A stretch of DNA of 64,000 nucleotides from Cocleimonas flava (GCF_004339015.1 NZ_SMFQ01000002.1:621351-685350); one strand, 5' to 3'; shown: positions 1 to 64,000, numbered from the stretch's first letter. Translations and numbers: made by a program. Notes: generated by a model not told the origin, from the sequence alone.

Positions 1-531
1 TGGAATTCCATACGTAGATATATTTTCACAGACATCGTCTTCGGTAATTTCGTCAATCTTTAGATCTTTATCAACAACCTTCTGAGCAATTGATTTAGTC
101 GCCTGAGTCACATCCCAACGACCACCATAATTAGCAGCAACGATCAGTTTCAAGCCATCACTATCAGCAGTGAGTTGCTCGACCTGCTTAATTTTTTTCT
201 GTAATTTTTCAGAAAACTGCTCGAGATCGCCAACAATCTGGAGTTTCACATTATTTCTGGCCAAGGCTTTTGCTTCGCGCTCCAATGCCAGCATAAACAA
301 AGACATTAAATTTGAAATTTCTTCTTCCGGGCGCTTCCAGTTTTCACTACTAAAAGCAAATAAGCTCAGACACTCAACCTTTAATTCAGCACACGCTTTT
401 ACAATATCACGAACCGCTTCCACACCTTTTTTATGACCCATAAAACGTGGTCGATGCTTTGCTCTTGCCCAGCGGCCATTACCATCCATGACAATGGCAA
501 TGTGGCGAGGAATTGTTAATTGATCAGTCAT
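1..531 (-). CDS. uppS: Isoprenyl transferase (undecaprenyl diphosphate synthase), 3' part cut off
   Basis: This is the N-terminal 177 codons of a cis-prenyltransferase, which condenses isopentenyl diphosphates onto farnesyl diphosphate to make the C55 lipid carrier for peptidoglycan. The translation begins MTDQLTIPRHIAIVMDGN and carries the family's DGNGRWA active-site motif. It continues through a GHKKG segment, the LFAFSSENW-type motif and an ANYGGRWD segment. The window edge removes the C-terminus. It lies 18 bp downstream of frr on the same strand, the usual frr-uppS order (cdsA often follows). The start is the ATG at 529-531, with no strong ribosome binding site. Identification is by family motifs and synteny. 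Confidence 0.93.
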   Translation of the reverse strand, partial: MTDQLTIPRHIAIVMDGNGRWARAKHRPRFMGHKKGVEAVRDIVKACAELKVECLSLFAFSSENWKRPEEEISNLMSLFMLALEREAKALARNNVKLQIVGDLEQFSEKLQKKIKQVEQLTADSDGLKLIVAANYGGRWDVTQATKSIAQKVVDKDLKIDEITEDDVCENISTYGIP

Positions 532-549
532 ATCAAGGAAATGAAGGTA

Positions 550-1107
550 CTAAACCTTCATCAAGTCTTCTTCTTTGATAGCAACCACATCATCAATTTC
601 TTTAACGTACTTATCTGTCAATTTTTGAATTTCTTCCTGACCTCTTCTTTCTTCATCTTCAGATATTTCTTTTTCTTTTTCTAACATCTTAAAATCAGAA
701 TTTGCGTCACGACGAATATTACGAACAGCAATTTTACCGTTTTCACCTTCACCCTTAACAACTTTAACCAAGTCACGACGACGCTCTTCTGTTAGCTGAG
801 GCATAGGAATACGAATTACAGTACCTGCTGAATTCGGGTTCAAACCCAAATCAGAATTCATTATAGCTTTTTCAACAGCCTGTACCATTGGACGCTCCCA
901 AGGCGTTACTGTTAATGTACGCGCATCTTCAACACCAATGCTTGCCACCTGACTTAATGGTGTGTCGCTTCCATAATAATCAACCATGATATGCTCAAGA
1001 AGACTTGGATGAGCACGCCCGGTTCTAACCTTCGCCAGCTCGCCTCTTAAAGAATCAATACTCTTTTTCATTCTTGTTTCAGCATCTTTGATAATGTCAT
1101 TAATCAT
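550..1107 (-). CDS. frr: Ribosome recycling factor
   Basis: The 185-residue protein has the usual RRF length and sequence: an N-terminal helix ([20 protein letters not shown]), the conserved [13 protein letters not shown] segment, [33 protein letters not shown], and [11 protein letters not shown]. With EF-G it splits post-termination ribosomes. An AGGGA ribosome binding site precedes the ATG. It follows pyrH by 66 bp and precedes uppS, and all three run the same way as tsf and rpsB, the classic bacterial order. Confidence 0.97.
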
Positions 1108-1173
1108 GTTCAGTCCCTACTTGTTCTTTTATCTTCTAATATTTACGATATTTTCTTTTATATTTAAACGCCG

Positions 1174-1893
1174 TTATTCAGGTATTACAAGTGTGCCAGA
1201 GACTTTATCTCCATTCACAATCTTATCCAACGCACCTGTTTCAAACATATTAAACACACATAACGGCATTTTATTCTCTCTACATAATACCATTGCGGTT
1301 AGATCCATTACACCTAACTCTTTAGCGATTGCTTCATCAAAACCCAGTTGATCATAGCGTTTCGCATCTGGATTCTTCATCGGATCAGAATCGTAGATAC
1401 CATCAACCTTAGTCGCTTTTAGCAACAAATCAGCTTCAATCTCAATTGCGCGTAAGCTCGCAGCAGTATCCGTAGTGAAATATGGATTACCCGTTCCTGC
1501 AGCGAAAATTACCACTTCACCTTCAGATAAAAACTCACGCGCTTTAAGCGCAGAATACTCTTCACCCAGCTGATCTATCTTTAGCGCAGACATAACACGG
1601 CAATTTACACCCTGCTTTTTGATTGCATCCTGCATAGCCAGAGCATTCATTACTGTAGCCAGCATTCCCATCTGATCAGCACTTACACGATCTATTCCAC
1701 CTTGTGCAAGACCTGCGCCTCTAAAAATGTTACCACCGCCGATAACTAACGCTACCTGTGTACCAGATTGCTGCTGTTTCACAACTTCTGTAGCCGTTTG
1801 AGCCAGCACATCGGAATCTATTCCGAATTCATATTGACCCATAAGAGCTTCGCCACTCAGCTTTAGTAAGATTCTTTTATAGTTTTGGTTCAT
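1174..1893 (-). CDS. pyrH: Uridylate kinase (UMP kinase)
   Basis: The 239-residue protein belongs to the amino-acid-kinase-fold bacterial UMP kinases, which phosphorylate UMP to UDP as a hexamer. Visible motifs are the N-terminal KLSGEALMG loop, the [10 protein letters not shown] glycine-rich loop, the [13 protein letters not shown] nucleotide/UMP-binding segment and the [15 protein letters not shown] segment. Length is typical. It sits between tsf (340 bp upstream) and frr. The intergenic region upstream holds the tsf terminator and one copy of the dispersed G-run element, so pyrH probably has its own promoter. Confidence 0.97.
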
Positions 1894-2107
1894 AGTAGCT
1901 CAGCTCCTTTTAATTTTTGCATAGACTACACAATTATATGAATAGTTACCATGATGTATTTCTGCACAATTTGTGCAAAAAACGCCTGATAAAATTAGTT
2001 TAGTATTTAAGACTTATTTATTAACAATCACTTTCGTATTAGAAAAACAGACGACACCAACTAAACAGGGACTCAAACCTTAAAGACTCGACAAAAAAAT
2101 CCCTAGT

Positions 2108-2134
2108 CACCCCCCCTACTTTGAGGCACTTTTT
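2108..2134 (-). repeat. Dispersed G-run element, copy 1
   Basis: Read on the minus strand the core is AAAGTAGGGGGGGTG (seven Gs), with an A-tract side (AAAAAGTGCC) preceding it. It is intergenic, between tsf and pyrH, beyond the tsf terminator hairpin. Confidence 0.8.
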
Positions 2135-2189
2135 CTAATAATTAACCATAATCAGAAAAAAGCTGTTTAAATACATAAATCTTAGGCAA

Positions 2190-2216
2190 AAAAAAGGAGC
2201 GTAAACGCTCCTTTTC
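2190..2216 (-). terminator. Intrinsic terminator of tsf
   Basis: On the minus strand a GGAGCG/CGCTCC stem with a short TTTA loop is followed by a run of eight or more Ts. It lies about 20 bp after the tsf stop codon. Confidence 0.88.
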
Positions 2217-2235
2217 CAACTAATGAAACATTAGT

Positions 2236-3117
2236 TTAGCTTCCTTTCACCTGCGCCATAACTTCTGCCGCAAAATCTTCCTGTTTTTTCTCTATGCCTT
2301 CGCCCACTTCGTAGCGAACAAATGCAGTAACTTCTGCGCCGGCAGCTTTTAATAATTGACCAACTGTTTGATCTGGGTCTTTTACAAATGGCTGACCAAC
2401 TAAAGTTATTTCAGCCAGATACTTACGCATACGACCTTCAACCATCTTCTCGATGATTTCCATTGGCTTACCACTTCCTTCTGCTTGAGCGATAAGAATC
2501 TCTTTCTCTTTCTCAAGCGTTTCAGCAGGAACTTCTTTCTCTGAAACACAAACTGGACGACTTGCTGCGATATGCATAGCAACGTCTTTACCAAGCGCTT
2601 CGTCACCACCAGTCATTGCTACTGCAACACCGATACGAACACCGTGGCTGTATGCATATACCTGGCCAGCGTCTGAAGTAAGTACTTCAAAACGACGAAC
2701 TTGCATATTCTCGCCAATTTTAGCAACTAGGTTTGCACGTACTTCTTCAACAGTCTCGCCTGAATCCAATGGCATTGCAGACAATGCTTCAATATCAGCT
2801 GGCTTATCAGCAAGTACACGCGCACCAACTGCATTAGAGAAGTTTACAAAATTCTCATCTTTAGCAACAAAATCAGTTTCACAGTTAACTTCTACGATAG
2901 AGCCTTCTTTACCATCTTCAGATACTGTTATTACAACCGTACCATCAGCAGCAACGCGACCTGCTTTTTTGTCAGCTTTAGCCGCACCTGATTTACGCAT
3001 CAAGTCGATTGCAGCTTCCATATCGCCACCTGTTTCGGTAAGCATTTTCTTGCACTCCATCATGCCAGCGCCAGTGCGCTCACGGAGTTCTTTAACCATT
3101 GTAGCTGTAATAGCCAT
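2236..3117 (-). CDS. tsf: Elongation factor Ts
   Basis: EF-Ts is the nucleotide exchange factor of EF-Tu. The start is placed at the ATG of [20 protein letters not shown], which gives 293 residues and has a GAGGA ribosome binding site just upstream. The open frame extends 12 codons further but that start lacks support. Conserved features are the N-terminal [12 protein letters not shown] (UBA-like) module, the [10 protein letters not shown] segment and HIAASRP in the core. It is downstream of rpsB, as in nearly all bacteria, and ends at a strong terminator. Confidence 0.97.
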
Positions 3118-3214
3118 GTCTATTTCCTCAGAAATTAAATAGGGGAAATGCATTCACTTCTGAAACATTCCCCCTAAAATCTAAATTTAAACGTATTGAA
3201 TGTTATCGAGGGGC

Positions 3215-4306
3215 TTAAAGGCCACCCATAAGCTCATCTTGTAAAGTCTTAAGCTCGTCCCACTTACCGTCAGCAGCTAATTGTGCTTGTTGAGGCCAAG
3301 TTTTAGGCTCTTTAGACTTTAATGTAGCTACAGTATCAAGGATCGCTTTAATTGCATCGCGTTCCATACCTGCTAATTGAGCATAAGTAGTAACACCTGC
3401 TTCGCCTAGAACTTCAGCAATCTTTGGACCGATTCCTTCAATTTTCTTTAGGTCATCTGCTTCAGCAGCAGCTTTAGGTGCTTCTTCTTTAGCTGGCGCT
3501 TCTTCTTTCGCAGCAGCAGGAGCTTCTTTCTTTGTAACTTTTGCAGCAGGAGCAGCTGGCTTATCAGCAGCTTTAGCTTTAGGAGCTGGCGCAGCAGCTG
3601 CCATTTCTTCAGCATTAGTTGCAGCAGCTAAATGACCTTCAACAACTGAATCAGCAATAGCAGAAGTGTAAAGCTGGATTGCGCGAATCGCGTCATCATT
3701 TCCAGGGATTACATAATCAATGTTAGCAGCAGTATTATTAGTATCAACAACACCGATCACTGGAATTCCAAGTGTCTTTGCTTCTTTAACAGCGATGCTT
3801 TCATGACCTACGTCGATAATGAAAAGCGCATCAGGCAATGAACGCATGTCTTTAATTCCACCAAGACCTTTGTTTAACTTCTCGTATTCACGAGAAAGCA
3901 TTAATGCTTCTTTTTTACCACCGCGATTGATTGTTCCGTCAGCTTCCATCTTTTCGATTTCTTGCATACGACGAACAGATTGCTTAACAGTCTTGTAGTT
4001 TGTAAGCATTCCGCCTAACCAACGTTGGTCAACGAAAGGCATTTTACAACGAGTTGCTTCTTCACGAATTGCAGTTTGTGCTGCACGCTTAGTACCAACG
4101 AACATTACCTTGCCACCTTTTGCAGCGATATTGCCAGCAAAGTTCAACGCGTCGTTAAATAACGGCAACGTCTTTTCAAGGTTAATGATATGAATTTTAT
4201 TTCGGTCACCAAAAATATAAGGTGCCATTTTAGGGTTCCAGTAGCGGGTTTGATGTCCGAAATGAACACCAGCTTCCAGCATTTGGCGCATAGTAACTTT
4301 AGCCAT
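3215..4306 (-). CDS. rpsB: Ribosomal protein S2 with C-terminal helix-hairpin-helix extension
   Basis: Residues 1 to about 230 are ordinary S2: [40 protein letters not shown], a [11 protein letters not shown] segment and GVVDTN. The protein is 363 residues rather than the usual 240 or so. The extra part is an Ala/Lys/Pro/Glu-rich linker (about 240-285) followed by a compact domain with the helix-hairpin-helix signature [21 protein letters not shown], then a short W-containing tail. The start is the ATG at 4304-4306, not the upstream frame start. It heads the rpsB-tsf operon. Similar HhH tails are known on some ribosomal proteins in other phyla; here the function is unknown. Confidence 0.95.
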
Positions 4307-4395
4307 AATAATATCCTCTTGGGTTAGGCCTCCACATATCCAATATAACAACCTGAAGACTTAAACATTTAAGCCACAAGCACCCTGCTATATCT
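4307..4395 (-). promoter_or_regulatory. Probable rpsB mRNA leader
   Basis: The sequence just upstream of rpsB on the minus strand contains complementary GC-rich blocks (GGGTGCTTGTGGC and further on GGAGGCCTAACCC) that could pair (GGGT/ACCC, GGC/GCC). It ends in an AGAGGAT ribosome binding site. In gammaproteobacteria the rpsB leader mediates S2 autoregulation. I infer this from position and pairing potential only. Confidence 0.4.
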
Positions 4396-4601
4396 TGGTG
4401 ATATGTGTGTGAATTTGAAATAAAAAGGCACTACCCTCGATATTCCATTGAATTTCGCGAAAATCTACTCATAAATCTAGCAAATTCTGCGCGGCGCACT
4501 TTATATCATAAACAGATACTTCTCACAACTGTTTCACTCTCATTAAAAAAGTAGCATAATCCGCGTTTACCTCACTTACTAGATTATTACTAAAGGTTAT
4601 T

Positions 4602-5390
4602 ATGGCAATTCAGATCAAATCACCCGAGCAAATAGAAAAAATGCGTGTTGCCGGTCGTCTCGCGGCTGACGTATTAGATATGATTGGGCCTTACGTTGTA
4701 CCGGGCGTAACTACTGAAGAGCTAGACAGGATCTGCCATGACTATATCGTTAACGAGCAGCAGGCCATCCCAGCACCTTTAAATTATCATGGCTTTCCAA
4801 AATCAATCTGTACGTCTGTCAATTATCAAGTGTGCCATGGAATCCCTAGTGACAAAAAACTAAAGAAAGGCGATATCATTAATATAGATATCACTGTTAT
4901 AAAAGATGGCTTCCACGGTGATACCAGCAAGATGTTTTATGCAGGAGAACCTAATGTTGCAACCAAACGTCTTTGTGACGTTGCTCAAAAAGCACTTTAT
5001 ATCGGTATCGACATGGTTAGACCAGGTATTAAACTAGGTGACATTGGCCACGCTATCCAAACCTATTCAGAAGCACAGCATTATTCTATCGTGCGCGAAT
5101 ACTGCGGACATGGCATTGGCGAAGTGTTTCATGAAGAACCTCAGGTACTTCACTACGGCAAACCAGACACAGGCGTGACCTTGGAAGAAGGCATGACTTT
5201 CACCATCGAACCGATGGTTAACCAAGGTAAGCGTCATATAAAAACACTGCCTGATAACTGGACAGTAATAACCAAAGACCACAAACTATCTGCACAGTGG
5301 GAGCACACGCTTAACGTAACATCAGACGGCGTAGAAATACTCACTTTACGTGACGAAGAAAAAAACTGGCGCGATCTTTTACCGCGCTAG
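4602..5390 (+). CDS. map: Methionine aminopeptidase, type I
   Basis: This enzyme removes the initiator Met from nascent proteins. The 262-residue protein has the type I pattern of metal ligands: Asp in NIDITVIKDGFHGD (two Asp), His in GHGIGEVFHEEP, Glu in TIEPM and Glu in QWEHT. An AAAGG ribosome binding site lies upstream of the ATG. It is divergent from rpsB across 295 bp, the usual map/rpsB arrangement. Confidence 0.97.
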   Translation: MAIQIKSPEQIEKMRVAGRLAADVLDMIGPYVVPGVTTEELDRICHDYIVNEQQAIPAPLNYHGFPKSICTSVNYQVCHGIPSDKKLKKGDIINIDITVIKDGFHGDTSKMFYAGEPNVATKRLCDVAQKALYIGIDMVRPGIKLGDIGHAIQTYSEAQHYSIVREYCGHGIGEVFHEEPQVLHYGKPDTGVTLEEGMTFTIEPMVNQGKRHIKTLPDNWTVITKDHKLSAQWEHTLNVTSDGVEILTLRDEEKNWRDLLPR

Positions 5391-5782
5391 TTGAACACCA
5401 ATAGCCACAAAACGACCGTTCAGACCGTAAAATAGCCCTCAAAGCCGCTATACTTGACTAAAAACCTTATTTGTTATAAGTTAATATTTGAGTGCAATGT
5501 ATTTTTCAAGAAACCACTTAAATAAATAAAATTTAAGTGCGTAAACCTCATGAAACATTGCTTATGCTTACACCCGTTAGGGGTGTCGTGATGCCTTCAA
5601 TTAAGTCATTTTAAAAATGATGTTAATGCAAGAACAATGGGGACTGGCATCCAATAATTTCTAATGTAAATTTCCAGAGCGAAATAATCATTCAAACTAA
5701 CTAAGCCGTTATTTTTATTAACAAATACCATATAACATCAGCTATAGAGTAATACCTGCATTTCAAGCAGGGGGGACAAAAC
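5391..5782. promoter_or_regulatory. Long intergenic region and probable leader of the DEAD-like gene
   Basis: No gene is visible in these 392 bp. Structures seen are a perfect 9-bp inverted repeat (CACTTAAAT / ATTTAAGTG, 5515-5539) and a short hairpin ACACCC/GGGTGT (about 5570-5586). The downstream gene may have a long structured 5' untranslated region, as cold-inducible RNA helicases often do. That is inference. Confidence 0.35.
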
Positions 5783-7528
5783 TTGTCATTTTCAGACTTT
5801 AATTTAAATAAAGACTTCATAAAATCGATTGAAGAGTCGGGCTATAAATCGCCGACAGAACTTCAAACACAACTGATTCCTTTAGTTGCAGAACGAAAAA
5901 GTGCGCTCATCTGGAGCCAATCCGCATCAGGTAAAACAGGTGCTTTCTTGATTCCTGCAATGAATTATATTCTTGAAAATCCAGCTCCTGAAAAACGTGG
6001 CGCGCGTGTATTGATTTTAACTTCACGCCGTGATCGCGTAAGCCAAATCAATTACACCATTAAACGTTTGAGCAATGACCTTGTGATGCGCTTTGGCTTT
6101 ATCGTCAGCGGTCGTCCTTATCAAACGCAAATGCGTCTAATGCGACGTCCTTTGGATATCATGATTGCCACACCAGGTCGTCTAAATGATTTAATGAACA
6201 ATGGTAAAGCTGACTTTTCTCAACTTGAAATGTTAATCATTGATGATCTATCCAGTATTTATAAGAAAAATCTTCAAGGTCTGGTAGAAAATATACTACA
6301 ACAAGCTGGTCCAGACTGCTCCTCAATTACCTTTGTAAGAGGTGATGAAGAAATCACCCCTTACGCCACCGGCCTTTTCCCCGACGCGGTTCAAATTACT
6401 GTCGATGAGGAAGAAGAAGAGGAAGAACAAGACTCAACGAATGAGGTTGCGCAACAAGCAAAACACCCTCAACAAAAAACCGAAACAAACACTTCAGAAG
6501 ATAACAACAAGAATACAAATAAAAACGTGAATAATAATACTAATACAAACAACAACACTGAAAACGTCAAAAAAGTAGACATAAAATCCGTCATGCCGCA
6601 AAAAGTCCATATTGCAGACGACTACACGCATAAAATTGCGATGATGGATTATCTCATGGACGAATTTTCAGGTGAGTCGACACTCATATACACAGCAACC
6701 AATAAAGCAGCTAAAACCTTACAAGAAAATTTAGCAAATCATGGACATACTGCCGAGTTAATCAATGAACTTAATGCAGAAGAGTTCGATGAGTGCGACA
6801 TCCTGATTTATAGTGATCAGGACAATAACTCATTCAGCAATGAAGAACTTCAAACTGCAGACACTAACATCATCAATTTTGACCTGCCACACAAGACTGA
6901 GAACTACCTGAAAAGGCTAGAACATCACAATCAAGACAGAGAAAAACCAACATTACTGATTATTGATGGTTACAACTTTAACGAATTAAAACATCTTGAA
7001 AAGACCTTCGGAGAAAAGCTTCCACAAGCGAACATTCCGGGATTGGAACCGCTAAAACCATTTGTAAATTTGAGCAAACCAAAGCCAAAAGCGAAAGCAA
7101 ATAATCGACCAAACCAGCCTAAAAGGAATCAAAACGGCAAAAAGAACATCAAGGCTAAAAACCCAAAGAATAATACGAGACCTGCTAAGCCAGGCGCAAA
7201 ACCAAAAGCCAATAACAATAACAATAACAATAACAATAACAACAATACGCAAAAGGCCGCAGATGGCGCATCACGCCGCCAACACAAAGGTCCATTTGGC
7301 AGATTAAATGGTGGAACGCACAGAAAAAACAACGGTAAAAAAGTGGGTGTTAGCAGAGTCGGCACCGATGCACCTAAAGATAGTGGTAGAGGCTGGCAAT
7401 CCGACTTTGCGGAACCAAAGGAAAGATCAGCCGACAAAGACAAGCCAGCTGTAGCTATTCGCTATAGTAAAAAACGCTCATTGAGTGTTAAGAGACCAAA
7501 AGAAATCGAATCACCTGATCCCGATTAA
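5783..7528 (+). CDS. Degenerate DEAD-box RNA helicase-like protein with disordered Asn/Lys-rich tail
   Basis: The start is a TTG at 5783 after a GGGGGA ribosome binding site. Residues 1-220 follow a DEAD-box RecA1 domain: a Q-motif-like FSDFNLNKDFIKSIEESGY...PTELQTQLIPL, Walker A SQSASGKT, and motif Ib ATPGRLND. The catalytic motifs are eroded: DEAD is DDLS (LIIDDLSSIY), SAT is replaced in FVRGDEE, and the HRxGRxGR motif appears as KRLEHHNQDRE. An Asp/Glu then Asn-rich insert (about 210-270) precedes a weak RecA2-like domain. The last 150 or so residues are Lys/Asn/Pro-rich with an 11-Asn run. It probably binds RNA without normal ATP-driven unwinding (inference). An intact DEAD-box protein, DbpA, is encoded at 30.3 kb. 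Confidence 0.8.
   Translation: MSFSDFNLNKDFIKSIEESGYKSPTELQTQLIPLVAERKSALIWSQSASGKTGAFLIPAMNYILENPAPEKRGARVLILTSRRDRVSQINYTIKRLSNDLVMRFGFIVSGRPYQTQMRLMRRPLDIMIATPGRLNDLMNNGKADFSQLEMLIIDDLSSIYKKNLQGLVENILQQAGPDCSSITFVRGDEEITPYATGLFPDAVQITVDEEEEEEEQDSTNEVAQQAKHPQQKTETNTSEDNNKNTNKNVNNNTNTNNNTENVKKVDIKSVMPQKVHIADDYTHKIAMMDYLMDEFSGESTLIYTATNKAAKTLQENLANHGHTAELINELNAEEFDECDILIYSDQDNNSFSNEELQTADTNIINFDLPHKTENYLKRLEHHNQDREKPTLLIIDGYNFNELKHLEKTFGEKLPQANIPGLEPLKPFVNLSKPKPKAKANNRPNQPKRNQNGKKNIKAKNPKNNTRPAKPGAKPKANNNNNNNNNNNNTQKAADGASRRQHKGPFGRLNGGTHRKNNGKKVGVSRVGTDAPKDSGRGWQSDFAEPKERSADKDKPAVAIRYSKKRSLSVKRPKEIESPDPD
7207..7248 (+). repeat. AAC/AAT codon repeat encoding poly-Asn
   Basis: A hexanucleotide AATAAC tract is repeated in frame and encodes a run of 11 Asn in the DEAD-like protein. 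It can slip by multiples of 3 without breaking the frame. Confidence 0.85.
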
Positions 7529-7575
7529 GCTCAAAGCTCTAAACAACAAAGCTCCAATCCACTATCAAACATCAC

Positions 7576-7608
7576 AAAAAAGTCCCCCTAAGTAGGGGGG
7601 TGGCTTTT
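7576..7608 (+). repeat. Dispersed G-run element, copy 2 (also terminator-like)
   Basis: Exact core TAAGTAGGGGGGTG at 7589-7602, preceded by AAAAAAGTCCCCC and followed by GCTTTT. CCCCCT and AGGGGG can form a 6-bp stem over AAGT, flanked by A- and T-tracts, so it looks like a bidirectional terminator between convergent genes. The right arm overlaps the stop codon of the cls gene. Confidence 0.88.
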
Positions 7609-8737
7609 AAAGATTCCGCGTCATCCACAGATCCACTTTGCCCCACAACCACTCTTTAAATCGTTGAATTTTAGAGCGATTCACCCAAAGCTTATAATGT
7701 ATTTCTTCACAATTCTCGAAGTCGTCTTCCAGAACTTTACGTGCAATCTCTGCACTTTGTTTACTCCGAACTTCCAGATTAGCTTCCAGATTCCAACGAA
7801 AATTCCAGCGATCCACATTTGAAGAACCGATCGTATACCAATCATCGACTAACACCATTTTAGTATGCGTAAAACGTCCCTGGTATTCGTAAATTCGCAC
7901 TCCAAAGCGTAGCAATCTCGCATAATATCGTCTGCTGGCGTAACGCACAGATGGATGATCTGTAACAGGTCCCGGCAGCAATAAACGCACGTCATTGCCT
8001 CTTAGTGCAGCACGTCGCAGTGCTTTCCTGACTTTTCTCGAGGGGATAAAATAGGCGGAAGCAAACCAGACGCGGCTCTGGCATTTATTCATGCGGTTAA
8101 GTAGCACACGTTTAATTTCTAATTTTTCACCACCGCTGGTATAGGACAAACGTCCCAAAATGTCATTATCAATCGAGCCTGGTTCTATTGCTGCCGGGAC
8201 AGGCTGGCCCGACCATTGACTAAACATATCGAGAAACAAGGTATGCCAATCAGAAATCACCTTTCCTTTAATATCAACAACGGTTTCACGCCAGGCGTTA
8301 TCGCCATAAAAATGATCTGTAATACCTGCGCCACCGACAAACACACTCTCGCCATCGATAATCAGATACTTTCGATGGGTTCGTTTTAAATTATTTTTTA
8401 GTCCTTTGAGCGTTTTGAAACTGAGCGGATTATAAAAAGCCAACTGCACACCAGAAGATGTAAGTCGCTCTCTATCCTTCGAAGACAATGCCTTAGCGCC
8501 ATAACCATCAACAAGCAACTGTACACAGACGCCTCTTAGTGCCGCGTTAGAAAAAGCGTTGATGAATTTATTTGCCACTTCCCCTGATTCAAATAAATAC
8601 ATCTCCATCAACACATAGTTTTCTGCCTTTTCTATGGCTTTCAACATAGCAGGAAAAAACTGCTCACCATCGATGAGGAATTCAATAGAATGTCCTTCAC
8701 GCCATGGAAAAGTCTCTTGTGAGTGCTTGTGCTTCAT
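7607..8737 (-). CDS. clsB: Phospholipase D family cardiolipin synthase (ClsB type)
   Basis: The 376-residue protein has two HKD catalytic motifs: HRKYLIID with GSVF-like following Gly-rich residues near 140, and HTKMVLVDD followed by GSSNVDRWN near 290. There is no N-terminal transmembrane segment, and it opens directly with a RHSIEFL-like strand and the YVLMEMYLF segment, like E. coli ClsB/YbhO rather than ClsA. The predicted reaction is phosphatidyl transfer to make cardiolipin at the inner membrane. The gene is convergent with the DEAD-like gene and its stop codon overlaps a dispersed element. The start has only a weak ribosome binding site. The subfamily (ClsB rather than ClsC) is less certain than the family. 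Confidence 0.85.
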   Translation of the reverse strand: MKHKHSQETFPWREGHSIEFLIDGEQFFPAMLKAIEKAENYVLMEMYLFESGEVANKFINAFSNAALRGVCVQLLVDGYGAKALSSKDRERLTSSGVQLAFYNPLSFKTLKGLKNNLKRTHRKYLIIDGESVFVGGAGITDHFYGDNAWRETVVDIKGKVISDWHTLFLDMFSQWSGQPVPAAIEPGSIDNDILGRLSYTSGGEKLEIKRVLLNRMNKCQSRVWFASAYFIPSRKVRKALRRAALRGNDVRLLLPGPVTDHPSVRYASRRYYARLLRFGVRIYEYQGRFTHTKMVLVDDWYTIGSSNVDRWNFRWNLEANLEVRSKQSAEIARKVLEDDFENCEEIHYKLWVNRSKIQRFKEWLWGKVDLWMTRNL

Positions 8738-8946
8738 TAACTTAAGCTGACATATTCATGAAAAAATGCTCTGATCTTAACCTGTATTGAATGCGACTCA
8801 TATAGATACCTATTGAATAACTGTAGTCCAGCCCAACTATAGTTTAAAAGCCACAATAACAATTTAAGCGCATTCTAGAAAATAACCTTTACAAACTGGC
8901 CAACTTTTTCAATAACAGAGTTTACGCACTACACGGTAACAATTTC

Positions 8947-9723
8947 ATGTTCGATTTGATTAGAAAATTTAAAGAAGAATTTATCCTGCGAAAACATTTA
9001 GTTGATGATGCTTTGTGGCTTAAGGCAATCAATAAAATTCAAATTTTAAAATCATTAAAACCCAGAGAGTTAGCGCGATTAAAAAGGCTCAGCAGTCTAT
9101 TTATTTACGAAAAAACCTTCACTGGCATTCGTGGGTTTGTCGTCGATGATGAAAAAAAGCTGATGATCGCTGCACAGGCCTGCCTTCCTATTTTAAACCT
9201 CAATATGAGCTATTATGATGGCTGGATAGAAATCGTCGTCTACCCTGATAACTTTGTGGTATATCGAAACGTCACCGATAATTTCGGGCTAGTTCACGAA
9301 ACCAGTTCTGCGTTAAGTGGCGAAGCCTGGTCCAGAGGGCCAGTAATACTGGCATGGACTGACGTCGAACGCGACAGCTTACATAATCACCCCGGGCATA
9401 ATGTTGTGATTCATGAATTTACGCACAAACTGGATATGCTCAATGGTCGTGCCAATGGTATGCCACCATTGCATCCGAAAATGCACCGCAAGCAATGGAC
9501 CGATTCACTCAGCCACGCTTACGATATTCTGGTGAATCAAATAGAAAATTTCGAGCCAACAACAATCAACGAATACGCTGCGACCAATCCCGCTGAGTTT
9601 TTTGCCGTGATCAGTGAATACTTTTTTACTGCGCCTGAAATTCTCTTTGAATATTGTGCAGAGGTCTATAAGCAATTGGTGCTGTTTTATAAGCAGGATT
9701 ATTTAAAATTAGATAAGTACTAA
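8947..9723 (+). CDS. mtfA: MtfA-type zinc-dependent peptidase (M90)
   Basis: The 258-residue protein matches the MtfA/YeeI family in length and in the zinc motif HEFTHKLDMLNG (HExxH, about residue 157) with the downstream Glu in the NPAEFFAVISEYFF segment as probable third ligand. E. coli MtfA is a cytosolic aminopeptidase that binds the repressor Mlc and so influences glucose PTS expression; whether Mlc exists here is unknown. It stands alone. Its stop codon abuts dispersed element copy 3. Confidence 0.9.
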   Translation: MFDLIRKFKEEFILRKHLVDDALWLKAINKIQILKSLKPRELARLKRLSSLFIYEKTFTGIRGFVVDDEKKLMIAAQACLPILNLNMSYYDGWIEIVVYPDNFVVYRNVTDNFGLVHETSSALSGEAWSRGPVILAWTDVERDSLHNHPGHNVVIHEFTHKLDMLNGRANGMPPLHPKMHRKQWTDSLSHAYDILVNQIENFEPTTINEYAATNPAEFFAVISEYFFTAPEILFEYCAEVYKQLVLFYKQDYLKLDKY

Positions 9724-9750
9724 AAAGTGCCCATAAGTGGCGGGGTGACC
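9722..9750 (+). repeat. Dispersed G-run element, copy 3 (degenerate)
   Basis: Core TAAGTGGCGGGGTG at 9734-9747 with the G-run interrupted by C, preceded by AAAAAGTGCCC. It begins inside the mtfA stop codon and lies between convergent genes. Confidence 0.7.
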
Positions 9751-9791
9751 TATAACTGAGACTATATCTAACCCTACAACAATAATTGGGA

Positions 9792-11354
9792 TTAGTCAGT
9801 CAACGTTTTAATCTCATCAAGCAGGCATTTCAACTGCAACGGCTTTTCAGTATTCACGGTAACAGCAAACTCAAGCTCCTCTTCATTCAACGCTTTCCAT
9901 TGAGCTATTTGATGCTCAAGCACCGCAAGATCCGCATCAGACACGTCATTTTTTCTCGCAATGATTCGTTCTCGCAACACATCATTGGAAGCACTGACTT
10001 CGACAATAATAAATGACACCCCCCTACTTTTAGCCAGTTTTTTAAAAGGCTCTCTTTGCTGTTGCTTTAAAAATGCGGCATCGACCAACACGGTATTGCC
10101 AGCATTTATGATTGTCGATGCTAGCTCAAGAAGCTTTTCATAAGTTTGTTCAGATGATTCAGGCGTGTAAATGCCTTCATCAACAGCATTAGACGTTTTC
10201 GCTGTAACATCAAGAGACACATCAAACAGTCGCTTGCGCTCGACATCGGAACGTATTCTTATCGCGCCAGTGTTCTCCAGTATTTGCTGGGATACCGTAC
10301 TTTTACCCGATGCAGATAAACCCCGCATAATGATTAATGCAGGTGATCGTTCTTTAGCGTAACGTAAAGCCAAAGCGATGTACGAATCAAACTCTGCCAG
10401 CGCTGTGTTTTTCGAATCATCTGTTATTTGCTGAATACGCAAGGCATCGACTTTAGCTCGCACCATCGCACGATAACTGAGATAAAAAGGCAGGATTGAT
10501 AGCCCTTCGTAGTCGCCAGTAATCTCCAGATACGCATTTAAAAAACGATACGCCAGCTGATCTTGCTTGCGGTCTTGTAAATCCATAATCAAAAAAGCGA
10601 TTTCGCTGATGACATCAATCCAACGTAAGTTATCATTAAACTCTATACAATCGAAAGCCAATGCTTTGTTATTCAACCACACGAGATTGCGTAAGTGCAT
10701 GTCACCATGACATTCTTTGATGAAACCATCGCGTTTGCGCTGGGAGAAAACCGGTTGTAACCGGGCAAATTCAGATTCACTCCATTTTTTTAACGCACTC
10801 AACTTTTCGTCATAAGCAGATACTTTCAACGCTTCGCTTATGTGCTCAAAATTTTCTTTGACTGGTTGGGAAATTTTTTCAGGCTTACCATAATCCGTGT
10901 TAGCGCCTGCTGCCGCTGTATTTTCATGAAACGTTGCAACCATCTGCGCAATGCTATCGATGTGCTTATTCCCGAGTTTACCTGCATGAAGCATATTATC
11001 GAGTTGTGCCGATTGTGGAAATTGGCGCATTTTCACCGCGTATTCAACTACATATTCAACTGTATTGTTATCATTTGAAATAACAGGATTTTCAGCAGTA
11101 CCTGAAATAGAAACAACATCCAGGTAGATATCAGGCGCTAATCTGCGATTAAGATTTAACTCCTGTTCACAGTATTTCTTTCTTTTTTCCAAGGTAGAAA
11201 AATCCAGAAAACCAAAATTCACCGGTTTCTTGATTTTATAGGCATAGTCACCGGTTAACACAACCCAGGAAATATGGGTTTCTATTAACTCTATGTTTTT
11301 AACAGGATGATCATAAACATCAGGATTTAACAGCTTCTTAATGTTAAAACTCAT
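9792..11354 (-). CDS. Fused aminoglycoside-phosphotransferase-like / P-loop kinase protein
   Basis: The 520-residue protein joins a COG2187-type phosphotransferase domain (about 1-340) to a COG0645-type P-loop kinase (about 340-520). The first carries the Brenner-type catalytic motif ECHGDMHLRNLVW and an AFDCIEFND segment. The second has Walker A GLSASGKST and an IRSDVERKRLF motif like gluconate-kinase-type small-molecule kinases. The fusion is common in proteobacteria but its substrate is unknown, and there is no reason to expect antibiotic resistance. It is the last gene of the 20-9.8 kb minus run. A copy of the dispersed element is embedded in frame in the C-terminal domain (10017-10043). 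AAAGG precedes the ATG. Confidence 0.85.
   Translation of the reverse strand: MSFNIKKLLNPDVYDHPVKNIELIETHISWVVLTGDYAYKIKKPVNFGFLDFSTLEKRKKYCEQELNLNRRLAPDIYLDVVSISGTAENPVISNDNNTVEYVVEYAVKMRQFPQSAQLDNMLHAGKLGNKHIDSIAQMVATFHENTAAAGANTDYGKPEKISQPVKENFEHISEALKVSAYDEKLSALKKWSESEFARLQPVFSQRKRDGFIKECHGDMHLRNLVWLNNKALAFDCIEFNDNLRWIDVISEIAFLIMDLQDRKQDQLAYRFLNAYLEITGDYEGLSILPFYLSYRAMVRAKVDALRIQQITDDSKNTALAEFDSYIALALRYAKERSPALIIMRGLSASGKSTVSQQILENTGAIRIRSDVERKRLFDVSLDVTAKTSNAVDEGIYTPESSEQTYEKLLELASTIINAGNTVLVDAAFLKQQQREPFKKLAKSRGVSFIIVEVSASNDVLRERIIARKNDVSDADLAVLEHQIAQWKALNEEELEFAVTVNTEKPLQLKCLLDEIKTLTD
10017..10043 (-). repeat. Dispersed G-run element, copy 4, inside a coding region
   Basis: Core AAAGTAGGGGGGTG (read on the minus strand) preceded by an A-tract and CTGGCT. 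It is very similar to intergenic copy 17 along its whole length. It is translated in the host gene as KKLAKSRGVSF, a position where the COG0645 domain normally has similar residues. Confidence 0.78.
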
Positions 11355-11365
11355 TTTCAGAACCT

Positions 11366-12289
11366 TTAAGTATTTTCACCAGTTAAATGCAGAATTTCTT
11401 TTAATTCCCTTGCTATTAAACCCGTCAAAGAGACCTGATTCGTTGGATGTTTGATGCTGTTACAACTCCAGATATTGATTACACCTTGCTCTTTTAGCGC
11501 TTCGATAGAACCTTCCATAAATAAAGCATGCGTCACCAATACCGATATAGAAGCAGGTTGATATTGCTGAAGTTGTTTTGCCGTCTGAATCAGTGTTTGA
11601 CCGGAACTCGCCACATCATCAACCAGAACCATATTCCGCCCTTGATAATCTCCATCGGGCAAATTGATCTCTACGTTTTTGTCACCACGACGTACTTTAG
11701 TAGCGACACTGCTGTCCATTTTATTCGGTAAGGCAATAGCCTCGACCCATTGCCGTGATTCTCCATCAGGGCCAAGCAAAAAAGGACTATCAACATGTTG
11801 TTTTAGAAATTCTCCCATGGGCTCAGTCGCGGTTAAATTAATCGCATATTCAACCGGGATGGCTTCAGACAGTTTACTTATGCGATGCAAATGTGAATCT
11901 ACGGTAATCACGCCCTCAAAGCTTTCTGACAATAGTTTGCCAATCACTTTCTGACTGACGACCTCACCCGGATTAAACGCTATGTCCTGGCGCATATAAG
12001 CCAGATAAGGGGCAACCAGTATAATCTTCTTAATCCCGAGTTGCCTTGCGCCTTGTGCCGCCATAATGAGCTCTAAGAGTTTATTATTGGGGTGATCGAG
12101 ACTGCGATATATGACTATCTGAGTTGTAGATTTCAACGCTTCTGCTGGCAAAGTGATTTTGCTTTCACCATCAGGAAAGACATGGATATCAATGTCCGCA
12201 TACGAAATCCCTGTGAGTTTCGCCAACTCTTGGGCTTGTCCTTTTGACTCAGGAAAACCTAGCAATAAATACCTTGAGGACGATGTCAT
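11366..12289 (-). CDS. Ribose-phosphate pyrophosphokinase-like protein
   Basis: This 307-residue protein is a PRPP synthetase homologue. Features are [11 protein letters not shown] (ATP site), [13 protein letters not shown] in place of the usual VDLH region, [11 protein letters not shown], and the PRPP loop [15 protein letters not shown] place the start at the ATG at 12287-12289, which overlaps the upstream TGA (ATGA); a GTG 9 bp earlier is also possible. It is translationally coupled to the AMP/thymidine phosphorylase gene, so it probably handles the ribose phosphate released there (inference). It is unlikely to be the housekeeping prs, which normally sits elsewhere with ispE. Confidence 0.83.
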
Positions 12290-13812
12290 GTCTGGCACGA
12301 TGTCTGATTCGAAGACTCGATTCGATAACCATTATTTTTATCGCTAGAGTCTTTGGCAAAATTAAAGTCGGCATTAATTTCAGCGTAAATAGTATATAAA
12401 GGATCGCCCTGGCTAACTTGATCGCCTATTTTTTTATGCAAATCAACGCCCGCTCCTTTATCCATTGGCGAGCCTGCTAATCTTGCTATCTTCGCCATTT
12501 GTAAATTATCTATCGCCTCTACAGTTCCATTCTCCAGCGCTGTCACGGTATGTTTTAATTTTCCCAGCAAAGCCGGCTCAGTATTTTCACCCTGTGCTTT
12601 GATAATCGATTGCATTTTATCCAGCGCACGCCCTGATTCGAGTATATTGCAGGCTAATTTATAACCTTCACCGCCTCTAACATCAGGATCAAACTCGAGT
12701 ATACGACCCGCTAATTGCAATGACTTTTCGCGTAAATCACGAGGCGCTTCAGGATCATTCTGCAGTATTTGCATCACATCGCGAACCTCGAGTACGGGCC
12801 CAATTCCTCTGCCTACGGGTTGTTTGCCATCAGTGATCACCACATCTATTTCAAGCCCCATTCGGTCACCGACATATTCAAACATTTTACGAAGTTTTAA
12901 GGCATGAGATTGTGACTTCACTTTTGCACTGGGGCCGATAGGAATATCAATGAGTAAATGCGTCGAGCCAGCAGCAACCTTTTTCGACAAAATAGACGCG
13001 ATCATTTGGCTCGATGAATCCAGTGAAAGCGGACGCGACACGGAGATAAAAAAGTCATCAGCAGGTGCGAGTTTAGCGGTGCCGCCCCATGCGATAAATG
13101 CGCGCTGGTGGCGTAAAATTGAATGCAGTTTATCTAGCGGCAAATCAACATTAGCCAAAACCTCCATCGTATCTGCGGTTCCTGCGGGTGATGTAATTGC
13201 CCGACTGGATGTCTTTGGCATCAGCATTCCATGCGCAGCAATAATAGGGGTGACAATCATGGTGGTTCGGTTTCCGGGAATGCCGCCAATACAATGCTTA
13301 TCAACAACCAGAGATTCTTCCCAATCGAGCGTTTCACCAGTGGCAACCATAGCCTGCGTTAAATAGAGAATTTCTTCGCGCTCCAAACCTGATTCTGCGG
13401 TTCCCACTAAAAATGCAGCAATTTCAATTTTAGAATAACGATTCGCTACGATGTCTTTACAAATATTCAAATAATCATCGGCGCTTAAACTGTTACCCGC
13501 AATTTTACTGTGTACCGCAAGAATAGAAGCAGGAGGTGTCGCGTGATTGATGCTGACAGACTCCCCTTCGGTTACGCCAAACTGGCGAAACGTTCGTTCG
13601 CACAATCCTAACTCGTCAGGAGCAACGATATTTTCATCATCAACGATATTTAGTACCGCAATGACTGGGGCTCTTCCATCGCCATCCCAAATCTCGATTT
13701 TATTCAGCGCCTGAAAACCTTCCGTGTGATAAAGGGGACAATCGCGATGCAGATACGCGACATTTTCCTTGTAGGTATCGATGGCAATTTTACGTAATTT
13801 TAAAGTGGTCAT
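12286..13812 (-). CDS. AMP phosphorylase / thymidine phosphorylase family protein
   Basis: The 508-residue protein belongs to the long (about 500 aa) thymidine phosphorylase subfamily that includes archaeal AMP phosphorylase. It has an N-terminal extension of about 90 residues that classical DeoA lacks. The phosphate and substrate region reads [17 protein letters not shown], followed by [23 protein letters not shown]. The archaeal enzymes split NMPs to a base and ribose-1,5-bisphosphate. The bacterial members' substrate is not settled. It is coupled to the downstream PRPP-synthetase-like gene, which supports a nucleotide salvage route. Confidence 0.85.
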
Positions 13813-13889
13813 ATTGAGTCCATAAGCAGCTGAAAAACCAGTTCATTGCATAAATAATAGAGGATAAATCTTACAATTTATTTTTAACC

Positions 13890-13916
13890 CACCCCCCACC
13901 TTTGGCGCGTTTTTTT
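13890..13916 (-). repeat. Dispersed G-run element, copy 5 (degenerate)
   Basis: Read on the minus strand the core is AAAGGTGGGGGGTG, preceded by an A-tract and CGCGCC. It overlaps the stop codon of the FMN reductase-like gene ending at 13915 and could serve as that gene's terminator. Confidence 0.75.
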
Positions 13917-14514
13917 AAACCAATTTTTCAGCCATCTGTTGTATATCCATTATTTTTGTTTCGGTTAATTCCTGATCTGGTTTACTTGCTGCCATACCCG
14001 TAAACAAAACCGCTACAGGTTTAGCGCCCACCGTTTCTGCTGATTTTTTTAGTTGCCCAATGGTTCCGAACAACCACCGCCCCATCAAACCGGGAGCCGC
14101 ACTCGAAGACACTAAAATGGCTTTCTTTTTTGGGTGAATCTTAGCTTTTCGAAACAGAGGAAACTTCTCACCCCACGGCCAATAACCATAAACGACTAAT
14201 CTTTCCATGAAGCGTTTGTATAACGCGGTAACAGAGCCAAAATTCGTCGGTGAAGCGAAAATGTAAGCATCTGCGCTTTCTATTTTTTCTACCAGCTCAT
14301 TCAATCCATCATCGATGACACATTTGCCAGGCTTCTCTCCAGCTTGTTGTGTGCACTCTCGACAATTTAGGCAGAATTCAATGGGATGATCACGCAGATG
14401 GATATACTCGACTTCAATTCCCTGATTCAAGAGCGTTTGAATGAGTATATCTACCGCTTTATCTGTTACACCATCATCCCGATAAGAACCATTCACTGCT
14501 AATACTTTAGTCAT
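13915..14514 (-). CDS. NADPH-dependent FMN reductase-like flavoprotein
   Basis: The 199-residue protein has a flavodoxin-like fold: it begins KVLAVNGSYRDDGVTDKA (phosphate-binding loop of the FMN reductase family) and has ASPTNFGSVTALYKRFMER (FMN ring contact). It also carries a Cys cluster CLNCRECTQQAGEKPGKC, as in iron-sulfur flavoproteins of this family, so it may bind an Fe-S cluster. The electron donor and substrate are unknown. An AGGA ribosome binding site is present. It lies between the beta-CASP RNase and the phosphorylase in the same run. Confidence 0.82.
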   Translation of the reverse strand: MTKVLAVNGSYRDDGVTDKAVDILIQTLLNQGIEVEYIHLRDHPIEFCLNCRECTQQAGEKPGKCVIDDGLNELVEKIESADAYIFASPTNFGSVTALYKRFMERLVVYGYWPWGEKFPLFRKAKIHPKKKAILVSSSAAPGLMGRWLFGTIGQLKKSAETVGAKPVAVLFTGMAASKPDQELTETKIMDIQQMAEKLV

Positions 14515-14566
14515 GATGTTATTCCTATTTTCGACAATAGTTGAAGGTAAACCTGTCTAATCAGAA

Positions 14567-15958
14567 CTAAAGCTCATACTCCTGACCGCGCTTACCTATA
14601 CGCACCTCTGTATCTTCTAGAAGCCCTGCAAATACTTCCATTGCATCCACTTCACCATGCACGAGATAGGTGATTTGAGGTTTATTGATCGCTTTATGCC
14701 ACGCGAGTAACTCACCTTGCCCGGCATGCGCAGAGAAACCGCCAATGGTATAAATTTGTGCATTGACTGCGATTTCTTCACCAAAAATTGAAACGGTTTT
14801 AGCACCATCAACAATTCGACGCGCCAGTGTTCCTCTGGCAGCAAAACCAACAAAGATAACGCTACACTCTTTTCGCCAGATATTCTTTTTCAGATGGTGG
14901 CGCACTCGTCCACCCGTACACATGCCAGAACCTGCAAGAATCAACGCGCCGCTATGAATATTATTCAGCGCCATTGAATCTGATGCTTCATGAGAAAAAT
15001 GCAGCGATGGAAAATCAAATGGATCATGACCACTGGCAAATAACTTTTTGGTTTCGCTGTCATAGCATTCAGGATGGCGCGCAAAAATATTTGTTGCTGA
15101 GATCGCCATAGGAGAATCAAGAAACACTTGCAAACCTCTGGGTAGCTGCTTTTCTTTCCAGCCCTCGTGCAAGTAATATAAAAGCTCTTGCGCTCTTTCT
15201 AGCGCAAATGTTGGAACAATGATATTTCCACCACGTGATACGGTGTGATTAATCGCTTCAAAAAACTCATCAATAGACGGCTCAAGTTCTTTGTGCGCTC
15301 TATCACCATAAGTCGTTTCCATAACCACAACATCAGCATGCGGAGGGGTATCAGGATCTCGAAGGATAGCTCTACCGTTAGTACCCAAATCTCCAGAAAA
15401 CAATACGGTGCGTTTACGACCTTCCTCTTCCAGTTCAAGAAAAATACAGGCCGAACCGAGAATATGCCCGGCATCTATAAAGGTTGCTTTGATGCCTTTT
15501 GCTACTTGAATGGGCTTGTTATAGCTTGCTCTACGACCGAAGTAATTTAGCGCATAAAGTGCATCTTCTGTTGTGTACAAAGGCTCAATCAGTGCTTTAA
15601 CATGTCTTTTACGCTTCAGCTTACGATTTTTACGGCGTACGTCTTCTTCATTTAGATGAGCAGAATCCAGCATTACGACACGGGCTAATTCCTGAGTCGC
15701 CATGGTCGTAATTATTTCCCCTTCAAAGCCTTGCTTAGCGAGTAAAGGGATACGACCGCAATGATCCAGATGCGCATGAGTCAATAAAAGGAAGTCTATA
15801 GCGGCGGGATCAAAGCCGAAAGGTTTGGCGTTGTCTTCCTCAACCTCTCTGGAACCCTGAAACAGACCGCAGTCTATCAATAGCTTTTTACCCGCTACTT
15901 GAATAAGGTGACAAGAACCTGTCACACCTTCTGCCGCACCGTGAAAACTTATCTTCAT
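14567..15958 (-). CDS. MBL-fold / beta-CASP RNA exonuclease-like protein
   Basis: The 463-residue protein resembles bacterial homologues of CPSF-73/Ysh1. It has the metallo-beta-lactamase motif LTHAHLDHCGRIP, the GHILGSACIFLE motif, the second metal region FSGDLGTNGRAIL, a beta-CASP insert with FALERAQELLYYL, and C-terminal GFSAHAGQGELL and TYLVHGE (motifs B and C). Length is typical. Family members are ribonucleases. Placement in a salvage and stress run suggests RNA turnover feeding the NMP phosphorylase downstream (inference). An AAGGA site precedes the ATG. Confidence 0.87.
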   Translation of the reverse strand: MKISFHGAAEGVTGSCHLIQVAGKKLLIDCGLFQGSREVEEDNAKPFGFDPAAIDFLLLTHAHLDHCGRIPLLAKQGFEGEIITTMATQELARVVMLDSAHLNEEDVRRKNRKLKRKRHVKALIEPLYTTEDALYALNYFGRRASYNKPIQVAKGIKATFIDAGHILGSACIFLELEEEGRKRTVLFSGDLGTNGRAILRDPDTPPHADVVVMETTYGDRAHKELEPSIDEFFEAINHTVSRGGNIIVPTFALERAQELLYYLHEGWKEKQLPRGLQVFLDSPMAISATNIFARHPECYDSETKKLFASGHDPFDFPSLHFSHEASDSMALNNIHSGALILAGSGMCTGGRVRHHLKKNIWRKECSVIFVGFAARGTLARRIVDGAKTVSIFGEEIAVNAQIYTIGGFSAHAGQGELLAWHKAINKPQITYLVHGEVDAMEVFAGLLEDTEVRIGKRGQEYEL

Positions 15959-15983
15959 CGACTTGATTCCTTGTGTTTTTGTT

Positions 15984-16421
15984 TTATAGATATTTAGGCA
16001 AGTGTTCCCTAATTTCTTCAGGCTCCATCATGGTTAGGTCTTTATCGAGTTCTAGCGAAACGACGTTCTCAACGTTTTTACTGAGTTCTTTACGCAGTAG
16101 ACCAAGAAAGTGAGGAGATGCGATTAAATGCAATTTTCCAAATGCCTTCGTGCGTAGGTTTTCATCTAAATAATCGCTGATTTCTTTTGCAAACTGAACG
16201 GCGTATTGCTCTTTATGAGTAGAATTCACCTCGAAAGCATGCTTGTTCTGGCCTGAACCGCTAACGCCCCTGCCGGGCTTATCAGTCACTAAATCTTGCT
16301 CTAATAAGTTCGCTTCTGATGAGGTCATTGTCTGAATTTCTACAATCGGATCTACCGGTTTTTCTGCAGCAAAAATTCTAGCCTTTGCTTCATCTGCAAC
16401 TACAATCCATATCTTGGACAT
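15984..16421 (-). CDS. Host attachment family protein (stress-associated, function unknown)
   Basis: The start is the ATG at 16419-16421, preceded by AGGAG, giving 145 residues and beginning MSKIWIVVADEAKARIF. The longer frame to 16496 is not supported. The sequence matches the family named 'host attachment protein' (PF10116): an AKARIF strand, a DLVTDKPGRG segment with GRGVSGSG, and a C-terminal SPHFLGLLRKEL helix. Despite the name there is no sign of phage or symbiosis genes here. Its neighbours are Usp and LonB-like stress genes. Confidence 0.82.
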   Translation of the reverse strand: MSKIWIVVADEAKARIFAAEKPVDPIVEIQTMTSSEANLLEQDLVTDKPGRGVSGSGQNKHAFEVNSTHKEQYAVQFAKEISDYLDENLRTKAFGKLHLIASPHFLGLLRKELSKNVENVVSLELDKDLTMMEPEEIREHLPKYL

Positions 16422-16574
16422 ATCAATACTCCTGGTTAGGTTTATGACGAGTCTTTTATAGAATGACTTGTTTATGATACTTACATAAGTGCTCACTAAG
16501 CGTCTTGATATCCATCAGTATTCGTCCTGATAAATCCTTCAAATAATCATCTGAGTTTCCCTCAAACAAGTATC

Positions 16575-17381
16575 CTATTTCACCAAGACAACCGGACATA
16601 ACAGCTGATGTAGCAGTTTAACAAGAGGCTCTTGGCCCTGATCCAAGGCAAAATCAGCAGGTGCGATTAACATCTTGATTGGCTTTCTGCGTAATGTACT
16701 CGCGATATGCTGTTTCGATATTGATTCCACTGTTACTGCAATATCCGCATGATTTTTTAATAGTGTATTTAACTGATTTCTCTGAAATTCTTCAGCAGAA
16801 AAATCATCAGCAAGCAGCAAAATCTGTACAGATGACTTATCTTTTTTGGCGATTTTCAATGCAATCTTTAATGCATTTTCTGATGCTACCGACCCATTAA
16901 AAAGGGCTATAAGTGGGGGGGTGGCTTTAGTGCAATATTTAAACGCTTCAAACGATGTTTCTTTTAACTGATAACCGCCAATAAACAGAATATCGGATGA
17001 ACGAATATTCTCTTTAATCCAGTTATCTTTTTCACCGCGAATAACAACAAACGAGTATTCGATGTTTTTCTGCGCAGCCACTTTCTCCAGTTCTTTCTTT
17101 TGATGACGCGCATGAGCACGCATTGTCCGATGAATACTTTCGCTATTTATATGCCTTTCTTCCGCCGACCATAGTGACACTTCACAAGATAGGGATAAAT
17201 CTGCAGCGCGAATCAGGTTCTCTTCTTCGATCAACAATCCTTGCAATTGGACGTTTAAATTTTTTGCCAACGATGCTGCCGATAACAGCGATTCAATCTG
17301 ATTCTTCTGGTTTTCTAACAGAATTTTCACCCCAATATCTGGACTGTTCTGTATATTCTGATTAGCGCTTTTTTCAGACAT
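16575..17381 (-). CDS. Universal stress protein-like (tandem domain)
   Basis: The 268-residue protein looks like two UspA-like domains. The second half begins PPLIALFNGSVASENALKIALKIAK, like the start of a UspA domain, and ends LLCPVVLVK. The first domain is divergent and lacks the usual ATP-binding Gly-rich motif. The start is the ATG at 17379-17381. The gap to the LonB-like stop is only 9 bp, so the two are likely co-transcribed. Dispersed element copy 6 lies inside the gene. Confidence 0.72.
   Translation of the reverse strand: MSEKSANQNIQNSPDIGVKILLENQKNQIESLLSAASLAKNLNVQLQGLLIEEENLIRAADLSLSCEVSLWSAEERHINSESIHRTMRAHARHQKKELEKVAAQKNIEYSFVVIRGEKDNWIKENIRSSDILFIGGYQLKETSFEAFKYCTKATPPLIALFNGSVASENALKIALKIAKKDKSSVQILLLADDFSAEEFQRNQLNTLLKNHADIAVTVESISKQHIASTLRRKPIKMLIAPADFALDQGQEPLVKLLHQLLCPVVLVK
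16899..16928 (+). repeat. Dispersed G-run element, copy 6, inside a coding region
   Basis: Core TAAGTGGGGGGGTG at 16910-16923, with both arms present (AAAAAGGGC before, GGCTTT after). On the coding (minus) strand it encodes KATPPLIALF at the start of the second UspA-like domain. Confidence 0.75.
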
Positions 17382-17390
17382 CACAACGAC

Positions 17391-19790
17391 CTAGCTTTTA
17401 TCTGTCATGGCGTATTTGCCGTGCAGTTGATGCAGCTCTTCCAGACGCTTCATTACCAGATGATTTATCGTGCCCCTGCGGTAATTGCCTTTGCGATTGG
17501 CAACGCCCACTTTCTTTCCCATAAGTAATTCAAGCGCATCATTAACGTCATCAATCGTGTGTACGTGAAACTGTTTTTTCTTCACCGCTGTAACAACATC
17601 ATGCCTTAACATCAAGTGCTTTAGATTAGCGCGAGGTATAATCACCCCCTGATTTCCGCTGAGACCTCTGGCATTACATATATCGAAAAATCCTTCTATT
17701 TTATGGTTAACACCACCGATTGCTTGCGCTGCACCATGCTGATTAATGGAACCTGTCACCGCAAAGCTTTGATTGATGGGTAGTCCAGATAAAGCTGAAA
17801 TCAGCGCACAGAACTCGGCAATGGATGCGCTATCGCCATCAACACCCCCATAATTTTGTTCAAACACTAATGTTGCAGAAAGTGAAAGTGGCCGATCTTT
17901 AGCATAACGATTCGCCAGACACGACGATAAAATCATCACCCCTTTGGAATGAATCGGTCCGCCTAGTTTTATTTCACGCTCGATATCCAATACATTGCCA
18001 TGTCCCAAACGCGCCGTTGCCGTTATCCGTGAAGGTTGACCAAAACTGTCTTCGCCCAATTGATAGACTGATAAGCCATTGATTTGACCGACGCATTCGC
18101 CTTCGGTATCGATGAGAATGATGTCGCGTAAAATCTGTTCTCGAACTTGTTCCTGAATCTGGTCGGCTCGACGAATACGCGAATCAATCGCGCTTTGTAC
18201 ATGAGCTACTTCGACTTCATCTTTACCATTTTTGCCTGCCCAGTAATCTGATTCAACAATCAAATCTTTGAGCTTTCCCCGATGCAAAGAGAGCTTTTCA
18301 GCATCGCCCGTTTCTCTGGAGCAATGCTCAATAATTCTGGCAACACCCTCGCGTTTTATTGGGCGTGTTTTTTCTATGTTGGTAACGATAGAGATAATCT
18401 GCGCCAGTTGATTGACGGAATCCGCATCTCGATCAAACGATTCTGAAAAATCAGCGGTCGCTTTGAACAACTCATTGAATTCAGGATCGTAGGTTTTTAA
18501 TAAATAATAAAGATATCGATCCCCGACCAACACGACTTTGACGTTTAAAGGAATCGCTTCTGGCTCTAAAGTCACCGTGCTTACGGTACTGAGCATTCTT
18601 TCTAGCGATTGCATGCGAATTTCTTTGGCGTATAAGGTCCGTTTTAAACCGTCCCATGCGAATGGATTCATTAAAAGATTCTGCATATCAAGAATCAAAT
18701 AACCACCGTTGGCTTTGTGTAATGCTCCGGGTTTGATCAACGTAAAATCGGTAATCAAAGCACCATCTTGTGCGATGTGTTCTATCCTGCCGATGAGGTT
18801 GTTATAGGTAGGATTATTCTCGTATACGATGGGCGTACCCTGGAGCTCGGCATTATTAACCAGCACATTGATTTCATAACGCCTAAGTTCTGCAGATGGT
18901 GGTGCTCCCTGCCCTTCAAGTAAGCCAGAGTTCGAGTTTACCGGCAGAAAAAACTGCATATTCTGCACGATATCTTTACTGACAATATCAAGATATTTCT
19001 TAACTTCTGGTGTTTTCGAATACTTATCCATTAACGCTTTCAGAAAGGGTTTAACGGATGATTTAGCAAAGCTGGTATTGAGCTCTTTGAATTGCTCTCT
19101 GGTTTCTTTTTCCCAAACGGGTACTTCCATCACCAGATCTTTTAGTTTTTCCTTTATCTCGTCTATTTTTTCCTGTTTTGTGTTTTGCTCAATCTCATCC
19201 AGTTTTTTGAAATCTTCCTGAGACATTGGCTTGCCGTCACTAACAGGGACAATGGTATAGCCGGTCGGCGTATTGATCATGGTGATGCCTTCTGCATCAG
19301 CTTCTTCGGCAAGTTCTGCAAACGCTTTTTCTCTGCGCTCTTCGAAGGCACTTTCTATTTCTTGTATACGAGTGCGGTACTCGTCATTCTCGTAAGCAGC
19401 TGGCACTGCCAGTAATAAGTCACTCACTAACTGCGCCATGTCGGTGCGCAATTTAGAGCCAACTCCCGCTGGCAACTCAAGCGCTATTGGCTTGTAAAAC
19501 TCTTCGTAATTGTCGACATAGCACCAGTCCGATGGCGGACTCTCATCTTTGGCATGCTGTTCCAACACTTTTTGCATAACCGCATGCTTACCCAGCCCCT
19601 TGGAGCCAGCTAGATAAATATTGTAGTTTTCACGGCGCATGCCAACGCCAAATTCAATTGCCTCTAACGCGCGTGATTGGCCTATGGCACCGTATTTTGA
19701 GTGATCGATTTCAGCAGTCGTGTCATATTTTATGTCTGCCGGATTCGTTACTCTATAAAGTTCTTCGGGCTTTAGTTTGATACTACTCAT
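17391..19790 (-). CDS. LonB-like ATP-dependent protease (YcbZ-type, AAA_32 + Lon protease domain)
   Basis: This 799-residue protein has an AAA-type N-terminal half and a Lon protease C-terminal half. The P-loop is GSKGLGKH, with His where Ser or Thr is usual, in YLAGSKGLGKHAVMQ. A Glu/Lys-rich coiled region spans about 140-260. The protease domain has the catalytic Ser in GVDGDSASIAEFCAL (about residue 655) and the partner Lys in the GGVNHKIEGFFD region. The Lon substrate-recognition N domain is absent, as in this subfamily. GAGGG precedes the ATG. It heads a stress-gene run. Confidence 0.88.
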   Translation of the reverse strand: MSSIKLKPEELYRVTNPADIKYDTTAEIDHSKYGAIGQSRALEAIEFGVGMRRENYNIYLAGSKGLGKHAVMQKVLEQHAKDESPPSDWCYVDNYEEFYKPIALELPAGVGSKLRTDMAQLVSDLLLAVPAAYENDEYRTRIQEIESAFEERREKAFAELAEEADAEGITMINTPTGYTIVPVSDGKPMSQEDFKKLDEIEQNTKQEKIDEIKEKLKDLVMEVPVWEKETREQFKELNTSFAKSSVKPFLKALMDKYSKTPEVKKYLDIVSKDIVQNMQFFLPVNSNSGLLEGQGAPPSAELRRYEINVLVNNAELQGTPIVYENNPTYNNLIGRIEHIAQDGALITDFTLIKPGALHKANGGYLILDMQNLLMNPFAWDGLKRTLYAKEIRMQSLERMLSTVSTVTLEPEAIPLNVKVVLVGDRYLYYLLKTYDPEFNELFKATADFSESFDRDADSVNQLAQIISIVTNIEKTRPIKREGVARIIEHCSRETGDAEKLSLHRGKLKDLIVESDYWAGKNGKDEVEVAHVQSAIDSRIRRADQIQEQVREQILRDIILIDTEGECVGQINGLSVYQLGEDSFGQPSRITATARLGHGNVLDIEREIKLGGPIHSKGVMILSSCLANRYAKDRPLSLSATLVFEQNYGGVDGDSASIAEFCALISALSGLPINQSFAVTGSINQHGAAQAIGGVNHKIEGFFDICNARGLSGNQGVIIPRANLKHLMLRHDVVTAVKKKQFHVHTIDDVNDALELLMGKKVGVANRKGNYRRGTINHLVMKRLEELHQLHGKYAMTDKS

Positions 19791-19848
19791 CTTACCCTCG
19801 TCTCATTTTTATTTAATGTTTATAGAATTTATATTAGCGGTTAAAACC

Positions 19849-20196
19849 TTAGGCGTCCGCGCAATGAATACAAAGCGTTGCATACGGTATTGCTTGTAAA
19901 CGTTGCGGCGAAATTTCTTCTTCGCATTTGGCACAAATCCCATAAGTACCATTCTCGATGCGTTTTATTGCACTTTGCACTTGCACTAACTCTTCTCTGG
20001 TATCATTTTCTAACTGGTCGACGACTTCATCATTTTCTCGCTCTACCGCTTGTTCGGATGAGTCAATACTGTGACTACTTGATCTGTCAGCTGATAAATT
20101 TTCCAAGCGCTGCGTCAGCTCCTCTTGTAACTGTGTAAGGTGCTGTAGAGCTTTCTTATATTCACCGTTACTGTTGTTATTAGTTTGATTATTCAT
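19849..20196 (-). CDS. DksA/TraR-type C4 zinc-finger protein
   Basis: The 115-residue protein starts at the ATG at 20194-20196 after GGAGATAGGAAT; the frame extends further but without support. It begins MNNQTNNNSNGEYKKALQHL and has a helical region followed by a C4 zinc finger CAKCEEEISPQRLQAIPYATLCIHC at the end. DksA-family proteins bind the RNA polymerase secondary channel and modulate transcription. This short member lacks the DxxDxA coiled-coil tip of true DksA as far as I can see, so it is probably a paralogue. It is divergent from the EEP gene. Confidence 0.85.
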   Translation of the reverse strand: MNNQTNNNSNGEYKKALQHLTQLQEELTQRLENLSADRSSSHSIDSSEQAVERENDEVVDQLENDTREELVQVQSAIKRIENGTYGICAKCEEEISPQRLQAIPYATLCIHCADA

Positions 20197-20247
20197 ATTC
20201 CTATCTCCAAAATTAAAGCTATGCTCAATAAACAGGATGCTCACCCG

Positions 20248-20279
20248 AAAAAACGCCCTAAAGTAGGGGGGTGGCTTTT
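20248..20279 (+). repeat. Dispersed G-run element, copy 7
   Basis: Core AAAGTAGGGGGGTG at 20260-20273, preceded by AAAAAACGCCC and followed by GCTTTT. It lies between two divergent genes, where it cannot be a gene-end terminator for either. Confidence 0.86.
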
Positions 20280-20403
20280 CTATTTAGAATAGACCCCCTT
20301 AAGCACCAAAGACTTGATGAGTGTCATATTATTCTCAGAACTTATGCTAAATAATAGAAACTAAATGTGATTAATGATAAACAAGAATAAAAAGGATCGA
20401 TAA

Positions 20404-21159
20404 TTGAAAATTCGTGTTCTCAGTTACAATATTCACCGTGCCATAGGGTTTGACAGGCGCTTTGCCCCTGAGCGGATTGTTGAAATTTTAAGCGAACACG
20501 ATGCCGATATCGTTCTGCTCCAAGAGGTTGATGAAGGCGTACCCCGCTCTCGTGAATTAGAGCTGGCCAAGGAATTATCTGAAGCGCTGGGCTATCCCCA
20601 TTACGTTATGGGACACAACGTCAGTGTAAAAAAAGGCTGGTATGGCAATGCCACACTAAGCCGTTTTCCTATTTTACGCGAACGCAATATCGACCTAACC
20701 ATCGGTCAGCGCAAACGCAGGGGTTGCCAGCACTCCACCATTGAAGTCGAAAGCAGTAGCGGCAAAACCTATCCTTTGGAAGTATTCAATTTACACTTGG
20801 GACTGTCTGCGAAAGAACGCCAAAAGCAAGCGGGTGTTTTATGTCGATCAAAAGAATATGAGGATTTAGACAAGGATGCCGCATGCCTTATCGGCGGTGA
20901 CTTTAACGACTGGCGATCCCTGTTACGCTCATTATTTATTGAAGGTTTAGAATTCCAGTGTGCCACCGATAAAGAAAGCAAAAAGGGTTCACCCAAGGCG
21001 ATTAAAACCTACCCTTCATTCTCGCCCAAAGGTGGATTAGACCGCATCTATTATCGCGGCGGATTGCGACTACTTTCAGCGAAACGCTGTCGTTATAAGC
21101 TATCAAAAATAGCCAGCGACCATTTGCCGATTATTACCGAATTTGAGTTATTTGACTGA
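20404..21159 (+). CDS. Endonuclease/exonuclease/phosphatase (EEP) family hydrolase
   Basis: The 251-residue protein starts at a TTG at 20404 preceded by AAGGA. Family motifs: SYNIHRAIG (Asn), LLQEVDEG (catalytic Glu), FNLHLGLS, GGDFNDWR (Asp/Asn pair) and a final SDHLPIITEF (catalytic Asp-His). It resembles E. coli YbhP, which is encoded beside ClsB; here the cls gene is 12 kb away. The substrate is unknown (nucleic acid or phospholipid headgroup are family options). Confidence 0.86.
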   Translation: MKIRVLSYNIHRAIGFDRRFAPERIVEILSEHDADIVLLQEVDEGVPRSRELELAKELSEALGYPHYVMGHNVSVKKGWYGNATLSRFPILRERNIDLTIGQRKRRGCQHSTIEVESSSGKTYPLEVFNLHLGLSAKERQKQAGVLCRSKEYEDLDKDAACLIGGDFNDWRSLLRSLFIEGLEFQCATDKESKKGSPKAIKTYPSFSPKGGLDRIYYRGGLRLLSAKRCRYKLSKIASDHLPIITEFELFD

Positions 21160-21255
21160 TCGTTACCGATATTTATTAATCATTTTCAACAGCGCATTGC
21201 TCACTTATTTCACTGAAAATGCTTCACTGTTGTTACAGCTTTAAAGTAGAAAATT

Positions 21256-22221
21256 ATGGAATATAAAGACTATTACGAAATTCTCGGGCTGAAAAAAGAT
21301 GCCCCTCAAGATGAAATCAAGCGTGCTTACCGCAAACTTGCGCGCAAATATCATCCGGATGTCAGCAAAGAATCAGATGCCGAAAAGAAGTTCAAAGAAG
21401 TCGGCGAGGCCTATGAAGTCCTTAAAGACCCGGAAAAGCGCGAAGCTTACGACCAATTAGGTGCGAACTGGAAAGCAGGTCAGGACGGATTTCAACCGCC
21501 ACCCGATTGGGAACAGAATTTTGATTTTGGCGGCGGTGGCTATACACAAGGTAACGCTGAAGATTACAGTAGTTTCTTTGAAGACTTATTTGGTGGCGAT
21601 CGTGCCAGCAGTGGTCGTTACTATCGTTCGGGCGGCGCAACAGGTGGTTTTCAGGCTAAAGGTGAAAACGTACGCGCCAAGATCATGGTCGATTTAGAAG
21701 ACTCATTAAATGGCACCAAACAATCCGTAAAAATGGCGATTCCCGAAGTCAATGAACAAGGGCAAGTCGTCAGCAAACATAGAACCTTGAGCATAAAAAT
21801 CCCCAAGGGAATCAAAGAAGGTCAAACCATTCGCCTTAGCAAACAAGGTAACCCCGGACATGGCGGCGGTGAGCCAGGAGATTTGCTGATTGAAGTCGCC
21901 TTCAACCCGCATAAACTCTATAACATCAACGAAAAAGATATTTCCTTGAATGTACCCGTCGCCCCGTGGGAAGCCACTCTAGGCGCAAAGATAAAAGTAC
22001 CTACGCCGGACGGCAAAAAAGTGGATATGAAAATTCCACCAGATTCTCAACAGGGGCGTAAGCTCAGATTGAAAGGCAAAGGTCTCCCGGGTAAAAATGC
22101 TGGTGATTTTTATGTAGTACTACAAATTACACTACCACCTTCTTCAAACCCTAAAGTGAAGGAATTCAATGAAAAAATGCGCGACGAGATCGACTTTAAT
22201 CCGCGCAGTTATTTATTCTAA
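21256..22221 (+). CDS. cbpA: Curved DNA-binding protein / DnaJ-class co-chaperone CbpA
   Basis: The 321-residue protein has an N-terminal J domain (YKDYYEILGLKKDAPQDEIKRAY with HPD at YHPDVS), a Gly/Phe-rich linker (about 75-130) and two DnaJ C-terminal substrate-binding domains, without a zinc finger. It is a DnaK co-chaperone and binds curved DNA in E. coli. The next gene is cbpM, its specific modulator, which fixes the identity. Confidence 0.94.
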   Translation: MEYKDYYEILGLKKDAPQDEIKRAYRKLARKYHPDVSKESDAEKKFKEVGEAYEVLKDPEKREAYDQLGANWKAGQDGFQPPPDWEQNFDFGGGGYTQGNAEDYSSFFEDLFGGDRASSGRYYRSGGATGGFQAKGENVRAKIMVDLEDSLNGTKQSVKMAIPEVNEQGQVVSKHRTLSIKIPKGIKEGQTIRLSKQGNPGHGGGEPGDLLIEVAFNPHKLYNINEKDISLNVPVAPWEATLGAKIKVPTPDGKKVDMKIPPDSQQGRKLRLKGKGLPGKNAGDFYVVLQITLPPSSNPKVKEFNEKMRDEIDFNPRSYLF

Positions 22222-22308
22222 AATCGGTAAAAGCCAATTATTGAAAACCTTATTTATTACTTAAAAATCTAATAAATAAGCGACAAACAAGAACATAGAG
22301 AAAATACG

Positions 22309-22653
22309 ATGAGTACAAATGTGATGAATATTATATCTGGAAGCATACTCGAAGAAGAACCAACCTTAAATCTTGCAGAGCTATGCCAGTGCTGTCAAAC
22401 CCCTGCCGAATTTATCATTCGGCTGGTTGATCAAGGTGTTATTGCACCGCTTGAAGGCGAATCCACCCGTCAATGGCGCTTCCATCAAAGCGCGCAAATA
22501 CGCACGCATAAAGCACTACGCTTAAGACAAGATTTAGGTATTAACCTATCCGGAGTGGCATTATCTTTGGAGCTAATGGATGAAATTGATAAGCTGAAAA
22601 GAGAACTAAATCATCTCAAACACATTGCAGAACACGAATTATTTGACGCTTGA
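22309..22653 (+). CDS. cbpM: Chaperone modulator CbpM
   Basis: The 114-residue protein has a MerR-like helix-turn-helix N-terminus (LNLAELCQCCQTPAEFIIRLVDQGV) and a C-terminal helix (LELMDEIDKLKRELNHLKHI) that serves as the CbpA-binding region in the family. CbpM inhibits CbpA co-chaperone and DNA-binding activity by contacting its J domain. It lies 87 bp downstream of cbpA on the same strand. Confidence 0.9.
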   Translation: MSTNVMNIISGSILEEEPTLNLAELCQCCQTPAEFIIRLVDQGVIAPLEGESTRQWRFHQSAQIRTHKALRLRQDLGINLSGVALSLELMDEIDKLKRELNHLKHIAEHELFDA

Positions 22654-22979
22654 AATTGAAGTTATACTTACCCCTCTGCTTTGTTGATTTACAGAAAAAA
22701 TGCCTATAAGTAGGGGGGTGTCAAAATCATGCACGAAGGACAGGTAACAATCACTTCCCGTTCATGGAAAGAAATCCTTTCAGATAGAGCCTAAAGTTAT
22801 ACCCTTTGGAAGTATTTAAAGACGTACCTGATCATTCTTGTTGCTGCAGCTTCTGGGATGATATCAGTGTACATTTTGAATAAAGGTAAAACGCTACTTG
22901 AGCTTATCTATGACTGTATCGGGGTTTGGTTTCCTTAATGGCTACTTATATGATTAGTTCAAGCTAGGCGTTTTCTCAA
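22654..22979. other. Intergenic region with possible gene remnant
   Basis: This 326-bp region between convergent genes holds dispersed element copy 8 and two short open stretches in the same frame. The first is an ATG ORF at 22729-22794 (MHEGQVTITSRSWKEILSDRA). The second runs 22795-22938 without a start, giving a membrane-like LIILVAAASGMISVYIL segment. They may be a decayed membrane-protein gene or chance. Low confidence. Confidence 0.3.
22695..22720 (+). repeat. Dispersed G-run element, copy 8
   Basis: Exact core TAAGTAGGGGGGTG at 22707-22720, preceded by AAAAAATGCCTA. The right-hand CTTTT arm is lost. It lies downstream of cbpM. Confidence 0.88.
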
Positions 22980-23546
22980 TCAAGGCCGATAAACCTCATT
23001 TGCTACCCGCGTTAATAAAGTCAAAAAAAACGCAACATCATCTGATTTCAAATCTTGATGGGATTGAAGAAAGTCTCCCGTTTTCGAATCATCTTTGTTG
23101 CTATGAAGCTCGCCATCTTTTAACACCAGAGATGTGCGAACAAATTCCGCTGCTCTGTTATGGCAGGAGCTACATTCATCTTTAAAACGAGGCGGGGTTT
23201 CTGTTTCTGCGAGTAGCATGTCGTATATGGCACTTTCCTGATTTTTTACCAGATAATGGTTATGCAGAAATAGCTGAAAGCTTTCTTTATGCAGCGGTCC
23301 TTGTAACTTGCCATCAACCACTTTTAGAAAGGTTCGTGCGAAATCACCTGAGTGACTGTGACATTCTGAGCAATTTCTATCCCAGAATTTATGCAGATCA
23401 GGGCCTGTTGGTTTCTTTTCTGTCGCAGCAAGCATTTGCGGCAACAGCAACGAGAATACAAACAGCAGAAGCAATAAACGTGCAATATTAAAGCTCACAA
23501 GCACGTCGAAAAAGGAACGGAAATTCTGATTCATTGTGTTTTTCAT
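22980..23546 (-). CDS. Secreted diheme c-type cytochrome
   Basis: The 188-residue protein has an N-terminal membrane/signal segment (LLLLLFVFSLLLPQMLAAT) and two CxxCH haem motifs, NCSECH and ECSSCH, about 65 residues apart. The two halves look like an internal duplication (FARTFLKVVDGKL / FVRTSLVLKDGEL). It should act in periplasmic electron transfer. It follows the TtrR-like regulator (75 bp, same strand) across from soxB, so a link to sulfur oxidation is plausible but not shown. Exact family not recognised. Confidence 0.75.
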   Translation of the reverse strand: MKNTMNQNFRSFFDVLVSFNIARLLLLLFVFSLLLPQMLAATEKKPTGPDLHKFWDRNCSECHSHSGDFARTFLKVVDGKLQGPLHKESFQLFLHNHYLVKNQESAIYDMLLAETETPPRFKDECSSCHNRAAEFVRTSLVLKDGELHSNKDDSKTGDFLQSHQDLKSDDVAFFLTLLTRVANEVYRP

Positions 23547-23588
23547 ATTTATACCTGTTTAAAGTCTGATTAATGCAACTTTGTTTAC

Positions 23589-23615
23589 ACCCCCCCACTT
23601 ATAAACACTTTTTTG
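23589..23615 (-). repeat. Dispersed G-run element, copy 9
   Basis: Read on the minus strand the core is TAAGTGGGGGGGTG, preceded by AAAAAAGTGTTTA. It lies between the regulator gene and the diheme cytochrome gene, both minus strand, and may terminate the regulator transcript. Confidence 0.85.
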
Positions 23616-23620
23616 CCATA

Positions 23621-24232
23621 TCACATTGGCCGTAATGAAATTATCATTCGCATCAAGTCAGATAGTGTTCGTGCCTGCATTTTGTCCATGACTTTGGAAC
23701 GATGTGCTTCTACTGTCGATTGGCTAATATGCAGTTCACTAGCGATATTTTTATTCTGCATGCCGGTGACTATCAGCTCCATGACTTCCTTTTCGCGATC
23801 GGTGAGGTTATCTACTTTGGCTTGAATTTCGGCAAGTCGTGAGGCTCTGCCTCGCTGCTCAGCATCTTTTTCGATGGCTACATGAATACTGTCCAATAGC
23901 TCTTGTTCGTTAAATGGCTTTTCAAGAAACTCAGAAGCGCCGGCTTTTACTGCCCTGACCGCCATTTGTACATCACCATGACCAGTGATTATGATGATCG
24001 GTGGGCAGATAGGTTCTTTGCTCAGCTGCTCTTGCAAGGTGAGGCCACTCATTCCTTTCATGCGAACATCAAGGATCAGACAACCAGCTCTTGATCGATC
24101 AAAACTATCCAGGTAGCTTTGCGCAGAATCAAAGGTTTCTGTTTCCAAGCCAACGGATTCTATTAATAGTTTTAAAGAATCACGAACTTCTTCATCATCA
24201 TCTACAATAAAAACAGTTATTTGCTCACTCAT
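23621..24232 (-). CDS. FixJ/TtrR-type response regulator
   Basis: The 203-residue protein has a receiver domain with FIVDDDEEVRDSL (acidic pair), phospho-Asp in LILDVRMKGM (about residue 55), and Lys in EFLEKPF, followed by a LuxR-type helix-turn-helix (LTDREKEVMELIVTGMQNKNIASELHISQSTVEAHRSKVM). Length and layout match FixJ and TtrR. Its ATG overlaps the TGA of the sensor kinase gene, so it is the cognate regulator. Likely targets, by position, are soxB and the diheme cytochrome (inference). Confidence 0.9.
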   Translation of the reverse strand: MSEQITVFIVDDDEEVRDSLKLLIESVGLETETFDSAQSYLDSFDRSRAGCLILDVRMKGMSGLTLQEQLSKEPICPPIIIITGHGDVQMAVRAVKAGASEFLEKPFNEQELLDSIHVAIEKDAEQRGRASRLAEIQAKVDNLTDREKEVMELIVTGMQNKNIASELHISQSTVEAHRSKVMDKMQARTLSDLMRMIISLRPM

Positions 24233-26439
24233 GCGACTTCCTTGTTTTTGGTTTTTCTTATGTTGTTTTCTTTCTCTATTTTAGGGCTTTTGACAATAGG
24301 TAGTTTAAAACTAAAGCAAACGCCACCCTCGACGTTATCTTCAATAATTATCTTGTCATCGTGTGTTTCGATAATACCCTGACTGATCGATAAACCTAAA
24401 CCCATACCCTGCTCTTTGGTAGTAATAAATGGGTCGAAAAGCTGCTCTACTACCTCCTTATCAATCCCTGAGCCGGAGTCTGAAATGCTGATTTTTAACT
24501 TACCGTCTTGCTGGTTTTCGGTTTTGATAATGAGGTTTCTTTGGCCTTCTGGTGTATCTTCCATCGCCTCGACAGCATTTCTAACCAGATTAATAATAAC
24601 CTGTTCTATTTGAGTATCTTGCGCTAAAACCCATTCTACTGAATCATCAATATCCAGCTGAAGCGTGACCATCTTGCGCTCGATTTCCATGTGCGTTAGC
24701 TCTAACACCACATCTAACATTTCAGACACTTTAACGGGCTTTTTATCTGGCAGGTCTTTATTCACGAAGTGCCTGATTTGCTTGATTACAGCACCTGCTC
24801 TTTCTGCCTGTTTAGATATTTTTTCCATGACTTCAGAACATTGATCTTGCATCGATTCATCTGTTGAATCTTTAGAGCCCAACATGCGGATACAAGCACG
24901 AGAATAGTTATTTATCACGGTTAATGGCTGGTTTAACTCATGCGCAATTCCCGATGCCATTTCACCCAAGGTACTCAAGCGCGCAACATGGAACAGCTGC
25001 AATTGATGTTCGATGGTTTTCTTTTTTACCAGCTCGCGTTGTGTGATATCGCGAAACACAACCGCGCTGCCGATAGTTGTATTTCTAGGACCTTTTATGG
25101 GTGTACAGCTGTATTCCACTGAAATCGTTGAGCCATCAGCCTTCCAAAATATATCGTCATCTATAAAACGCGGCAAACTATCATTGGTTGTTTTATAAAC
25201 GGGACATTCTTCCACTGGATAATGCGTACCATCGGCATGCGAATGATGCAAAATAGTGTGCTGATTATTACCGACCAATTGAGCGGTTTTCCAGCCTGTT
25301 ATATTTTCTGTCGCTTTGTTTGCGAAGGTGCAATTGCCGTTAAGGTCGACGCCATAAATTCCATCGCCGACCGAATCAAGCAATCTTTCATAGTGCCGCT
25401 CCATACGCAGTTGAATGCGTTTTAAACGCTTATTTCTACGAACCACCGCTGACGTTATAACGCCCATTCCTAGCAAAACGATTGCAGCGGCGACTCCCCA
25501 ATACCAGTATTTTTTAACGACATCTTTGACCGTGAACTTACCAATCTGGTCGTAAGGCGGCAGCCTCAACTCCTGAAATAACTCGTGTACTTGCTGATAA
25601 TCTAAAGGTAAATCCCAAACTGCATATTTGCCTGCTAATGCAGCAGGGTGTTCTTTCGGCATGGCAAATAAAGCCAAGGCTACTTTTTTCGCTAACTCGT
25701 CAGAGGTTTTTTGCAATTTGCTAAATGGCCACTCGGGATATAAGCGGGTACTTAATCTAAAAGGAAAGTTGCTGTCAGTTTGTGGATTGATTATTCGGAC
25801 CTGAGTTAAATCTAAGCCAGCGGTATTCGACATACGTTCTAAAATATCAGTACGTACCGTTCCAGCATCTATTTCACCATTGATGACAGAGCGCACCACA
25901 TGATCGTGAATGCCACCAAATTCTAGCTTCGAGAAATCTTCATAAGGATTGATACCTTTCGCTTGCAGCTCTCTCCATGCCATTTGAAAACCACCTAAAG
26001 AGGTCGCATCAACCGCCATAAACGATTTACCATGGAGGTCTTCCAACGTTTGAATATCTTCGCGATCTTTTCGGGTAAAAATTACCCCGCCAAAAACTTT
26101 ATACGCATCGTCACCACGCAGGTTGTACATAGTCCCCAGTCGGGAGACACGATATTTGTATTCCAGATTTACATAGATACCCGGATTAACCAGAATGAAA
26201 TCAACTTCGTCATTTTTAACCGCGCTATCGACTTCATCAAAATCCAGAGGAATAATTTCAAAATCATAATCAGGAAGTTTGTTTGTTAAATAACGAGCAG
26301 TGGGTCCCCATGAATTCAGCGTGAAGGTATCACCACGATGACTCAACACCCCAATTTTTATAAATGGGTCTTCAGCATAGGCCAAACTATTTGTCATCGA
26401 CAAAAGCAGTAACCACAGTAAAGAAACAATTCGAATCAT
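24229..26439 (-). CDS. TtrS-like hybrid-input sensor histidine kinase
   Basis: The 736-residue protein has a signal peptide, a periplasmic PhnD/TtrS-type binding domain (about 25-310: IGVLSHRGDTFTLNSWGPTARYL, DFILVNPGIYVNLE, SFMAVDATSLGGFQMAW), one transmembrane segment (about 318-340), a PAS domain with PAC, a His kinase domain with H-box ASGIAHELNQPLTVINNY, and an ATPase with NLVRNAVEAM, GSGID and GMGLGLSIS. The order matches TtrS, the tetrathionate sensor. The ligand is inferred to be tetrathionate or a related sulfur anion because soxB is divergent, 467 bp away. Confidence 0.88.
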   Translation of the reverse strand: MIRIVSLLWLLLLSMTNSLAYAEDPFIKIGVLSHRGDTFTLNSWGPTARYLTNKLPDYDFEIIPLDFDEVDSAVKNDEVDFILVNPGIYVNLEYKYRVSRLGTMYNLRGDDAYKVFGGVIFTRKDREDIQTLEDLHGKSFMAVDATSLGGFQMAWRELQAKGINPYEDFSKLEFGGIHDHVVRSVINGEIDAGTVRTDILERMSNTAGLDLTQVRIINPQTDSNFPFRLSTRLYPEWPFSKLQKTSDELAKKVALALFAMPKEHPAALAGKYAVWDLPLDYQQVHELFQELRLPPYDQIGKFTVKDVVKKYWYWGVAAAIVLLGMGVITSAVVRRNKRLKRIQLRMERHYERLLDSVGDGIYGVDLNGNCTFANKATENITGWKTAQLVGNNQHTILHHSHADGTHYPVEECPVYKTTNDSLPRFIDDDIFWKADGSTISVEYSCTPIKGPRNTTIGSAVVFRDITQRELVKKKTIEHQLQLFHVARLSTLGEMASGIAHELNQPLTVINNYSRACIRMLGSKDSTDESMQDQCSEVMEKISKQAERAGAVIKQIRHFVNKDLPDKKPVKVSEMLDVVLELTHMEIERKMVTLQLDIDDSVEWVLAQDTQIEQVIINLVRNAVEAMEDTPEGQRNLIIKTENQQDGKLKISISDSGSGIDKEVVEQLFDPFITTKEQGMGLGLSISQGIIETHDDKIIIEDNVEGGVCFSFKLPIVKSPKIEKENNIRKTKNKEVA

Positions 26440-26906
26440 AAGTAAAAATTAGCGGGGTCAGTAGACACAGTCTATCCTATTTCTGACATTTGAGGGACTG
26501 TACAATCGTTTTAGCTGTCTTTCAAACCGCTCTTTTTCAAAGTTTTTTTCAATACATCAATGAAATATTCTGGTATTCCACAATAACGATCAAGGTAAAC
26601 ACTAGTCCACTGCATACAAACTCGCCTAGTGAGTGTGGAACTGCGGTATTGCCCATAATACAGTTTATTAGATTTAATAATGAGCTAGACTTTCTTTACC
26701 CATTTCAGTAAATTCCAAGGAAGACTATTCAAGTCAATAACAATGAAAAGGCACGTAGAAGTGCCAGAAAAGTTCAAGAGGAGAGCTTTTAAGCCACATC
26801 CAATCGTGGTGGTTTTAGTGCATTCCCCAATTTTTTTTGAGCTTAAGTTTATAGCACTTGAACAGGCTTCCTTTACGTATCCTCATACTAAAAACAGGAG
26901 TCCTCC
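26440..26906. promoter_or_regulatory. Divergent regulatory region of the sensor kinase and soxB
   Basis: No gene is convincing in these 467 bp; open frames here overlap soxB in the wrong frame. I see a short palindrome TAGAC-ACA-GTCTA (26462-26474) next to the kinase start and a GGCAC/GTGCC hairpin (26750-26765) towards soxB. They are candidates for regulator or RNA structure and are unproven. Confidence 0.4.
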
Positions 26907-28826
26907 ATGCCTACTATGGATAAACGAACCTTTCTTAAAATACTTGCTGCAGGCACCGCTAGTGCCGGATCTTTACCGTGGATTATGCATCAGGCACAGG
27001 CTGAAAATATCAAACAGGCGTCGATGCCAGAAGGTTATTATTCGATACCCAAGAAAGGTCAGGCACGCATCCTACATACGACTGATGTGCATGGTCAGTT
27101 ACTCCCCGTTTATTTTCGTGAGCCCAATGTCAATTTAGGTGTTGGACCTGCATTAGGTAGACCGCCACATATTGTCGGCAAAAAGCTCCTGGAAAAAATG
27201 GAGCTCCCTTTAGATGGTCCAGAGGCTTACGCCTACACCTACCTCGACTTTTATAATGCGGCAAAAAAATACGGTAAAACCGGGGGCTATTCACACCTTA
27301 AAACGCTGCTCGATTCCTTACGCAAAGATGCCGGCGGCAAAGATAACACCATCACACTGGATGGCGGCGACTTATGGCAAGGCTCTGGTACATCCTTATG
27401 GACTCGCGGCGTTGACATGGTTGAAGCGTCTAACATCCTGGGTGTAGATGTGATGATCGGCCATTGGGAGTTCACTTATAACGAAGCCGAAGTACTCAGC
27501 AATGTGGCTTTATTCAAGGGTGATTTCATCGGGCAGAATGTTCGCGTTAAAGAAGACTCTTTGATGGATGATGCCTATGCAGAACTCGTAGAAGAAAATG
27601 ATGGTCGCGGACTGTATGACGAAGATGAAGGCTATGCTTTCCAGCCTTACGTTATGAAAGAAGTTGGCGGCAAACGCATTGCGGTAGTCGGACAAGCATT
27701 TCCGAGAACAGCGAATGCTAATCCTCCAGAGTTTTTCCCTGACTGGTCATTTGGTCTGCGTGAAGAAGACATGGCAAATCTGGTCAAGAAAATTCGTAGC
27801 GAAGAAAAACCTGATGCCGTCGTAATGCTATCTCACAACGGCATGGATGTAGATATCAAGATGGCTGAAAACGTCGGTGGCATTGATGCGATCTTCGGTG
27901 GTCATACGCATGACGGCATGCCAAAACCAATCGAAGTAACGAGCAAAGGGGGTAACAAGACCTTAGTCACCAATGCCGGTTCTAATGGCAAATTCGTTGG
28001 CGTGATGGATTTTGACATATCCGATGGCAAGACCAATATGCATTATCACATGAAGCCTGTAATCACGAACTGGTTGCCTGCCGACAAAGAAATGGAAGCC
28101 TATCTGTCACAAATGCGTAACACCAAATATGATGAAAATATTGTTGAAGCGCGTAATGAAAATTTCAAAGTAAACAAAGACCGCCTGGGTAAAACCTACG
28201 ATGAGATTCTCACTGAAAAATTAGCCATTGCCGATCGCACGTTGTACCGACGTGGTAACTTTATGGGTACCTGGGATCAGGTGTTGTGTAACGCGCTTCG
28301 TCACGAATACAAAGCAGACATTTCATTCTCTGCTGGCGTTCGCTGGGGAACATCTACTCTAAAAGGCGATTGGATCACCATGGAAGATGTCATGACGCAA
28401 TGCTCCATGACCTACGCAGAAACCTACAGTAATGAAATCACAGGCAAAGCGTTACTAGAAACGCTTGAGCAAATTGCGGACAACCTATTCGACCCCGACC
28501 CTTACCTTCAATCTGGTGGCGATATGGTGCGCGTTGGTGGATTGGATTACACCATCGACCCAAGCAAAAAGCTTTACGAGCGCATTACTGATGCGCGTCT
28601 GGATAACGGTGAAAAAATCGAACCGGACAAAAGCTACAAACTCGCCGGCTGGGCAACGGTTAATCGCACGCCAGAAGGGCGTTTAATGTGGGATGTTGTG
28701 CGCGATTATATTCTGGCTGCAAAAGGTAAAGACGATAGGCTCAACTTGCCTAAAATGAATCGCCCGAAGATCGTTGGGATGAACGACAATCCTGGTTTAG
28801 CTGACTATGCAGGCGAAACAGGTTAA
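26907..28826 (+). CDS. soxB: Thiosulfohydrolase SoxB
   Basis: The 639-residue protein is a full-length SoxB, the dimanganese hydrolase that releases sulfate from the SoxYZ-bound cysteine S-thiosulfonate in the periplasm. It has a Tat-like leader (KRTFLKILAAG), the metallophosphatase motifs HTTDVHGQLLP, GGDLWQGSGT, GHWEFTY (GNHE position), LSHNGMDVD and FGGHTHDGMP, and the 5'-nucleotidase C-terminal domain. GGAG precedes the ATG at 26907; a second in-frame ATG follows 9 bp on. No soxXYZA is in the window, and soxB is often unlinked in gammaproteobacteria. It is divergent from the TtrS-like kinase. Confidence 0.95.
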   Translation: MPTMDKRTFLKILAAGTASAGSLPWIMHQAQAENIKQASMPEGYYSIPKKGQARILHTTDVHGQLLPVYFREPNVNLGVGPALGRPPHIVGKKLLEKMELPLDGPEAYAYTYLDFYNAAKKYGKTGGYSHLKTLLDSLRKDAGGKDNTITLDGGDLWQGSGTSLWTRGVDMVEASNILGVDVMIGHWEFTYNEAEVLSNVALFKGDFIGQNVRVKEDSLMDDAYAELVEENDGRGLYDEDEGYAFQPYVMKEVGGKRIAVVGQAFPRTANANPPEFFPDWSFGLREEDMANLVKKIRSEEKPDAVVMLSHNGMDVDIKMAENVGGIDAIFGGHTHDGMPKPIEVTSKGGNKTLVTNAGSNGKFVGVMDFDISDGKTNMHYHMKPVITNWLPADKEMEAYLSQMRNTKYDENIVEARNENFKVNKDRLGKTYDEILTEKLAIADRTLYRRGNFMGTWDQVLCNALRHEYKADISFSAGVRWGTSTLKGDWITMEDVMTQCSMTYAETYSNEITGKALLETLEQIADNLFDPDPYLQSGGDMVRVGGLDYTIDPSKKLYERITDARLDNGEKIEPDKSYKLAGWATVNRTPEGRLMWDVVRDYILAAKGKDDRLNLPKMNRPKIVGMNDNPGLADYAGETG

Positions 28827-28940
28827 TGGCGAAAGCGTCAATACAGTGACCGCTGTAACCACAACATCCGTTAAGTAGAAACAATCTGAACTTTTAAATT
28901 CTGTGCTAGTCTTTATAGTAATCCCTTTTGAGTTTACATA

Positions 28941-29666
28941 ATGAGACTAGCTACAGTTTTTAATACCAAAAAGAATGCGCTCTATACGTTTCTACTGAGT
29001 TTGATATTACTTTCAACTCAGGCTGCTCAGGCTTTACCTAAAGCATTTGAAGCTGACTATTCAGTTGCCAAAGGCAGCATGAGTCTGGGTAATCTGAATG
29101 CGTCACTCCAGTATTCTGGCAATCGTTATATCTATTCAAAATCGACAAAAGCCACTGGTATTGCCGCTATGTTGACAGGAATTACGATCACCGAAAAAAC
29201 AGATGGCCTATTTTCTGGGCAAACCATCGTGCCCCAAAATTATCTGTTCAATCAATCGCGTCGCAGTAAATCACGGATTGACAAAATACACTTCAATGGC
29301 AAAAGTGCCGTTGGTAGTTACAAAGATAATAAATTCAATCTGGCAGTACAACCGGGCATTCAAGATAGGGCTTCGTTGGAGTTAGTGTTAGCGAATGATA
29401 TTGGCAGCAATAAGCAGCAGCTAAACTATACCGTTGTCGAACGTGGAAAAGTGAAGCAATACAACTTTCAGAAACTAGGCAATGAGCAAGTTCAAACTCC
29501 AGCCGGAACCTTTAACACGGTTAAAGTAAAAGTGGTTAGAACCGGCAATAAACGAGAAACAGTTTTTTGGCTTGCAAAAGAAATCGATTTCGTACCGGTA
29601 AAAATACGCCATCGCGAGAAAGATGATGTCATCACTACCGTTATCAGAAGCTACAAAAAGATCTGA
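28941..29666 (+). CDS. Periplasmic DUF3108 protein
   Basis: The 241-residue protein has a signal peptide (LYTFLLSLILLSTQAAQA) and the DUF3108 pattern: PKAFEADYSVAKGSMSLGNLNASL near the start, KATGIAAMLTGITITEKTDGLF in the middle, and a PAGTFNTVKVKVVR...VFWLAKEIDFVPVKIRH ending. The family is periplasmic with a lipocalin-like beta fold and unknown function. It stands alone 115 bp after soxB; no link to sulfur metabolism is shown. Confidence 0.8.
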   Translation: MRLATVFNTKKNALYTFLLSLILLSTQAAQALPKAFEADYSVAKGSMSLGNLNASLQYSGNRYIYSKSTKATGIAAMLTGITITEKTDGLFSGQTIVPQNYLFNQSRRSKSRIDKIHFNGKSAVGSYKDNKFNLAVQPGIQDRASLELVLANDIGSNKQQLNYTVVERGKVKQYNFQKLGNEQVQTPAGTFNTVKVKVVRTGNKRETVFWLAKEIDFVPVKIRHREKDDVITTVIRSYKKI

Positions 29667-29940
29667 TCGAGTGACTAGGCACTTAATTTTTTAAGGCCTA
29701 GCCGACCTAAAATCATTTAAAAACAAGAATCTTCAAACTTCCGTTATTTCTCTTTGGGCGCTTGTTTTTCGCTATATTTGCCTACTTTCTATACAAAGTC
29801 CTAACAATTCTGTGACATTAGACACAGAATGCTTCATTTTCATATGACAAACTGTCTTTAAGCTTTCGCATTTAAAGAACAAAAAAGCACGGGGTTAATA
29901 TTAAGGGAATTTCAAGGTCCCATTAACTATGGTGAGTAAA

Positions 29941-30192
29941 ATGAAGAAACTTGCAGCAGCAGTATTATCCATTTCTTTCATGATCGCATCACAAGGCGCA
30001 ATAGCCTGCGATGACAAAGCTTGTGAAAGAGCGTATCTATCATCAACGTCTCAATACATCTCAAACCATGGTCGACAGGCAAACACCGCACGCACCGAAC
30101 GTGAAGCACATGCGTTAAATCGTGAGCGTCGTGATTATGCCGTACAAAGCCATTTGCATAGAGCGAAACAGTTCTTATCAAGCTCTAAATAA
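29941..30192 (+). CDS. Small secreted protein of unknown function
   Basis: I start it at the ATG at 29941 because this gives a clean signal peptide (MKKLAAAVLSISFMIASQGAIA). A start at 29929 is possible. The mature part is about 60 residues, rich in Arg, His and Ala, with two Cys (ACDDKACERAY) right after the cleavage site. No family recognised. It stands alone and faces dbpA. Confidence 0.6.
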   Translation: MKKLAAAVLSISFMIASQGAIACDDKACERAYLSSTSQYISNHGRQANTARTEREAHALNRERRDYAVQSHLHRAKQFLSSSK

Positions 30193-30254
30193 GCCGTTTG
30201 AAAAGAGCAAGTGATTAATCACTTTACTCAAAGTGTCTATGTAGAGCACTTGAG

Positions 30255-30286
30255 AAAAACCGCCCCAAAGTGGGGGGGTGTATTTT
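30255..30286 (+). repeat. Dispersed G-run element, copy 10
   Basis: Core AAAGTGGGGGGGTG at 30267-30280, preceded by AAAAACCGCCCC and followed by TATTTT. CCCC and GGGG can pair over AAAGT. It lies between convergent genes. Confidence 0.85.
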
Positions 30287-30305
30287 GCGTTTAACGCATT
30301 AATAC

Positions 30306-31688
30306 CTATCGGATTTCGCGGGCTCTAATATTGCGGCCTTTCACTTTGCCATTTCTGAAGTGTTGCAATGCTTTTGCCGCCACACTTTTTTCAATAGCGA
30401 CGTAACTCATCATATCAAAGATATTGATCTTACCGATCTGAGAGCCGTCTAAGCCCGCATCTTTGGTCAATGCACCCAGTAGATCACCAGGTCTGAGTTT
30501 GTTCTTTTTACCTGAGTCTAATTGCAAGGTAGTCATGGGTGCTACCAGACTAAAACTGATGTTGCGATTGAGCGATTCAACCTCTTCATTGACACATTCT
30601 GTTTCCAAGAAATCTTCAATCGCAATAATGCGCGATACTTCATCTTCAAGATAAATACTCAACGCCAAACCATTTTCGCCAGCGCGACCGGTACGACCGA
30701 TACGATGCACGTAAATTTCAGGATCGTGTGGTAATTCATAATTGATAACTGCCCCGAGTGATTTAATATCCAGACCACGAGCTGCAACATCCGTCGCGAC
30801 CAATACCGAACAACTGTTATTCGAAAAACGCACTAAGACTTGATCACGTTCACGTTGCTCTAAATCACCGTGTAAAGCCAGCGCATCAATATCGTGTTCT
30901 TGCAGGAATAATTCGATCTCTGCACATTGAATTTTGGTATGACAGAAAACCACTGTGTTTTGCGGAGCGTAGTGCTCCAATATTCCCAATAACGTATCTT
31001 TGCGCTGATATGGATTCGTTTTATAAAACACCTGTTGGATAACATCTGCTTCATGCTCAGCATCTACTTTTACCGTAATTGAATCCTTTTGGATCGAGCG
31101 GCACATCTTTTTAATCGAATCGGGGAATGTTGCTGAGAACAACAGGGTTTGTCGACTCTCTGGGGTTTCTCTAACAATGTGATTGATCTCATCCTGAAAA
31201 CCCATATCCAGCATTCGGTCGGCTTCATCCAGTACCAGAGTTTCCAGCTGGGAAATATCCAGCGTTTGGCGGCTCAGGTGATCTTGAATTCGCCCTGGTG
31301 TGCCAACCACAATATGTGCGCCATGCTCTAAGGAATCAGCCTGTGGTCTTAATTTGGTGCCACCGCACAGGGTAACAATTTTAATATTGGGAATACAACG
31401 CGCTAACGAACGTAACTCTTTCGCCACCTGATCAGCGAGCTCTCGCGTTGGGCAAAGCACCATAGATTGAACACCGAAAAAGCGCGGATTGATTTTATCC
31501 AGCAAGCCCAAACCAAATGCAGCGGTTTTACCGCTACCGGTTTTCGCCTGAACGATTAAATCTTTCTCATCCAGAATTTGCGGCAAGCTCGCCGCTTGCA
31601 CTGGTGTCATGCCGACGTAACCTAGTGAATCCAGATTATCGAGTTGTGCCTGAGGGAGTTTGAGCGTTGCGAAGCTATTATCTGACAT
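30306..31688 (-). CDS. dbpA: ATP-dependent RNA helicase DbpA
   Basis: The 460-residue protein is an intact DEAD-box helicase: Q motif (GYVGMTPVQAASLPQIL), Walker A AKTGSGKT, PTRELADQ, TPGRI, DEAD in VLDEADRML, SAT, and HRIGRTGR. A C-terminal RNA-recognition domain (LRPGDLLGALTKDAGLDGSQIGKINIFDMMSYVAIE) matches the DbpA domain that binds 23S rRNA hairpin 92 for large-subunit assembly. Its intact motifs contrast with the degenerate helicase at 5.8 kb. Confidence 0.94.
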   Translation of the reverse strand: MSDNSFATLKLPQAQLDNLDSLGYVGMTPVQAASLPQILDEKDLIVQAKTGSGKTAAFGLGLLDKINPRFFGVQSMVLCPTRELADQVAKELRSLARCIPNIKIVTLCGGTKLRPQADSLEHGAHIVVGTPGRIQDHLSRQTLDISQLETLVLDEADRMLDMGFQDEINHIVRETPESRQTLLFSATFPDSIKKMCRSIQKDSITVKVDAEHEADVIQQVFYKTNPYQRKDTLLGILEHYAPQNTVVFCHTKIQCAEIELFLQEHDIDALALHGDLEQRERDQVLVRFSNNSCSVLVATDVAARGLDIKSLGAVINYELPHDPEIYVHRIGRTGRAGENGLALSIYLEDEVSRIIAIEDFLETECVNEEVESLNRNISFSLVAPMTTLQLDSGKKNKLRPGDLLGALTKDAGLDGSQIGKINIFDMMSYVAIEKSVAAKALQHFRNGKVKGRNIRAREIR

Positions 31689-31727
31689 GGTATTTCTAAT
31701 TCAAATCTTAAAAGAGCTATTAAAACA

Positions 31728-31754
31728 CACCCCCCCACTTATACGAGGTTTTTT
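31728..31754 (-). repeat. Dispersed G-run element, copy 11
   Basis: Read on the minus strand the core is TAAGTGGGGGGGTG, with AAAAAA and CCTCGTA preceding it. It is about 40 bp upstream of the dbpA start and downstream of the UspE-like gene. Confidence 0.85.
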
Positions 31755-31887
31755 GATTAAAATCTTGTGACTTAATTCTCGTAAAAACAGGGGTATTTAC
31801 TCGAGTACATCTCTCTACCTTCCTGTGTTGATAACTAAACGGTTCCTTTTTGCTAAACATTTCCTCTATCAGGAAAGCGTGATTCCC

Positions 31888-32814
31888 TTAGAGAGTTACT
31901 GGAGTAACAAAACCTTCAGGTTTTAGCGTCAGCACAGAACAGTTGACCTGGTCGAATACTACTTCAGCCGTGTTACCAATCAGAAAACCGGTAATTCCCG
32001 TTCGGCACACTGTACCCATGACCAGCAAGTCAATGTCGTCCGAGACTACTAACTCTGGTATACGTTCAACAGGATTTCCATCGACTAGGTGCATTTGAGG
32101 ATTTAGACCTGCGAAATCAACCTGTTTTAGCAAGTTATCAATGCGTTGATCATATTCACTTTCAAGGCGAGATATCAGCTCTTTTACATCTTCTTTTGTC
32201 ATTCTGCGAACATAGCGCCTATCCATAGAATCCTTCACACCGATAATATGTAACTCAGCATTTTCTTTACGGGCCATATCGGCCGCCAATTGCAGGATTA
32301 GAGGATTAAGTGAGTCTTTCTTTACATCACTCTCTGTAGGATCAACCGCTGCGAGAATGCGTTTATACGGCTGCGGTTGATTGCGTTTAACCACCCACAC
32401 AGGACAGGGACATTGGCGCATCAAATTCATAGAGGTCGTACCGAATAAACGCGTACGAATACCCTTATTTTCTTCTGTTGAGGTAATCACCAGATCATGC
32501 TGTTCACGCAATACCTGACGAATAATCTCCAGATATCGTATGCCTTCTATGACATGGATCGTAACGTCGATATCGTCATATTTAACCATTAAACCTTGTA
32601 GCCATTCACGACGTTCTTCAATAGCTGAAGCAAGTAATTGGGGTGCTAATGTTTCATTACGAAACAAACCCAAAGGTTCTTTCAATACCGAAAAAAGTGT
32701 CAATTTTGACCCGTTTTTCTTAGCCAGAGTTATCGCTTTATCCAAAGCCACTGATCCCTTTACTTCCGAGTCTTCAGGCTGAATATCCAGAAGGATATTG
32801 TTAAATTGTTGCAT
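31888..32814 (-). CDS. uspE: UspE-like tandem universal stress protein
   Basis: The 308-residue protein consists of two Usp domains, like E. coli UspE (316 aa). The first begins FNNILLDIQPEDSE and ends with FGTTSMNLMRQCPCPVWVVKR. The second begins YKRILAAVDPTESD and ends with LVMGTVCRTGITGFLIGNTAEVVFDQVNCSVLTLKP. A GAGGAG ribosome binding site precedes the ATG. It stands alone. It is a stress protein of unclear biochemical role. Confidence 0.88.
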   Translation of the reverse strand: MQQFNNILLDIQPEDSEVKGSVALDKAITLAKKNGSKLTLFSVLKEPLGLFRNETLAPQLLASAIEERREWLQGLMVKYDDIDVTIHVIEGIRYLEIIRQVLREQHDLVITSTEENKGIRTRLFGTTSMNLMRQCPCPVWVVKRNQPQPYKRILAAVDPTESDVKKDSLNPLILQLAADMARKENAELHIIGVKDSMDRRYVRRMTKEDVKELISRLESEYDQRIDNLLKQVDFAGLNPQMHLVDGNPVERIPELVVSDDIDLLVMGTVCRTGITGFLIGNTAEVVFDQVNCSVLTLKPEGFVTPVTL

Positions 32815-33027
32815 GATATCGAACTCCTCTGTTTAAAGTATCCCAATCAATATTAGCACCAATAAAAAATGTTCTGCAGGCAAGTTCAGGCGTCTTCTGT
32901 TTATTCATAGGAAAGCTTGATAAACATCAACTCAGTGGATATTGAGCAGATAATTCTGAAAATACCCCTCTTCCTTTTTGGCGATATCCATGAGGGTTTA
33001 CTTGAGGGAAGTGTCTTAACTCCACCG

Positions 33028-33897
33028 CTAAAAAAGCCTTAAAAGCACCAAACCAGCCATAGCAAAACCGATACCTAATAACTCCAAAAATCGAAACGGT
33101 ATGTGCAAGAAAAAGCGCGTATAGAGTAAAACAACAACCAGGTTAAGCGCCGATAGTGCCGAAACCATACCAGTGGGACCAGTTGCAAATGCCGTTAAAA
33201 TAGCCACCATTCCGGCAATATTGGTTATTCCAACCAACATTCCGAGATTAAACGTTCGAACCGAAGACCAGGATAATTCCTCAGTATTCTGGTTACGGCT
33301 ATGTCTATTGGCGAGCCAACTTAGTAAAAACAGTAAACTCCCCACGCCAAACATTAATAACAAGGTGACAAACATATCCGCCTCAACCCGTGTAGATTGT
33401 TTACCCATAATATCGTTTAAGCCAAAAAACAAGGCTGCAAGCAAGCCCCATTGAGCGCCTTTTAAGTCTGTTAGGCTTAAGTCATTTGAATAACGAATCA
33501 GATAAATGCCAACAAAGATAATGAAGAAAGACCATAGCTGAATGGTCGTGAGGGTTTCATTCCACAGCAGGAAAGCCAATATAACCACAATTAACGGCGG
33601 CAGACCTGCTAACACACTCACAAGCGAAGCCTTGCCAACGGCATAACCTTTATATAATGAGGCATTTGCCGAAAATGATAGAACTCCCATGCTGGCACCC
33701 ACAAGAATATGACTAGTAGATATATCTAATGGCGCTTTTTGAAAAAGTAAAATAAAGATACTCACCAAAAAGCCCGTAAAAAACACACCGCATAACATCA
33801 AATTGCGGTTCATGGTCTTTTGCGAGGTCCATTGATATAAAACACCACGCAAACCAAAGCACAACGCCGATAATAGCGCGTAAAAAATCCAACTCAT
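33028..33897 (-). CDS. EamA/DMT-family transporter
   Basis: The 289-residue integral membrane protein has about ten hydrophobic segments arranged as two EamA repeats (SWIFYALLSALCFGLRGVLYQW; QWGLLAALFFGLNDIMGKQS). It has the ten-helix topology of drug/metabolite or nucleotide-sugar transporters. The substrate cannot be told. It stands alone between the UspE-like gene and the DUF2058 gene. Confidence 0.83.
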   Translation of the reverse strand: MSWIFYALLSALCFGLRGVLYQWTSQKTMNRNLMLCGVFFTGFLVSIFILLFQKAPLDISTSHILVGASMGVLSFSANASLYKGYAVGKASLVSVLAGLPPLIVVILAFLLWNETLTTIQLWSFFIIFVGIYLIRYSNDLSLTDLKGAQWGLLAALFFGLNDIMGKQSTRVEADMFVTLLLMFGVGSLLFLLSWLANRHSRNQNTEELSWSSVRTFNLGMLVGITNIAGMVAILTAFATGPTGMVSALSALNLVVVLLYTRFFLHIPFRFLELLGIGFAMAGLVLLRLF

Positions 33898-34013
33898 TGA
33901 AAATCTCCAGATCCGATCTATTCGCTACAAGCAATGATAAGAAATCTACCAAGGATTATCCCATGATCTATTTTTAATATGAGTGATCAGCTCGGGAATC
34001 CTTTACGACAGAA

Positions 34014-34634
34014 CTACCACATCAAATCATCGGGCACTTCAAAGTCTGCGTACGGATCGTCTTCATCTTTTGTATCACTCTGATCTTTTGCCTTATCTTT
34101 AGAGGCATATTCATTCAGTAACACGATTGATTCATTGTCACGTTCGCTGATTTTTCTCGCAGCTTCAGCAGGGATCAAAAAGTAGTCTGCTTGCTCCTGA
34201 TCATTATCATCAGTATTTGCAGCCTTCGCTATTTTAGCTATGGCGATAATTCCTCGTGAGATCAAAGTATGGTTTTCGGCAGAAACCAGCATGGTTTTAA
34301 TTTTATTATTATCGGTAAAGTTATAAGTGAGTTCGCTATCTTCAGGTGCTTTTTTATCTAGCTTAGTAATCGCATTCATTTGAATCATTTGACGAATCTG
34401 TGCCTGCACTTCTTTCTGTTGTGCTTCCTGCTTGCGTTGTTCGTTTAATGCCTGGCTCTTTTTCTGCTCTTCAAGACGTGCTTTCTCCGCTAACTCAGCA
34501 GCCTCGTTTTTAAGCTCTGTGTTAGTTGCCTGACTTTGTTTCTTTGCTTTTTTCTTGGCAGTCTGGATATTCTTGGCTTCCTGCTTTTTGATTAAACCTG
34601 CGCCTAGAAGCTGATCTTGAAGTGAACCTTTCAT
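34014..34634 (-). CDS. DUF2058 (YaiL) family protein
   Basis: The 206-residue cytosolic protein starts MKGSLQDQLLGAGLIKKQEAK. A long Lys/Gln/Glu/Ala-rich helical stretch (about 20-90) follows, then a C-terminal domain with SELTYNFTDNNKIKTMLVS and DYFLIPAEAARKISERD, matching the YaiL family (annotated as nucleoprotein or polynucleotide-associated). Function unknown. AGGA precedes the ATG. Confidence 0.87.
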   Translation of the reverse strand: MKGSLQDQLLGAGLIKKQEAKNIQTAKKKAKKQSQATNTELKNEAAELAEKARLEEQKKSQALNEQRKQEAQQKEVQAQIRQMIQMNAITKLDKKAPEDSELTYNFTDNNKIKTMLVSAENHTLISRGIIAIAKIAKAANTDDNDQEQADYFLIPAEAARKISERDNESIVLLNEYASKDKAKDQSDTKDEDDPYADFEVPDDLMW

Positions 34635-34943
34635 GTTATTCCTGCAGTAATTGTTTATCCTAACGAATTTAGATTATGCCATTCTATAACGCGCCCGACA
34701 GCTATTTAGTTAATATTTCTCGACGTCTTAACCTAACAGCTGAGTAAAACCTTACATAAAAGTCTCTGCTAGCAGATATGAGAAAATCTCATAAAGAATA
34801 CAATATTAAATCATTGGATAAAAAACTTATGGGAAGGCTTAATCATAAGAAAACTCATAATCTGAGTTTTTATATAAATCATCTACTATCATCAGTAGGC
34901 ACAATTATTACTAATTAAAATACCACTATAAGGAAAATGTAAT
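34635..34943. promoter_or_regulatory. Upstream region of the TRAP operon
   Basis: No gene is visible in these 309 bp. A perfect palindrome TATGAGA-AAA-TCTCATA lies at 34777-34793, about 150 bp before dctP, and is a candidate operator. Confidence 0.4.
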
Positions 34944-36008
34944 ATGTTAAATATAAAACATCTACTCCTAGCTGTTTGTGTCACAAGCAGTTTTGCCGCT
35001 ACGACAATCTCTCACGCTAAAGATTTACGCTGGAAAATGCCAACCGCTTTTGCTACCAAGTTACCTGGACTAGGTTCGCCAGCGGCGTGGGTCACTGAAA
35101 AAATCAATGTGGCAAGTGATGGTTCACTTAAAATAAAATTATATGAGCCAAAAACACTCGTTCCACCTTTTGAGATTCTTCAGTCTGTTTCTGATGGTAA
35201 AGTAGGCGCAGGTTACACCTGGATTGGTTACGACCAAGGTAAAATTCCAGCTGTTCCTTTATTTGCTGCAGTTCCATTTGGCCTAAAGCCACCAGCATTT
35301 ACAGGTTGGTACTACTATGGTGGTGGTCATGAAATGCTTCAGGAAATATACGCAAACAAGGGATTTAAAGTTTACGCACAATTGTGTGGAATCGTCGGTC
35401 CAGAAACAGCGGGCTGGTATAAAAAACCCATTGAGACTCTTGAAGACTATGATGGTATGAAAATTCGCTTTGCTGGTTTAGGCGGTAAAGTTCTCGAGAA
35501 ACTAGGTGCGTCAGTTACCATGCTTCCTGCTGGTGAACTATTCCAGGCTTTAGAGAAAGGCACTATCGATGCTACTGAGTTTTCGATGCCTGCAATCGAT
35601 CAGATTTTAGGCTTCAATAAAATCGTTAAAAACAACCTATTCCCAGGTTGGCATCAACCATTTACTGCGCAATACATGTTAATCAACTTAGACGAGTGGA
35701 ATAAAACAACTCCAGCTCAAAAAGCATTAATTGAATCAACTTGTACTGCTGGTGTTATGAGAGGCTTAGCTGAAGGCGAATACAAAAATGGTGCCGTATT
35801 AGCTAAATTACAAGAAGAAGGTATCAACATAGGACAAATTCCTGATGATATCCTGAAAGAGTTGAAGAAAATTTCAGACTCGGTTTTAGCTGAGCAATCA
35901 GCTATAGATGCTGACTTCAAACGTGTTAATGATTCACAAAAAGCATTCCAGAAAGAATACATTCTTTGGGATGAGCGTGCATACCTTAACAATGAAATCT
36001 TGAAGTAA
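34944..36008 (+). CDS. TRAP transporter solute-binding protein (DctP family)
   Basis: The 354-residue periplasmic protein has a signal peptide (LLLAVCVTSSFAATTISHA). Its body resembles the binding proteins once annotated for mannitol/chloroaromatic compounds (COG4663): WKMPTAFATKLPGLGSPAAW, KTLVPPFEILQSVSDGKVGAGYTWIGY, and FAGLGGKVLEKLGASVTMLPAGELFQALEKGTIDATE, with the Arg-containing MKIRFAG segment that contacts carboxylates. It is first in a dctP-dctQ-dctM operon. AAGGAAAA precedes the ATG. Confidence 0.9.
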   Translation: MLNIKHLLLAVCVTSSFAATTISHAKDLRWKMPTAFATKLPGLGSPAAWVTEKINVASDGSLKIKLYEPKTLVPPFEILQSVSDGKVGAGYTWIGYDQGKIPAVPLFAAVPFGLKPPAFTGWYYYGGGHEMLQEIYANKGFKVYAQLCGIVGPETAGWYKKPIETLEDYDGMKIRFAGLGGKVLEKLGASVTMLPAGELFQALEKGTIDATEFSMPAIDQILGFNKIVKNNLFPGWHQPFTAQYMLINLDEWNKTTPAQKALIESTCTAGVMRGLAEGEYKNGAVLAKLQEEGINIGQIPDDILKELKKISDSVLAEQSAIDADFKRVNDSQKAFQKEYILWDERAYLNNEILK

Positions 36009-36029
36009 CTTAGTAGTCTTAAGTAAAAG

Positions 36030-36059
36030 AAAAGTGAGTGCCATGTGCACTCACTTTTT
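36030..36059 (+). terminator. Hairpin between dctP and dctQ
   Basis: An AGTGAGTG/CACTCACT stem over a 6-7 nt loop is followed by TTTTTC, 20 bp after the dctP stop. It looks like a partial terminator or 3'-end stabiliser that would give more binding protein than permease. Confidence 0.7.
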
Positions 36060-36126
36060 CGTAAAAGAAACCCAAATTCATACCTATTAACTATTTTTAA
36101 CGCTTGAATTTTGAAGAGAGTGAAGC

Positions 36127-36690
36127 ATGTCTATTCCAGCTCAAAATAATGAGAGTATCCCTTCCAGAGGCGACTTACCTCATACAAAAACATCAGCCCG
36201 TCTTGATAAGTTTGTAACCAAAATAGGAGAGTACAGCTCTTGGTTATGGGTCATAACGATTGGCTTTATTTTGTATTCTGTAATTTCGCGATACTTATTT
36301 GGCCAAGGCTCGGTTATGTTGGAGGAAATCCAATGGCACCTGGCAGGCGCAGCATGGCTTATAGGCTTATCTTATACACTCGTCGACAATGAACATGTAC
36401 GTGTTGATGTTTTACATGAACGACTTTCACGCAGAACTCAGGCATGGATCGAAGTTTTTGGCATAACATTGTTGCTACTCCCTTTTTTATTCATCTCTCT
36501 AAATGAGATGATTCCTTATGTTTACAGCTCATACGAGCAGGGTGAGGTGTCAATCTCCCCCAATGGTCTGCCTTATCGCTGGCTAATTAAGCTGTTCTTA
36601 CCATTAGCTATTGTCCTTTTGATAATCGCTTCATTCTCTAGATTACTAAGAGTTATAGCTCTTCTATCCAATAAAAAAGGTAAGAACTAA
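36127..36690 (+). CDS. TRAP transporter small permease (DctQ)
   Basis: The 187-residue protein has four transmembrane helices (about 37-55, 73-90, 110-130 and 153-172) and the DctQ signature GSVMLEEIQWHLAGAAWLIGLSYTLVDNEHVRVDVLHERL. It is the membrane partner of the large permease. Its stop overlaps the dctM start (TAATG). Confidence 0.9.
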   Translation: MSIPAQNNESIPSRGDLPHTKTSARLDKFVTKIGEYSSWLWVITIGFILYSVISRYLFGQGSVMLEEIQWHLAGAAWLIGLSYTLVDNEHVRVDVLHERLSRRTQAWIEVFGITLLLLPFLFISLNEMIPYVYSSYEQGEVSISPNGLPYRWLIKLFLPLAIVLLIIASFSRLLRVIALLSNKKGKN

Positions 36691-38060
36691 TGGAAATCGA
36701 TACTCTATTCGTCATTGGTATGTTTTCTACCTTTGGCCTACTACTGGCGACAGGCTTTCCTGTTGCGTGGGTACTGGCGGGCACGTCTGTAATCTGGACC
36801 ATAATAGGCATCTATGCTGTAGAATCTTTTGGTGTGGATCTTTGGTTTGACTGGGGAAGCTCCCTTGGTCTTGTACCAGAACGATTATGGTCCCTAGTGG
36901 GAAGTGAAACACTGGTCGCTCTGCCCATGTTTATATTTATGGGGATTATGCTGGACCAATCAGGTGTTGCCGAAAAGCTCATGAAAAATATGGTGAAGCT
37001 GTTTGGTAATGTAAGAGGTGGCTATGCAGTTACCGTAATTCTTATCGGGGTATTACTGGCTGCTACTACGGGAATTATTGGTGCATCTGTTGTTTTATTA
37101 GGAATGCTATCTCTTCCCGTTATGCTTGAAAATGGCTACTCAAAAGAGTTAGCAGTTGGAACATGCTGTGCGACAGGCACACTGGGAATTTTAATTCCTC
37201 CATCAATTATGCTGGTTCTTATGGCTGATCGTTTGGCTACGCCTGACGCATCTGTTGGCAACCTGTTTATGGGCGCATTTTTCCCAGGAGTTATGCTGGG
37301 AGCCATGTATATAGCTTACGTGCTAATTATCTCTGCATTAAAGCCTGAAATTGCACCACTCCCCAAAAATCAGGAAAAAGTAAGTTTTAAAATTGTATGG
37401 GATGTGATCAAGGCAGTTTTACCTACTTTAGCTTTGATTCTATCGGTTTTAGGTTCAATCTTTGCCGGAATAGCGACACCTACTGAAGCATCAGGCGTAG
37501 GCGCATTTGGTGCAATGTTATTAGCGCTCTTTAACGGACGTCTAAGCCTTAAAGTACTAAAAGAAACGGCCTATCAAACCACAAAAACCACCTCATTTAT
37601 ATTCGCTATATTTGTTGGTGCAACTGCCTTTTCGATTGTCTTACGTGGTTTAGGTGGTGACGAAGTAATCACTCGCACACTAACCGGACTTCCATTCGGC
37701 CCGGATGGCGTTTTGATCGTGATATTACTCACTGTTTTCATGCTTGGTTTCTTCCTCGACTGGGTAGAAATTACATTAATCGTGTTGCCGCTTGTTGCTC
37801 CTGTGGTTCAGGCACTAGGGTTTGACTTGGTCTGGTTCACTATATTATTTGCTGTGTGTCTGCAAACGTCATTCCTTACTCCGCCGGTTGGATTCGCACT
37901 ATTTTATATAAAAGGTGTTTGCCCACCGAATATCAGAGTAACCGATATTTATCGAGGTGTTGCGCCATTTATTCTTTTGCAACTTACTGGATTAGCCCTT
38001 ATTTATTACTTCCCCGCAATTGTTACCTGGTTGCCAGAAGTTACTTACGGGGCAAAGTAA
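36690..38060 (+). CDS. TRAP transporter large permease (DctM)
   Basis: The 456-residue protein is very hydrophobic, with about 12 helices. It has DctM features such as ALPMFIFMGIMLDQSGVAEKLM, GTLGILIPPSIMLVLMAD, and PTEASGVGAFGAMLLA. It forms the Na+-driven translocation subunit. It follows dctQ by one-base overlap; the substrate class is not determinable beyond the family. Confidence 0.92.
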   Translation: MEIDTLFVIGMFSTFGLLLATGFPVAWVLAGTSVIWTIIGIYAVESFGVDLWFDWGSSLGLVPERLWSLVGSETLVALPMFIFMGIMLDQSGVAEKLMKNMVKLFGNVRGGYAVTVILIGVLLAATTGIIGASVVLLGMLSLPVMLENGYSKELAVGTCCATGTLGILIPPSIMLVLMADRLATPDASVGNLFMGAFFPGVMLGAMYIAYVLIISALKPEIAPLPKNQEKVSFKIVWDVIKAVLPTLALILSVLGSIFAGIATPTEASGVGAFGAMLLALFNGRLSLKVLKETAYQTTKTTSFIFAIFVGATAFSIVLRGLGGDEVITRTLTGLPFGPDGVLIVILLTVFMLGFFLDWVEITLIVLPLVAPVVQALGFDLVWFTILFAVCLQTSFLTPPVGFALFYIKGVCPPNIRVTDIYRGVAPFILLQLTGLALIYYFPAIVTWLPEVTYGAK

Positions 38061-38070
38061 AAACATCTAT

Positions 38071-38967
38071 CTATTTATTATTTAGCCAAACATCTTCTAC
38101 AGCTGTCATAGCGGCCTCAATCGAGGGGTTGCTATGACAATCTTTACGGCAGATAAAGCATAGCCCTGCATCCAGAGAGACTTTGTCTGCAATAACAACT
38201 CCGTGGGCATGCGATGCGTCCAAAGCATTACTATGACGCGCCAAAGACAAACCAACCCCTGATAATACCAAGTTCATCATAGATTGCTCCAAGTCAACGC
38301 TCGCCACGATGTTTTGCCTTGCATCGATTGATGCAAACTTCTTGGATAATAGCTGATGATGTACGGAGTTCGGTGGCGTTCCAATCCAGGGGAGTTTTGC
38401 CAACTCTTCCCAATTCATTCCTTCTACACGACTCCGCCAACCGAGTGGTGCAATCACTCGATATGAAAACTCACGTAGCTTAATTAGGTGATACTTATCA
38501 CTCAAGTCAGCCAAGTCTGGAGGACCTAGTGTAAATGCCACATCCAATTGATCATTTTTAACCAACTCAGCAACTGTTCCTGACATACCATGCGTAAGTT
38601 CCAGCATCAAAGCAGGATGTCGTTTAGTCAAAAGACTTAAATAATCCCCTAAACGAAGAAACTCAGGATCAAGAATAGTACCAAGACGTAGCCGCCCACT
38701 TACAGCATTATCAAGTCCAGCAGCCTCATTACTAAAATCATTTTCAGCCTGTAACGCACGCTCGGCAGCAGGCAATAATCGTTGACCTGCTTCAGTTAAT
38801 CTCATCCCGTGAGGCGTCCGCTCGAACAACACCAGATTTAATTGTTCCTGTAATTTTTTTATCTGCAAGCTCAAAGCTGACTGAGTTAAAAACAAACGCT
38901 TTGCTGCGCGAGTTAAATTTCCCTCACGAGCTACATATACGAATGCTTTAAAATTGTAAGTTTTCAT
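38071..38967 (-). CDS. LysR-family transcriptional regulator
   Basis: The 298-residue protein has an N-terminal winged helix (FKAFVYVAREGNLTRAAKRLFLTQSALSLQIKKLQEQL) and a periplasmic-binding-like effector domain. It ends 11 bp from the dctM stop, convergent with it, and is divergent from the GMC oxidoreductase. It probably controls one or both (inference). Confidence 0.92.
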   Translation of the reverse strand: MKTYNFKAFVYVAREGNLTRAAKRLFLTQSALSLQIKKLQEQLNLVLFERTPHGMRLTEAGQRLLPAAERALQAENDFSNEAAGLDNAVSGRLRLGTILDPEFLRLGDYLSLLTKRHPALMLELTHGMSGTVAELVKNDQLDVAFTLGPPDLADLSDKYHLIKLREFSYRVIAPLGWRSRVEGMNWEELAKLPWIGTPPNSVHHQLLSKKFASIDARQNIVASVDLEQSMMNLVLSGVGLSLARHSNALDASHAHGVVIADKVSLDAGLCFICRKDCHSNPSIEAAMTAVEDVWLNNK

Positions 38968-39008
38968 TTAGATATAATCTTTCCTCATAACTTAAACAAG
39001 ATTAAGTC

Positions 39009-39039
39009 ATTAGACCTCATACAGCAAGTCACGTCTAAT
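39009..39039. promoter_or_regulatory. Inverted repeat between lysR and the GMC oxidoreductase gene
   Basis: ATTAGAC and GTCTAAT form a 7-bp inverted repeat with a 17-bp spacer in the 243-bp divergent region. It is a candidate LysR recognition site. Confidence 0.4.
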
Positions 39040-39210
39040 AAGGAAATAGAATATTAAATAACTAAAATCTTAATCTGGATATAAGCAATACTTAAATCAA
39101 AATACGATTTATAGGCTATCCAATTATTAGCATTTTTTAATAGCAATAAACTTTTTATACCCTGTTTACGGGGTAATTTTACTATTTACGCATGAGCTGG
39201 ATTAGAACCT

Positions 39211-40839
39211 ATGACGAATATTGGCAAGTTTGATTATATTATTGCGGGCGGTGGAGCAGCAGGCTGCGTTCTGGCAAACCGTCTTTCAGCTGATCCTGAC
39301 ATCACTGTATTATTGTTAGAAGCAGGCAATGACGAAAAATGGATTTGGACCAAAATTCCTGTCGGATATCTATACTGCATAAATAATCCTCGTACGGATT
39401 GGTGTTTTAAAACCGAACCTGAAGCCGGATTAAATGGCCGCTCTATCATCTATGCACGCGGAAAAGGCTTAGGCGGTAGTACGCTGATTAATGCGATGTT
39501 GTACATACGTGGACAAGAACGTGATTACAATGAATGGGCGACTTTAACAGGGGATAGCAGTTGGTCGTGGGAACATTGCCTCCCTGTCTTTAAAGAAGTA
39601 GAAGATCATTGGCAAGGTGACAGCAAAAAACACAGTAAAGGTGGCGAGTGGCGAGTTGAACAGCAACGCTTATCGTGGGAAGTTCTGGATCATTACACAA
39701 CCGCAGCTCAACAGGCTGGCATTCCTTTAAGCAGTGACTTTAATGGTGGAGACAATCTGGGTGTCAGCCAATTTGAAGTTAACCAAAAGAAAGGAACCCG
39801 CTGGAGTTCGGTACGCGGATTTCTTGACCCAATACGCTCTCGCCCTAACCTTAAAATCGTTACTGGGGCACTATCAGACAAACTTATTCTCGATGGAAAG
39901 CATGTAACCGGGATCGAATACACTCAAGGCGGGGAGCAGTTCTCGGCTAGCTCACGTATTGAAACGATCCTATCTTCAGGTTCAATCGGTTCTCCTACGA
40001 TTTTACAACGCTCAGGCATTGGCGACCCGAAAACGCTAACCGAACTTGGTATTCCCGTTGTTCATGAATTACCTGGCGTAGGTAGCAATTTACAAGATCA
40101 TCTACAACTTCGAACTGTATTTAAAGTAGAAGGAATTAAGACCCTCAACCAGACAGCTAATAGCTTATGGGGCAAAGCAATGATGGGATTAGAATACGCC
40201 TTATATCGACGTGGACCTTTAACCATGGCTCCAAGCCAACTAGGTTTATTTGCCTACTCAGACGAAAGCGTAGAGACACCCGACCTAGAGTTTCATGTAC
40301 AACCGTTATCTCTGGATAAGTTTGGCGATCCGTTACACAAATTCCCTGCGATTACTGCCAGCGTCCTCGATTTAAGACCCAAGTCTCGTGGCACTGTAAC
40401 CATTTCAGATAGAAACCCAAACAGTGCGCCCAAAATTGCCCCAAATTACCTTTCTCATGAAGAAGACCAAATTAAAGCAACCAAGGCATTACGATTAGCG
40501 AGAAAAATTTCAGAACAACCTGCATTAGCGCCTTATAAACCTAAGGAATACGTGCCGGGCGTAAGTTTTCAAACGGATGAAGAATTGGTACATGCAGCAG
40601 GTGATGTTGGCACCACAATTTTTCACCCTGTTGGAACCTGTAAAATGGGGAAAAAAGATGATCCAACCGCTGTAACAGATAGTCGTTTACGTGTTCTTGG
40701 AATGACCGGATTACGCGTGGTGGATGCATCTATTATGCCGACGATTACTTCAGGAAATACCAGCTCACCGACAATTATGATTGCTGAAAAAGGATCACGA
40801 ATAATTCTGGAAGATAGAAAGAAAGGTCTAAAAGACTGA
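39211..40839 (+). CDS. GMC-family FAD oxidoreductase (choline/alcohol dehydrogenase-like)
   Basis: The 542-residue protein has the FAD-binding dinucleotide motif YIIAGGGAAGCVLANRLS, the GMC signature ARGKGLGGSTLINAM, a GSIGSPTILQRSGIG second signature, and the C-terminal active-site HPVGTCKMG with SIMPTITSGNTSSPTIMIAEK. Length is typical of choline dehydrogenase-type members. It oxidises an alcohol group. With the adjacent TRAP system and LysR regulator it could oxidise the imported compound (inference). The substrate is unknown, and BetA identity is not claimed. Confidence 0.9.
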   Translation: MTNIGKFDYIIAGGGAAGCVLANRLSADPDITVLLLEAGNDEKWIWTKIPVGYLYCINNPRTDWCFKTEPEAGLNGRSIIYARGKGLGGSTLINAMLYIRGQERDYNEWATLTGDSSWSWEHCLPVFKEVEDHWQGDSKKHSKGGEWRVEQQRLSWEVLDHYTTAAQQAGIPLSSDFNGGDNLGVSQFEVNQKKGTRWSSVRGFLDPIRSRPNLKIVTGALSDKLILDGKHVTGIEYTQGGEQFSASSRIETILSSGSIGSPTILQRSGIGDPKTLTELGIPVVHELPGVGSNLQDHLQLRTVFKVEGIKTLNQTANSLWGKAMMGLEYALYRRGPLTMAPSQLGLFAYSDESVETPDLEFHVQPLSLDKFGDPLHKFPAITASVLDLRPKSRGTVTISDRNPNSAPKIAPNYLSHEEDQIKATKALRLARKISEQPALAPYKPKEYVPGVSFQTDEELVHAAGDVGTTIFHPVGTCKMGKKDDPTAVTDSRLRVLGMTGLRVVDASIMPTITSGNTSSPTIMIAEKGSRIILEDRKKGLKD

Positions 40840-40856
40840 TATTTTTTAGATAATGA

Positions 40857-40891
40857 AGCTTTCAGGTTGCTATATATGCAACCTGAAAGCT
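40857..40891. terminator. Perfect 14-bp hairpin between convergent genes
   Basis: AGCTTTCAGGTTGC pairs fully with its reverse complement over a 7-nt AT loop, 18 bp after the GMC oxidoreductase stop. There is no strong T-run on either side, so it may be a weak bidirectional terminator or transcript stabiliser. Confidence 0.65.
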
Positions 40892-40933
40892 CGCTAAAAT
40901 ATGATACGAAATGAGATAACTGTTTAAGATAGA

Positions 40934-41368
40934 TTATTTAGCAAACAACTCAGATTCAATATTCTTAAACGCTTTAAATTCTAATGAATTACCCGAAGGG
41001 TCGGCAAAGAACATCGTACCTTGCTCCCCTACTTCTCCTTCGAAACGGATATAAGGTTCGATAATAAACCCATCGATAAACCCCTTAACCTTTTCAGCCA
41101 GCGCATGCCATTCATCAAACTCTAATACGACACCAAAATGCGGCACCGGCACACCGTGACCATCTACAGCATTATTCAATGCATTCACTTTTCCTTCTGG
41201 CCCTAATTCCTTATTGCAATGAACAACCAGCTGATGACCAAACATATTAAAATCAATCCAGTCTGCTGTGCTTCTGCCTTCTGGAAAGCCCATTTTTTTC
41301 CCGTAAAAATCACGTGCTTCTTCAATATCACGTACTTGAATGGCTAAATGAAAGGGCGTTAATGTCAT
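40934..41368 (-). CDS. VOC family protein (glyoxalase-like)
   Basis: The 144-residue protein has the vicinal-oxygen-chelate fold: a TPFHLAIQVRDIEEARDFYGKKMGF opening (metal-ligand His), LVVHCNK, PHFGVVLEFDEWHALAEKV (second His) and MFFADPSGNSLEFKAFKN (Glu ligand). It binds a metal and acts as lyase, dioxygenase or isomerase on an unknown substrate. AAGGA precedes the ATG. It is convergent with the GMC gene. Confidence 0.85.
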   Translation of the reverse strand: MTLTPFHLAIQVRDIEEARDFYGKKMGFPEGRSTADWIDFNMFGHQLVVHCNKELGPEGKVNALNNAVDGHGVPVPHFGVVLEFDEWHALAEKVKGFIDGFIIEPYIRFEGEVGEQGTMFFADPSGNSLEFKAFKNIESELFAK

Positions 41369-41492
41369 GGTTAATCCTTACTAAATGTTGAATAACGATA
41401 TTATAGAATAATCCCTTATTCTGTTTCCGACCAGACAAGAATTAAACTAAATAATGCGAACGTTTAAATGTAAATAAATGTTGCTGGAGTAA

Positions 41493-41657
41493 TCACATAC
41501 GTGAAATAAAACTACTGATGACTGTCACAATAATTAAGACACTTCCCGATACGCGAAGCACTTGATTCTTTTTACCTGTTAGCAAAAAAATAATTATCAA
41601 GAGTACTCCCAAAGTTCCACTAATCAGGGTTATCCAATTAAACAATGTAAGATTCAT
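41493..41657 (-). CDS. Small two-helix membrane protein (54 aa)
   Basis: A short open frame from ATG (41655-41657) to TGA encodes 54 residues beginning MNLTLFNWITLISG. It has two hydrophobic stretches, TLGVLLIIIFLLTG and VLIIVTVISSFI, separated by KKNQVLRVSG. A GGAG ribosome binding site lies 9 bp upstream. No family recognised. It sits in the 381-bp gap between the VOC and DMT genes, on the same strand as both. Confidence 0.5.
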   Translation of the reverse strand: MNLTLFNWITLISGTLGVLLIIIFLLTGKKNQVLRVSGSVLIIVTVISSFISRM

Positions 41658-41749
41658 CAAACTTTCTCCATATTATATTTTAAGTGCTTCATTACAAAAT
41701 AGGCTAAAAGGAGCAGGTGTAAAACATACAGATCCCATCTGTAAGTAAT

Positions 41750-42679
41750 TTACCCAGTCTTAAGTCTAGTATCTCCCTTAACCTTTTCTAACGATGAAGG
41801 CTTGGCTTTATAAAACACAATGACATTCCCCAAAAGTGCTAGCACCAAGCCGATGATTGCAATTGGCGTAAAAGTATAACCTTCAACAAAGGCAGAAATT
41901 GTCAGTGCAACTATGGGAAATAATACCGTGGTATAGGCCGTTTTGTTTGCACCTATTCGTGCAATCAAGCTTAGGTAAACAGCAAACGCAAGAATACTAC
42001 CCAGCAAGACTAAAAACGCAAAGGACCATAAATATTCGGGACTAAAATCAAAGCTAAATCCTCCTACGCGCACCAGGCTAATCACAAACATGATAATTGA
42101 ACCGTACAACATTCCCCACGCCGTCGTAGTAGACATTGCCAGTTTATGTTTATTGTGGCGTACCGTTATCATGTTTCCTGAGGAGAATAAAAAGGTACCA
42201 GTAACAGCAAATGCGACACCTAGTAATCTAGAATGCGACTCATTGGATTGCATGCTTACGAAGTCAGGATAAAACAGTAAGGTTATCCCTAAAACGCCTA
42301 TAATCGCACCGATTACTGTATTTCTACTTGGCTTGAATTTGTGCCACATAAGGTTGTTTAACACATTGAAAATTGTCGCCATGGAAAAGATCACCGACAA
42401 CAAGCCACTTTCGACATCCAAAGTGCTGGCAATATAGAAAAAGTAGAAATTAAGACAAAATAAACAGGCACCTTGAAGCATGCAAAAAAAGTGATCAGCA
42501 AGTTTCAAAGGCTGTAAACGCTTAGTCAGTAGCAAGAAAACAAACATGATTACAGCTGCCGTAAAAAAACGATAGAACACCGAATTTTCAACGGGTACAA
42601 CACCTGTCTGAAACGTAATGGCGATCCAGGTTGTACCCCAAACGACTACGATAAGTACGTAAAATAGTGCGGTGATCAT
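41750..42679 (-). CDS. EamA/DMT-family transporter
   Basis: The 309-residue protein has two EamA repeats with about ten transmembrane helices. The first repeat begins YVLIVVVWGTTWIAITFQTGVVPVENSVFYRFFTAA, a typical RhaT/EamA opening. The second begins GVAFAVTGTFLFSSGNMITVR. It is an exporter or permease of unknown substrate, downstream of the NAD-kinase-like and SPFH genes on the same strand. Confidence 0.85.
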   Translation of the reverse strand: MITALFYVLIVVVWGTTWIAITFQTGVVPVENSVFYRFFTAAVIMFVFLLLTKRLQPLKLADHFFCMLQGACLFCLNFYFFYIASTLDVESGLLSVIFSMATIFNVLNNLMWHKFKPSRNTVIGAIIGVLGITLLFYPDFVSMQSNESHSRLLGVAFAVTGTFLFSSGNMITVRHNKHKLAMSTTTAWGMLYGSIIMFVISLVRVGGFSFDFSPEYLWSFAFLVLLGSILAFAVYLSLIARIGANKTAYTTVLFPIVALTISAFVEGYTFTPIAIIGLVLALLGNVIVFYKAKPSSLEKVKGDTRLKTG

Positions 42680-42795
42680 AACTTCTATCTCATTTCATCT
42701 TCTATTAAATCAGCATTTACAGAAGCGCCAAAGAAACGAAGTATAGGAGCCTTAAATTGATCTGGCATTATTTATTTGGCTGAAACCAATATTCT

Positions 42796-43716
42796 TTAAA
42801 CGACCAGTACTCCCTGAGTTTTACTTACAGATATTGACGCGCTGACACCTGCACTAAAATCAAGATAATCATTTTCAAGGCCATCTGAAAAGATCACACC
42901 ATTCTCCGCCATCTTAGAGGTGAGAACTAACGGCTTCTTCTGATCCACTCTACCGAATACCAAATCTGTTTGAGATTGCTGACTAGGGAATGGCTCCCGA
43001 ACGGTGTAATACAAATACTCACTATCCCATTGAAAACCATTGGCGATCTTTTTTTGCACTGGTCTACCCGCAATTCCTGAAGCGCCTGCGATTAAACTTT
43101 TAAACCAACCCGTCGAACCTAGACCAGTGCTGATGATAACTCCACTGGAACTTTGGCTTTCTTTTTTGCCATTCCATTCCACATCATAACGTGCTGAAGT
43201 GTGCGATTTAGGGCCAACAAACAAATCATTAACCGCTAATAAACTGTCGCCCAAATTTGTTGTTGCTTCAGCCATAGTGATAGTTTTGAAATTCATCTTC
43301 TTTGCTAAAACATCTGCTAAAACTAACGGTAAATCCCCAGCAGTAAATGGCAATAACACACCATCAAAGCTCTGCGGAGAGGGGTTGATAGCTATCACTG
43401 ATTGACCTGTAAGGTATTTTAACGTGTTTGCTACCAATCCATCTTGGCCAAGTACAACCACAATGTCATCTCGAGAAAATTTATAGGTTGGTAAGTACGA
43501 ACGATCTAACTGCTGCACCCTGCCCGATGCTTTTAAAAAACTAAGCACTTGTTTATGCACGGTATGAAACAAACCATCTTCCACCTCATACTGCTCAAAG
43601 GATTCGCCTAAATGCTCAATGTAAAACTTGGCTTGTCCTAAGGTGCCGTACTTCTGTTTTAACTCGTGCAAACGAGTGTGACGGGTTACCAATATTAATT
43701 TTCTGTCAGTTTCCAT
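42796..43716 (-). CDS. NAD kinase-like protein
   Basis: The 306-residue protein belongs to the NAD kinase/diacylglycerol kinase fold. The usual GGDGT loop reads VVVLGQDGLVANTL, so the second Gly is Gln. The NE motif appears as AVNDLFVGPKSHTSARYDV, and IISTGLGSTGWFKSL is the conserved STGSTAW-like segment. Start is the ATG at 43714-43716 after AGAGGTG; the GTG 9 bp upstream sits within the ribosome binding site. Activity is uncertain given these changes. It follows the SPFH gene and faces the NrtR regulator's region, so a role in NAD metabolism is likely (inference). Confidence 0.75.
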   Translation of the reverse strand: METDRKLILVTRHTRLHELKQKYGTLGQAKFYIEHLGESFEQYEVEDGLFHTVHKQVLSFLKASGRVQQLDRSYLPTYKFSRDDIVVVLGQDGLVANTLKYLTGQSVIAINPSPQSFDGVLLPFTAGDLPLVLADVLAKKMNFKTITMAEATTNLGDSLLAVNDLFVGPKSHTSARYDVEWNGKKESQSSSGVIISTGLGSTGWFKSLIAGASGIAGRPVQKKIANGFQWDSEYLYYTVREPFPSQQSQTDLVFGRVDQKKPLVLTSKMAENGVIFSDGLENDYLDFSAGVSASISVSKTQGVLVV

Positions 43717-43750
43717 TGTGATCACCTCTTTCTATTAAATAAGCTATTTG

Positions 43751-44755
43751 CTATTTGATGAGTGACTGCAACAATTCTGGCGAAATATTCAAGTTGCCCA
43801 CCTTATTGCCTTCCTGAGTTAAGTTTTCAAACGATTGAGCGATTAACTGGGCTGGCGCCATCTTGCTCATTGCCAATGCTTTCAACACTTCAGCAGGAAC
43901 CGAATCATAAGCTTTAAGCTGCTTTTCGATGCTGTAGGCAGACGTATCAGCCTTCGCTTTCTCATTGCCCGTTTCAAGCTCTATCAAACTTTGACGCTGC
44001 TCTTCTTCGGCGATGGCGGCTTGCATGTTTTCTTCATTTAACACATTACGTTTTTTCATCACCGCACGCTCAGCTTCGATTTTCGTTTCCTGAATCTCCT
44101 GCTCTTTGCGCTGCATCGCGACTTCTGTTTCAAGCTCCGATTCCTTTACTCGCTTTTCCTGGTCAATACTGGCTAAGCGACGTTCGTAAATTGCGTCATC
44201 GGCTTCTTTCAATAGTTGCTCACGAATCTCTGCTTCTAACGCTTTTTCAGTTTCAGGTGTCGGCGAAATGGCGACGATCGATACATCGACAATGGTCACG
44301 CCTAAATCAGCTAGTGCTTTATTGCTTTGTAACGCCGTATCAAGCTCTTTCACCAACTTCGGTGCCATGCTTAATGACGCTTTCAATTGTTGCTGCTGGA
44401 TATTATCCCTAAGCAATACCTGTACGCTTCTCAACACACGCTCATCCAGTTTTTGCGGATCTTCTGATAAGTATTTACCTTTCTTATCGATAGTGAAGTT
44501 AAGCATTTTCGATACCGCTTCGGCGTCAGAAATACGATAAGTCACCTGCCCTTGCACCGTTACTCTCTGAAAATCTTCCGATTGCAAACGAAACGCAAAC
44601 GGCAATTCCTTGCTAGTAACAGGGACGGCAACCAGTGATGTTTTTGGGCCGAAGTAATAAAAGCTCATACCGACACCCTGTTTAACTGCTCGACCTTTTT
44701 GATACTGAATCAAGTGAGTTGAAGGGTCTGATTTTATGTAGTTAATTCCAAACAT
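43751..44755 (-). CDS. SPFH/band-7 domain protein
   Basis: The start is the ATG at 44753-44755 after AGGAGG, giving 334 residues and no signal peptide. The first half is an SPFH domain (MFGINYIKSDPSTHLIQYQKG...VTVQGQVTYRISDAEAVSKML). The second half is a long Glu/Lys/Gln coiled coil (about 190-280), and the end contains a YDSVPAEVLKALAMSKM segment. SPFH proteins oligomerise into scaffolds. It is first in a probable operon with the NAD-kinase-like gene, directly under two NrtR-type palindromes. Confidence 0.88.
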   Translation of the reverse strand: MFGINYIKSDPSTHLIQYQKGRAVKQGVGMSFYYFGPKTSLVAVPVTSKELPFAFRLQSEDFQRVTVQGQVTYRISDAEAVSKMLNFTIDKKGKYLSEDPQKLDERVLRSVQVLLRDNIQQQQLKASLSMAPKLVKELDTALQSNKALADLGVTIVDVSIVAISPTPETEKALEAEIREQLLKEADDAIYERRLASIDQEKRVKESELETEVAMQRKEQEIQETKIEAERAVMKKRNVLNEENMQAAIAEEEQRQSLIELETGNEKAKADTSAYSIEKQLKAYDSVPAEVLKALAMSKMAPAQLIAQSFENLTQEGNKVGNLNISPELLQSLIK

Positions 44756-44789
44756 GATTGACCTCCTGTTAAATGAAAAATAGATTAAT

Positions 44790-44802
44790 TGTCCCAGAGA
44801 CA
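44790..44802. promoter_or_regulatory. TGTC-N5-GACA palindrome, site 1
   Basis: TGTC-CCAGA-GACA lies 35 bp upstream of the SPFH start. It is one of three identical-arm palindromes in the divergent NrtR/SPFH region, probably NrtR operators. Confidence 0.65.
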
Positions 44803-44823
44803 TTCAATGCTTAGATAGATAAT

Positions 44824-44836
44824 TGTCCTTGAGACA
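44824..44836. promoter_or_regulatory. TGTC-N5-GACA palindrome, site 2
   Basis: TGTC-CTTGA-GACA, centred 34 bp (about three helical turns) from site 1, followed by a further TTGTC half-site. Probably an NrtR operator for the SPFH operon. Confidence 0.65.
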
Positions 44837-44900
44837 CTATTTGTCAAACGTTTTTTGTGAATTTTTAATTATTTGCTTTTTAAACAATGACTTGCTATTT

Positions 44901-44913
44901 TGTCTTTACGACA
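44901..44913. promoter_or_regulatory. TGTC-N5-GACA palindrome, site 3
   Basis: TTTGTC-TTTAC-GACAAA is the longest and most perfect of the three, 36 bp before the nrtR start. Its position suggests autoregulation. Confidence 0.65.
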
Positions 44914-44948
44914 AATAAACTCGTTTTTATAAGATTTATCCAAAATCT

Positions 44949-45653
44949 ATGACACAAGAAAACTTCAAATCCCCCTTACTCACCGTTGATAGTGTGCTAT
45001 TCACCATCAAAGATAACTCGCTGAAAATTCTATTGTTAAAGCGGAAGAATTCACCGTTTCAAAATAGCTGGGCACTACCGGGTGGGTTTATCGATGTGAA
45101 TAGAGATGATTCCGCAGAAAACACGGCAAGTCGTAAATTAACAGACAAAACAGGCGTGACACCCCCCTACTTAGAGCAGTTAAATACGTTTTCATCCAAG
45201 AGTAGAGACCCGCGAGGCTGGAGTGCTTCAATCGCCTATTTTGCGTTGATCGCACATGAAGAAACCAATCTAAAAGTAACACCTAGAAATGATGAAAGTG
45301 CGCAATGGGTGGATGTAGAAAGCCTTATGGATGAAACCGCTAATTACCAGCCATTAGCTTTTGATCACCAACAGATCTTTCAATTCGCATTGGAACGCTT
45401 AAAGCAAAAGGCGCTGTATTCGATGCTACCCGTGTTTTGTTTACCCAAGGAATTCACGCTTGGTGAATATCACACATTGATTGAAATAATTCTGGGAAAG
45501 TCTATTCAGAAAAAAACCTTATATCGCCGCTTTGAAGCTTCAAATATGTTCGAAGAAACCGGAGAAACAGTAGCAACAGGCGCAAGAGCAGCAATGTTAT
45601 ACCGATTAAAAGAAGATGCGGAACTGGTGAATTTCGAAAGGAATCTAGGTTAA
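44949..45653 (+). CDS. nrtR: NrtR-type Nudix transcriptional regulator
   Basis: The 234-residue protein has an N-terminal Nudix-like domain (SVLFTIKDNSLKILLLKRKNSPFQNSWALPGGFID) and a C-terminal winged helix (FTLGEYHTLIEIILGKSIQKKTLYRRFEASNMFEETGE...ARAAMLYRL), the layout of the NAD-metabolism repressor NrtR. The Nudix catalytic box is degraded (NTASRKLTDKTGV in place of REL-EETG), so it is likely an ADP-ribose sensor rather than an enzyme. It contains dispersed element copy 12 in frame. It is divergent from the SPFH/NAD-kinase-like pair. Confidence 0.87.
   Translation: MTQENFKSPLLTVDSVLFTIKDNSLKILLLKRKNSPFQNSWALPGGFIDVNRDDSAENTASRKLTDKTGVTPPYLEQLNTFSSKSRDPRGWSASIAYFALIAHEETNLKVTPRNDESAQWVDVESLMDETANYQPLAFDHQQIFQFALERLKQKALYSMLPVFCLPKEFTLGEYHTLIEIILGKSIQKKTLYRRFEASNMFEETGETVATGARAAMLYRLKEDAELVNFERNLG
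45160..45173 (-). repeat. Dispersed G-run element, copy 12, inside nrtR (core only)
   Basis: An exact minus-strand core TAAGTAGGGGGGTG. The gene reads it as TPPYL in GVTPPYLEQL, a position where Nudix regulators typically have a conserved YLEQL. The outer arms are mostly absent, so this one could be chance. Confidence 0.6.
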
Positions 45654-45730
45654 TCGATTGTACATTTTTATCTAACGCATCAAACAGAAACAAACTGAAA
45701 AAACAATTCACTCTATAATTATTTCATACC

Positions 45731-45758
45731 CACCCCCCTACTTTGGAGGGCTTTTTTT
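45731..45758 (-). repeat. Dispersed G-run element, copy 13
   Basis: Minus-strand core AAAGTAGGGGGGTG preceded by an A-tract and GCCCTCC. It lies 78 bp after the nrtR stop, before dps. CCTCC and GGGGG could pair to form a terminator. Confidence 0.87.
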
Positions 45759-45965
45759 AAGCGATCATTTACACTAAAAACTGATTGCCTAAATATTCAC
45801 TAAACACCTCATATATTGATTCTGCTATTTTCTAATATGCAGCTCAAATAGTATTTTCACACTACGTATTTGTAACAATTCAACTACGTTTATCTACGGA
45901 TTATCTAAACAACTGAATCCGAGTATCTTCATATCTCGATAAAACGAACAATGAGGAAATTGAAA

Positions 45966-46439
45966 ATGACTAGTATAAATATCGGAATTAATGAAGAAGG
46001 CAGATTGAAAATAGCCGAGGGCTTAAAAAAACTTTTAGCTGATTCATACACCCTTTATTTACAAACCCATAACTTCCATTGGAATGTAACAGGCATGCAG
46101 TTTCGCGAATTACATTTGATGTTTGAAGAGCAATATACTGAATTAGCGACTGCGGTCGATGATGTTGCAGAGCGTATTCGTACTCTGGATGTTCCTGCTC
46201 CCGGAACTTATATTGAGTTCTCAAGATTAAGTTCTATTGCCGAAGTTGAAGGCGTGCCAAGCTCTATGGAAATGGTTGAATTATTAACCAAAGGTCACGA
46301 ACAAGTGATCAAAACCTGTCGGGAAGTATTGAAGATTGCTCAAGAGTTTGAAGATGAATCTACAGCGTCTTTAGTTTCTGATCGCATGGTCATTCATGAA
46401 AAAACAGCATGGATGCTAAGAGCAACGACTAAAAATTAA
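45966..46439 (+). CDS. dps: Dps family DNA-binding ferritin-like protein
   Basis: The 157-residue protein starts at the ATG at 45966, eight bases after TGAGGAA; the frame opens 15 bp earlier but without support. It has the Dps ferroxidase ligands in [37 protein letters not shown] and a [10 protein letters not shown] segment. Dps dodecamers oxidise and store iron and protect DNA from peroxide. A long 5' region follows nrtR. A ferric-reductase-like gene is next, suggesting an iron/redox theme. Confidence 0.93.
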
Positions 46440-46492
46440 TCAACAAACCAAGATAATTTAGGACAATGCAGGACGGGTGAGAGGCAAATAAA

Positions 46493-47833
46493 ATGCTTAG
46501 AAATATCAAACTGAGTCTATGGGGTTTTCTCATTGGATTGAGCGGTTTGTGGATACTGGCAAATTTGTCTCTCCCGGAAACGCTGAACTTCAAATCCATC
46601 CGCGATCTGTTTATTCAGTACTCTGGTGTAATCGCAATGGGCACTATGAGTATCGCGATGGTATTAGCGCTTCGTCCGGTTTGGCTAGAACCCTGGCTAG
46701 GTGGTCTGGATAAATCCTATCGCTTACACAAGTGGCTGGGTATTTCCGCACTCACCGGTTCAGTTTTACATTGGCTTGCCAAAAATGTGCCTCACTGGGC
46801 GATTGATCTGGGTTTGATGGAACGAGGCGCACGTGGACCACGACCAGATCCCGCTACATTAAGCGCAGCTCAGCAATTCTTTAATGAGCTGCGCAAACCC
46901 GCTGAATTTGTTGGTGAGTGGATATTCTATGCAGTGGTGCTTCTGATCGCGCTCGCTTTAATTAAACGTTTTCCTTATCGACTCTTTGCCAAAACACATA
47001 AGTTGCTTGCAGTTGCTTATTTAGCGCTAGTATTCCACACAATCGTGCTATTGGACTTTGCCGCATGGACCAAGCCGCTAGGCATTTTTATGGGACTTTT
47101 ATTATTGGCAGGTACGGTGTCGGCGGTTTTAGTTCTGACAAATCAAATAGGCAAGAAGCGACAGGCAGAAGGGACAATAGAAACGCAACATCATTTCCCT
47201 GAAATGAAAGTACTTGAAACCTCAATTCTGCTGAAAGACGGTTGGAAAGGTCACAAAAGTGGTCAATTCGCTTTTGTAAATTTTGATGCCAAGGAAGGAC
47301 AACACCCTTTTACCATTGCCTCTGCATGGAACGCTAAAGATCCTCATATTACTTTCATTACCAAAGGATTGGGTGATTACACTGATTTACTTCCTGAACA
47401 ATTACACAGCGGTAACAAGGTAAACGTGGAAGGCCCTTATGGTTGTTTTACATTCGACGATAATAAAAAACGCCAGATCTGGATAGGCGGTGGTATTGGT
47501 ATCACGCCCTTTATCGCTCGTATGAAACAACTCGCTCAACATCAAGGCGGCCAAGCCATCGATCTTTTCCACAGCGCGACAGAATTAGCACCCGAGGCGC
47601 TGGAAAAGCTAACCGCAGATGCCGCGGCGGCGAATGTAACATTGCATGTGATGATCGACAGTCGTGACGGTTTTCTAACCGGAGAAAAAATACGAAATGC
47701 TGTTCCCGAATGGCAGTCAGCTAGCTTCTGGTTCTGCGGTCCTGCGGGATTCGGCTCAGTATTACGTAAAGATATGTCGGCTAATGGTTTGCCCAAAGGT
47801 GCTTTCCATCAAGAATTATTCAATATGCGTTAG
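46493..47833 (+). CDS. Ferric reductase-like transmembrane flavocytochrome
   Basis: The 446-residue protein has six or so transmembrane helices with paired His (HKWLGISALTGSVLHWL; AKTHKLLAVAYLALVFHTIVLL), typical haem-b ligands of the ferric reductase-like domain. It is followed by an FAD-binding domain (HPFTIASAWN) and an NAD(P)H-binding domain (WIGGGIGITPFIARM; FWFCGPAGFG). It transfers electrons from NAD(P)H across the inner membrane to a metal or oxidant outside. GAGG precedes the ATG. It is 53 bp downstream of dps. Confidence 0.87.
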   Translation: MLRNIKLSLWGFLIGLSGLWILANLSLPETLNFKSIRDLFIQYSGVIAMGTMSIAMVLALRPVWLEPWLGGLDKSYRLHKWLGISALTGSVLHWLAKNVPHWAIDLGLMERGARGPRPDPATLSAAQQFFNELRKPAEFVGEWIFYAVVLLIALALIKRFPYRLFAKTHKLLAVAYLALVFHTIVLLDFAAWTKPLGIFMGLLLLAGTVSAVLVLTNQIGKKRQAEGTIETQHHFPEMKVLETSILLKDGWKGHKSGQFAFVNFDAKEGQHPFTIASAWNAKDPHITFITKGLGDYTDLLPEQLHSGNKVNVEGPYGCFTFDDNKKRQIWIGGGIGITPFIARMKQLAQHQGGQAIDLFHSATELAPEALEKLTADAAAANVTLHVMIDSRDGFLTGEKIRNAVPEWQSASFWFCGPAGFGSVLRKDMSANGLPKGAFHQELFNMR

Positions 47834-47865
47834 GTAGACGCACATCGCCAACAACGGAAAAAATG

Positions 47866-47885
47866 ATAGCGGCTAAAACCGCTAT
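47866..47885 (+). terminator. Hairpin after the ferric reductase-like gene
   Basis: ATAGCGG/CCGCTAT stem over a CTAAAA loop, 33 bp after the stop. There is no T-run, so it may only stabilise the 3' end. Confidence 0.4.
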
Positions 47886-47932
47886 TGTTGCGCTATCAAG
47901 CAATGTTTAGAGAATTCTCTGCCCTCACTACT

Positions 47933-47947
47933 TTTACACAATTTTAC
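47933..47947 (+). promoter_or_regulatory. TTTAC-N5-TTTAC box upstream of the 48-kb gene
   Basis: Two TTTAC direct repeats spaced by 5 bp, the pattern of CpxR-type OmpR-family regulators, 85 bp before the start at 48032. A near identical sequence precedes the export operon at 52.4 kb. Confidence 0.5.
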
Positions 47948-48031
47948 ATAACAGCCATATTTTCTTTTACTTTAGTCTTCTAAACTCATTGTATAAAAAC
48001 TGAAAAGTCTTTCAAAGGCAATAGACACACT

Positions 48032-49048
48032 ATGAAATCACATATTATGACAAAGCACTCATCTACTGATGCAATCAGATTCGCGACAACGGTAGCGATG
48101 ATGACAGCAATTACAGCCACAATGTTTTTATCCGCACCAGCAAAAGCAGAGCAACCAAGCTTTACAACTGGTGTTGCCACTCAAACCAATGCGGGTCTGA
48201 TCGATTGTGGTGATAGGTCTCGAGTTAGTGCCGTAGGCGAAATAAAATCTGAAGATGGAAAAACCTGGACTGTTCCTGCTGACACCCAATTTACAACGGC
48301 AACAAAAGCCACAGACCTATACAATGAATGTGGTGGCAAAAAATTAGACTCTCTTGCAGATTTGGACTTATCAACAGTACCCGTAGTTGATGCAAGTGGG
48401 AATGGCGCTGGTAAGGAAATATTCACCGCCTACATATTTCCCGACAACTATTTTGAGCTATACATCAATGGCGTTTTAATTGCAGTCGATCCCGTTCCAT
48501 TTACACCGTTCAATGCCAATGTAGTGAGATTCAAAACCGACTACCCATTCAACATCTCCGTAAAAATGGTGGATTGGGAAGAGACGCTTGGACTAGGCAT
48601 GGAAAGTAATCGTGGCACAAAATTTCACGCAGGAGATGGAGGTTTCGTCGCACACTTTCAAGATGCTGATGGTAAAACGGTTGCACTTACTGACAGTAGC
48701 TGGAAAGCACAAACCTATTACACCGCTCCTATTGTAAATAGAAAATGTTTAGTGATAAACGGTGGAGTAAGAGATAGTTCTGCATGTAATCAACAATCGG
48801 TTACCAGCTTTGAAACTGCTTCGGCAGCGCATTGGGCTATTCCTGAAAACTGGATGAAAACAGACTTTGACGACAGTGCATGGCCTGCCGCTTCAACCTT
48901 TAGCAACGACACAGTGGGTGTAGATAATAAAAAATCCTATACCAATTTCACTGAAATTTTTGACACAAAAGGTGCTGATGCAGAATTTATATGGTCATCA
49001 AACCTGGTGCTGGATAATCTGGTATTGCTTCGAAAAACAGTAAAATAA
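48032..49048 (+). CDS. Secreted protein of unknown function next to a YHYH protein
   Basis: The 338-residue protein has an N-terminal signal segment (TTVAMMTAITATMFLSAPAKA) and no cytoplasmic features. The mature part is acidic with many short strands (AYIFPDNYFELYINGVLIAVD; a PFTPFNANVVRFKTDYPFNISVKMVDWEE segment), resembling a beta-sandwich, possibly galactose-binding-like. Its Cys residues (DCG, ECG, KCL, ACN) could form disulfides. Start 48032 is used, but an in-frame ATG at 48047 is an alternative. The YHYH gene follows after 23 bp, so the two are co-transcribed. Confidence 0.7.
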   Translation: MKSHIMTKHSSTDAIRFATTVAMMTAITATMFLSAPAKAEQPSFTTGVATQTNAGLIDCGDRSRVSAVGEIKSEDGKTWTVPADTQFTTATKATDLYNECGGKKLDSLADLDLSTVPVVDASGNGAGKEIFTAYIFPDNYFELYINGVLIAVDPVPFTPFNANVVRFKTDYPFNISVKMVDWEETLGLGMESNRGTKFHAGDGGFVAHFQDADGKTVALTDSSWKAQTYYTAPIVNRKCLVINGGVRDSSACNQQSVTSFETASAAHWAIPENWMKTDFDDSAWPAASTFSNDTVGVDNKKSYTNFTEIFDTKGADAEFIWSSNLVLDNLVLLRKTVK

Positions 49049-49071
49049 ATTCAATAGAAGAGACCAAAATC

Positions 49072-50127
49072 ATGCGCAATAATATTTTATTCTCAGTGAC
49101 TATTCTCATTCTAATGGTTAACACTGGTATTTCTGCACAGGACAATTCAACCCATGAAAACCCAATCAAAACCAAAGAAAATGACAAACAACGCCCGCCT
49201 AAAAAGCCTGATGTCCAACTAAACGTTCCTAGCGAAAGTGAGAGCATAAACAGCGAAGCTTGTTCACGCATTAAAGCATCAGTGGCGACTGCTGGTTTTA
49301 AAGATGTCACGGTAACGTGTGATAAAACTTACGCCTATGTGCAATCAGACACTTATCCCGATCATAGTTTGATGAATGGAATCACCGGAACCAATGAACA
49401 AATTCCTGTTCCAGCGCTAAATTATGCAGCCCCAATTCTATTACACCCTGAAATATCTGATACTAAAACAAGTATTGATGCTGCCTTAGGCGTGGCAATT
49501 AACGGTGTGCCAATCTACGATTATTCGGCTCAAGGTGAGATTGATTTACACGGTTACGATGCGACTAAAGATACAACAAAACTTGGTCAGCTTGATGAAT
49601 GTGGTGGCCATGCCGGTCGCGGTGATGATTATCACTATCACGCAAAACCCACTTGCATGATTGATTCAATGGAGAATGTCACCGACGCAACAATCATCGG
49701 CTGGGGTTACGATGGCTTCCCATTATATGGTGATGCAAACCCAGACGGTTCAGCCATTACAAAAGGTGACCTGGACGTATGCAATGGCCAAGCAGATAAG
49801 CAATTCGGCTATCGCTATCACACCTCAGTTGAAGCGCCTTATATTATCCAATGTTTAGTGGGAAAAGTAGATACCAGCATTTTACCCAGAGTCGCGCCAT
49901 TAAAAGGTGCTGCAGCGCGAGCAGATTTAAGACCACCTAGAGAAGGTGTCGAAAATCTTAAGCATGTAAAAAAAGAAGACGGTACTCGCACGCTCAATTA
50001 CACCTACAAAGGTACTGAGTATTACACGCGCTTCAAACCTTCAGAAACCAAGGCGAATTGTTATGATTTTGAGCAAAAAACGATTAGTAATAACGGTGCA
50101 GTTGAATCAGGTACCTACTGTCGTTAA
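49072..50127 (+). CDS. YHYH-domain secreted protein
   Basis: The 351-residue protein has a signal peptide (LFSVTILILMVNTGISA). Its core is the YHYH domain: GVAINGVPIYDYSAQGEID, LDECGGHAGRGDDYHYHAKPTCM, IIGWGYDGFPLYGDANPDG, and GDLDVCNGQADKQFGYRYHTS. The His-rich YHYH motif suggests metal binding, but the family's function is not established. It is followed by dispersed element copy 14. A second YHYH protein is at 60.2 kb with a different N-terminus. Confidence 0.88.
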   Translation: MRNNILFSVTILILMVNTGISAQDNSTHENPIKTKENDKQRPPKKPDVQLNVPSESESINSEACSRIKASVATAGFKDVTVTCDKTYAYVQSDTYPDHSLMNGITGTNEQIPVPALNYAAPILLHPEISDTKTSIDAALGVAINGVPIYDYSAQGEIDLHGYDATKDTTKLGQLDECGGHAGRGDDYHYHAKPTCMIDSMENVTDATIIGWGYDGFPLYGDANPDGSAITKGDLDVCNGQADKQFGYRYHTSVEAPYIIQCLVGKVDTSILPRVAPLKGAAARADLRPPREGVENLKHVKKEDGTRTLNYTYKGTEYYTRFKPSETKANCYDFEQKTISNNGAVESGTYCR

Positions 50128-50176
50128 TGGGTAAATTATTAGAAAGTTAAATAAGTCCTGGGGGGATTCGTAATGC

Positions 50177-50202
50177 CACCCCCCTACTTACAACCGTTTT
50201 TT
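50177..50202 (-). repeat. Dispersed G-run element, copy 14
   Basis: Exact minus-strand core TAAGTAGGGGGGTG, with AAAAAA and CGGTTG preceding it. About 50 bp after the YHYH stop. Confidence 0.87.
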
Positions 50203-50219
50203 CATATTTTTTGCACATT
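50200..50219 (+). promoter_or_regulatory. Shared 20-bp element, site 1
   Basis: TTTCATATTTTTTGCACATT, matching 18 of 20 or better with 58551-58570 and 63832-63851. Possibly a regulator site or upstream promoter element. Confidence 0.45.
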
Positions 50220-50526
50220 TGATGCTTACTATTCGATTATTATTAAACAGCCTTTATTACGAGTTTGGCTGTAAACATATATTAATTAACAGTGTTTAAA
50301 TTACAGAATATTGACTATTGCAGGTCGTTGATTGGTAGCTTCCAAGTTAAAAATTAAAATAAGGGAACGGTTAGAAATAAGATTTACTCTCAAAAAAAAC
50401 TTACTAAATGATTTTTAGAATAAACTCAGGGCACTTTTCTTGTACAATCCTGTCTCATCCTATAATTTCATTTATCATTTATTCATCATTAACCGGATTA
50501 AACTAGATTTAAGTAAGAACTATATT

Positions 50527-51051
50527 ATGTCGAATATACTAAACACAGAATTTCAACAAGTAAGCACTGGAAACTCCAACTGCTTACGCACATTAATCAG
50601 CCGTACATTGACGATTGCTTTTCTCGCGGTGTTTTTACAGGGCTGCGAACTTGATGATGGTACTGATAGCGATGATGATGAGCAGACCGTTGTTTATAGC
50701 ACTGACGGTGGAACAGATACTCTGGATAATGACGACAAATATGAATTGATTTTAAGAGCTGATAGCACTTATTTGATTCTGGAAGATAATCTCACCGAAA
50801 TTAGTATTCAAGGTGATGACAACTACCTTGTGATAGACAGTGATACCAGCATTGCTTCAATAAGCATAAACGGTGATGACAACATCATTACTGTCGAAGA
50901 TGACGTCAACTTAACCGTGGATCAACTGACTATTCAAGGCAATGGTAATTCTGTGACCGTTTACGATATCGGTACTTATACCGAAACAAGCGATACCGAT
51001 GAAGCTGATAATCTGGCATGTGAAGTAAGCCAGAATGGCGCTTGTTTGTAA
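50527..51051 (+). CDS. Acidic DUF3060-like lipoprotein, paralogue A
   Basis: The start is the ATG at 50527 (MSNILNTEFQQV), giving 174 residues. A hydrophobic segment ends in a lipobox, AVFLQGCELDDG. After a Asp-rich spacer, an imperfect repeat of about 22 residues appears (EISIQGDDNYLVIDSD, SISINGDDNIITVEDD, QLTIQGNGNSVTVYD), as in DUF3060 beta-helical proteins. A C-terminal pair of Cys (ACEVSQNGACL) could be a disulfide. It aligns without gaps to the protein encoded at 57872. Likely anchored in the outer membrane. Function unknown. Confidence 0.8.
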   Translation: MSNILNTEFQQVSTGNSNCLRTLISRTLTIAFLAVFLQGCELDDGTDSDDDEQTVVYSTDGGTDTLDNDDKYELILRADSTYLILEDNLTEISIQGDDNYLVIDSDTSIASISINGDDNIITVEDDVNLTVDQLTIQGNGNSVTVYDIGTYTETSDTDEADNLACEVSQNGACL

Positions 51052-51073
51052 GTCATTACACTCACATTTAATA

Positions 51074-51103
51074 TAAAAAAACCGAGCGTGTCTCGGTTTT
51101 TTA
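51074..51103 (+). terminator. Intrinsic terminator of lipoprotein A
   Basis: AACCGAG/CTCGGTT stem over CGTGT followed by TTTTTT, 25 bp after the stop. Confidence 0.9.
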
Positions 51104-51143
51104 TTGCCTGTAAATTATACAGAAACAACTATCTCCACATAAA

Positions 51144-51158
51144 GTTACGTAACTTTAC
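51144..51158 (+). promoter_or_regulatory. Degenerate TTTAC-N5-TTTAC box
   Basis: GTTAC-GTAAC-TTTAC has the spacing of the boxes at 47933 and 52334 and is 219 bp before the small barrel gene. Confidence 0.35.
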
Positions 51159-51376
51159 ATTCGCTACAAACCTTTCACATTACTTCCATAATGCTTCCAT
51201 TTTCTGGTTTTAAAGTACCTTCCATGTTTCGAAGAGAAGCAATTTATTAAATTTTATACGTAAGCATTCTTTTCAATATTTTAACTTTTGATAGCAAGGT
51301 ATTGATAACGAAAAAATGATTACGTAACGCTAATTAAATAACAAGGGTTACAAAAAAGTAACCATAGGAAAACAAG

Positions 51377-51964
51377 ATGAAAATGAAAACCAAAATTATA
51401 TATTCACTCTCAACCGTGGTTTTAGCAGGTATGGTTTTTAATGCTCAAGCTACTGATTTTAATTACAACTTCATAGAAGGTTCTTACGAAAATTACGACC
51501 TGGATGGTACTGATGCCGATGCAGGCAAACTTTCTGGATCTTATGAATTAACGCCAAACATTAATATCATTGGTGATTACGCTGCGGGCAACATTGATAG
51601 TTCTAACAACTCTGCCGATGACTCTGAGCTCGACTTTCAGAACTCAGCCATTGGTTTTGAATACCATGCCCCAATTGCTCCGAAAACGGATATCACTACC
51701 AACATTAAATACATCAATCAGGACATTGATACGCTAGACGATGACGATGGTTACGGCGTTGGTGTGGGTGTCAGACATAAGGTTACTGACAAAGTAGAAC
51801 TCGATGCAAATCTGGACTACTACGACATAGATAATAGCGATGACACCAGATTGAAAGTCGGTGCACGTTACTACTTCAACAAATCGATTTCTGCTGGCAT
51901 AGGTTATTCCGCGTCACAAGAAGATACAGACACTATCTCCGGCAATATTCGTTGGGGTTTTTAA
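51377..51964 (+). CDS. Small outer-membrane beta-barrel-like protein
   Basis: The 195-residue protein has a signal peptide (IIYSLSTVVLAGMVFNAQA) and a mature part of alternating amphipathic strands rich in Asp, Tyr and Gly: TDFNYNFIEGSYENYDLDG, GKLSGSYELTPNINIIGDYA, VGVGVRHKVTDKVELDANLDYYDID, LKVGARYYFNKSISAGIGYS, and a terminal IRWGF ending in an aromatic, typical of BAM-targeted barrels. About eight strands are predicted. No specific family was named. Followed by a strong terminator. Confidence 0.75.
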   Translation: MKMKTKIIYSLSTVVLAGMVFNAQATDFNYNFIEGSYENYDLDGTDADAGKLSGSYELTPNINIIGDYAAGNIDSSNNSADDSELDFQNSAIGFEYHAPIAPKTDITTNIKYINQDIDTLDDDDGYGVGVGVRHKVTDKVELDANLDYYDIDNSDDTRLKVGARYYFNKSISAGIGYSASQEDTDTISGNIRWGF

Positions 51965-52027
51965 ACAGATAAATAAAAAATCTCTCTCCTTACGGTTCAT
52001 AGGCCTTCCTTCCTATTGGACCCTTCC

Positions 52028-52060
52028 ACACCTACTGATTTATCAGTAGGTGTTTTTTTT
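52028..52060 (+). terminator. Intrinsic terminator of the small barrel gene
   Basis: Perfect 12-bp stem ACACCTACTGAT / ATCAGTAGGTGT with a 2-nt spacer followed by a run of Ts. Confidence 0.92.
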
Positions 52061-52092
52061 CATTAAACAAACACCACTTTATTTCTATTCTT

Positions 52093-52125
52093 AAAAAAGT
52101 GCCTGTAAGTGGGGAGGTGCCTTTT
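52093..52125 (+). repeat. Dispersed G-run element, copy 15 (degenerate)
   Basis: Core TAAGTGGGGAGGTG at 52106-52119, preceded by AAAAAAGTGCC and followed by CCTTTT. It follows a real terminator, so it is not needed to end transcription here. Confidence 0.75.
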
Positions 52126-52333
52126 ATTTTTTGATGACCTTAGTCACATTCTTCTCTTTTGCCTAACAAACATAGAGCAACCATAAAACAAGAATAACAC
52201 AGCATTCAACGATCACTTTTTTAGCTGTTTGGCGTCTTTATTTGCATAAAACCATACGCACATCAATAACCCTAACGTCAACTATTGATATAGTTAGTTT
52301 TCCTTATCAAACAGGTAAAACAAAGCATCACTT

Positions 52334-52348
52334 TTTACATAATTTTAC
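52334..52348 (+). promoter_or_regulatory. TTTAC-N5-TTTAC box upstream of the export operon
   Basis: TTTAC-ATAAT-TTTAC lies 108 bp before the outer-membrane factor gene and is almost identical to the box at 47933. Confidence 0.5.
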
Positions 52349-52455
52349 ATTTTGCTGAAACATATTTGCATAGTTCGAGAATAAAATTTGCTTATGCAAT
52401 ACAGGAAAACAACCCAGCATAAAATTACCGTAAAAAAATCGTAAGTAGGTAGGAA

Positions 52456-53820
52456 ATGAATCTAAGAAAATCTACATCGATGATAGCCGTCATCATTACA
52501 ATTCTATCATTGAGCGCATGTTCTTCTGAGCGTTTACTCAATGCCAATAATAAAAATTCGGCATCAGGCAGCAACGTACACACACCTGAGCAAAAACCTT
52601 CACCTGTGCTATCAATTTGGTGGCAAAAATTTAACGACCCGTTAATGACTTCTTTGATTGAAGAAGCCTTGCAAGCTAACCCCGATATTAAAACTGCACA
52701 AGCCAGTTTGCGTTCAGCACGAGCTCAAACCGTTATCGCCAGATCGAGTCTATTACCGACCTTATCAGCCAGTGGTTCTGCAGGCCGGGCTAGCAGCGAA
52801 CAAAGTTATGGCGCAGGTCTTGATGCCAGTTGGGAGTTAGATTTTTTTGGTAGCAACCGCTTTGCCAGCAATGCGGCAGAAGCAAACTTGAAAGCCTCTC
52901 AGGCAAGCCTTGAGGATGTAAAAACATCACTAGTAGCAGAAGTTGCCAGTGCTTATGTAAATTTACGCCTAGCGCAGGCGCAGCTTAAGGTATCAAAACA
53001 AAGTCTGGCGTCACGCGCTGAAACGTCGCATTTAATTACGCTAAAGCAACAGTCTGGTCTTGCCAGCGGCTTGGAAGAAGAACAGGCCAAACTCAGCCTC
53101 GGTCAGGTGAAAGCAGAAATCCCTGCTTTGGAAAATAGCATCATAAGTTCTCAGCATGCCTTAGCACTGTTGCTTGGCAAAGAACCTGAGGCGATTAAAT
53201 CTCGCCTCAGAAATATTAAGCCGATTCCATCAGCAAACATTAAACTTGCAACTAAAATACCAGCGAATACGATTCGTCAGCGCCCTGATGTGCGCGCTGC
53301 TGAATACCTGGTTACCGCCGCAGAGTTACATGTTGACGAAGCAAAAGCTAACCTTTACCCAAGCTTCAACCTGACAGGTTCGTTCAACTACAGCAGTAGT
53401 AAACTGTCAGATTTATTCGACCCTTCAAATATTGCCAGATCGCTTCTGGCTTCGATTAGCGCTCCGTTGTTTAACGGAGGCAGCTTAAAACAACAGGTCG
53501 TAGTGCAAAATGCAGAGCGTGAACAAGCTGTCGCCACTTATCAAAAAACACTATTAACCGCCCTGCAAGATGTTGCTAATGCCTTTGCCAGTTTGCAATC
53601 ACTCGCCAAACAAACCCCGATTTTGCAAAGTAATATAAAACTGGCGCGTAACACAGAGCGTTTGTCGAACTTAAGTTATAACGCCGGTACCGATGACTTT
53701 CAGAATGTACTGGAAGCACAACGAACCGTATTAACTTCACAGCAGAGCCTACTTACTGCTCAGGCAGAGCAAAGCTTATCCCTAATTAGTCTTTACAAAG
53801 CCGTTGGCGGCGCATGGTAG
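52456..53820 (+). CDS. NodT/TolC-type outer-membrane efflux lipoprotein
   Basis: The 454-residue protein has a lipobox (LSLSACSSE) and the double-repeat architecture of the NodT family: WWQKFNDPLMTSLIEEALQANPDIKTAQASLRSARAQ, then a long coiled region, and IRQRPDVRAAEYLVTAAELHVDEAKANLYPSFNLTGSF in the second half. It should be the outer-membrane channel of a tripartite pump. It is first of a four-gene operon (channel, adaptor, ATPase, permease); the adaptor gene follows in 12 bp. AGGTAGGAA precedes the ATG. Confidence 0.9.
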   Translation: MNLRKSTSMIAVIITILSLSACSSERLLNANNKNSASGSNVHTPEQKPSPVLSIWWQKFNDPLMTSLIEEALQANPDIKTAQASLRSARAQTVIARSSLLPTLSASGSAGRASSEQSYGAGLDASWELDFFGSNRFASNAAEANLKASQASLEDVKTSLVAEVASAYVNLRLAQAQLKVSKQSLASRAETSHLITLKQQSGLASGLEEEQAKLSLGQVKAEIPALENSIISSQHALALLLGKEPEAIKSRLRNIKPIPSANIKLATKIPANTIRQRPDVRAAEYLVTAAELHVDEAKANLYPSFNLTGSFNYSSSKLSDLFDPSNIARSLLASISAPLFNGGSLKQQVVVQNAEREQAVATYQKTLLTALQDVANAFASLQSLAKQTPILQSNIKLARNTERLSNLSYNAGTDDFQNVLEAQRTVLTSQQSLLTAQAEQSLSLISLYKAVGGAW

Positions 53821-53832
53821 GAGATACCAAAA

Positions 53833-55377
53833 ATGAAAAACAGAGAAACAATAACAACTCCTTCTATAACTGATATCGTGAATCAGAACACGAGCAATAA
53901 ACACTCTTCCTGGAAAAAATGGCTGCTTACACTGGTAGTACTCACAGTAGTCGGCGCATTGACGTGGAACTATGTGAATCAAAGCAGCTCTCCTAAACAA
54001 GCGGTTTATCAAACGGTGAGTGTTAACCGAGGTGATCTGACGGTAAGTGTTACAGCAACCGGAAATCTGGAACCCGTCAATCAGGTTGATATCGGTACGG
54101 AATTATCGGGTACCGTAGAAAAGGTTTTTGTCGATAATAATGACGTGGTTAAAAAAGGTCAGGAGCTGGCGCGCTTAGATACAGATCAACTCGAAGACAC
54201 CATTGCCAAGAATCAAGCAGCGCTTAAGTCTGCAGAATCTAAAGTCGCTCAGGCAAAAGCACAAATAACGCAAGCTGCGGCTAATGTTCTGCAAGCGAAC
54301 GCAAGCGTAAGCCAAACCGAGGCTAATGCCTTGCAGGCCAATGCGCTCGTCGAACAAGCCAAAGCTACGACACTGGAAGCTCGCACCCACCTCAATCGAT
54401 TGCAACAACTGAATAAAAGCAGTAACGGCAAACTCCCTGCAAAAGGCGATCTTGATACTGCCATAGCGAGCTGGAAACGCGCACTCGCAGCAGAGAATGC
54501 GGCAAAAGCCAGTGCGGAATCTGCCAAAGCCAATATAAGCGGCACTAAAGCCAGTGCAGAATCCATAAAAGCCGAACAATTAAATGCTCAAGCTAATTTA
54601 GAATCCGCAGAAGCGGGCGTATTAGAAGCCAAAGCAACATTACGCTCATCACAGACCAATCTTCAAAAAGCGATTATTACCTCACCTATTGATGGCGTGG
54701 TATTAGATCGCGCGGTTGAGCCCGGGCAAACTGTTGCTGCATCGCTCTCAGCACCGACGTTATTCACGCTGGCTGAAGATCTATCAAAAATGGAACTGGA
54801 AGTCAGTGTCGATGAAGCGGATGTGGGTCAGGTAAAAGAAGGACAAGTTGCCGATTTCACGGTTGATGCATGGCCCGGACGAAATTATCCAGCAGAGATT
54901 ACCCGTGTCAGTCTAGGTTCAACCCTTACCGATAATGTCGTGTCTTACCTTACCGAATTAGCAGTGACCAATACCGACTTAACCTTAAGACCTGGCATGA
55001 CTGCAACGGCAACCATTATTACCCAATCACGTAAAAATGCGATGCTAATCCCTAATACTGCTTTGCGTTTCAAACCAGACACACAGACTAACGGCTCAGC
55101 AAGTGAAAAAAGAGGGGCAAAATCTTCTTCCGATGGTGGCATTCTCTCCAAACTAATGCCCGGTCCACGCTTTCCTCGTCAACAGAAGAGAAAAGGCACT
55201 GAAGAAACAACAGCGCTGCAAAAGTCTGAACAAACCATCTGGATTCTGGAAGGCGGAGCGCCTAAACCGATTAAGATTAAAACCGGTATTACTGACGGCA
55301 AAAATACCGAAGTTGTTGCAGGTGACTTAACCCCAGATATGCAAATAATCACAGCCAGTAGCGAGGCGAGCAAATGA
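53833..55377 (+). CDS. macA: MacA-type periplasmic adaptor (HlyD family)
   Basis: The 514-residue protein has an N-terminal membrane anchor (WKKWLLTLVVLTVVGALTW), a barrel-sandwich/lipoyl domain (VNQVDIGTELSGTVEKVFVDNNDVVKKGQELARLD), a very long Ala/Lys/Gln-rich coiled-coil hairpin (about 115-290), then TSPIDGVVLDRAVEPGQTVAASLSAPTLF and a beta-barrel domain. It is longer than E. coli MacA because the hairpin is long and the end has a Gly/Lys-rich insert before a final domain. It couples the MacB pump to the NodT-type channel. Confidence 0.87.
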   Translation: MKNRETITTPSITDIVNQNTSNKHSSWKKWLLTLVVLTVVGALTWNYVNQSSSPKQAVYQTVSVNRGDLTVSVTATGNLEPVNQVDIGTELSGTVEKVFVDNNDVVKKGQELARLDTDQLEDTIAKNQAALKSAESKVAQAKAQITQAAANVLQANASVSQTEANALQANALVEQAKATTLEARTHLNRLQQLNKSSNGKLPAKGDLDTAIASWKRALAAENAAKASAESAKANISGTKASAESIKAEQLNAQANLESAEAGVLEAKATLRSSQTNLQKAIITSPIDGVVLDRAVEPGQTVAASLSAPTLFTLAEDLSKMELEVSVDEADVGQVKEGQVADFTVDAWPGRNYPAEITRVSLGSTLTDNVVSYLTELAVTNTDLTLRPGMTATATIITQSRKNAMLIPNTALRFKPDTQTNGSASEKRGAKSSSDGGILSKLMPGPRFPRQQKRKGTEETTALQKSEQTIWILEGGAPKPIKIKTGITDGKNTEVVAGDLTPDMQIITASSEASK

Positions 55378-56153
55378 GTGCTTTGATTGAACTGAGCAAT
55401 GTCACCAAAACCTTTGGCCATGGGCAAGCGAGTTTTCAGGCGCTACGTGGGGTCGATTTACAAGTCGAGGAAGGTGACTTTATTGCCATTATGGGACCGA
55501 GTGGTTCGGGCAAATCTACCGCGATGAATATAATCGGCTGTCTGGATGTACCAACCAGTGGCGAATACCTGTTTCAAGGCGCTCACGTTGAATTGCTCGA
55601 CCGCAATCAGCGTGCATTGCTCAGACGACACTATCTCGGTTTTGTTTTTCAGGGGTTCAATCTACTTGCCCGAACCTCAGCAAAAGAAAACATCGAACTG
55701 CCTCTATTGTACCGTGGTGAATCCGCCGCTGTACGCCATAAAATGTCCACGGCTGCATTGGAGCAAGTTGGTCTAACAGGCTGGGGACATCATACGTCAG
55801 GAGAATTATCTGGCGGTCAACAGCAACGCGTTGCGATCGCGCGTGCCATCGTCACCAACCCGACCTTGTTACTCGCCGATGAACCAACGGGTAATCTGGA
55901 TACCACCCGCAGTCACGAAATTATGCAATTACTGCGATCACTCAATGAAGACAAAGGGATCACAGTCCTCATGGTGACTCATGAGCCAGATATGGCAGAG
56001 TATGCAAAACGCTCGATTGAATTTGTAGATGGCAAGGTAGAAAGCGACACAAAAAATCCAGCACTTGATCGCACTGGAATAACAACGAAGTCAAAGGATG
56101 ACCAAATAGATCAAACAGGTGTAATACAAGGAGACTTCAATGCTATGGAGTAG
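55374..56153 (+). CDS. MacB-type ABC transporter ATP-binding protein
   Basis: The 259-residue protein has Walker A GPSGSGKST, Q-loop VFQGFNLLARTSAKENIELPLLYRG, signature LSGGQQQRVAIARA, Walker B LLADEPTGNLD and an HD-like TVLMVTHEPDMAEYA. It is in the MacB/LolD family of ATPases, here separate from its permease. The start overlaps the adaptor stop (ATGA). Confidence 0.93.
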   Translation: MSALIELSNVTKTFGHGQASFQALRGVDLQVEEGDFIAIMGPSGSGKSTAMNIIGCLDVPTSGEYLFQGAHVELLDRNQRALLRRHYLGFVFQGFNLLARTSAKENIELPLLYRGESAAVRHKMSTAALEQVGLTGWGHHTSGELSGGQQQRVAIARAIVTNPTLLLADEPTGNLDTTRSHEIMQLLRSLNEDKGITVLMVTHEPDMAEYAKRSIEFVDGKVESDTKNPALDRTGITTKSKDDQIDQTGVIQGDFNAME

Positions 56154-57345
56154 CTTCTTATTAGCCATCAAAGGAATTCGTCGTAATCTGATGCGATCAT
56201 TCCTCACCATTCTAGGTATTGTGATTGGTGTCGCCGCAGTAATTACCATGGTAACGCTGGGTAATGGAGCGACTCAGGCGGTCAAAGATCAGGTTTCCAG
56301 TCTTGGTAGCAATCTATTGATGATTCGACCCGGAACACGCATGAGAGGTCCCCGTGGAGATGGTACTCCTGACTTCAAACTCGATGACGTAAAAGCTATA
56401 CGCGAACAGATTTCCAGACTAGCTGCTGTGGCTCCCCAAGTGAATAAATCAGAAACAGTAGTCGCGATGGCAAACAACTGGTCAACCTCCGTAACAGGCA
56501 GCAATAATGACTTTTTTACTGCTGGGAGCTGGAGTATTGCCGAAGGGAGAAAGTTTACCGATGCCGAAGAAACAGCAGGACAAGCAGTCTGTGTGATTGG
56601 CAGTACTATTCGCCGAGAGCTTTTTGGAACATCAGAAGTTTTGGGCGAAAACATAAGGGTTAAGAATTTTTCCTGTCAAATCATCGGTGTCCTGAAAAGC
56701 AAAGGTACATCGAATATGGGTCAGGATAATGATGACATTGTCCTAATGCCAATCAGCACCGTGCAAAGACGTATAGCAGGTAACCGCGACGTATCAGGCA
56801 TTCTGGTATCTGTTGAAAATGAAAGTGACATAACTCGGGTACAAACCCAGTTGACTCAACTGATGCGTGAGCGCCGCCATCTCACCGATAAAGAAGATGA
56901 TAATTTCAACATACTGGATACGCGGATGATTGCGGAAACGCTGTCCGGCACTACTCAGGTGATGACAATGCTTTTAAGTGCAGTGGCTTCAGTGAGCTTA
57001 CTCGTCGGCGGCATTGGCATCATGAATATCATGCTGGTCTCAGTTACCGAACGTACTCGTGAGATTGGTATTCGACTTGCAATCGGCGCGCTGGAAAAAG
57101 AAGTCTTGCTGCAATTCTTGATAGAGGCTGTGGTACTCGCAGGGCTTGGCGGTATTATCGGCATTATTCTTGCGACGATTACATCAATAATATTATCTCA
57201 GGTTATGGGGGTTCCCTATACCTTCAATGTGATGATCAATCTGGTTTCATTTATATTTTCTGCAGGCATAGGCGTATTGTTTGGTTTTGTTCCGGCGCGT
57301 AAAGCAGCGCGCCTTAATCCTATCGATGCATTACGTCACGAATAA
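56140..57345 (+). CDS. MacB-type ABC transporter permease
   Basis: The 401-residue protein has an N-terminal helix (RNLMRSFLTILGIVIGVAAVITMVTLGNGA), a large periplasmic domain and three C-terminal helices with VSLLVGGIGIMNIMLVSVTERTREIGIRLAIGA, the MacB/FtsX signature. It works with the separate ATPase as a mechanotransmitter exporting peptides, toxins or lipoproteins from the periplasm; the cargo is unknown. The start is the ATG after GGAG inside the ATPase end, a 14-bp overlap. Confidence 0.93.
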   Translation: MLWSSFLLAIKGIRRNLMRSFLTILGIVIGVAAVITMVTLGNGATQAVKDQVSSLGSNLLMIRPGTRMRGPRGDGTPDFKLDDVKAIREQISRLAAVAPQVNKSETVVAMANNWSTSVTGSNNDFFTAGSWSIAEGRKFTDAEETAGQAVCVIGSTIRRELFGTSEVLGENIRVKNFSCQIIGVLKSKGTSNMGQDNDDIVLMPISTVQRRIAGNRDVSGILVSVENESDITRVQTQLTQLMRERRHLTDKEDDNFNILDTRMIAETLSGTTQVMTMLLSAVASVSLLVGGIGIMNIMLVSVTERTREIGIRLAIGALEKEVLLQFLIEAVVLAGLGGIIGIILATITSIILSQVMGVPYTFNVMINLVSFIFSAGIGVLFGFVPARKAARLNPIDALRHE

Positions 57346-57453
57346 ATACAGCTTTCACATTTATTCCTTTATTCATCCCTATTTCTGCCTCAATTGTTTT
57401 TCATAATTTGTCCTCTCTAACAATGATCCAGAAAATATTTTGAGGAAGCAAAT

Positions 57454-57717
57454 ATGTATAAAAAAATAGCCGCATCATCGCTATTAACGATTCTAGGAAC
57501 GGTAGCATTATCAACTGCCAATGCTGCCGAACGACAAGGCCCTCCAGGTGGTGGAAAACCACCTGCAGAAGCATTTGAAGCTTGTGCAGATAAAAGTGCT
57601 TCTGATAGCTGTTCTTTTAGTGGAAAAAAAGGTGATGTCACTGGCACCTGCATAACGCCACCACGTAGTGAAGAGGAATTAGTCTGCGCACCTGAAGGCG
57701 GACGCCCCCCACAATAA
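57454..57717 (+). CDS. Small secreted four-Cys protein
   Basis: The 87-residue protein has a signal peptide (IAASSLLTILGTVALSTANA), a short Gly/Pro linker (GPPGGGKPP), and a compact domain with four Cys (EACADK, DSCSF, GTCIT, LVCAP) likely forming two disulfides, then a RPPQ end. The PPGGG/PPQ style also appears at the end of the YHYH protein encoded at 60.2 kb (GGPPAGGPPQ). GAGGAA precedes the ATG. Function unknown; possibly a cargo or partner of the exporter just upstream (inference). Confidence 0.65.
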   Translation: MYKKIAASSLLTILGTVALSTANAAERQGPPGGGKPPAEAFEACADKSASDSCSFSGKKGDVTGTCITPPRSEEELVCAPEGGRPPQ

Positions 57718-57740
57718 AAACTGATATGCCTAGCTAGAAT

Positions 57741-57783
57741 AAAAAAACCTTCAAGGACTCTCTCCTTCTTGAAGGTTTTTTTA
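57741..57783 (+). terminator. Intrinsic terminator after the four-Cys gene
   Basis: AACCTTCAAG/CTTGAAGGTT stem with a 12-nt loop followed by TTTTT. Confidence 0.88.
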
Positions 57784-57871
57784 TGAGCGATGTAAAGTGG
57801 CCCAATCCTTCTCGTCCTCTCACGCTAGTGCTATCACGCTAGCCCTGGAAAACTTGCTATCAACTGACACT

Positions 57872-58396
57872 ATGAGCGATAAAAACATGCAAAACACAAT
57901 CATCAGAAAAGCACATTTCACTAAATCTGCGGCAACGCTTATTAGTCGAACTCTGGCAATCACTTTCCTCGCTTTGTTTTTACAAGCCTGCGAGTTAGAT
58001 GACGGCACTGACAGTTATGATGATGACGTAACCATCGTTTATAGCACCGATGATGGCACCGAAACACTCGACAATGATGACGTTTATGAATTGTTGTTAA
58101 GAGCAGATGGAGCCTATCTAATTCTAGAAGATAACCTTTCCACGATTACGATTCAGGGCGATGGTAATTATCTGGTCATAGATAGTGATACCAGTATTGA
58201 TGAAATCAGTATTACAGGCGATGACAATATTATTACCACTGAGGACGATGTTGACTTAACCATTGACCTGTTAAATATCATCGGTAATGGCAACTCGGTG
58301 ACTGCATTTGAAATAACCACCTACAACCAGACCAGTGATGCCGATGACTCTGAAAACCTTGCCTGTGAAGTCAGCGATAATGGCTTTTGTTTATAA
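57872..58396 (+). CDS. Acidic DUF3060-like lipoprotein, paralogue B
   Basis: The start is the ATG of MSDKNMQNTIIRKAHF at 57872, giving 174 residues, the same as paralogue A. A lipobox (ALFLQACELDDG) follows a hydrophobic run. The acidic repeat region (ITIQGDGNYLVIDSD, ISITGDDNIITTEDD, LLNIIGNGNSVTAFE) and the C-terminal Cys pair (ACEVSDNGFCL) align throughout with paralogue A without gaps. The two genes lie on either side of the exporter operon. Likely a duplication. Followed by dispersed element copy 16. Confidence 0.78.
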   Translation: MSDKNMQNTIIRKAHFTKSAATLISRTLAITFLALFLQACELDDGTDSYDDDVTIVYSTDDGTETLDNDDVYELLLRADGAYLILEDNLSTITIQGDGNYLVIDSDTSIDEISITGDDNIITTEDDVDLTIDLLNIIGNGNSVTAFEITTYNQTSDADDSENLACEVSDNGFCL

Positions 58397-58416
58397 GGCA
58401 CGCTAAGCAGGTTTAT

Positions 58417-58448
58417 AAAAAAACAGCCCATAAGTAGGGGGGTGCCTT
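58417..58448 (+). repeat. Dispersed G-run element, copy 16
   Basis: Exact core TAAGTAGGGGGGTG at 58431-58444, preceded by AAAAAAACAGCCCA and followed by CCTT. About 20 bp after the lipoprotein B stop. Confidence 0.88.
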
Positions 58449-58499
58449 AAGCATTCATCGGTATTCAAAAAGATACTCTAATCTTTACAAATCCCCCTT

Positions 58500-58570
58500 A
58501 TTTCTTGCACATTCATCGCCTAAACTGCTTGTACAAAGAATAATTGCATGTTTCATATTGTTTGCACATT
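58500..58570 (+). promoter_or_regulatory. Shared TTGCACATT elements upstream of the CotH gene
   Basis: TTTCTTGCACATT at 58501-58513 and TTTCATATTGTTTGCACATT at 58551-58570. The second matches the elements at 50200 and 63832. They are 50-120 bp before the CotH start. Confidence 0.45.
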
Positions 58571-58621
58571 CCTGACTTATATTGCCGTTTCAAATGACAA
58601 TAACAGTAAAAAGGAAACAAT

Positions 58622-60142
58622 ATGCGCTACCTATCTATTCTAGCAATAGTGATCGCACTTTTTTTAAGTGCTTGCGGAGGATCTTCTTCCGAGAGCTCTG
58701 TTAGCACTGATTCTACAGATACAACCGAAATATCCGATACTTCTGATACTTCTGATACTTCCGATACTTCTGATACTTCCGATACTTCTGATACTTCCGA
58801 TACTTCCGATACTTCCGATACTTCCGATACTTCCGATACTTCCGATACTTCCGATACTTCCGATTTTGTAGCAACAGACTGGACTGAAGCAACACATAGC
58901 AATGATGTTGACCCAAATTTTGATGAGGTTTTTGAAGACAACACGGTGAAGAGACTCGATATCGTTATCACAGAAGATTATTGGCAAGATATGTTAGACG
59001 ACATGACCAGCCTTTATGGTGCTTTCGGGCAACGTGGCAATACCGAATTCTCTGACGAAGACCCTATATTCGTACCTGCTGAAGTTTTCTATCAAGGCAC
59101 TGAATGGTATAAAGTGGGAGTGCGATTCAAAGGTAATTCTAGTTTGGCATCAAGCTGGCAAGCCGGCATTCTAAAATTATCATTCAAACTCGATTTTGAT
59201 GAATTTGAAGACGATTATCCTCAAATAAAAAACCAGCGCTTTTACGGCTTTAAAAAACTAAGCGTTAAAAATAATTATGATGATGACTCTATGTTACGCG
59301 AAAAAGTGGCTACCGATGTTTTTAGAGGCTCGGGCCTAGTTGCTTCTCATACCGCTTTTTACACAGTCTATGTAGACCATGGAGACGGTCCTGAATATTT
59401 TGGCGTTTATACTCTGGTAGAAGAAGTGGATGGTAGCGTTCTGGACACTCAATTCTCAAGCGATGACGGCAATCTATATAAACCGGATGGGACAGCAGCA
59501 AGCTTTGCTTCTGGCACATACAATGAAGACGAATATGTAAAGAAAAACAACGAAGATGAAGCAGATTTCTCTGATGTTGCAAGCTTACTCTCTATCTTGC
59601 ACGATGATACAAGAACCACGGATGCCGCAAGTTGGAGAGAAAACCTCGACGCTGTTTTTGATACCGATGTCTTTTTAAAATATCTGGCGGTAAATACTGT
59701 AATTCAAAACTGGGATACTTATGGTCGCATGACGCATAACTATTACTTGTACAACAACCCAGATACTAACAAATTGACCTGGATCCCTTGGGATAACAAC
59801 GAAGCATTACAAGATGGAAAACAGGGCGGATCAGTAGCTTTGGATTTCTCCGACGTCACAAGCTCTGAATGGCCACTGATTGGTTATCTATATCAAGATG
59901 AAGTGTATAAAGCCAAATACGATGCTTTTGTTCAGGATGTGGTTGATAACGCTTTCAATACAAGCAAAATGCAGGCTTTGTACAGCGCATACTCTGACCT
60001 AGTCGAACCTTATGCCACCACTGAAGTAAATGGCTATACGTTTTTAAGCAATAGCTCAGATTTCACCAGAGCAATAACTGAATTAAATTCACACGTTGAA
60101 TCAAGGGCAGCAGCTGTAAGTAACTACCTCAGCGGGCAATAG
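58622..60142 (+). CDS. CotH-kinase family lipoprotein with (DTS)14 tract
   Basis: The 506-residue protein begins with a lipoprotein signal (LSACGG, Cys 18), then a Ser/Thr/Asp linker with 14 consecutive DTS triplets (about 39-80), then a CotH domain: RLDIVITEDYWQDML, VGVRFKGNSSLASSW, KLSFKLDFDEF, RFYGFKKLSVKNNYDDDSMLREKVATDVFRG, YFGVYTLVEEVDGSVL, GNLYKPDG, and WIPWDNNEAL. CotH proteins are atypical protein kinases acting on secreted proteins. The N-terminal 20 codons and ribosome binding site are nearly identical at DNA level to the YHYH lipoprotein gene at 60243. Substrates may be neighbouring secreted proteins (inference). Confidence 0.86.
   Translation: MRYLSILAIVIALFLSACGGSSSESSVSTDSTDTTEISDTSDTSDTSDTSDTSDTSDTSDTSDTSDTSDTSDTSDTSDTSDFVATDWTEATHSNDVDPNFDEVFEDNTVKRLDIVITEDYWQDMLDDMTSLYGAFGQRGNTEFSDEDPIFVPAEVFYQGTEWYKVGVRFKGNSSLASSWQAGILKLSFKLDFDEFEDDYPQIKNQRFYGFKKLSVKNNYDDDSMLREKVATDVFRGSGLVASHTAFYTVYVDHGDGPEYFGVYTLVEEVDGSVLDTQFSSDDGNLYKPDGTAASFASGTYNEDEYVKKNNEDEADFSDVASLLSILHDDTRTTDAASWRENLDAVFDTDVFLKYLAVNTVIQNWDTYGRMTHNYYLYNNPDTNKLTWIPWDNNEALQDGKQGGSVALDFSDVTSSEWPLIGYLYQDEVYKAKYDAFVQDVVDNAFNTSKMQALYSAYSDLVEPYATTEVNGYTFLSNSSDFTRAITELNSHVESRAAAVSNYLSGQ
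58736..58861 (+). repeat. In-frame 9-bp tandem repeat encoding (DTS)14
   Basis: Fourteen head-to-tail copies of GATACTTCY in the CotH gene. Copy-number changes would keep the frame and alter linker length only. Confidence 0.95.
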
Positions 60143-60156
60143 TCTTTTTTATCACT

Positions 60157-60185
60157 TAATTTAATTTAACTTAACTTAACTTAAT
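60157..60185 (+). repeat. Short pentanucleotide repeat
   Basis: A TTAAT/TTAAC tract of about six units lies between the CotH and YHYH lipoprotein genes. Possible slippage site near the promoter. Confidence 0.6.
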
Positions 60186-60242
60186 TTTTATCACTGATTA
60201 TAACTTTCATCATTCAATACAACCAAAAATAAAGGAAACAAT

Positions 60243-61541
60243 ATGCGCTACTTATCTATTCTAGCGATCGCACTTTTTTTAAGTGCTTGCGGAGGATCTT
60301 CCTCCAGCAGTTCAGATGCAACTGACAGCACGGATACGACCGACTCATCCGATACCACAGAAACCAGCGAAACCACGAACACAGCACCCGAAGCTAATGC
60401 TGGCGTTGACCAGAGTGTCAATACAGGCACTACAGTAAGCCTGGATGGCAGCGCTAGTTCTGATGCCGACGGTGATACATTGACATACAACTGGGCGATT
60501 ATTACTTACCCCGTAAACAGTGCCGTTGCACTCGATTCTTTCACTAGTGAGAATCCTACATTCACTGCTGATACTGATGGCAGCTACACCTTTGAGCTTG
60601 CGGTTAGTGACGGCTCTGAAACAAGCACGGACCAGGTTATAATCACAGCGAGCACCGTGGATGTATCGGGTACCAGTTCTACAAATGGCATCGAGTGTGC
60701 TTATAGTTACAGCGAATTTAATGATTCAGCGTCTGTAAACACCACCAGCACATCAGATTGGACATGTTCTGATACCACCCGAGATTTAGTCGCTAACGGT
60801 ATTCCCGATCATGAAGTAGGTACATTCCCGAATACTGGCAATCCCAATACAATCTCAGAACAAGATGTATCTGCTAGCTTCACGTTAACACCCATTGAGA
60901 CCGACACTGTTACCGAACTTGGCGGTCCATCTGGCCCTCAAGGTTATGTCCTTAATGGCGTTAAAATAGATTCGAGCACTGCAGGTTCTTGTGATGATTC
61001 GGGCGATTCGTGTAGCTTAATCGACAATAGTGGTAATTGGAGCATTGAAGCATTAGGTCAAGATAGCTTTGACTTCGGAACGGACGATAACAACGCCCAC
61101 GTCCAGCCAGATGGCGCTTATCACTATCACGGCATGCCAGAAGGATTCATCGAGCTACAAGGTGGCGATGCAAGCAAAATGACATTGATTGCCTGGGCAT
61201 CTGATGGCTTTCCGATTTATGCGCGATACGGTTATAGCGTTGCCACTGACACGAGCTCTGCGTTGACGAATATGACAGGCAGTTATCAGTTATCAACCAC
61301 AGTAAGCGATTCTAGACCATCTACAGATACCTATGCCTTAGGCACATTTAGACAGGACTGGGAATATGTTGAAGGTTCAGGTGATCTGGATGAGTGTAAC
61401 GGACGCTTTGGCGTGACTCCTGAGTTTCCTAACGGCATCTACCATTACTATGCGACAGATACCTATCCTTACTTTCAACGTTGTGTGAAAGGCGAAATTG
61501 AAAGCGCTGGTGGCCCTCCTGCTGGCGGACCTCCTCAGTAA
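60243..61541 (+). CDS. YHYH-domain lipoprotein with PKD-like domain
   Basis: The 432-residue protein has a lipobox (LSACGG, Cys 16), a Ser/Thr-rich spacer, an Ig-like PKD/K319 domain (about 50-135: PEANAGVDQSVNTGTTVSLDGSASSDADGDTLTYNW), then a YHYH domain: VLNGVKIDSSTAGSC, HVQPDGAYHYHGMPEGFIE, LIAWASDGFPIYARYGYS, and DECNGRFGVTPEFPNGIYHYYATD, ending FQRCVKGEIES and GGPPAGGPPQ. It resembles the YHYH protein encoded at 49 kb in the catalytic-looking His region but not elsewhere. It is probably surface exposed, and it shares its signal-peptide cassette with the CotH gene. Confidence 0.86.
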   Translation: MRYLSILAIALFLSACGGSSSSSSDATDSTDTTDSSDTTETSETTNTAPEANAGVDQSVNTGTTVSLDGSASSDADGDTLTYNWAIITYPVNSAVALDSFTSENPTFTADTDGSYTFELAVSDGSETSTDQVIITASTVDVSGTSSTNGIECAYSYSEFNDSASVNTTSTSDWTCSDTTRDLVANGIPDHEVGTFPNTGNPNTISEQDVSASFTLTPIETDTVTELGGPSGPQGYVLNGVKIDSSTAGSCDDSGDSCSLIDNSGNWSIEALGQDSFDFGTDDNNAHVQPDGAYHYHGMPEGFIELQGGDASKMTLIAWASDGFPIYARYGYSVATDTSSALTNMTGSYQLSTTVSDSRPSTDTYALGTFRQDWEYVEGSGDLDECNGRFGVTPEFPNGIYHYYATDTYPYFQRCVKGEIESAGGPPAGGPPQ

Positions 61542-61567
61542 TTGTTACCGAGGAAAGCGAACTTAAA

Positions 61568-62182
61568 ATGACTCAGCAACGTTTATATAAAAGCCTAATG
61601 CATTGGGCAAAAACTCTGCTTTCAAGTCTCGTGATAAGTGCGGCCATTGTGCCGCACGTATCTGCACACTTGATGGTGGCTCAGCGAGGCACTTTGAATT
61701 TTAAAGGCAATAGCGCCTTTATGGTGCTTTCACTGCCCGTTTCCGGCTTTAGTAATGCCGACGATGATGGTGATGGAAAAATGTCAGCCGCAGAATTCAG
61801 CAAACATCGCCTTGATATTATTGAGACTGTGAATAAAAACGTAATGATGTCAGATAACGAAGGTCAGAAACCTCTTCGAGGTTTGATGCTTACGCCTGTT
61901 GAATCGCATACAGACGCGAATGCACCAAGCGATCAATTAATTATTATGGGGCGTTTTGCGCTATCGAAAAACACCGACAAGCAACAAGCTATGATGACAC
62001 CGAATCTCAATGAGCTTAAATTTTTGGTGAATATATTCGGCAAAAAAGAGAGCGAAAAAATCTTCACCATATCTACCAAAAGAAAGTTAAAAACGGACGA
62101 AAAGGTCCAACAATACAAGATCGAATTAACACCTGAAACCCCTGAGAAAAAGTTATTTGCTGACCCTTTAAACAATAAGTAA
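61568..62182 (+). CDS. Secreted EF-hand protein with predicted mature N-terminal His
   Basis: The 204-residue protein has a signal peptide ending AAIVPHVSA, with a predicted cleavage just before HLMVAQRGTLNF. The mature chain would start with His, a hallmark of copper histidine-brace proteins. An EF-hand loop follows (NADDDGDGKMSAAEF, about 58-72). The rest is Lys-rich with no named family. GAGGAAA precedes the ATG. It is 26 bp after the YHYH lipoprotein gene, so the two are probably co-transcribed. Metal binding is inferred. Confidence 0.72.
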   Translation: MTQQRLYKSLMHWAKTLLSSLVISAAIVPHVSAHLMVAQRGTLNFKGNSAFMVLSLPVSGFSNADDDGDGKMSAAEFSKHRLDIIETVNKNVMMSDNEGQKPLRGLMLTPVESHTDANAPSDQLIIMGRFALSKNTDKQQAMMTPNLNELKFLVNIFGKKESEKIFTISTKRKLKTDEKVQQYKIELTPETPEKKLFADPLNNK

Positions 62183-62206
62183 AACCCTCATAAATTACGC
62201 AATAAT

Positions 62207-62236
62207 AAAAAAACTGCCTGTAAGTAGGGGGGTGCC
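62207..62236 (+). repeat. Dispersed G-run element, copy 17
   Basis: Exact core TAAGTAGGGGGGTG at 62221-62234, preceded by AAAAAAACTGCCTG, between the EF-hand and cytochrome b genes. Confidence 0.88.
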
Positions 62237-62357
62237 ATTAAACTGGATCAAAAAGCTCTATCAATGAGCTCTATCAAAAACCTGCCTGAATAACGTTTCT
62301 AGATTCTCAATGTTGCAGATATAATTCGCACTTCAAAAAAACAGAACAATTTTCAAA

Positions 62358-63026
62358 ATGAAAAACTTAGTCAAAATCTGGGATTCTCCTACACGCCTTT
62401 TCCATTGGTTACTGGTGATTCTTTTTGGATTTATGTGGTATAGCGGCGAAACGGGTAACTATCTCGACCTTCACATGAAATCAGGCATGCTGATTTTGTC
62501 GTTGATTTTATTTCGACTCATTTGGGGTTTTATCGGCAGTACTAGTTCTCGCTTTAGTAATTTCATCTCCCCTGTTGGCGCAATTAAGCATGCGCTAACG
62601 CTGTTCAAACGAGACCCTGAAGTCAATGCAGGGCATAACCCGCTGGGTGGATTAATGGTGATTGCGATGCTGGTAATGTTGGCCTTACAAGCCGGAGTTG
62701 GCCTATTCAGCAGTGATCTGGTCCTTACTGAAGGTCCATTATTCAATTTAGTTGATGAAGAAACCGCCGAAGAAATGACAGATTATCATTACCTGGGTTT
62801 TGAAATTTTATTGTATTTAACGGGACTTCACGTTGCCGCTATTGTGTTTTATCGAATAGTTAAGCGCACCAATTTAGTAAAACCCATGATCACCGGAAAA
62901 GCTGACTGGCCACAAGATCAGGCTAAACCAAAGCTCATGTTTAAGAACCCTTTTATCGCACTGCTTGTATTGATAGTGTCGATTGCCACTGTCTTTGGCG
63001 GTGTTACTTACTTGAGTGGTCTTTAA
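62358..63026 (+). CDS. Cytochrome b561-type membrane protein
   Basis: The 222-residue protein has four or five transmembrane helices with haem-ligand His (FHWLLVILFGFMWYSG; HMKSGMLILSLILFRLIWG; YHYLGFEILLYLTGLHVAAIVFYRIV), matching the bacterial cytochrome b/b561 family (PF01292). It carries electrons between quinol and periplasmic partners. A convergent cytochrome c' gene follows, a common pairing. A final helix near residue 205-220 anchors the C-terminus. Confidence 0.87.
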   Translation: MKNLVKIWDSPTRLFHWLLVILFGFMWYSGETGNYLDLHMKSGMLILSLILFRLIWGFIGSTSSRFSNFISPVGAIKHALTLFKRDPEVNAGHNPLGGLMVIAMLVMLALQAGVGLFSSDLVLTEGPLFNLVDEETAEEMTDYHYLGFEILLYLTGLHVAAIVFYRIVKRTNLVKPMITGKADWPQDQAKPKLMFKNPFIALLVLIVSIATVFGGVTYLSGL

Positions 63027-63082
63027 TTTATCGCTTGTTTGTCATTAGGCATATATACATCATCAGGTAAGCGATCAGATAC

Positions 63083-63113
63083 AAAAAAGCCTGACAGCAA
63101 CACTATCAGGCTC
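63083..63113 (-). terminator. Terminator between convergent cytochrome genes
   Basis: AGCCTGA/TCAGGCT stem with an 11-nt loop; the A-tract on the left gives a T-run for the minus-strand cytochrome c' transcript. Confidence 0.82.
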
Positions 63114-63150
63114 TTCTAAACGCATGACTTAATCAACTACTTAAGCGATG

Positions 63151-63624
63151 TTATTTTTTCTTTGCGCGGTAGCTTTTATGGCACTGCTTGCAGTCATCAG
63201 CGACTTTAAGAAAAGCTGGCTTGATAGCCGCCATATCGCCTGACTTAGCTTGTGTCGCTAGTGCAGCGGTATTATCAGCAAACATCTTGATGCCTGCATC
63301 GAACTTATCTTTTTCTTCCCAGATTTTCTTCTTCGCACGCGATCCTTTTACCGTACCTTCAACTTCGAAACCATTTTGAGCAAGCACTGCAAGTGATGCT
63401 AGAGCATCTGCATTTTTTGAGAATGTATCTTTATTGTAATCAGACTTTCCCTTGATCATGTCGCCCATTGGGCCGAAATGATAACCAATCATACCGAATA
63501 CATTATGGCGGTATTTTGCTGCTTGTCCTTCTGGTGATTTATCTTTTTTATCACCGTGAGCAGTTGCTGTAAAAGCGACAGCGGAGGTTAAAGCGATAGT
63601 TAGCAATATTCTTGATAGTTTCAT
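63151..63624 (-). CDS. Cytochrome c' (class II c-type cytochrome)
   Basis: The 157-residue protein has a signal peptide (LLTIALTSAVAFTATAHG) and a four-helix bundle with the C-terminal haem site CKQCHKSYR, typical of cytochrome c'. The family binds NO or oxygen and protects from nitrosative stress. It is convergent with the b561 gene. Confidence 0.9.
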   Translation of the reverse strand: MKLSRILLTIALTSAVAFTATAHGDKKDKSPEGQAAKYRHNVFGMIGYHFGPMGDMIKGKSDYNKDTFSKNADALASLAVLAQNGFEVEGTVKGSRAKKKIWEEKDKFDAGIKMFADNTAALATQAKSGDMAAIKPAFLKVADDCKQCHKSYRAKKK

Positions 63625-63697
63625 TGGATGCCCTCTTATTTAATTAAAAATGAGTTTATTATTTAATTTATCTATCACTTAATTCAAGAGAATAATT

Positions 63698-63712
63698 GTA
63701 AATTTTTGTAAT
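63698..63712 (-). promoter_or_regulatory. ATTAC-N5-TTTAC box upstream of cytochrome c'
   Basis: On the gene strand it reads ATTAC-AAAAA-TTTAC, 74 bp before the start. It has the same spacing as the boxes at 47933 and 52334, but the AT-rich context makes chance more likely. Confidence 0.35.
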
Positions 63713-63750
63713 AAAGTAAAATACAGAAACATATCTTGCTTATTTAATCT

Positions 63751-63781
63751 AAAAAAACGCCCCTAAGTAGGGGGGTGCCTT
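63751..63781 (+). repeat. Dispersed G-run element, copy 18
   Basis: Exact core TAAGTAGGGGGGTG at 63764-63777, preceded by AAAAAAACGCCCC and followed by CCTTA. CCCCT and AGGGG can pair over AAGT. It lies between divergently oriented genes, where it is not a gene-end terminator. Confidence 0.88.
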
Positions 63782-63831
63782 ACAGAATATTGACCTTTAT
63801 TTTGTCTGTAACATTACAATTTTTTTGTAAC

Positions 63832-63851
63832 TTTCATATTTCTTGCACATT
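63832..63851 (+). promoter_or_regulatory. Shared 20-bp element, site 3
   Basis: CTTTCATATTTCTTGCACAT region matching the elements at 50200 and 58551, 145 bp before the next gene start. Confidence 0.45.
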
Positions 63852-63994
63852 ACCCGATTACAATTTTTGTAAAACTATAAGCACAACCAGATTTTACGGG
63901 GACACCAGGCATCAACGCTGAATAGATTTGCGGCGATTCATTTGCCGCCGCTTTTATAAAGCAATTTCATTCACTCAGAGGAGTAACAAGAAAG

Positions 63995-64000
63995 ATGAAT
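63995..64000 (+). CDS. Start of a next gene, cut by the window end
   Basis: An ATG at 63995 follows a GAGGAG ribosome binding site about 11 bases upstream. Only two codons (Met-Asn) are visible. Confidence 0.5.

Follow-up and report, generated by a model that had tools for sequence, protein, structure and literature searches.

The window analysed here, a 64,000-nucleotide stretch of the Cocleimonas flava genome, contains two divergent transcription units made up of three genes. On the plus strand lies nrtR (44949..45653), encoding a 234-aa protein with a Nudix domain and an NrtR-type winged helix; on the minus strand, a gene for an SPFH/Band 7 protein (43751..44755, 334 aa) and one for an NAD-kinase-like protein (42796..43716, 306 aa) form an operon running from 44755 to 42796. 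The starts of the two minus-strand genes were set by conservation, at 43716 for the kinase-like gene and at 44755 rather than 44803 for the SPFH gene, which has a conserved MFGI start with GGAGG upstream. Three TGTC-N5-GACA palindromes, to which no strand is assigned, separate nrtR from this operon. Operator 1 (44790..44802, TGTCCCAGAGACA) lies on the SPFH side, downstream of the SPFH promoter, operator 2 (44824..44836, TGTCCTTGAGACA) falls within the -35/-10 spacer of that promoter, and operator 3 (44901..44913, TGTCTTTACGACA) is about 36 bp 5' of the nrtR start codon. The promoter, as predicted from the sequence (44819..44847, minus strand), consists of TTGACA at 44847-44842 and a weak -10 element, AATTAT, at about 44824-44819. 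The site of a repressor is expected to overlap a promoter, and the position of operator 2 fits this expectation. The first-pass annotation had described the three genes under these identities and had placed sites with common arms and a 5-bp spacer at 44790, 44824 and 44901, two towards SPFH and one towards nrtR; we find the same genes and the same arrangement of sites.

The TGTC-N5-GACA pattern occurs four times in the window vs 0.74 times expected from dinucleotide shuffles, and none of 100 shuffles reached four. The fourth palindrome, at 10700, falls within a reading frame of 520 aa and is an incidental match. At the rate seen in the window, the probability of finding three palindromes within a single 193-bp intergenic region is about 2e-9. 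The consensus of 36 exact-core sites, approximately TTAGTGTC-N5-GACACTAA, shows A/T conservation in the flanks and W at the centre, its 13-bp core being fixed by the selection of exact matches. The succession of TTGAC(A) and operator at the SPFH promoter recurs with the same spacing in Paraglaciecola (L020) and Pseudoalteromonas (L021). The assignment of NrtR as the repressor and of the palindromes as its operators is well supported.

In its intact, catalytic form the Nudix motif is REUXEEXG. The Nudix box of the window NrtR (LPGGFIDVNRDDSAENTASRKLTDKTGV) is degenerate, and its hydrolase is very likely dead because the box reads RKLTDKTG (vs RKLAEKTA in S. oneidensis NrtR), with loss of the catalytic glutamates, in line with the first-pass proposal of a catalytically dead regulator. 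The protein matches the Pfam families NrtR_WHD (52.7 bits) and NUDIX (51.9 bits), both above the curated cut-off, and scores 219 bits, below the cut-off of 400, against the NCBIfam equivalog NF050029 (ADPR-responsive repressor NtrR). Its best relative in the PDB is S. oneidensis NrtR (3gz5/3gz6, E 2.6e-56), with 47% identity. In our tree, it forms one clade (100/97) with Alteromonadales NrtRs, including those found beside NARP1 operons with the same operators (see below), and S. oneidensis NrtR groups (100/96) with the NrtRs of the Providencia and Acinetobacter cassettes that carry the same gene trio, to which it is 70-72% identical. S. oneidensis NrtR and the window NrtR fall within a common clade. 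ADP-ribose suppresses the DNA binding of S. oneidensis NrtR (PMC4666351). We infer that the window NrtR would likewise bind its operators and have ADP-ribose as its inducer.

The SPFH protein matches Pfam Band_7 (48.8 bits) and has a long coiled coil at about residues 167-284, with no clear membrane segment (its highest 19-residue hydropathy is 1.68). Its AF2 model is of low confidence (pLDDT 65) and too poor to use. The NAD-kinase-like protein matched no family in a Pfam search, PF01513 included, and its identity comes from its AF2 model (pLDDT 79), for which the best Foldseek match is human NADK2 (7r4j, E 6.4e-18, probability 1.00, TM 0.70/0.64), followed by bacterial NAD kinases; a seven-sequence profile of the family also matches NADK2 (E 8e-9). 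With mitochondrial NADK2 (7r4j, 7n29) it shares the NADK2-type fold, an extension at the N terminus, the ND/NE motif and the TGxGS loop; the identity over the structural alignment is 16%, GQDGL takes the place of GGDGT, and the partner is an SPFH protein. The catalytic-site positions Asp92, Asn163-Asp164 and STGxGST are kept. Within the signature GQDGLVAN, the second Gly of GGDGT has become Gln and the Thr has become Leu, with the Asp retained; GQDGL is found in all homologues covering this position except one, which has PDGL. To our knowledge, no proven NAD kinase has a motif of this kind. Since a canonical NadK, matching PF01513, is encoded elsewhere in the genome, the modelled fold makes this protein a second, specialised member of the NADK fold.

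The trio, whose conservation the first-pass annotation had proposed to check, recurs in many genera together with its operators, and the absence of the palindrome from orthologous regions, which it had named as an argument against the assignment, is not what we observe. Trio and operators are found in Paraglaciecola (L020), Pseudoalteromonas (L021), Colwellia/Cognaticolwellia (L022-L024), Aestuariibacter (L025) and family relatives (L029, L030, L033), and the trio is also carried by Providencia and Acinetobacter lwoffii plasmids and by a Proteus record. An identical 13-bp core is present in the nrtR-SPFH intergenic region of Paraglaciecola, Pseudoalteromonas, Colwellia and Aestuariibacter, of Providencia, Acinetobacter and Proteus, and of the family-level relatives; one core base is changed in the operator variants of L028, L088, L096 and L103, and the Rhizobium intergenic region, read by eye, has a diverged operator with the same outer-arm geometry (CTTAGT-N11-ACTAAG). 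In a sister species (L027, G007), the proteins are 97-99.7% identical to those of the window, and the intergenic region has three substitutions, none of them in the 13-bp cores. An uncultured Cocleimonas encodes a kinase-like protein 98% identical to that of the window. The dN/dS values between window and sister species (0.10 for the kinase-like gene, 0.007 for SPFH and 0.24 for NrtR) show by computation that the trio is under purifying selection.

In a class sample of 369 genomes, 14 have the kinase-like gene, 58 have NrtR-like genes and 10 have both (P 3e-6 for co-presence); in all ten, NrtR lies near the kinase-like match on the same contig. The association is not strict, the SPFH-kinase pair being found without a neighbouring NrtR in L094 and L095, and the kinase-like gene without SPFH in L093. 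In a second form of the trio the genes are collinear (nrtR-SPFH-kinase; L035, L097-L099, L101 and L102), and most NrtRs of this form have an intact Nudix box; in L035 (3623-7369) nrtR, SPFH, the NADK-like gene and nadA form one apparent operon. Two of the 12 genomes of the genus carry the cassette, as do 70 plasmid records, a distribution that argues for horizontal mobility. A phage origin of the kinase-like gene was considered and set aside, no match being found in 50,697 phage records.

The reading of the locus as an NrtR regulon, put forward in the first-pass annotation, was supported for the repressor, its operators and the trio, but not for a wider regulon (pncB and others) in this genome. 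Three pattern searches of the whole 4.49-Mb genome returned additional sites that were only coding or poorly flanked, none of them with both arms and flanks, and the genome-wide match counts did not exceed those of a reversed-pattern control. No member of the NAPRTase/NAMPT family (PncB, NadV, Nampt, Namat; PF04095) was found in the genome in a search that detected its controls, so that pncB and nadV cannot be targets there. We found no canonical NAD gene as an NrtR target in this genome, the predicted target there being the NADK-like gene, and the circuit appears to be local, comprising autoregulation and one operon. The locus shares with studied NrtR regulons (S. oneidensis NrtR, 3gz5/3gz6; M. 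smegmatis NrtR, PMC6800001) the two-domain architecture and degenerate Nudix box of the regulator, palindromic operators at divergent or own promoters and an autoregulatory layout. It differs from them in having several operators per intergenic region, in the lack of NAPRTase-family salvage genes in the genome and in its target, an SPFH and NADK2-like pair in place of nadA/B/C, nadE, pncB or nadV. The view that an SPFH protein and an atypical NAD kinase are an unusual target for NrtR, already expressed in the first-pass annotation, is supported.

A link to NAD metabolism is suggested by the relatives of this cassette. Downstream of the kinase-like gene, Pseudoalteromonas (L021) and Colwellia (L022-L024) have two additional operators, after which come prs-like and nadV-like genes. 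The nadV-like protein (L021-L024, L105) has the phage Namat structures 9W5X/9W5W as its best PDB match and carries the Namat signature GSX-phi-X-phi-X-phi-TRD as GSYSYQYVTRD. The prs-like protein encoded beside it, a putative Adps, is 44-45% identical to its phage counterparts; its matches to solved PRPP synthetases have E values no better than 5e-22. Adps and Namat constitute NARP1, an anti-NAD-depletion pathway that converts ADP-ribose to NAD+ (PMC12774641). A NARP1-type operon in Colwellia and Pseudoalteromonas is preceded by the same regulator and operator as the window cassette, which is new here. Among the papers searched, none was found that names both NARP1 and NrtR. In other lineages, NrtR adjoins NARP1 without the SPFH pair. 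In L105 (G173), nrtR is divergent from a NARP1 operon with three operators; in L106, adps, namat and nrtR share a strand, and GAYTYQYLTRD narrowly misses the signature; and in Acinetobacter baumannii DNA (L155, 4509-7726), adps-namat-nrtR has the Namat signature GSFTYNYLTRD and, read by eye, the palindrome TATATAGTGGC-N5-GCCACTATATA before adps. NrtR, we infer, places NARP1 under induction by the pathway's own substrate. In Colwellia, Pseudoalteromonas and G173, NARP1 has the operator and regulator of the window cassette, and the substrate of NARP1 is ADP-ribose, the known NrtR ligand; the two differ in that Namat/NARP1 is absent from the window genome and that the SPFH-kinase pair shows no sequence relationship with Adps-Namat.

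Our preferred interpretation, which we hold to be reasonably probable, is that the cassette is a self-contained, mobile NAD(P)-homeostasis module, induced by ADP-ribose, in which NrtR represses the SPFH protein and the NADK2-like kinase. The observations on which it builds are the operators, their overlap with the promoter in the window, the conservation of the trio, the protein families and fold, the phylogeny and the operator held in common with NARP1. NrtR, with its dead Nudix domain and winged helix, would bind the 21-bp palindromes and repress both divergent units, because one site is in the -35/-10 spacer of SPFH and another just before nrtR. Cleavage of NAD+ would raise ADP-ribose, which would enter the Nudix pocket and cause NrtR to leave the DNA; the SPFH scaffold and the kinase would then be made and the NAD(P) pool adjusted. 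The kinase, presumed active, probably phosphorylates NAD(H), or an ADP-ribosyl nucleotide related to it, at an assembly formed by the SPFH protein, with which it may interact. As to the probable physiological purpose, the membership of the repressor in an ADP-ribose-sensing family and the same operator on NARP1 of relatives suggest that the cassette answers NAD loss. In the window genome, which has neither NARP1 nor an NAPRTase gene, the link to NAD depends on the kinase-like gene and the relatives of the regulator. A bolder version, to which we give some credence but which we would not bet on, is that the SPFH and NADK2-like pair, as an enzyme module induced by ADP-ribose, performs a new reaction in the repair of NAD/ADP-ribose and can replace or complement NARP1 under a single NrtR operator, and that bacterial NARP1 is a normal salvage pathway, inducible by ADP-ribose through NrtR.

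Alternatives bear on each part of this scheme. The same repressor circuit might control a protein that is no NAD kinase, but phosphorylates ADP-ribose or another ADP-ribosyl compound as a counterpart of the NARP1 Adps. The family-wide replacement of GGDGT by GQDGLVAN, the separate canonical NadK and the fact that one NrtR/operator controls the SPFH-kinase pair, the Adps-Namat pair or both are in keeping with this; we nevertheless consider it unlikely, NADK2 being the nearest fold and the motifs of the NAD site being retained, and we know of no NADK-fold member that acts on free ADP-ribose. That NrtR here responds to NAD, NADP or a pentose rather than to ADP-ribose is improbable: other effectors do occur in the family, L-arabinose for AraR and NAD for C. 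glutamicum NdnR (PMC4666351), but the window NrtR is 47% identical to the ADP-ribose-responsive S. oneidensis protein, is remote from AraR (its Pfam AraR_C score does not reach the cut-off) and has clade mates that sit on an operon with ADP-ribose as substrate. As for the palindromes being due to chance or belonging to another factor, the 13-bp cores alone are found elsewhere in the genome, and one of those in the window lies in a coding frame; we give this almost no weight in view of the rarity of the triple occurrence, the conservation of the cores across genera, the promoter overlap and the recurrence of the palindromes at NARP1 operons adjoining the same regulator.

The cassette could also serve in stress or defence, as an island that is switched on by NAD+-cleaving anti-phage systems or by ADP-ribosylating toxins and shields the cell or the mobile element. 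Its patchy and plasmid-borne distribution would suit such a role, as would the anti-NAD-depletion function of NARP1 (PMC12774641) and the joining of NrtR-NARP1 to NADAR, KptA, RtcB and RNA ligase genes in L105. PADLOC gave no credible match (best model 15.6 bits), so that no known anti-phage defence system was recognised, and the kinase-like gene, as mentioned above, is not found in phage records; we judge this role to be distinctly unlikely. ADP-ribosylation defence systems with Nudix or WYL transcription factors (PMC9503650) resemble the cassette in placing a Nudix-type factor, as proposed ADP-ribose sensor, beside NAD/ADP-ribose enzymes, but neither SPFH nor NAD kinase is mentioned in that work.

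PMC12774641 calls for more work on what chromosomal NARP1 does physiologically. The presence of NrtR and matching operators beside NARP1 in marine gammaproteobacteria offers a testable answer, namely that ADP-ribose, to which studied NrtR relatives respond (S. oneidensis NrtR, PMC4666351), brings about its own recycling by induction. With the window cassette, a second enzyme pair comes under this switch, and its SPFH and NADK2-like families, whose annotations read hypothetical or sugar kinase, gain a concrete inducer and substrate class that can be tested.

Several features of the surroundings may be added. After nrtR, the window has genes for a Dps-like ferritin and for a flavin reductase-like membrane protein (45951-47833); co-transcription of nrtR with the Dps gene is unlikely, since about 300 bp separate the two and a hairpin with a T run, resembling a terminator, was identified by eye at about 45730-45757. 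In the sister species, the EamA transporter gene adjoining the cassette (L027, 7543-7898) matches only partially and in two frames, and may be broken. In L105 (1939-11222), the NrtR-NARP1 operon is followed by NADAR, KptA/Tpt1, RtcB, release-factor-H-like and RNA ligase genes, forming an ADP-ribose and RNA repair cluster. The Acinetobacter 'phage' contig with adps-namat-nrtR (L155) looks like host DNA, and the Haemophilus ducreyi plasmid NC_005329 (3873-5282) has a nicotinate phosphoribosyltransferase-type gene 41% identical to the Colwellia Namat. In pHHV216, Acinetobacter lwoffii and Proteus mirabilis (L089, 7432-10850; L091, 4100-8847; L156, 6842-11567), the cassette or a truncated form with its SPFH-kinase part is immediately adjacent to a tetracycline resistance gene, tet(H) or tet(J).
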